This document shows positions 1 through 23,817 of a DNA stretch of 23,817 nucleotides, one piece after another. Below the pieces are notes generated by a model that saw only the letters and a list, made by a program, of their open reading frames with translations, ran no database searches and was not told where the DNA came from. Both the position numbers and the translations under genes were made by a program. The DNA lies in IMG/VR virus record IMGVR_UViG_3300025282_003020, positions 1 to 23,817 of that record; one strand, written 5' to 3'. Source of the DNA: a virus. Each line of letters begins with the position of its first letter. Position 1 is the first letter of the stretch.

Positions 1-1476
1 CTTTGCAGAGCCAGTAGCCCCGCCATCAAGGAATAACAAGTAGTCACCGTTGGCTATTGTAGCCTCAGATACCAGTGCGGGGGAATCTATGATGAAATTA
101 TCCACGCCTATCTTCTTGAGCGTCCCGCCATCGCTTATAGCTATCTCGTCGGCAGCAACTATTCCCCCAGACGCAAGTTCCGTCTGCCCAGATATGACAT
201 TATTGTTCAACATACCTGATTCTACTGCGGTGCTGGCAATAGTAACCGCACCGTCGTTGGCTATTGTCACATCGCCAGAAACAATAACCGGGTTGTAGTT
301 CGTACCGTCTGCCACGAGGATGAATGTGTCAGTGTTCGTTCCCATAGTAAGGTCATCACCTGATATCGTCAGATCCCCAGCAATCGTCACGTTTGCTCCT
401 GACATCGTGATAGCCGTTGTTCCTGAAGAACTGCTCTTGATAACCAGCTCTCCGCTACTGTTCGTCAGTGTGCCGAAGAGGGTTCCCCCATCCTTTAAGA
501 AGACATCAGCACCATCAGCATCCAACGTGATATCTGTTGACGAGTCTAGGGTTAAGGCCCCTGTCGAGTTCACCGTGATTGGCGAACCAGCAAGAGTCGC
601 TCCAGTGGTTCCATCGTGGGTGATAGTAAAGTCATTGCCTGCACCCATGTTGAACACCGAGCTGTCGCTCGTAAGGCTCAGGTCATCACCAACAGTAGCA
701 TCACCTGCAATGGCAACACTGGAACTTGCAGTCGTTGCATGAGGCGTGATGGTCATCATGGTGACGTAGGTTCCTGCCGATGCTATGTCGTTCCCGATAG
801 TGAGAACGCCACCATCAGCCACGTTGACCTTCCACTCGTCACCTGCATCGTCACCCTGGTCTGCGAACAGGTAGAGGACTCCAGCCTCACCCTCGCCACC
901 CTTGATGGTGAACGAATCAACCTCATAGCTGATCTCTGCTGCTCCACCAGTCGTGGAGTTAATCGTGAAGACATCGGTTAGCGTCCCTGCCACAATGACA
1001 CCGAAACGTATCTGGCCGTCTTCACTTGTTGTCGTTACATCGGTAGCTTCTACCGTCATTCGGGCAAACTCATCGAGGTTCCCGGCTGAATCAGCCAGCT
1101 TGAAGGAGAGGTATATCTCATCACCATCTGCCCTTGTGGAGTTGGCCCCGCTGAATACTGCCACCTGGTTTGCTGTGGCATTGGTGATATTGCTGAACGT
1201 AGCAGCAGGGGTAGTTGCCCCTGTGTTATTCCTTACATCTAGCTCCTTGAGAGATATCTGATCATCCCACCGGATGCGCCTGACAGAGGAGCCGCTCGTT
1301 ATCTCTACGTCGTAGCGGTCCTGATCGCTCTCAGTGAACGCCCAGGCTCCGTTAGAGTCAGTCGTAACAGTGGAGCCTTCTTGGGTCGTCGTGCCTGTTT
1401 CAAGTAGCTTGACGCTGGCTCCGTTCACGGCTGACCCAGCGTCGTTGTAAACGTGTCCTGCAAAATTAACTGTCAT
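1..1476 (-). CDS. Tail fibre / receptor-binding structural protein, C-terminus cut by window edge
   Basis: The frame is open from an ATG at 1476 to the window edge, giving 491 full codons with the C-terminus missing. Residues 1-80 look like a carboxypeptidase-regulatory-like (CarboxypepD_reg/SpaA-type) beta-sandwich: it starts MTVNFAGHVYND and continues with a GASVKL strand, TDSNGAW and RYDVEI. The rest is Thr/Ser/Gly/Asp-rich and repetitive, with short strands such as VAIAGDATVGDDLSL, LDSSTDITLDADGAD and MSGANVTIAGDLTISGDDL, typical of beta-helical phage fibres. It is the last visible gene of the late operon and shares one base (TAATG) with the gene before it. The role, contacting the host surface at the tail tip, is inferred from composition and position. 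The receptor-binding tip and any chaperone domain would lie outside the window. Confidence 0.75.
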   Translation of the reverse strand, partial: MTVNFAGHVYNDAGSAVNGASVKLLETGTTTQEGSTVTTDSNGAWAFTESDQDRYDVEITSGSSVRRIRWDDQISLKELDVRNNTGATTPAATFSNITNATANQVAVFSGANSTRADGDEIYLSFKLADSAGNLDEFARMTVEATDVTTTSEDGQIRFGVIVAGTLTDVFTINSTTGGAAEISYEVDSFTIKGGEGEAGVLYLFADQGDDAGDEWKVNVADGGVLTIGNDIASAGTYVTMMTITPHATTASSSVAIAGDATVGDDLSLTSDSSVFNMGAGNDFTITHDGTTGATLAGSPITVNSTGALTLDSSTDITLDADGADVFLKDGGTLFGTLTNSSGELVIKSSSSGTTAITMSGANVTIAGDLTISGDDLTMGTNTDTFILVADGTNYNPVIVSGDVTIANDGAVTIASTAVESGMLNNNVISGQTELASGGIVAADEIAISDGGTLKKIGVDNFIIDSPALVSEATIANGDYLLFLDGGATGSAK

Positions 1477-1871
1477 TAGCCTCCTCCTAGTCGGGAGTGA
1501 TCTCTATAGTTCAGCGCCTCTCGGCAGTAGTACATGGGATCTTTCAACAGATCCTCATCGTCGATAAAGATGAGCGTGAGGTTCTGCCCTGCGAGTCCTG
1601 CCCTTGCCATAACGTCACGAGCCCTGACCTCGACACCAAATTCGTAGTGATAGTATACACCCTGAATATTCACTGCCAAGTCAGGAGGGTCGGAGAAAAG
1701 GAAGTCTATCACGAACCCGCCCTTGTCCAGCCTTCCGCCCATGAGTGGGGACTGATAGGTGAAGTCCTGCCCTGGCTGCTTACCAAGTCGCACAAACGTC
1801 TGGTATGCGATATATTCCGGGACTGAACCTTCCCAGTTACTCGGAACCTGAATCTGTGCCTGCGTTGTCAT
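1476..1871 (-). CDS. Small protein with DUF559/Vsr-like nuclease fold, active site apparently degenerate
   Basis: This is a 131-aa protein. Residues 35-110 follow the layout of DUF559/Vsr-type PD-(D/E)XK proteins: a YQSPL strand, GGFVIDFLF with an Asp at 56, a LAVNIQG strand (67-71) with YYHY after it, a basic/acidic VRARD helix (82-86), then LTLIFIDDEDLL (98-109). In active family members the NIQG strand carries acidic catalytic residues (E-x-D/E-x-K); here those positions are Asn68 and Gln70. The fold assignment is my pattern match, not a search result. It sits between a small beta-rich protein and the tail fibre, with AGGA upstream of the ATG and a one-base gap from the preceding stop. A structural or fibre-assembly role seems more likely than DNA cleavage. 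Confidence 0.6.
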   Translation of the reverse strand: MTTQAQIQVPSNWEGSVPEYIAYQTFVRLGKQPGQDFTYQSPLMGGRLDKGGFVIDFLFSDPPDLAVNIQGVYYHYEFGVEVRARDVMARAGLAGQNLTLIFIDDEDLLKDPMYYCREALNYRDHSRLGGG

Positions 1872-1872
1872 A

Positions 1873-2166
1873 TCATCCTTCCAGTATCATCATCCAACAC
1901 ACCTTGTCGCCATTGGTCGCAGCATCCGCATAGAAAATATTGACTGGTACGCTGCCACCGAACTCACCGAAATTCAGTTCTATCTCGTTACCCGCACTCA
2001 GTTCGTATCCGAGTGAGGCGCTGACATCACTGACCCCTACGTAGGCCAAGCCAGAATTGGCAGCGAGAGCCTTGAATTTGACAAACTTGACTCGATTCGT
2101 TGCGTTCAGCACCTGCACCGCTGTGCCTGCTGAAGATACCGTAGCTATTCCTTGGTCAACTCTCAT
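1873..2166 (-). CDS. Small beta-sandwich-like virion accessory protein
   Basis: This is a 97-aa protein made almost entirely of predicted strands: GIATVSSAGTAVQVL, VKFVKFKALAAN, LAYVGVSDVSAS, a turn with ELSAGNEIELNF, VNIFYADA and KVCWMMI. The pattern (a value on an N-terminal strand, an 'AYVG' strand, an 'SAGNEIEL' strand, then an 'IFYADA' strand) recurs in small phage tail or head accessory proteins of the late region. There is no signal peptide or membrane segment. Its ATG overlaps the stop of the upstream gene (ATGA), so translation is probably coupled. The exact place in the virion is unknown. Confidence 0.6.
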   Translation of the reverse strand: MRVDQGIATVSSAGTAVQVLNATNRVKFVKFKALAANSGLAYVGVSDVSASLGYELSAGNEIELNFGEFGGSVPVNIFYADAATNGDKVCWMMILEG

Positions 2167-2456
2167 GCGACACCTCTAAGAATTTTAGACATCTTTCTTA
2201 CATGTTCCTGATCTTTATATGGAAGCGTAGCTATCCAAGCCTCGTTCATCTCATCTGCCGTTTCGTAAAATACCCAGTCGTCTGTAACCTTTTTAAGGTG
2301 GTCACCAGAGGGAGTACCATCCATCCAAGAAAACAACTGCACATAAGCAAGGTTGTTTTCAGAATCGTAATCCTTAACCTTTCCCTGCCAATAAAACTCT
2401 TTCCTGTCTGTTTCTTTCCTCCACTCAAGCGTATGAAAATACTTTCCTTTTATCAT
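2163..2456 (-). CDS. Conserved-looking hypothetical phage protein
   Basis: This is a 97-aa protein, charged and aromatic-rich. The central part reads EFYWQGKVKDYD, LAYVQLFSW, DGTPSGDH, DDWVFYETADEMNEAW. A W-Q-G strand, a V-Q-L-F-S-W strand and a W-x-F-Y-x-x-x-x-E-M helix start look like a small beta/alpha fold that I have the impression occurs beside tail genes in other phages, but I cannot name a family. The coding DNA is AT-richer than the flanking structural genes, hinting at separate acquisition. It has an upstream purine stretch (GAAGGAAATG), is separated from the upstream gene by nine bases, and overlaps the next start by four. No function can be given. Confidence 0.55.
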   Translation of the reverse strand: MIKGKYFHTLEWRKETDRKEFYWQGKVKDYDSENNLAYVQLFSWMDGTPSGDHLKKVTDDWVFYETADEMNEAWIATLPYKDQEHVRKMSKILRGVA

Positions 2457-2465
2457 TTCCTTCTC

Positions 2466-4409
2466 CTATGGTTCTACAACCTGTATAGTGGTTGATCCGC
2501 GCTCGTCATGGCCTGTGAACTCCATGCCCTGTGCAGCAACAACGTCTACGTAATAGTTCCTCGTGCCTCCTCCGTCATCCCTGAAGGTGAACTCGACCAG
2601 CGTCGTACTCTCTATCGCTGAGATGAGGTTGGACCGCAAGTCCTTCGGCACATTCCCTTTGTACTCGTTTGTCAGGTCTATGTCTACCGTGTGACCCCAC
2701 TTAGCTGCGATCTTCTTGCGGTACTCAAGGGTCAGAGATACCACATCTGGTGTCTCGAACTTCTCAAGCCCGGTTGTGGTAGCCGTAGAACGGTTCAGGG
2801 TCAGCTTGAACTTGATAGCCCTGAACGCAGTACCCACACTGCTCCCAAACGTATACGTGTATGTGCCGGACGCAGCCCCCATCTCTGTTGAATCAAGCGT
2901 GCCGACGGCTGTTGTGTAGCTCTCTGAGTAGTCTGTTGCGTACTCCACCTTTATCTTCTCTGTTGAGGTGAGATCCTGTGCCTCGATGCGAAGGCTGAGT
3001 GCCAGTTTGTCAACTTCACTCTGCCCCGCATTGAACCAGGGAGTCTCGTGGATGCCCTCAAGGGCATAGGAGAACTCAGATACCTCAGAAGGGTTGATGA
3101 TGTCCTTGGGCAAATCCATGAAATGGACGATATTGTTGTGTCCCCACCAGACACGGTACTTGGAGTAGGCATCAGACACATGGATAGCATCAAACGCTTT
3201 GCCTGATGTCTCTGACTGCCACTTCACTTCCCATCCCATGTCGTTGTATCCAAGGATGGAGCTGTAGCCGCTGTCTGACGCAATCACGGAGGAACCGTGG
3301 TGGCTTATCCATTGATAGGGGAGTGATGTAGAGGATATCGTTGCGGGCGCAGAGCTGGCATCTATCCCTACGAGCAGTTCGTTGTGGGATCCCGCCATAT
3401 ATCGTATGGCACCACGCCTGTCTGACGGCAACCCGTCATCTCTGTCGGGTCCCGTGACTGTTATCACTGCGGCATTGTTGCCGTTGATGTACTTGTACAG
3501 CCCGTTTCCGCTAGGGATATACACCGAGTCACGCCATGTGACCGTTCCCTTGCCGTTGTCTGGGTGTACAGGGAAGTCCATCTGGGTTTTCTCGAATCTG
3601 GCGTTGTCTGCGTTATGTGCGAACAGGCCCTGTGTGGTGGCTGCGTAGATGATTGGTATGCCCATAGCGTTACGGGCTACGAAAAGCCTTGTGACGGAGC
3701 CGTCAGGTAGCGGGAGGACGGCATCATTCACATCTGTGCCTATGGATGTGGCGTACCAGAGCTGCCCTACGTGAGAGATACCCCAGAGTCTTTCGTCCCA
3801 GACAGTCACAAACTTTGTGTCTGTGGTATCAGTCGTCCAGCTTGAGCCATTTGATGAGTAGGTATACCCACTCCCGTTGACATCGTAGTGAGCAAAGACC
3901 AGATAGGTCGTCCCTCCTGCGTCTGTGAACACCACACTGTCCGTTACTTGGTCGGTGGCACTCTGTGTGAGTGCCGACCCCCAACTATCACTCGTGTTGT
4001 TGTACTTGAACAGCTTGGGACTCTCAGACGTGGAGCCGTTCCAGAAGGCGTAGACCTCGCTACTAAGGGTATTGATAGCCCCTATCGCAGCGTCTGCGAG
4101 GCTGTGTGAAGGGCTTGAAGACTCCGTGACCAGTCCGGGGAGAACCAAGTGGTTCTTGTACCTGAGCTGGCACGTTGAGTACCACGCCCTGTTCACCTCG
4201 GCTGCGCCTTCCATTCGGTTGACGCCTATGCCGCCACGCCAGTCAGACCACGATATGACAGACGACCGCAGGTTCGAGTCCTTGGTCGTGTCTCCTATGA
4301 CCACCTTTGCAGGGTAGATAGAAGCAAGCGTAGAACGTACCGGGCGGGTAGTGGGATAATAGACGCCATTGAGAAAGATCTCATTCTGTTCAACAACAGC
4401 ATTTGCCAT
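2466..4409 (-). CDS. Beta-propeller tail (nozzle-like) structural protein
   Basis: This is a 647-aa protein. Residues about 95-400 contain repeating four-strand blades with aromatic ends, for example VYAFWNGST, LFKYNNTSDSW, TYLVFAHYD, VTVWDERLWGIS, IIYAATTQGLFA, VTWRDSVYIPSGNGLYKY and HNELLVGID, as expected for a beta-propeller. Residues about 400-560 form a second beta-rich region. The C-terminus (from about 570) has a compact module with WGHTVDIDL, STTLVEFTFRDD and RNYYVDVV, which closes many phage propeller proteins. The ATG shares one base with the adaptor gene's TGA. Propeller folds and a place between adaptor and fibre are known features of podovirus nozzle proteins (T7 gp12, P22 gp10), so I infer a nozzle or tail-tube role. 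Sequence similarity to those is not evident by eye. Confidence 0.65.
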   Translation of the reverse strand: MANAVVEQNEIFLNGVYYPTTRPVRSTLASIYPAKVVIGDTTKDSNLRSSVISWSDWRGGIGVNRMEGAAEVNRAWYSTCQLRYKNHLVLPGLVTESSSPSHSLADAAIGAINTLSSEVYAFWNGSTSESPKLFKYNNTSDSWGSALTQSATDQVTDSVVFTDAGGTTYLVFAHYDVNGSGYTYSSNGSSWTTDTTDTKFVTVWDERLWGISHVGQLWYATSIGTDVNDAVLPLPDGSVTRLFVARNAMGIPIIYAATTQGLFAHNADNARFEKTQMDFPVHPDNGKGTVTWRDSVYIPSGNGLYKYINGNNAAVITVTGPDRDDGLPSDRRGAIRYMAGSHNELLVGIDASSAPATISSTSLPYQWISHHGSSVIASDSGYSSILGYNDMGWEVKWQSETSGKAFDAIHVSDAYSKYRVWWGHNNIVHFMDLPKDIINPSEVSEFSYALEGIHETPWFNAGQSEVDKLALSLRIEAQDLTSTEKIKVEYATDYSESYTTAVGTLDSTEMGAASGTYTYTFGSSVGTAFRAIKFKLTLNRSTATTTGLEKFETPDVVSLTLEYRKKIAAKWGHTVDIDLTNEYKGNVPKDLRSNLISAIESTTLVEFTFRDDGGGTRNYYVDVVAAQGMEFTGHDERGSTTIQVVEP

Positions 4410-5674
4410 CAGTCCACAGACCTCACATTAACGAGCATTGGGAAAGCCCTTCTCGCCCTCTGTGCCTGGTCTGACCAGAACGCACTGAGCTGTCGCTTTG
4501 CGTCAGGGTCAATGGATGGCCCGCCAGAAGCGGAGAGCAGTGCGAGTGTAATCGAATTGGCGATGATGTAGTCCTCGTCTATCTCGGTCGCAGTAGCGTC
4601 CGACGTGAGTAACGCAGGCTTGTCTCCGCCGGTTATCTTCATCAGTGCATATCCGACTGCGTCCTGCCCGTCCCGAAGCAGCACGAGGTCACGAGACTCC
4701 TTGTCTATCCTCCAGTTGCGCCTGTCGAGCGTAGACCATTCAGCCGTGTCATTTGCTACGGCTACGATGTCATCTATCCACACTGTGCAAGCCCCTAGAT
4801 CTGAATCGTACTCAACCCCCACGGATATGATCGCTGTATCTGTTTCAGGGTTTGATAAGGACATTCTCACAAAAGTCCATGTATCGGCAGACAAAGCCGG
4901 AATGCTGAGTGTCTCTAGTGGACTTGCACAGGAGGCTGTATCATCGAGCAGCAACTTGAGGTTGCCCGAACTGGTTGCTACCGTACTCTTCACCCACATC
5001 TCTATGGTGTCATACCCGGAGATGTCTTTGCTCGTGATGCTGTCCGTTACGAAATCTCCCGCGGAAGCACCGTCTGCTATCACCATCTTCAGGGATTGTG
5101 TTCCCTGCTTCTTGTCCTTGGTATCAAGTGACTGTGTGAAGTCACCATCAGTTTTCTCGTCAAAGGTGGCACCAGCCGCATGGATGCGTGTACTGGTCAC
5201 CTTGTGTCGGTATTCAATCTTGGAAATCATGGAGATATTCGATGGGATATCAAACCTCGTCTGATGACCATCTCCATGAAGTTCAATATTCTCTATGGGA
5301 TCGTAGACCCAGCCTGTCGCTGACATGACGGACTGATTGATAAAATCATCAATAACGTCAGGATTGTAGGAATCGTCCCACAATTCGTAGGACTCTGATG
5401 CCGTGGAGGCGGTTGCCGCAGGCATGAATGTGAGCGTTGTGACATTGCTCGAAATCGCAGAGTCAGTCACTCTTCTCGTAAGAGTGTCATTGCTTCCGCT
5501 TGTGAACCTGACCCACTTTCCTATCTTGGTATCAGCACCACCCAATACAAGGGTGTTGTCCAGCAGTGTTGTCGTGCTTCCGCTACTTGAAGCAGAGGAA
5601 ACGTACACCGCACCAAGGGCATTTCCAATGTGCTGTCTTAATTGCTCACGCGTTCTCCCCTGTATTGCTGGCAT
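4409..5674 (-). CDS. Tail adaptor-like structural protein with carbohydrate-binding-like insertion
   Basis: This is a 421-aa mosaic. Residues 1-20 are helical (TREQLRQHIGNAL). Residues 22-100 form a beta-rich module with LLDNTLVLGG, GKWVRFTSG and YELWDDSY. Residues 105-125 (NPDVIDDFINQSVMSATGW) look like the helix of adaptor/connector-type proteins. Residues about 175-305 are a jelly-roll carbohydrate-binding-like module: QGTQSLKMVIADG, YDTIEMWVKST, GNLKLLLDD, DTWTFVRMSLSN and CTVWIDDIVAV. The C-terminus (365-415) returns to helix. Directly upstream of the propeller protein, it fits the gatekeeper/adaptor slot (compare T7 gp11), with the sugar-binding module added. The ATG at 5674 is supported by a GAGGAAAG ribosome-binding site. 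Confidence 0.6.
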   Translation of the reverse strand: MPAIQGRTREQLRQHIGNALGAVYVSSASSSGSTTTLLDNTLVLGGADTKIGKWVRFTSGSNDTLTRRVTDSAISSNVTTLTFMPAATASTASESYELWDDSYNPDVIDDFINQSVMSATGWVYDPIENIELHGDGHQTRFDIPSNISMISKIEYRHKVTSTRIHAAGATFDEKTDGDFTQSLDTKDKKQGTQSLKMVIADGASAGDFVTDSITSKDISGYDTIEMWVKSTVATSSGNLKLLLDDTASCASPLETLSIPALSADTWTFVRMSLSNPETDTAIISVGVEYDSDLGACTVWIDDIVAVANDTAEWSTLDRRNWRIDKESRDLVLLRDGQDAVGYALMKITGGDKPALLTSDATATEIDEDYIIANSITLALLSASGGPSIDPDAKRQLSAFWSDQAQRARRAFPMLVNVRSVD

Positions 5675-5686
5675 TGTCTTTCCTCA

Positions 5687-5845
5687 TTATCGTGTGTTGC
5701 GCCTTTCCTGTCTCTTGGCCTGTCTGCTGACCTTCTGGTTCTGGCGCACTATTGGTTTAACGGCACGAAGGGCTATCAGGAGTTTTGGATCCTTCAGTCG
5801 CTCCTTCTGCTGTTCTGTGAGCTTTGTGCCTTGCCTGCCTGCCAT
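5687..5845 (-). CDS. Very small basic protein (52 aa)
   Basis: The frame starts MAGRQGTKLTEQQKERL and ends in an Arg/Gln/Lys-rich helix with RQAKRQERRNTR. It is highly basic with no hydrophobic core, so it is probably mostly helical and nucleic-acid- or capsid-associated. Its ATG overlaps the TAA of the upstream 38-aa gene (TAATG), and its stop lies 12 bases before the adaptor's start. That tight coupling is the main reason to believe it is translated. No family recognised. Confidence 0.55.
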   Translation of the reverse strand: MAGRQGTKLTEQQKERLKDPKLLIALRAVKPIVRQNQKVSRQAKRQERRNTR

Positions 5846-5961
5846 TAGTAGCCACCCTTCTTTTTCTTGGTCATGGGCTTACCCGTGCGCTTAGAGGCAC
5901 GTTTGGCAGCGGCACGGCCTGCTGCGGTATAAGGATATCTCTTTCCACCAACTCTAGGCAT
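5845..5961 (-). CDS. Tiny Lys/Arg-rich phage protein (MPRVGGKRYPYT type, 38 aa)
   Basis: The protein begins MPRVGGKRYPYTAAG and continues with alternating Ala and Lys/Arg to a KKKKGGY end. This layout (MPKVGxKxFPYTxxG followed by AAAKKA) is one I recognise from tiny proteins encoded in many environmental phage structural modules; their function is not established. A GGAG sequence lies a few bases upstream of the ATG, the gene follows the previous stop by one base, and it shares TAATG with the next gene. DNA condensation or capsid binding is a guess from charge alone. Confidence 0.65.
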   Translation of the reverse strand: MPRVGGKRYPYTAAGRAAAKRASKRTGKPMTKKKKGGY

Positions 5962-5962
5962 A

Positions 5963-6160
5963 TCACTTCTCCTTCGACGACTTCCCGTTCTCGGTCAGTC
6001 TCCTGACCTCAGAGGTGGCAGCATCCAGGGCGATGCTCATCTCGGTGAGCTTCCTCATCAACGCCCGGTTCTGCACCTGAAGCGTCATCAGGGGGTTCGT
6101 CTGCATGACTGCCTGTACATCTTCTGTTGTTACTTCTATGTTTACATCCTGTTGTGTCAT
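5963..6160 (-). CDS. Small coiled-coil protein (65 aa)
   Basis: After a short strand-like start (MTQQDVNIEVTTEDVQAVMQ), residues 25-58 form a likely helix with heptad-spaced hydrophobics: LMTLQVQNRALMRKLTEM, then IALDAATSEVRRL. The tail is polar and lysine-rich. The start is supported by an AGGAAAAGGA tract. It lies between a 118-aa helical protein and two tiny basic proteins in the head-tail junction region. No family recognised; an oligomeric accessory or assembly protein is a reasonable guess. Confidence 0.55.
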   Translation of the reverse strand: MTQQDVNIEVTTEDVQAVMQTNPLMTLQVQNRALMRKLTEMSIALDAATSEVRRLTENGKSSKEK

Positions 6161-6177
6161 ATTCCTTTTCCTCTTTC

Positions 6178-6534
6178 CTAGAAATAAAGTTTTCCTGTCG
6201 TGCTTTCCCTGCGCCTCGTGCGGTATCGCAAGAACTCGTTCAGTGCTTTGCCTGCCTGCTTCCGTTCATCTTGGGTGGCGGGACGCTTGTCATACTTCTC
6301 ACGAACCTCTTTTATGAAGTTCTCGGTAGCATGACCCATCATGTCCTCAACCTCAGCCTGAGATGTGTCGCCGTCAGCAAGCACACGGATCAGTTGTTTA
6401 TGTACCTTACCGAACTTGTCCTTGGCCTCAACCATAAGCTCGTGGGAAACCACGCCGCCATTTCCTGTGTCCTGACCAACGGGGACTATCCCACCATAGG
6501 TAGCCCCCGTTGGAATCCACAAATTGTTAATCAT
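6178..6534 (-). CDS. Hypothetical helical protein of the head-tail region
   Basis: This is a 118-aa protein. The N-terminal 28 residues are Gly-rich (IPTGATYGGIVPVGQDTGNGG). The rest is charged and helical: HELMVEAKDKFGKVHKQLIRVL, then EVEDMMGHATENFIKEVREKY and ERKQAGKALNEFLRYR. An AGGAA tract precedes the ATG at a somewhat long spacing (about 10 bases). It follows the decoration-like protein by 13 bases. Function unknown; small helical proteins here are often connectors or completion proteins, but nothing in the sequence proves it. Confidence 0.5.
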   Translation of the reverse strand: MINNLWIPTGATYGGIVPVGQDTGNGGVVSHELMVEAKDKFGKVHKQLIRVLADGDTSQAEVEDMMGHATENFIKEVREKYDKRPATQDERKQAGKALNEFLRYRTRRRESTTGKLYF

Positions 6535-6547
6535 CTATATTCTGTTC

Positions 6548-7297
6548 CTAGTATAGATTCATCAGCATTACTGTGTGGTACTCATTATCCACACCAGCTT
6601 TACCATGTACTCTGGCAACAGCAGGAGTGGTGTCTGCGCCAACAGCAAGGAACTGCCCTGCGTGGTTGGAGCTTGCTCCTACCAACGTACCAAATGCAGG
6701 AGTGCCGTCCATAGCTACTGTGGCTATACCCGCTACCTGAATCCAGCCAAAGTAATCGGCTGTCATGCTTCTGGTTGTAACGCCAACAAACCTACCTGCA
6801 ACAGCAGCAGGAGCAACTACGATATCCTTGTAAGGACTCTTTATTAAACCTACTGTTTCTGTCCCGTTAGTAAGTGCTGTGACCAAGCCATCAGGCTCGT
6901 CAAGCGTTAGAGTGACAGCCGCTGACCCATCAGCTTGGGCATGGCTCTTGATCTTATACATCTCGTGTGGGTTGGCAGACGTTCCCAAGATAGGGACGTT
7001 GATGAATAGATACCCTTCTGCATACAAGTTCTTTGCGGCAGCAGTAGCACCGAGCGTTACAGCTACTGTAGTAGAACCAGCGGCAGTAGTCGCTACTGCA
7101 AGGTCTTCATCGTGGTTGCCGGCAGGAGCCTCGCTTGCCACCAAAAGCCCTTCTGTAATAGCTGAACCGCCATTCTCTACATACCTGAATTTTCTGCCAT
7201 CAACGAAGACCATCTCTGTTCCGAGCTTATGCCGCTGGTCAGAGGTCTGGACTTTCTCCCAGCCATACATTCCGCTAATAGTATTTGGAAATGCCAT
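6548..7297 (-). CDS. Putative head decoration / minor capsid protein
   Basis: This is a 249-aa, Ala/Thr/Gly/Val-rich beta protein without long helices. It begins MAFPNTISGMYGWEKVQ and contains GRKFRYVENGGSAITEG, AGSTTVAVTLGATAAAKN, an EPDGLVTALTNGTETVGL segment, KDIVVAPAAVAGRFVGV, TADYFGWIQVAG and a closing YHTVMLMNLY. The 'FGWIQVAG' and 'ATPAVARVHG'-type strands resemble environmental phage structural proteins encoded beside the capsid. It has the strongest ribosome-binding site in the operon (AAGGAGG, spacing six), almost identical to that of the capsid gene, which implies a high copy number. Decoration or cement protein is inferred from position, composition and this signal. Confidence 0.6.
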   Translation of the reverse strand: MAFPNTISGMYGWEKVQTSDQRHKLGTEMVFVDGRKFRYVENGGSAITEGLLVASEAPAGNHDEDLAVATTAAGSTTVAVTLGATAAAKNLYAEGYLFINVPILGTSANPHEMYKIKSHAQADGSAAVTLTLDEPDGLVTALTNGTETVGLIKSPYKDIVVAPAAVAGRFVGVTTRSMTADYFGWIQVAGIATVAMDGTPAFGTLVGASSNHAGQFLAVGADTTPAVARVHGKAGVDNEYHTVMLMNLY

Positions 7298-7315
7298 ATC
7301 AATCCTCCTTAAACT

Positions 7316-7440
7316 TTACAGGCTCAAAGGCCTGCGACCGCCGTTGTTAATATATCGCCAGGCACGGCAATCTTTACACCTAGCTAGATTTGAAATGAGG
7401 CCCCATTCGCCTCTTTCCTCTTTCTTGTGGCAGAACAGGA
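7316..7440 (-). other. Likely 3' continuation of the Cys-rich gene in another frame
   Basis: This frame reads from around 7440 to a TAA at 7318-7316 as FCHKKEERGEWGLISNLARC, then KDCRAWRYINN and a short basic tail. Together with CTCRWC in the upstream frame it would give two Cys-containing half-sites as in zinc ribbons or short treble-clef proteins. The frame stays open up to an ATG at 7498, but the residues encoded between 7498 and 7440 are Arg/Pro-rich and look out of frame, so I treat this as a continuation rather than a separate gene. The crossover would lie between about 7494 and 7436. Confidence 0.45.
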
Positions 7441-7754
7441 TCAGAGGTGGTTCCCGCTGCCTGGGCAACGGGTTCCTTCTCCTGACTCCGTTCCGCACAC
7501 CATCTACACGTACATTCGCCGCTTGGCTTCCAAGGAAACTGTCCTATGCGAGCCTTACGCAACACATAGTCAGGGCTCCCAGGGACGCCTTTTACCGTTG
7601 AGCCAACGTCCTCCGAAATCTCTCCATCGGCGTTGTAGCTGGGCTTATGGCGATACAAAATCGTCTTCGGCTGCCACTCGTCGATGTACTTCATCGAAAA
7701 ACCGATACTAGCCAGTTCATTCTTTTGCCTATTCCGTTCCGTAATTCCTGTCAT
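7380..7754 (-). CDS. Cys-rich small protein, 5' part of a probably frameshifted gene
   Basis: This reads as 124 aa from an ATG with AGGAGTG upstream. Residues 1-80 look like a genuine protein (MKYIDEWQPKTILYRHKPSY, GVPGSPDYVLRKARIGQFPW). Residues 81-86 are a C-x-C-x2-C cluster (CTCRWC). After about residue 105 the reading becomes unconvincing (LPQERGKRRMGPHFKSS). The frame one base further along then reads FCHKKEERGEWGL and CKDC, like the other half of a zinc-binding unit. The stop in this frame leaves an 82-base gap before the next gene, unusually large for this part of the operon; the alternative frame ends only 18 bases before it. Either the sequence has an indel or translation shifts +1 (or -2). 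Family unknown. Confidence 0.6.
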   Translation of the reverse strand: MTGITERNRQKNELASIGFSMKYIDEWQPKTILYRHKPSYNADGEISEDVGSTVKGVPGSPDYVLRKARIGQFPWKPSGECTCRWCAERSQEKEPVAQAAGTTSDPVLPQERGKRRMGPHFKSS

Positions 7755-7764
7755 CGTTCACTCC

Positions 7765-8643
7765 TTATGACGTCGCAAGGTCGCCGATCTCGAACTGTAT
7801 TGCTGCGCCACGGGTGTCGTCCAACTCGAAAACACCATAGTCTGCGGTCATAACGACCTCAGTGGCTCGGAGAGAAGCATCTCTCTGTCGCTCTGTCCGT
7901 GTGTCTACGCTTGTCAGGGCTGCCATAGCAGTCTTGTCAGCGATAACGCCGTACCCAGAATCAACTGATGCGATCTTGTCGATGTTCCCATCTTCAAAAA
8001 TGCTGACCCCGTTAATCGGGCGAAGGCCGCTGTAGAAGTTCTGTAGCAAATCTACGCTCCATCCACTGGTGAGCCCTCCGGACGCTGCTGTATCAGCAGA
8101 CGTAGCTGCTTGCTTGGACAGCGTTGCGACTGCGTTTGGATGGTGAATGAGATACAGTTGGTTCCCGAACTTGCCCGCCTTGGCCCTAGAGATACAACCA
8201 TGTGTATTCGCTGTATTCATTGCTGCGCCATCAGCGCCAAAGACCGTTCCGCCATTGAGGTTAGGCCACAAGGCTATGACGTCTGTGTCCTTCTTTCGTG
8301 CCATGCCATCGCCGAGCTGTCGCCCTATCATGCTGAACACATTGTCAGCAGCCTGTCGGACGAGCTTGTCTGTGAGAATGACCTTAGCCCCGACCTCAGA
8401 TGCTGTCAGGTCCACCGTGGTCATCCCGATGTCTTCCTCGTCCACTATGTCCTGACCGTCTGTAAGGTCGCTCATCGTCATCTGCCCTACCTTGGGGACA
8501 GTGACCTGCTTGGAACCCTTTGGCAGACTGAACTGCTCAATGAGAGCCAATGCTGGAGCGTTATGCTCCTCTGTGTACCTCGCCGATGCGATGATTATCC
8601 TCTGTGCGTTTTCAAGATTACCAGTTGTGGCTGTTTGTGCCAT
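7765..8643 (-). CDS. Major capsid protein (HK97-fold type)
   Basis: This is a 292-aa protein at the canonical place directly after the scaffold-like gene. After a helical N-arm (residues 10-35, AQRIIIASARYTEEHNAPAL), residues 45-95 form the long two-stranded E-loop-like region (KQVTVPKVGQMTMSDLTDGQ, then VDLTASEVGAKVILTD). A spine-helix-like segment follows (DNVFSMIGRQLGDGMARKKD, then VIALW). The A-domain-like part holds LYLIHHPNAVATLSKQ, a GVSIFEDGNI strand and a YGVFELDD strand near the C-terminus. Length and order match HK97-fold capsid subunits. The ribosome-binding site is near consensus (AGGAGG, spacing six), as expected for the most abundant virion protein. There is no fused protease domain, so maturation without cleavage or by an unseen protease is possible. 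Confidence 0.85.
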   Translation of the reverse strand: MAQTATTGNLENAQRIIIASARYTEEHNAPALALIEQFSLPKGSKQVTVPKVGQMTMSDLTDGQDIVDEEDIGMTTVDLTASEVGAKVILTDKLVRQAADNVFSMIGRQLGDGMARKKDTDVIALWPNLNGGTVFGADGAAMNTANTHGCISRAKAGKFGNQLYLIHHPNAVATLSKQAATSADTAASGGLTSGWSVDLLQNFYSGLRPINGVSIFEDGNIDKIASVDSGYGVIADKTAMAALTSVDTRTERQRDASLRATEVVMTADYGVFELDDTRGAAIQFEIGDLATS

Positions 8644-8659
8644 TTCAATCCTCCTAAAA

Positions 8660-9421
8660 TTATGCTCCGAATGCCATTCTTCTCGCAGCCCTTACCGCTG
8701 CTTCCGACCTGTCCCCGTTGTTATAGGCTTCGAGGAGTCGGTCATGGTTCGACGTAGCCTCCGCAGCGCCCTGACTATTGTCGAAGGTCTGCGGTTGTAC
8801 ACGACCCTGCTTCAACCGCGCATTCTCAGCGATGAGTCCTCGCTCACGCTTCATGCGCTTGGCCTCTTTCTCCATCTCTTGTGGAGAATTGGTCATTTGA
8901 AGTGCCATAAAATCATCCAGCATCTGCTTGTTAGCCAGCCCCTGCTGCTGCATGAAGTGGATCGCCGCTGCCTGCTTCCCCTGGACATAACCGACCATCC
9001 CGGCGGCTTCATCTTCCTGCTTCCTGAACTTCTGTTCCTGTGCTACGTATCGCCTAGCTTGTTCTCGTGCCTGCTCAGGCATATACCCGTTCTCCTGTAG
9101 TTGCCGTTCATATGATTGAGCAGTACGTGTAACCTTCTCACGCCATCCGCGCTCTTGGTCAGCGGCACGGCGCTGCTGTAGTTCGTTTATAGCCTGCTGA
9201 TCAACCTGGGGCATCATAGGCTGCGCTTGCTGCGGAGCGGTGTCCGTTGTCTCCGTAACAGTCGATTCAGAGCCCTCTGGGGCAGGTGCCTGCTCTTGGG
9301 GAGCTGCTTCTGTCTCTTCGCCCTCTGCCGGAGGAGTTTGCTCTATCTCTTCCCCGGTATCCACGGGCTCTATGACCTCTACGGTTTGGTCTACTTCCTG
9401 TTGGTCTGTTGGCATAACCAT
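8660..9421 (-). CDS. Scaffolding-like protein
   Basis: This is a 253-aa, very acidic and Gln-rich protein. Residues 1-75 are low-complexity (EEIEQTPPAEGEETEAAPQE and similar). Residues 75-210 are mostly helical and coiled-coil-like, with INELQQRRAADQERGWREKV, EQARRYVAQEQKFRKQEDE and EMEKEAKRMKRERGLIAENA. The C-terminus is basic (RSEAAVRAARRMAFGA), a feature of scaffolds that bind the capsid shell. It lies just upstream of the capsid gene, as in most tailed phages. The first ATG (9421) is eight bases from an AGGAG, better than the in-frame ATG two codons later. Scaffolding is inferred from composition and order. Confidence 0.75.
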   Translation of the reverse strand: MVMPTDQQEVDQTVEVIEPVDTGEEIEQTPPAEGEETEAAPQEQAPAPEGSESTVTETTDTAPQQAQPMMPQVDQQAINELQQRRAADQERGWREKVTRTAQSYERQLQENGYMPEQAREQARRYVAQEQKFRKQEDEAAGMVGYVQGKQAAAIHFMQQQGLANKQMLDDFMALQMTNSPQEMEKEAKRMKRERGLIAENARLKQGRVQPQTFDNSQGAAEATSNHDRLLEAYNNGDRSEAAVRAARRMAFGA

Positions 9422-9446
9422 ATCTTATTCTCCTTTTCCTCTACAT

Positions 9447-9474
9447 ATATTACACTAACTCGTCAACTCTACAA
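9447..9474 (-). promoter_or_regulatory. Possible internal promoter before scaffold and capsid genes
   Basis: The 69-base gap between the giant gene and the scaffold gene is the largest clear intergenic space inside the late operon and is AT-rich. Read on the minus strand it has TTGTAG (9474-9469), a 16-base spacer and TAATAT (9452-9447), each matching the sigma-70 consensus at four of six positions. An extra dose of scaffold and capsid transcript from here would make sense, but the boxes are weak. Confidence 0.25.
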
Positions 9475-9490
9475 TATGTGGTAGCATACT

Positions 9491-12400
9491 TTAGTTCGGA
9501 ACCAGTTCGTCCAAATAAAGCCTCTCGTACTGGCTTGCAGAAATATTGGGGTCTTGGATGCCTTCTGGATCCCGCACTCTCTTTCGGATCAGGTTATTCA
9601 GATTTTTAGAGTCGCGATATTTATATCCTGCGTCCCTCATCCCAATTATCCACTGAGGATTATCACGCCACGCAGTTTTAACAAACCTGAGCTGCAAATC
9701 GCCCATCACTCCAGAATCTTTGTACGCCTTATCAATTGCTTCTTTCATCTCTCGTGCTTTCCCCGGAACGTGTCTTTGGGCTTCTCTCTCGGCAGTCGAA
9801 AGGTCGAGATACCCTATGACCGTCGATTCTGTCACATCTGCCTCGGCAGCGATAAACTTTATGAACGCTGGATGTCTGTCCAGCTTCCAATAGTTAGATT
9901 CATGTCCACGAATGACCTGTGTATACGACGAGGCATACCGCCCGGCATTGATCAACTTTTTCATTTCTTCTGGGTACTCACGCTCGATTAACCGTATATT
10001 CCTGAGCAGCTCTTCAGCCTCTGGACGGGTCAAACTAGACCAGAAGGCAGCCGAAAGGGTGTCAACATTGGACTCTTTATCATCGCTTTCATCCCAGTTT
10101 ATCTTGCCGTCTTCTCCTGTCGCATCCTCGAATATCTTGTAGTATCGCCAGACACGGTGTTCTCGTGTTCCCGGTTCGGGTTCTTCTCTCGGCTTGTCCC
10201 TGTCATACAGCTTGTCATTGATACCACCGGTGGTTCGCTGTTTTTCAACATCCCACGTATGGCCGTAAAGCTCGCCGACACGCACCTGTCGCGCTTCGTT
10301 GTATTTGATTCTTGAAATAGTTGCACTCCAGTCATCGCTCGTTGTCGGAGCAGACAGATGCTGCTCTGCAATTCTCTGCAAGCCTTCAAGAAGGGCGGTA
10401 TCCGCGGCTTCCTTCTTCTCATACAAATACCCCTTGGGGCCTTTCTTGCCGCGTTCTCCCATCCTTTCCGTTACCATGTCGTCTATCTCTTCTTGGAACA
10501 AGCCGTCGAGGTCGTCATACGGCTCACTATATATCTCTTGCGCTAGCTCTTCCCGTTCATCTGACCGTGAAAGACGGGCAACCCTGAAGCCCGGCACTTC
10601 CGCAGCCGCCGCTGCCATTGCTCCAGCAGCACGTTCCCAGTCGCCCTCCATTGCAGACTGGACACCTTCAATCAGTTCTCCGCCTGCCGCACCTGGGGCG
10701 ATTGGCAGTGCCAAGTCGCCAATATATCTGAGTATATCCATCGGGTCAGCCACCTTCCCTACTTGAGGGTCAGCCCTGATAACTCCTAATGGAGCTGGAG
10801 CGCCCGTGAACGTGTAGCCTGTATAGTTGTCCCAGAACAGACGTACCACACCGCTGGTAAGTCCTCTTGATGCCTGATTAAGCCCATTTGCGCTTGGGTC
10901 AGCGGCTAGCGTTGCGATAGCCCTGAACAGACCAACAGTCGGGCCGAAGACAGAGAAGTCTCTCCCGCCTGCTCGAATCGTATAGAAGTTCGCATTGACC
11001 CTGCCGTTCACAAACGGCCTTCTGTCTGTCTCGTGTCCAAGGGCAGCATTTGCGAGTTCTGTTGCAAAGGCTCCCATTCCAATCAAGCGCGTCATTGTGT
11101 GCAGTGCTTCCCTGCTCTCTATCGTCTGCGCTCTTCCCATGCTTGCAAGCACATCAGATTCTATCATCGGTTTTCCTCGGAATGGCACGTTCACCCTTGT
11201 TTGTCCAAGAGTTCCCAATGCTTCCCGTGTCGGGAGCCTCATACGGGTTGCGCCAACGAGTGACTGCCCAAGCACTTCAAGCCGTGACTGGAAGAACCTT
11301 GCAGCAAACATTGCGAACTCACCGATGTCACCACCAAACTGCTTATCTGACCACCCAGTCATCCTGTTTGCGGCATTTGCGATTTGTCGCAGCTCGCCTG
11401 AACTGTGCAGTTGCTCCATTGTTCTGCCCTTGGCAAGTTCGTGTCTCAGCAGTTCGTCTGCCCATCGAAGACGTAACGCATCACCAAAGGCACCGAAAAG
11501 GCGGTTGCTTAATTGGAACCCGCCACCTAGTCCTCTGGCTACCGCTCCAACCACGGGAGTCCTGACTTCCATCATTCTCTCAACGCCCGGAAGCCCTGTC
11601 TCTACGGCAGTGCCACCCTGACGCAATCCAAGGTTAGCCCATATCCTGGAAACAAGACGCCCATTATCTGTTGCTTCTTTGTCAAAGCGTTGCAAGGCTT
11701 CATCAATGACCTCTTGCCCCCTTCGGCCTCTTGCACTGTTGTACAAGGACCTGAAGGTTAGCCCAGTTGCCTGCCCCCATTGCTTGGGGGTTCTGAACAG
11801 AGCAAGCCCGCCATGTATGCCAATAGCAGAGAGGTCAAAGTTCGCCTTGATCCCACGGTACAGGTTGTTGATGTGCCTGATAACAGGAAGTTTTGCGAAT
11901 TTTAGTACGGGCGATTCTCTGAACTCACGGTTTAGCGTAGCGGCAAAAGCGTCATCAGCATCAACTATTTCTAGCCCTTTGGCGCGCTCAGGTAATTTCC
12001 TTTTTCTGCCACGATGAGCCTTGGCGAGTTCTTTCAGCCTCGTGTCAATGTTCGCGTCGGTGATTCTACCAGCAACGCCCTTGATATACTCTCCAAGAGT
12101 TTTGTCGGGCAAATCATATCTACCACTTTGAAGTAGTTCCCCGTCAGGGGTCTTAATAGCATTGCCCTGATCATCGACCAGCCTACCCATAGCTGGCATT
12201 TTCGCCTGTTTTTCAGCGGCAAGAAGACCTTTCTTGGTAGGGTCTTCAGCAAGTTTTATAAGGTCATCAAGCTCCTCTGTAATGCTGTACAAGGTTTCTC
12301 CGTCAGTCGTTCTGATTCTTCCTCTGCTTAAATAGAACCCATTACCCGTTACGTCGGGTCGCACACGATTCGGGTCCCATCCAGGAATATTGTCCCTGAA

Positions 12401-14632
12401 CACCTTGTTCCATCCAGGGATATAGACCTGAGATCCTCCAATCTCCTGTGTACTCCCAGTTTCAGCAAGCTCCCGCAGCGTACCCATAAATTCCCTTTGC
12501 CCGCTTGTAAGGAGCGGTTCATAGACATCGTATCGTGCTGCTATATCCTGTATGGTCGGAGATTGCAATATTGCTTCGCCTCCTTCATACGCCACCCTCA
12601 CTCTGTTCTGGAGTGCCTCATCAAGGATGTTCCCTGCGGCATCAGTCGTAAAGTGATCCCGCAATCCTACTCTGACGGTTGTCGTTGCCAGATTCGCAGC
12701 ACTCTCTGCCCTGGCCATCGTTGTGTCCCTGACCCGTTTGGCTGTTTCTACCACCCCTTCCAGCCCTTCAGTACGTTTTCTGACCCTCTTCGATACTCCA
12801 ATTCCTCCTAAGAATCGATTGGATATTTCGGCTATTGCGTTAGCGCCCCTGCTCCACGTTCCAATCCGAGGATTGGCCGCAAAAGCCGCCGCAGGGTCAA
12901 GGTTGATGTCGGCAAGGGGTTTCCCTCCGAAGCTCCGTTCAAAGATATCTCTCTCGGCTGCCTGTCGTATATCCTTCATTTTGCTGGCAGCCCTTTGCTG
13001 TGCTGTACGGCTGACATCCAAAATATCCGCACCAGTCCGTCTTTGCAGATCCCAGTAGTCTGCTTCAGTCATTCCCGATCGTTCTAGTGCTTCTGATAGA
13101 GCCTCTCTGAATCCTTGACTCGTAATGGGTTCAGTTGATCCGTGTTGGTCAATAGCCTTTTGTATGGCTGTAGCTTGTCTATCGGTATCGGCCCTAAGTG
13201 CGTTCTCATAGCGTATAGGTGCCTTCTTATCAATCGCTTCTGCCCCCTCGCGCAAAACCCTAATCGCTTTTGCATGGTCACCAAGAAACTCCCCTCCTCC
13301 TACTCGCATACTCGGTAAGGCAATATTCAATGTAGGATCGAAGGGATGAGTGAAAGCTATTTCAATGTCTTCTAGGTCAGCGTCGTACAGCCTGTGTGAA
13401 TCATCTCCACTTTCCAAGGCTGATGCAAATCTACGCATTGATTTCGCCAACACCTGCTCCGCCTTCATCATCTTATCTGGTGCGCGGGAAGACGGCAGGG
13501 GGCTATATCCACCTAGATCCAAAAGCTCTGAAGCAGTTCGCTGCCTAGCTCCTTCCGGCGGTGGAGTGAGTCTCCTATCAAGATCTGCCTGCCATTTCAC
13601 TGCTGGATCTACTGGTTCCACAGGCCTGGGGGGTGCTTCCGGCAACTCGTCAAGGCTCTTCTCTAGAAACTTCAGTTCTTTCTCATGCCCCTTAATGGCA
13701 GCATCATATTCAGCTAGCCTAGATCGCTTTTCACCGCGCTGCGCCGCCACTCTCTTGAGGCGCTTCTCATCCTGAATCATTTTCTTGACTTGGCTTATCT
13801 CTGACCGCAACCCTTCTTGCGTAGTACGCAGATATGTGGCTTCTTCTCTCATCCCCCCGAGACGCTGACCAGTCGTCCCCATCTGTAGCGGTTCTTCACC
13901 TGTCTTTGTGCCAAAGGGCCATTCCTTAGAGTATCTCTCTGGGGGTCCTCCAAACGCCTCCTCAGCCACCTCGCCCGTCACACGGGGTGTGGTGGGGTCT
14001 GGGCTTATTGCCGGCCCAGCCAGTTCATCAATCTCCATTGCCTGTTCTGGTGTCGGTATGTCATCGACAACATCAACGCGCTCGCCAGCTTCCTGTACCG
14101 CTTCTACGGCGGGTCTTCCCCTAACCGCTTGCCACCCTTTTCGGAAGGGATATGTAATGCCTCGCCCTATCGCTTCTTCGGCTTTCCACGGGAGTTGCAG
14201 CCCTCGCCCCAGCGTTTGCGCTATGGGAGAGGCTCTCGACGCCAGTTTCGTTCCGACTTTTGCCAGCCCGAATGGTGCGAGTATTTCTGCACCTAGTCCG
14301 GCTGCTCCCCAATAACCAGTGCCTGCTTCCATCGGGTCTGTAAACGCCCCGATAGCGGCATCGACGTCACCCTGTCTTGCCTGTTCCCAGAAAGCCTGCC
14401 CAGATTCAGCCAGTGTTGACGGGGACACATCTGGGAGCCAGTCTCCCACGACCGGGGCTTTATGAAGTAGGGACGGCGTAGCGATTCCAGCAGCAGTGCC
14501 AAGGCCAAGTTCAGCTAGTCTTCTCCCGCGCTCAAAATAACGACCACCAGCGCCAAGAGCCGCTCCCAGTGGGTTCGGCGCGGACGCTAGCTGTTGAATT
14601 TCTTGGCGATCCTCTGGTGTTAATCTACCCAT
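9491..14632 (-). CDS. Giant internal virion / ejection protein with polyvalent-protein-like region
   Basis: This is a 1,713-aa protein. The N-terminus is Gly/Ala-rich and mildly hydrophobic (about 20-135). Residues 150-260 are Pro/Glu-rich linker and 260-331 a strong coiled coil (YLRTTQEGLRSEISQVKKMI and onward). Residues 380-900 are mixed. The region around 910-970 (INNLYRGIKANFDLSAIG, GGLALFRTPKQWGQA) and 1100-1125 (FAMFAARFFQSRLEVLGQSL) resembles central regions of phage 'large polyvalent proteins' and ejected internal proteins. A small Ala/Gly-rich segment lies near 1315-1352 and a charged helical C-terminal 350 residues follow. No lysozyme, zinc-peptidase, polymerase or ADP-ribosyltransferase motif was visible by eye. 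The place between portal-associated genes and scaffold, the size, and the absence of a tape measure suggest it is packaged and ejected with DNA. It shares TAATG with the upstream gene. Confidence 0.6.
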   Translation of the reverse strand: MGRLTPEDRQEIQQLASAPNPLGAALGAGGRYFERGRRLAELGLGTAAGIATPSLLHKAPVVGDWLPDVSPSTLAESGQAFWEQARQGDVDAAIGAFTDPMEAGTGYWGAAGLGAEILAPFGLAKVGTKLASRASPIAQTLGRGLQLPWKAEEAIGRGITYPFRKGWQAVRGRPAVEAVQEAGERVDVVDDIPTPEQAMEIDELAGPAISPDPTTPRVTGEVAEEAFGGPPERYSKEWPFGTKTGEEPLQMGTTGQRLGGMREEATYLRTTQEGLRSEISQVKKMIQDEKRLKRVAAQRGEKRSRLAEYDAAIKGHEKELKFLEKSLDELPEAPPRPVEPVDPAVKWQADLDRRLTPPPEGARQRTASELLDLGGYSPLPSSRAPDKMMKAEQVLAKSMRRFASALESGDDSHRLYDADLEDIEIAFTHPFDPTLNIALPSMRVGGGEFLGDHAKAIRVLREGAEAIDKKAPIRYENALRADTDRQATAIQKAIDQHGSTEPITSQGFREALSEALERSGMTEADYWDLQRRTGADILDVSRTAQQRAASKMKDIRQAAERDIFERSFGGKPLADINLDPAAAFAANPRIGTWSRGANAIAEISNRFLGGIGVSKRVRKRTEGLEGVVETAKRVRDTTMARAESAANLATTTVRVGLRDHFTTDAAGNILDEALQNRVRVAYEGGEAILQSPTIQDIAARYDVYEPLLTSGQREFMGTLRELAETGSTQEIGGSQVYIPGWNKVFRDNIPGWDPNRVRPDVTGNGFYLSRGRIRTTDGETLYSITEELDDLIKLAEDPTKKGLLAAEKQAKMPAMGRLVDDQGNAIKTPDGELLQSGRYDLPDKTLGEYIKGVAGRITDANIDTRLKELAKAHRGRKRKLPERAKGLEIVDADDAFAATLNREFRESPVLKFAKLPVIRHINNLYRGIKANFDLSAIGIHGGLALFRTPKQWGQATGLTFRSLYNSARGRRGQEVIDEALQRFDKEATDNGRLVSRIWANLGLRQGGTAVETGLPGVERMMEVRTPVVGAVARGLGGGFQLSNRLFGAFGDALRLRWADELLRHELAKGRTMEQLHSSGELRQIANAANRMTGWSDKQFGGDIGEFAMFAARFFQSRLEVLGQSLVGATRMRLPTREALGTLGQTRVNVPFRGKPMIESDVLASMGRAQTIESREALHTMTRLIGMGAFATELANAALGHETDRRPFVNGRVNANFYTIRAGGRDFSVFGPTVGLFRAIATLAADPSANGLNQASRGLTSGVVRLFWDNYTGYTFTGAPAPLGVIRADPQVGKVADPMDILRYIGDLALPIAPGAAGGELIEGVQSAMEGDWERAAGAMAAAAAEVPGFRVARLSRSDEREELAQEIYSEPYDDLDGLFQEEIDDMVTERMGERGKKGPKGYLYEKKEAADTALLEGLQRIAEQHLSAPTTSDDWSATISRIKYNEARQVRVGELYGHTWDVEKQRTTGGINDKLYDRDKPREEPEPGTREHRVWRYYKIFEDATGEDGKINWDESDDKESNVDTLSAAFWSSLTRPEAEELLRNIRLIEREYPEEMKKLINAGRYASSYTQVIRGHESNYWKLDRHPAFIKFIAAEADVTESTVIGYLDLSTAEREAQRHVPGKAREMKEAIDKAYKDSGVMGDLQLRFVKTAWRDNPQWIIGMRDAGYKYRDSKNLNNLIRKRVRDPEGIQDPNISASQYERLYLDELVPN

Positions 14633-14991
14633 TAGTAGTTATATAAAAACCTCGTTCTCGGACTTGACATCATGCCTGTTGTTCCGCGGGCTGTCTGTGG
14701 CAGCCTCGAATACCGTGCTGTCCACGGGTCTGTTTCGAGAAAATCCATGAATGACGCAGGTGTCTGACCCTGCCTCATGGATGTTCCGGCAGCACCGTAG
14801 TAGTCCTTGAGGATGTCCTGATAGGAGTCCTCAAAGTATCTCTGCCGTCGCGGGCTTCGTGCTCCGAAGCCCATCCCGCTTGGAGAACTGTAATATTGTG
14901 CCGGCTCGAACTCTTCAAGTACCCGACCCCACCACTGCGGGGAGAAGTCCTGAAACGTGTTCGCGCCTACGTGTCCAGGTATATGTGGCAT
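14632..14991 (-). CDS. Small virion-associated protein with SFxxFL motif
   Basis: This is a 119-aa protein. It begins MPHIPGHVGANTFQDFSPQW and is rich in Tyr, Arg, Gly and Ser. Residues 49-75 (RRQRYFEDSYQDILKDYYG) are probably helical, followed by TPASFMDFLETDPW and ARYSRLPQTARG. A related SF-x-x-aromatic-L element (SFSQYL) and a looser SFLDWYL occur in the next protein upstream, suggesting the two bind the same partner. The start is preceded by TAAGGAGTGAGCT, which supplies both the neighbour's stop and the ribosome-binding site. Its stop overlaps the start of the giant internal protein. Function unknown; a minor internal or portal-vertex protein is likely from context. Confidence 0.55.
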   Translation of the reverse strand: MPHIPGHVGANTFQDFSPQWWGRVLEEFEPAQYYSSPSGMGFGARSPRRQRYFEDSYQDILKDYYGAAGTSMRQGQTPASFMDFLETDPWTARYSRLPQTARGTTGMMSSPRTRFLYNY

Positions 14992-15001
14992 AGCTCACTC
15001 C

Positions 15002-15643
15002 TTACTCCGTGGCAACCTCTGGCTGTGCTGGCTGTGTCTGACTGAGGTACCAGTCCAGGAAGCTGCCCTGAGCCGCGCCCGTGTTGAGCCGTTGCTGTTG
15101 CAGTCTCGCCATCGCGTTCCGTACCGCTGAAGCCATCATTCCTGTGGTCTGACCTCCTCCGGGCCTCTGCAATGCAAGGAGATTGGCAACGGCTAATTGG
15201 TTCTGCTGCGCTCTCTGGGCGTTTGCTATCGGATTGAACTGCTCTGCCATCCACGCAGCTTGATCGAATCCGGAAGTTTCAGGGGTAAACTGAGCCACGT
15301 AGGCTCCCGGATCCATCATCGACGCTGCTCTTGCTTGCTGGGCTCGTCCTATCAGTTGAGTAGGGTCTGCATAGTAAGGCATGGTCGTTGGGTCGGCCTC
15401 CCTGCCCTGATAGCCCCTGAGATATTGGCTGAAACTCACCGGGGTATCTGGTGTTTGTGCCATCTGGGGTGCTCCAAGGAGATATCTCGCCCTGAGCCTC
15501 GCACCGATGTCACCTAACGGGGCGCGGGTTTCCCAGAACGGTGCCTGGGTTGCCATAAAAGCCTGCCATTCCTCTTGGGGAGAGCGGAACTCTTCGGCGG
15601 GTCCCATGAAAGATGGTCGTCCTGCTGCCCAATCTGTGGTCAT
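15002..15643 (-). CDS. Gln/Ala-rich virion-associated protein
   Basis: This is a 213-aa protein rich in Ala, Gln, Pro and Met, with short helices: EEWQAFMATQAPFWETRAPL, LIGRAQQARAASMM, and a long helix at 139-190 containing NAQRAQQNQLAVANLLALQR and AVRNAMARLQQQRL. It contains PVSFSQYLRGYQ and near the C-terminus GSFLDWYLSQTQP, echoing the SFMDFL element of the following protein. There are no membrane segments. A consensus AGGAGG precedes the ATG. It sits between the 795-aa protein and the giant internal protein, so a minor internal component or an assembly adaptor for ejected proteins is the best inference. No family recognised. Confidence 0.55.
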   Translation of the reverse strand: MTTDWAAGRPSFMGPAEEFRSPQEEWQAFMATQAPFWETRAPLGDIGARLRARYLLGAPQMAQTPDTPVSFSQYLRGYQGREADPTTMPYYADPTQLIGRAQQARAASMMDPGAYVAQFTPETSGFDQAAWMAEQFNPIANAQRAQQNQLAVANLLALQRPGGGQTTGMMASAVRNAMARLQQQRLNTGAAQGSFLDWYLSQTQPAQPEVATE

Positions 15644-15664
15644 TTCTGTCCTCCTTCTCTGTGC

Positions 15665-18052
15665 TTACGCCGTCATATATTGTTTGTCAAAAACTCCTTC
15701 GTCTATACCATACTGTATGGTTGGAACGAAGACCGGTCCTTTCTTCCTCTTCCCGTCCACCATATAAAGCTGGTTATAAGGCAAGCCTTTCGCCTTCTTC
15801 TCTGCCTCGACCTCATCAAACGGTTCCGGCATAGATGCGAGCAGTTCGTCCCATTTGGTCGGGTCGGGCATCTGCCCTGCAATAAACGATGTCTGTGGCT
15901 GCCCCATCATCTGCTGGTACGCTGCCTGACCTGCCGGTCCGACCTGTTCAAAGATGTCCGAATAGTCAGGATCCTCGGCGGTGGGGGGCATATCGCCCAT
16001 CCCCATATCTTGTTGCCACTCCCCATAGGGAAGGTCTTTTGGTGCAATGTCTCCCATCGGTGGCTGTCCCATAACGCTCGGTGCTGTGGTCGGAGCGCCA
16101 TCGCCAAAATAATCGGTGGCACCAGTTGGCTGTTGCCACTCTCCATAGGGAAGGTCTGACGGGGCAGCGTCTTCTTTGGTGCGGTTTCTCATCATCCGCT
16201 CAAAGATCCAAGCCTCTGACATCCCCATGTTCCTGTGGTGTTGCATGACCCTGGCTGCGCTGTTCTGTAGTGCTTTGGACCAGTTCCCCATCCCGCCGCC
16301 TGTCAGGTTGAGATTTATCAGCGCCAGCCTATTGTCGCCGTAGGCGTCGCCTGTGCCGAACAGTGCGTCCATCCAGGTATATTTTTCTTCGTCCCCTGGT
16401 GGCCACGTATCAAAATCCTGATTGTTCTCGTACTGCAAGAGTATGCGGGCTACGTCCCTTGCTTGCGACAGCATAGCAGGGTTAGCAAGGGTCAGTGCCG
16501 GATTTCTGAGATACTTTTCGAGGAAGGCCGCATACTGCGTTTCGAGTGACCCTCTTGCGGCTGTCACTTGCTTATCTTCAGTGAGATAGTCTGCTTCCGC
16601 AATCGCCTTGATGTTTTCCCACGCTGAACTACCTCCTACGAGAAGGAACATAGCCCTCGTCTGTTTGAAGATAGAAGGCAGTTCCTTTAGCACATCCGAT
16701 CTTCCCACGCCTGGGATCGCATATATCCTCTGGTAAAATATCTTTCCGAGGTTCTCGTCCCATTTACCCGGCTCGCCTGTCGGGATAGGTCCCCCCAGAT
16801 CAATCTTTCCTGTAACGGGGCGCTGCGAGGGGTCGCCTCCTGTTCTCTCCAGTATGTCCTGCTGTTGTATCGTATTTAGCAGGAAGTTCCGCTCTGGTTG
16901 AGGAGTCGCCTCCTTTGGGACTGGATATCCTTGGGCTGACCCGCCGAGAACAGTATGTATTGCCGGATCATAGCCCCCTGGGCCAGGGGTCATCTGTTGT
17001 TCTTGCGTCTGTTCGAGAGACATCGGGTCGAGTCCAAGTCCCATAGATTCTTCAATCTGCTGCCTGAACTCATCGGGATCTCCGCCGACACCAAGCACAC
17101 TGCCTTCCCATCCCGGCAGGTTCATCCATACCTGCAATGTATCGGGTGTCTGACCCTGTAATTCAGCAAGTATCTCGTTGGGTGAGGCGGAATAGTTGTC
17201 AGCCTCGTCTGGCTCAAACAACTTATTGAGCTTTACAGCCGCTGCTATTTGAGGATTCTGTGCAGTCATCTTTTCTAGCTGACCTTCTCCAAACCCTGTT
17301 ATAATATCGCCGACGCCTTCAGTGATACCTGTGCCGATGTCCTGGTATCCACCTGCGAGTAACTGCTGTCCTTCTGCTTGTGCCTCAAATCCTGTCGTGA
17401 ATATATCGGCCATGTTGCCCGCAACGCCTTTCACTGTGTCGAACAACCCGCCTTTGTCTGGACCCTGCTCAGGCGGTTCGCCCGTGCCTGCATAGACAGG
17501 AGCGGCTGTTAAATCAAAGAGTCCCGTGACCGCATCTGCCATCTGGTCGCCGGCGGCGGAGAAGATTGGACCTTCCTGCCCCATCATTCCTTCGGTCACA
17601 GCCTTGTTGCCTATGGCTCCCATCATATCGTCTATCGCGCTGCCTGCCGTATCGAGCAGGTTGTCGGCCACGCTGAAGAACGTGTCCCACACATCGTTGT
17701 CATAGTAGTCATCGCCCTCCATGTCGTCTGACAATGCGCCCAGTGCCAGTATGCCGGGATACTCTTGTATGACCGAATCCACGACCTCCGGCACCAGTGA
17801 CGGACCGTATGGTGTCATCATAGCATCGGGCTTGTCCATCTGGTAGATGGCCTTCTCCACGAGGAACTCGTCATCAGGTAGTTCCGCGAAATACTCGTCT
17901 GAGAACTCGTCCTCGACGAGCGTGTCGTAAAAGTTCGTAGCGGCCTCATCGAAGTCGCTGTCGTTCTCGACCATATCGTAGTAGACGGAAGCGGGTGCTC
18001 CCTTCCACCAGTTACCTGCTATGTTCAGTATGTTGTTGATATTAAATGCCAT
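15665..18052 (-). CDS. Large acidic virion-associated protein of unknown function
   Basis: This is a 795-aa, strongly acidic protein. Residues 1-140 are Asp/Glu/Tyr-rich (NFYDTLVEDEFSDEYFAELP). Residues 140-270 are Gly/Ala/Met-rich with amphipathic helices (TGITEGVGDIITGFGEG), resembling membrane-active or pore-lining segments. Residues 270-450 are Pro/Gln linker. Residues 450-620 form a more globular helical part (GKIFYQRIYAIPGVGRSDVL, QYAAFLEKYLRNPALTLANP). Residues 630-690 carry two copies of DLPYGEWQQ, and the C-terminus ends in FVPTIQYGIDEGVFDKQY. It follows the portal stop directly (TAGATG), with GGGAGG as ribosome-binding site inside the portal's last codons. By position and composition it may be an ejected or portal-proximal protein. 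No enzyme motif seen. Confidence 0.55.
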   Translation of the reverse strand: MAFNINNILNIAGNWWKGAPASVYYDMVENDSDFDEAATNFYDTLVEDEFSDEYFAELPDDEFLVEKAIYQMDKPDAMMTPYGPSLVPEVVDSVIQEYPGILALGALSDDMEGDDYYDNDVWDTFFSVADNLLDTAGSAIDDMMGAIGNKAVTEGMMGQEGPIFSAAGDQMADAVTGLFDLTAAPVYAGTGEPPEQGPDKGGLFDTVKGVAGNMADIFTTGFEAQAEGQQLLAGGYQDIGTGITEGVGDIITGFGEGQLEKMTAQNPQIAAAVKLNKLFEPDEADNYSASPNEILAELQGQTPDTLQVWMNLPGWEGSVLGVGGDPDEFRQQIEESMGLGLDPMSLEQTQEQQMTPGPGGYDPAIHTVLGGSAQGYPVPKEATPQPERNFLLNTIQQQDILERTGGDPSQRPVTGKIDLGGPIPTGEPGKWDENLGKIFYQRIYAIPGVGRSDVLKELPSIFKQTRAMFLLVGGSSAWENIKAIAEADYLTEDKQVTAARGSLETQYAAFLEKYLRNPALTLANPAMLSQARDVARILLQYENNQDFDTWPPGDEEKYTWMDALFGTGDAYGDNRLALINLNLTGGGMGNWSKALQNSAARVMQHHRNMGMSEAWIFERMMRNRTKEDAAPSDLPYGEWQQPTGATDYFGDGAPTTAPSVMGQPPMGDIAPKDLPYGEWQQDMGMGDMPPTAEDPDYSDIFEQVGPAGQAAYQQMMGQPQTSFIAGQMPDPTKWDELLASMPEPFDEVEAEKKAKGLPYNQLYMVDGKRKKGPVFVPTIQYGIDEGVFDKQYMTA
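16011..16157 (-). repeat. Two in-frame 27-bp direct repeats, 120 bp apart, within the 795-aa gene
   Basis: Copies at 16011-16037 and 16131-16157 differ at one base and are exactly 120 bp apart, so both encode DLPYGEWQQ in frame (about residues 633-641 and 673-681). The 40-residue unit is partly conserved: AP-x-DLPYGEWQQ is followed by Met/Gly/Pro/Asp-rich linker in both. This looks like an internal duplication of a short binding motif. Confidence 0.8.
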
Positions 18053-19906
18053 CTACGGTCCTCCCTGAGCGCCCGGTCTTGGGGTGCCTGGTGGCACCGC
18101 CGGACCCTGTGGTGGTGTCGGCATTGGTGGTGGGACGCCCATCATGGCCTCCGGCATAACCGCCGGATTCATAGTAGGTGGCCCCCCGGGAGGGGGTCCC
18201 GACGGGAGGGGACCTATCGGGCCTGCCCCAGGAGGGCCAAGGGGGCCTGGCAGAGCGGCAGGGGGAGGTGGTGGCCCTGCGGCCAGAGCCTCGGCATCTT
18301 GTCGTTTCTTCATCAGGACGCTCATCAGTTCGCTGACATAGAACTGCACCAGGTCGTCCCTTCCCTGCCGTTCTGAGGCGAGGAGGAGACTCCAGAGGGC
18401 TGCTTCCGGCAGCATCCTCTCGGCGAGTTGCTCCTTGATAGAGTCGTCCATCTGGTCTGCGTCCTGTATAGCGAGGATACGGTCACGTATCGCCCTGTCA
18501 GACAGTAACGGTGTCGGTCCCTCTCGTGCGATCTGAGCCATCGAGAACCGTGTCATATCGTCCTGTGGCAGTTGTCCCACGAGGTTGACGACGGGAGATC
18601 CCGTGTTCTTCAGTATATCCGGGCTTATCTCCTCGGTGAAGTAGACACGGTTCCTGTCCATGCCTGACACCTCCATCGACTTGAACGAGCCTTCGGCGTA
18701 CTGGTCTGCTATCAGGTTGAAGATCATCTGGTACGCCTTCTCCGTTGCCCGGAGATACTTGTTGATGACCGTTTCCACGCCCTGTCTGAGCGTATTGATA
18801 GCGAACCCTGATAACTGGAACGGCAGTTCTCCGTAGACGGAGTGCGGTATCGAGCCGCGCTGCATCTCTCCTGATACGAGGCTCATAAAAGCGCCTGTCT
18901 CTTTCGCCATCTCAAGGAGTCCGAGCGGTTCGACGTTCTCGTTCTGGGCGAGGGATATCTCGGAACCCTCTAAGTAGGGGTCTTCGTCGAGTGACTTCAT
19001 CCCGTCACGGGAACGGACGATGAGTCCCTGCCGTCGTGACCGTGCGGTCAGTTCGAGCAACGTACTCATCATCAGGTTGTGTTTCGGATAGAGGTCGCGT
19101 GTGGCACGGAACACCGATTCGCCGACATCGGAGATGGTGTCGTCCATATTGGACTGTGAGAGTGCCACGATATAGGGGTTCGCCCCGACCGGCCCCAGGA
19201 ATGCCGGTACCTGGTCGGCACCGTGCCTCGTCTGTTTCTTTATCACTCTCGTGAGTGGTGTCGTCGCAGAGCCGTTGTTGATGAGGATCGTGTTCATCTC
19301 TTTGTCATAGAAGTCATAGACGTCTATGCCGTCCACCTTGTGCGGTGTGTCCCAGTCAACCCTGACGTTGTACTGGGAGAATATCTGATCCTTGGTCTTG
19401 GGCACCCTGTAGCACACCCATTCGAGGCCGTCGGGTCCCATGCCCCAGTATGTATGGAGCGGATCCCAGGGTGTTATGTCCACGTAGGTCGTGCCGTCCT
19501 CACGTTTGGCGAGGAGCGCCCGTCCTGCGTACCACCCACGTATCACTGCGTACCATCCTATCTGGTCGCGCAGGGTGGGGAGCATCAGGCGGCAGAGCCG
19601 TTCATCGGCTGCTGCCAGTATACCGATGAGGAACCGTTCTTTTCGGTCGTTCTTCTCACGGAGTTCCGCATCCGCCCCGTCGTGGGGGATACGGACGGTC
19701 ATCTCAGCGCCGGACACCCAGCCGATGACCTTTTCCGCATAGGTCTGCGGGTCATTGGACGTATAGGACTGGTAGCCCTCACCCGCGTCGTATGGTTCGA
19801 GCCGATACAGGGCGTGGTCGTCCTGCATCCTCTGCCTGAGCGGTTCGGTAGCGTCGTAATGGGCGTCTACCAGTGCTACGATATCCTCTGGTTTTCTTCG
19901 TGCCAT
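18053..19906 (-). CDS. Portal protein
   Basis: This is a 617-aa protein directly after terL. The N-terminal half (about 100-200) has the clip/wing-type pattern with GWYAVIRGWYAGRALLAKRE, YVDITPWDPLHTYWG and WVCYRVPKTKDQI. Residues 270-400 contain the stem and crown-type helices: ESVFRATRDLYPKHNLMMST, then a SGEMQRGSIPHSVYGELPFQ loop and LRQGVETVINKYLRATEKAY. Residues from about 545 to the end are a low-complexity Pro/Gly/Met tail. Length and order are right for a portal, the dodecameric ring through which DNA enters and leaves. It begins right after the terL stop (TAGATG). The call rests on gene order plus the helix/loop pattern; no unique catalytic residue exists to confirm it. Confidence 0.8.
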   Translation of the reverse strand: MARRKPEDIVALVDAHYDATEPLRQRMQDDHALYRLEPYDAGEGYQSYTSNDPQTYAEKVIGWVSGAEMTVRIPHDGADAELREKNDRKERFLIGILAAADERLCRLMLPTLRDQIGWYAVIRGWYAGRALLAKREDGTTYVDITPWDPLHTYWGMGPDGLEWVCYRVPKTKDQIFSQYNVRVDWDTPHKVDGIDVYDFYDKEMNTILINNGSATTPLTRVIKKQTRHGADQVPAFLGPVGANPYIVALSQSNMDDTISDVGESVFRATRDLYPKHNLMMSTLLELTARSRRQGLIVRSRDGMKSLDEDPYLEGSEISLAQNENVEPLGLLEMAKETGAFMSLVSGEMQRGSIPHSVYGELPFQLSGFAINTLRQGVETVINKYLRATEKAYQMIFNLIADQYAEGSFKSMEVSGMDRNRVYFTEEISPDILKNTGSPVVNLVGQLPQDDMTRFSMAQIAREGPTPLLSDRAIRDRILAIQDADQMDDSIKEQLAERMLPEAALWSLLLASERQGRDDLVQFYVSELMSVLMKKRQDAEALAAGPPPPPAALPGPLGPPGAGPIGPLPSGPPPGGPPTMNPAVMPEAMMGVPPPMPTPPQGPAVPPGTPRPGAQGGP

Positions 19907-21259
19907 CTACACCCACCTTTTCACATGGATACGTTCCCGTCCTTCGACGTAGCCGTACCCGAATCTGTCTATGAGGCCGTAGATTATGGCTTTTACGCCA
20001 TGATTATACTTGTCTTCAGGGATTTCGCCAACTATGTTCCCTTCCCTGTCTGTTTTCCACCTGTACGCCTTGGTCTGCCCGTCGAATGGATTGGGTGCCG
20101 AGCCGAACTCCGAGAGGATGCCGTGGCACTTCGGGCTGAAGACGATACGTGGGGCGTGGGTCTTGGGGTCTATCTTGAGCCACCCCTTGAGCCTCTCCGT
20201 CCCCTCGTTGATCCTGATCTTCTGGGACGAGAGGTAGAGTCCTGTTCTGTCGAGCCAGACCTCTGCGGGGGCTGCCATTGCCTGGTGCTGGTTCCCTGCG
20301 ATGTCGATGACCCCGAACTTTGCGTCGGGCCACCACTCTCGTGACTGGGCGACGTCGATGATGTCGTCGGTGACGAGTTGTTGTTCGTAGATCTCGTCGA
20401 TGACTCTGATCTGTTCTCCGATGACCTGGACGACCTCCACGGCATACGCTCCAGCATAGCCCGGATCCATCCAGATATGGACTGGTTCACCTGGTTCATA
20501 TTCCACCTCGCTTATATGCGCGTCGGGACGGAACTCAGGGAACACGAGTCCTTTGGGGGGCGAGGGTTTCCCCTCGATGCGTTCCATGAAGAAGTCGTCG
20601 CTCGACGCCTCTTTGAGTCTCTGTATCTCCGGGTCGTATTCCCCACCCGGATACAGGTGTATATTCGTATAACTCGGCAGGGAGAACGCCCGTGCATCCT
20701 TCTCCGCACCTGAAGCCCATGCCGTGAACATCTGGGGGTACCAACCTAGCGACCCCTCGAATGTTCCTGCGAGGAAGAGCCATCCCCGTTTCGGGGCGCA
20801 TCTGCCCCTCAATCTGAAGAATGTTTCGATATCGAGCTGGGAGGCTTCGCATCCGAGGATCCCGTTGGGTGCCCGCATTGCGAGTGTTCGTGGGTCTTTT
20901 GCGCTCTTCGTTTCAATCCGTGTGCCATCAGCAAGAGTGAGATGACCGGGATCGACTCGCTTCGATGCTTCTTTGAGGATTCCGAGCATGGAGAAGTCCT
21001 GCAAGAGGTACTCGAACTCTGCTCTAGTCCTCTCATAATCCGCCGCAACGAGCCAGTATAATCCTCGCTCTTCTGTCTCCGCAAAGCGTCCGAGGAGATA
21101 TTTCGATGCGATGAGGGATTTCCCTGCCTGTTCACCGCCTGCGACGAGGTTGAACCTGTAGGGCGAGTTGAGAATAACCTTCTGCTCGTCCGTAGGAGTG
21201 AAACCAACCTTCTGAAAAAGGTAGTCACGTAAATCAGGCCCTTTCGTCGCGGTGGTCAC
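19907..21259 (-). CDS. terL: Terminase large subunit
   Basis: This is a 450-aa DNA-packaging motor and nuclease. The ATPase domain has Walker A GGEQAGKS at 41-48 (Lys47), a segment GILGCEASQLD (133-143) in the Walker B neighbourhood, and the coupling-type GTFEGS at 165-170. The RNase H-like nuclease half has the Asp265 strand (HIWMDPGYAGAYAVE) and Asp319 strand (FGVIDIAGNQHQA). The third motif region is DKYNHGVKAIIYGL (416-429), with Lys423 where many homologues have the metal-binding Asp. Start is GTG at 21259, which overlaps the stop of the upstream micro-gene (TAGTG), so coupling probably helps initiation; the Shine-Dalgarno there is poor. It acts with the small subunit at the portal vertex. 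Confidence 0.92.
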   Translation of the reverse strand: MTTATKGPDLRDYLFQKVGFTPTDEQKVILNSPYRFNLVAGGEQAGKSLIASKYLLGRFAETEERGLYWLVAADYERTRAEFEYLLQDFSMLGILKEASKRVDPGHLTLADGTRIETKSAKDPRTLAMRAPNGILGCEASQLDIETFFRLRGRCAPKRGWLFLAGTFEGSLGWYPQMFTAWASGAEKDARAFSLPSYTNIHLYPGGEYDPEIQRLKEASSDDFFMERIEGKPSPPKGLVFPEFRPDAHISEVEYEPGEPVHIWMDPGYAGAYAVEVVQVIGEQIRVIDEIYEQQLVTDDIIDVAQSREWWPDAKFGVIDIAGNQHQAMAAPAEVWLDRTGLYLSSQKIRINEGTERLKGWLKIDPKTHAPRIVFSPKCHGILSEFGSAPNPFDGQTKAYRWKTDREGNIVGEIPEDKYNHGVKAIIYGLIDRFGYGYVEGRERIHVKRWV

Positions 21260-21372
21260 TACTCGCCTTCGCCTTCTCCCTCTTCCTCGTCACCGCCGGT
21301 CTGTTCCCCGGTCTGTTCCTCTTCACAGGCGCATTCCTCTTCACACTCACACCGTTCTTTCTCTGTCGTCAT
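21259..21372 (-). CDS. 37-aa acidic micro-protein with C-x-C-x3-C-x-C
   Basis: From an ATG at 21372 it reads MTTEKERCECEEECACEEE and then a Gly/Glu-rich tail (EEEGEGEGE). Sixteen of 37 residues are Glu and four are Cys, arranged C-x-C-x3-C-x-C. The ribosome-binding site is excellent (AGGAGG, five bases before ATG). Its start overlaps the stop of the preceding 41-aa gene (ATGA) and its stop overlaps terL's GTG start (TAGTG). Being locked between two genes with coupled junctions argues strongly that it is translated. It could bind metal through the cysteines or, being very acidic, mimic DNA, but neither is shown. At minimum its translation would drive terL initiation. Confidence 0.65.
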   Translation of the reverse strand: MTTEKERCECEEECACEEEQTGEQTGGDEEEGEGEGE

Positions 21373-21494
21373 CTCTTCCTCCTTGATTTTGACATAGCGA
21401 TAGCGACCGCCTGCTTCTGCGGGCGGCCTTCCTTCTTCAGTGTCCGTATATTACTGCTGATCGCCTTCCGGCTCTTTCCCTTTTTCAGAGGCAT
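21369..21494 (-). CDS. Tiny basic phage protein (MPLKKGKS type, 41 aa)
   Basis: The protein reads MPLKKGKSRKAISSNIRTLK and then a KEGRPQKQAVAIAMS element with a basic end (KSRRKR). The pattern MPLKKGxSxKxISxNIxxL with GxPQKQAVAIAxS is one I recognise from tiny proteins of many tailed phages, often next to the terminase or portal genes. Their function is unestablished. The GGAG ten bases upstream lies inside the 3' end of terS, and the gene overlaps terS by 44 bases in another frame. Its stop overlaps the start of the acidic micro-gene. High charge and the conserved 'PQKQAVAIA' helix suggest a nucleic-acid- or terminase-binding role (inference). Confidence 0.8.
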   Translation of the reverse strand: MPLKKGKSRKAISSNIRTLKKEGRPQKQAVAIAMSKSRRKR

Positions 21495-21987
21495 CGCTTC
21501 GTCGCTCCAGTATCTCGGATAACGTCCTCTCGACCGTCACGGGGAGTTTCTCCTCTTCCACATCGCCACGACCCTTGCCAACCTCTTTCGCCGCCTTGCG
21601 CCACTCGATGATGAGTTCCTTCGCGGAATCCTCGCTCATAGCGAACTGCGGGCGGTACTTCTGGGGCATATTAGCATTCAACAAACCAATGAGCAAGATG
21701 TCACTGCCACGGTTCTTGTCAGGATTCCTCACCCGGTCGAGGGCCAGCCCCTCCAGGGACTCGGCAAACGACTGCCGCATCAAATCAAAACGCTTCGCGA
21801 ACTCAGGATCCTTGTGCCAGTTCCCATAACTCAACCTCGATATGCCGGCTATCTCACAAGCCTTCCGTATCGTCCCCCATTCCTCATACGCGGCAAGGAA
21901 GACCTCCTTCCGCTTCACAGCGTCCAGGCTCCTCTGGGTGTTACTCCTCCCAGAAACAAGAGACTCCTTCTCTTCTCTCTCTTCCAT
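21451..21987 (-). CDS. terS: Terminase small subunit
   Basis: This is 178 aa from an ATG at 21987, preceded by an AAGGGGG tract seven bases upstream. The frame stays open upstream to 22314, but that stretch crosses the palindrome array and translates to unconvincing sequence, so the internal start is preferred. Residues 15-60 hold the DNA-binding helix-turn-helix: VKRKEVFLAAYEEWGTIRKA, CEIAGISRLSYGNWHKDPEF. A central helical oligomerisation-type region follows (LMRQSFAESLEGLALDRVRN), then an 'ANMPQKYRPQ' element seen in several terS families and an acidic C-terminus for contact with the large subunit. It recognises the packaging start site; the palindromes just upstream of the gene are candidates. 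It is probably the first gene of the late operon. Confidence 0.85.
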   Translation of the reverse strand: MEEREEKESLVSGRSNTQRSLDAVKRKEVFLAAYEEWGTIRKACEIAGISRLSYGNWHKDPEFAKRFDLMRQSFAESLEGLALDRVRNPDKNRGSDILLIGLLNANMPQKYRPQFAMSEDSAKELIIEWRKAAKEVGKGRGDVEEEKLPVTVERTLSEILERRSDASEKGKEPEGDQQ

Positions 21988-22028
21988 CTCAAAACCCCCT
22001 TCCCCTAACAACCCTATCCCCTTATGAG

Positions 22029-22185
22029 TATTACTTAGTAATATTACTACTTCCCCCCTTAAGGGGGGGAAGGAAGTAGTAATATTACTAGTAATATTAC
22101 TCGATATTACTAGTAATACTATATCTAAATCACTGGTTTTTAAGGTTTTTTCGGGTATTACTAATGGTATTACTACCATATTACT
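22029..22185. repeat. Array of AGTAATATTACT palindromes upstream of terS (candidate operator / packaging site)
   Basis: The heptamer TATTACT occurs eight times (starting 22029, 22042, 22083, 22095, 22105, 22156, 22168, 22179). Its complement AGTAATA occurs four times (22037, 22078, 22090, 22112). Three pairs make the perfect 12-bp palindrome AGTAATATTACT (22037-22048, 22078-22089, 22090-22101), and 22105-22118 is the inside-out version TATTACTAGTAATA. The first palindrome is part of a larger inverted repeat, 22036-22058 against 22063-22090, with C6/G7 next to a TTAA centre and a small bulge. Another short one is ATGGTA-4-TACCAT at 22164-22179. Location just upstream of terS suits an operator for the late operon, a terS/pac binding site, or an iteron-type element. 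Confidence 0.85.
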
Positions 22186-22232
22186 CCTATCTGTCAATAC
22201 TAGGACCCCTTTAGAGAGAAAAAGTTTGTCAA
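22169..22232 (-). promoter_or_regulatory. Possible late-operon promoter(s) overlapping the palindrome array
   Basis: Read on the minus strand there are two perfect TTGACA boxes, at 22232-22227 and 22197-22192, 35 bases apart and both facing terS. Downstream of the second, 16-17 bases away, lies only a weak -10 (TAGTAA or AGTAAT), itself made of the array's heptamers. A transcript from here would have a leader of about 190 bases. An activator, or relief of a repressor on the palindromes, would fit a late promoter. Exact boxes are uncertain. Confidence 0.35.
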
Positions 22233-22255
22233 GGGTATCACAATAACCAACCATA

Positions 22256-22465
22256 AAACGACAAGACATACCCCCCCTAAGCAACCGATCACAGACAACC
22301 GTAACCACCCTCACAGACCACTACCGACCACTAACCACCGACCAACCAACCACCAACTACCACGTACACAATGCCATCTACTCTCCACCATCTACAGACC
22401 AACTATCCACTACTCACTATTCTCTCCCTTCTCATACTACTCACCCTTCTTCTCATCGGACTTCT
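22256..22465. other. Non-coding C/A/T-rich, nearly G-free tract
   Basis: Both strands lack a credible gene here; the minus strand is littered with stops. On the plus strand the stretch 22321-22455 contains about five G by eye, with runs of CCAAC, CCACT and CTCAT type. A transcript of the plus strand would be C-rich, G-poor and unstructured, like a Rho utilisation (rut) site. A transcript of the minus strand would be G/T/A-rich and contains clustered GG pairs (GGTTGGTTGGTCGGTGG) that could form a two-tier quadruplex. The function is unknown. Confidence 0.6.
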
Positions 22466-22528
22466 TGATTGTTGTCGATGACTGGCATACGTCCCTACCG
22501 CCCCAACCAACTCCTGCCGTCATCGAGC

Positions 22529-22558
22529 GGGGCGGGGCTTGGGCGGCGGGGGTTTTTT
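22529..22558 (+). promoter_or_regulatory. G-quadruplex motif followed by T6
   Basis: The plus strand has G4, C, G4, CTT, G3, CGGC, G5, then six T at 22553-22558. Four runs of at least three G with loops of 1, 3 and 4 bases meet the canonical quadruplex definition. The upstream CCGCCCCAA at about 22499-22507 can also pair imperfectly with TTGGGCGG (22539-22546), so a hairpin-plus-T-run terminator for plus-strand transcripts is an alternative reading. It sits at the border between the G-free tract and the AT-rich segment. Confidence 0.6.
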
Positions 22559-22754
22559 GGTTAATTTTAGAAACTTCTGTAATTCGTTTATACATTGTTT
22601 GTGCTTTGTTTGTGTTTTGTTCAACGTTTCAAGCTTCAAATTATAGGCAAAACAAGCCCTTCTGATAGCTTCACCTATACCAAACTACTAGCAAGGTGGT
22701 TATCGATGCTGTACGTGTCTTACAGTGCGTTGTAGGTACATTGTAGGGTTTTTC

Positions 22755-22787
22755 TTGGATAGTTAACAAAGGTATTAATCTATCCAA
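22755..22787. repeat. Inverted repeat TTGGATAGTTAA / TTAA(T)CTATCCAA
   Basis: Arms of 12 bp (22755-22766 and 22775-22787, with one bulged T at 22779) flank an 8-base loop. There is no T-run on either side, so an operator or origin hairpin is more likely than a terminator. Confidence 0.7.
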
Positions 22788-22863
22788 CTACATCCATTAA
22801 TCAATCACTAGCAATCATCCGGATCGCTTAGTTATCGACAGCTTCGCTGTAAGAAATATTGCC

Positions 22864-22886
22864 AAGTATTTCCCTGGGAAATACTT
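22864..22886. repeat. Perfect inverted repeat with 11-bp arms around one base
   Basis: AAGTATTTCCC at 22864-22874 and its exact complement GGGAAATACTT at 22876-22886 flank a single T. The size and symmetry suit a dimeric repressor's operator, about 130 bp upstream of the first plus-strand gene. A short hairpin with the 3' sequence TTTCACAAATTTCTTT could also weakly terminate transcription. Confidence 0.8.
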
Positions 22887-23019
22887 TCACAAATTTCTTT
22901 ATTTATTACGCTTGGATATTGATAAAAGTCGTGCAATTATCATCGTTTTTAGACTTTTAATGTTCTCTTTTATCGGTTAAACTTAGGTGATAAGTACAAA
23001 CTAAGCACGAGGTGTGGTA

Positions 23020-23748
23020 ATGGCAAAAGTTAAAGAGCCAAACGGTTATATAGTCTATGAGGGTATAAGCAATTATGACGGTAAAGATATCGTTGTAATT
23101 GCTACTGGTTTTGCTAACAAAAGCAAAAACACAAAAACCGGAGACATGATCCAAACTTGGATTATGCAACAAGATACACCACCACATGAAGCAATCAAAA
23201 ACGGTAATGATTATAGTGTGTGTGGTAATTGTCCATTACGCCCATTGAATTACAAAGCTAATGGATTGAAAAAACGTTGTTATGTGTTGGTACATAATGC
23301 ACCGCTTACAGTGTGGCGTACATACAAAAAAGGCGGTTATGAACACAGCACACCGGAAAGATTGCGGGAATTGCTACAAGATAGCAACGGTTTGAGACTT
23401 GGAAGCTATGGTGATCCCGCAAGCGTACCGTTTGAAGTATGGCAATCGATCGGAGTAGGTACAGGCGAATTCAATCACACTGGTTATACGCATGGTTATC
23501 TTGTGGATAACTTTGATACTAGATACCTTGACGTTGCAATGATTAGCCTGGACAAAATTACGCCCCAACTACCACCCGGATTAAATGGCCGTAGCTTTAG
23601 AGTGATTGATTCGGTCGATGAAGTTTTACCGGGTGAGATCCTATGCCCGGCAAGTAAAGAACAAAACTATAAAACAACGTGCGAAAAATGCGGACTGTGT
23701 GCAGGCCTTAACCGTAAAGCAAAGAACATAGCAATAATTATCCACTAG
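23020..23748 (+). CDS. Cys-rich phage/plasmid protein of the gp88-like family
   Basis: This is 242 aa from an ATG at 23020, with GAGGTG ending five bases upstream; the GTG at 23014 overlaps that ribosome-binding site and is rejected. Seven cysteines occur, in patterns C68-x2-C71-P (SVCGNCPLRP), C87, C209-PAS, and C221-x2-C224-x2-C227 (TTCEKCGLCAG). The core has RLGSYGDPASVPFEVWQ (126-142) and HTGYTHGY (153-160), and the C-terminus is KNIAIIIH. I recognise this combination from a family often annotated as 'gene product 88' in environmental phages and plasmids; its biochemical function is not established. The clustered cysteines suggest a metal or Fe-S site. Lower GC and opposite strand set it apart from the late operon; it is probably the first gene of an early plus-strand transcript. 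Confidence 0.7.
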   Translation: MAKVKEPNGYIVYEGISNYDGKDIVVIATGFANKSKNTKTGDMIQTWIMQQDTPPHEAIKNGNDYSVCGNCPLRPLNYKANGLKKRCYVLVHNAPLTVWRTYKKGGYEHSTPERLRELLQDSNGLRLGSYGDPASVPFEVWQSIGVGTGEFNHTGYTHGYLVDNFDTRYLDVAMISLDKITPQLPPGLNGRSFRVIDSVDEVLPGEILCPASKEQNYKTTCEKCGLCAGLNRKAKNIAIIIH

Positions 23749-23762
23749 AAAGGACCGAAACT

Positions 23763-23817
23763 ATGAAAACTTGTCCACTATGCAATGGTTACAGCATCGA
23801 ATTAGGCACACTCGGGA
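23763..23817 (+). CDS. Start of a second plus-strand gene, cut by window edge
   Basis: An ATG 14 bases after the previous stop, with GAAAGGA upstream, opens MKTCPLCNGYSIELGTLG before the window ends. A C-P-x-C-N-G pair at the very N-terminus looks like half of a zinc ribbon. Too little is present for a functional call; coupling to the preceding gene is suggested by spacing. Confidence 0.6.
   Translation, partial: MKTCPLCNGYSIELGTLG

Follow-up and report, generated by a model that had tools for sequence, protein, structure and literature searches.

The DNA examined here, referred to as the window and analysed whole, is a 23.8-kb record from an uncultured marine virus. Its late genes form a leftward operon that opens with terS (21451..21987, minus strand), continues with terL, which encodes the large terminase (19907..21259, minus strand; phrog_2, E 9.5e-23), and then runs into other virion genes, including that for the major head protein. 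The 178-aa TerS matches phrog_4044 and phrog_2538, and is built of an HTH at about residues 16-57, which AlphaFold models with a pLDDT of about 93-95, and a helical core. The first early gene (23020..23748, plus strand; phrog_2554) diverges from the late operon, and a dense array of dyads lies between the two.

Several other features of this map can be recorded alongside. A 1713-aa virion protein (9491-14632, minus strand) has no PHROG or Pfam match, and its versions in relatives span 1512-2088 aa. G+C content is about 0.55 in the late genes but drops to about 0.40 toward the early genes (window 22500-23817), which suggests that the early region differs in gene origin or was exchanged recently. 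At 22190-22450, between array and early gene, the plus strand is markedly short of G and rich in C (GC skew about -0.35), and a GC-rich hairpin-like stretch with GGCGGCGGGGGTTTTTT at its end (22490-22560) resembles an intrinsic plus-strand terminator or may be a fold within the divergent intergenic region. Further into the early side, at about 22863-22887, there is a 23-bp palindrome, AAGTATTTCCCAGGGAAATACTT, that is also found in two relatives (L004 and L006). The phrog_2554 early protein has counterparts of about 42% identity in viral contigs that are unrelated to the window and about 147 kb long (L086/L087). Part of an early protein of the relative G016 (L100:2401-3039, minus strand; phrog_351) is sigma-factor-like; this protein, possibly a phage sigma factor, is patchy among relatives.

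The array (22027..22185, minus strand) comprises 12 half-sites, eight of which read TATTACT (22029, 22042, 22083, 22095, 22105, 22156, 22168 and 22179) and four AGTAATA (22037, 22078, 22090 and 22112), most of them spaced by either 10-13 bp or about 22 bp. A single further copy of the heptamer exists in the 23.8 kb, at 21449. A preliminary description of this DNA had reported twelve heptamers (eight direct, four inverted) within about 160 bp, together with three perfect 12-bp palindromes, and had judged the array to be beyond chance. All of these counts were confirmed, with the three palindromes being perfect copies of AGTAATATTACT at 22037, 22078 and 22090, and both repeat density and palindromes lie far outside shuffled expectation. 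In dinucleotide shuffles of the array, the commonest 7-mer occurred 2.7 times on average and 7 times at most, compared to the 12 observed; perfect 12-bp palindromes number 6 in the array against 0.2 (maximum 3) in shuffles; and only 0.39 matches to AGTAATATTACT with up to 2 mismatches are expected, a count of 3 being reached in 0 of 100 shuffles. Each genome has one such cluster, and the array does not recur at other promoters.

We collected 80 viral contigs by a TerL search (80-100% identity) and retrieved far more distant relatives with the DNA pattern of a conserved module, an element that the preliminary description had overlooked. This module, GGGTATGTCTT-N25-TACCCTTGACAAACTTTTTCTCTCTAAAG (22209..22273, minus strand), is the best-conserved part of the locus, and its spacing is invariant across distant relatives. 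Its short pattern is GGGTATGGCTT-N25-TACCCnTGmCA..TTTT..TAAAG and the longer one GGGTATGGCTTR-N25-TACCCnTG[A/C]CA[A/G]AnTTTTT..TAAAG. Read toward the late operon, the order is fixed-spacing module, dyad array and GC-topped hairpin, and about 100 loci from uncultured phages share this three-part layout. The nearly complete 36.8-kb genome of G016, both ends of which lie within the portal gene, has a single intergenic region with the element, from which one early and one late operon diverge. Among known phages, a DNA search gave no match, TerL relatives reach about 27% identity at most, and the module appeared only as chance matches (E about 6); a search for a host via GTDB gave no relative.

The third part of the layout is represented in the window by a hairpin or imperfect palindrome (22036..22090, minus strand) with a CCCCCCTTAAGGGGGG core at 22053-22068 and outer arms that are copies of the repeat. 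The larger hairpin with a C6/G7-TTAA core noted previously is real. Across relatives such hairpins often consist of C4-8, a four-base loop and G4-8 with repeat-derived outer arms, and their form is kept while the loop (TTAA, TTTA, TAAA, TATA and others) and the flanks differ. Of 74 distinct intergenic regions, 43 contain the pattern C4+N4G4+, compared to 1.3% of shuffles. Folded as RNA, the window hairpin has a predicted energy of -35.5 kcal/mol; it sits between the promoter and the first late gene, and its short loop varies in sequence, as might be seen if array and hairpin acted as RNA within the late transcript's 5' leader, controlling stability or translation. We consider this reading highly improbable, given that the half-sites occur in both orientations at a helical spacing typical of protein-binding DNA, that the part of the array overlapping the promoter would escape transcription, and that Rfam matches were all far below gathering scores.

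In contrast to this constancy of layout, the repeats themselves are diverse. Clade 1, which includes the window, uses AGTAATATTACT, GGTAATATTACC, AGTAATTACT, TAATTAGT, ATGTAATTACAT, ATAACATGTTAT, ACTTTACT, TAAGGA and AACGTTAC, and clade 2 uses GTTTCAnnGAAAC or ATTTCAnTGAAAT, with dyads every 22 bp or so in the best cases. Relatives share the layout, with a repeat sequence that differs between lineages. The position of the array next to terS, as described for the window, likewise does not extend to the distant relatives: in clade 2 other genes, among them a small membrane-protein-like gene and a 715-aa gene, separate the two, and the array nonetheless keeps its form and stays with the module. 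The presence of TAATATTAC within AGTAATATTACT pointed to a geminivirus-like origin; this is a coincidence, as relatives replace AGTAATATTACT entirely.

The array also overlaps a probable late promoter (22170..22197, minus strand), made up of TTGACA at 22192-22197 and a putative -10-like TAGTAA at 22170-22175 within the outermost repeats. Two TTGACA boxes facing terS had been pointed out in the preliminary description. Both are present and the one at 22192-22197 is conserved, but the other (22227-22232) is probably not a -35 box, because it belongs to the module (TACCCnTG[AC]CA in relatives). Downstream of the module, TTGACA is found in 43 of 57 distinct loci, mostly of clade 1, against 6% expected, and it is missing from most clade 2 loci, in which the array is present. 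With the -10 in the first repeats and TTGACA after the module, a protein bound to the array should affect late transcription in clade 1. These observations bear on the reading that the array is a cooperative operator, at which a dedicated phage or host regulator silences or activates the late operon and to which TerS is correlated only through linkage. Arrays of palindromes located at promoters are typically operators, the late operon always has the element at its beginning, and a plain operator would also fit the overlap of repeats and promoter. Conversely, the many clade 2 arrays that lack TTGACA are not readily accommodated by it.

To determine which protein matches the array, we compared array types with candidate genes across relatives, in which the N-terminal HTH of TerS is variable and its core conserved. 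In 44 distinct phages, array distance is correlated with TerS HTH distance when TerL and the TerS core are controlled (partial Mantel 0.318, p 0.0005), although such tests retain some effect of shared ancestry and linkage may account for some of the correlation in clade 1, where array and terS are adjacent. TerL and the TerS core show no significant residual correlation with the array in the same phages. The phrog_2554 early protein, evaluated as an alternative array binder, was rejected: in 12 phages from both clades the HTH predicts the array with the early gene controlled (0.76), whereas array type does not follow the early gene in the reverse comparison (-0.09). Parsimony was not discriminating: trees of TerL, the HTH and the TerS core required at least 9, 8 and 6 array class changes, respectively. 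Nor was mutual information per column, in which the HTH did not exceed the remainder of the protein apart from the two top-information columns, 35 and 44.

Two sister pairs serve as natural experiments on this covariation. L043 and L048 have TerL proteins that are 98.4% identical and share 96.6% DNA identity over 3.2 kb covering terL and downstream sequence, as well as 88% over part of the module, yet the array (AGTAATATTACT versus ATAACATGTTAT) and terS (HTH 39%) have been replaced jointly. In L039 and L047 (TerL 99.3% identical), the array type changes from TAATTAGT to ATGTAATTACAT, and nonsynonymous changes affect 11 of 36 codons in the TerS HTH, compared to 7 of 115 codons for the core and 3 of 449 for terL. 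A distant regulator acting on an operator would leave both the joint replacement in the first pair and the HTH-concentrated change in the second unexplained.

Among the phage early genes compared between relatives, we found no regulator gene shared by the array classes; the early gene adjacent to the array does not track it; and the early proteins examined included neither a CI/Cro-like repressor nor an integrase. On balance we regard an operator for a dedicated regulator as unlikely, though operator activity as such keeps some plausibility because in clade 1 the array is overlapped by the conserved TTGACA and the probable -10. As no conserved dedicated regulator was found, TerS would be the most economical repressor for an operator at the array, and TerS itself could be the late repressor. 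The preliminary description had offered a silencing operator or a TerS packaging site as its best hypotheses; HTH covariation, joint replacement and the fact that no dedicated repressor family is conserved across the early regions favour the latter, while promoter overlap gives the former some plausibility.

A further possibility is a replication origin of the iteron type, in which a phage initiator would bind the array and the adjoining AT-rich DNA would be the unwinding element. The phased palindromic repeats and hairpin do look origin-like, and long AT runs adjoin the dyads in some relatives (L016, L039 and L043). However, the window and most relatives have no AT run, and no initiator gene tracks the array, whereas TerS does, making an origin a very unlikely explanation. 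An N15-type protelomerase telomere was also considered and rejected, PF16684 being absent from 8 records, some of which are fragments.

We therefore favour, as the probable explanation, that the array is the TerS-binding, cosB-like part of a packaging-initiation site, with TerS binding being inferred from the sequence patterns above. The HTH domains of an oligomeric TerS would dock on many phased half-sites, and the docked protein would mark viral DNA as packaging substrate. TerS would then position TerL on the adjoining module, where the concatemer would probably be cut, such that the module is a candidate cleavage (cosN-like) region. Contig ends, taken as a proxy for packaging ends, show no clear pile-up at the module: 4 of 76 fall within 50 bp of it, similar to neighbouring bins. 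Half-site sequence and TerS HTH change jointly, which would give each phage lineage its own packaging specificity, with the TerL-facing module and hairpin scaffold unchanged. Given that the array overlaps the late promoter in clade 1, TerS occupancy could also damp late transcription there, a putative autoregulation.

This arrangement is most similar to the cos sites of lambda, 21 and N15, for which there is precedent for co-divergence of cosB and TerS (PMC4669245). In both cases a conserved segment is followed by TerS-recognition repeats (candidate ones in the window) and then terS, and the repeats diverge together with the TerS HTH while the rest is conserved. The window differs in having about 12 half-sites where the cos sites have 1-3 R sites, a GC-topped hairpin whose arms are repeats and, in its clade 2 relatives, an array separable from terS. 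We do not claim membership of the cos sites as such. Cos-type TerS proteins of PaP3 and NV1 are likewise small and HTH-bearing, though neither has a significant sequence or fold match to the window TerS; in a Foldseek search with the window model, NV1 TerS (7joq) and phBC6A51 (2ao9) matched weakly (E about 2-5). In pac sites of the SPP1/SF6 type, boxes bound by TerS adjoin the cleavage region near terS. Headful phages of this kind have circularly permuted, terminally redundant virion DNA; the two portal-gene ends of G016 are those of an assembly and by themselves favour neither type of packaging. TerS proteins of pac phages usually show weak, low-specificity binding in vitro (PMC9611059), unlike the strong TerS specificity that covariation among the window relatives would imply. 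PaP3 TerS binds 20-bp cos DNA through its HTH (PMC7672466), the site used being a single cos oligonucleotide with no array.

How TerS reads packaging sites has been described as still unanswered (PMC9611059). The relatives of the window provide more than 40 natural pairs of TerS HTH and array, including sister pairs with near-identical TerL, a set large enough to derive and test a TerS-DNA recognition code, and the module offers a handle for locating packaging sites in uncultured phages. A more tentative proposal, which we consider possible but doubtful, is a dual role in which array-bound TerS would both close the late promoter and initiate packaging at the module, tying commitment to packaging to late transcription. 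The TerS HTH and its array would then form an interchangeable specificity cassette, through which co-infecting relatives may avoid cross-packaging.
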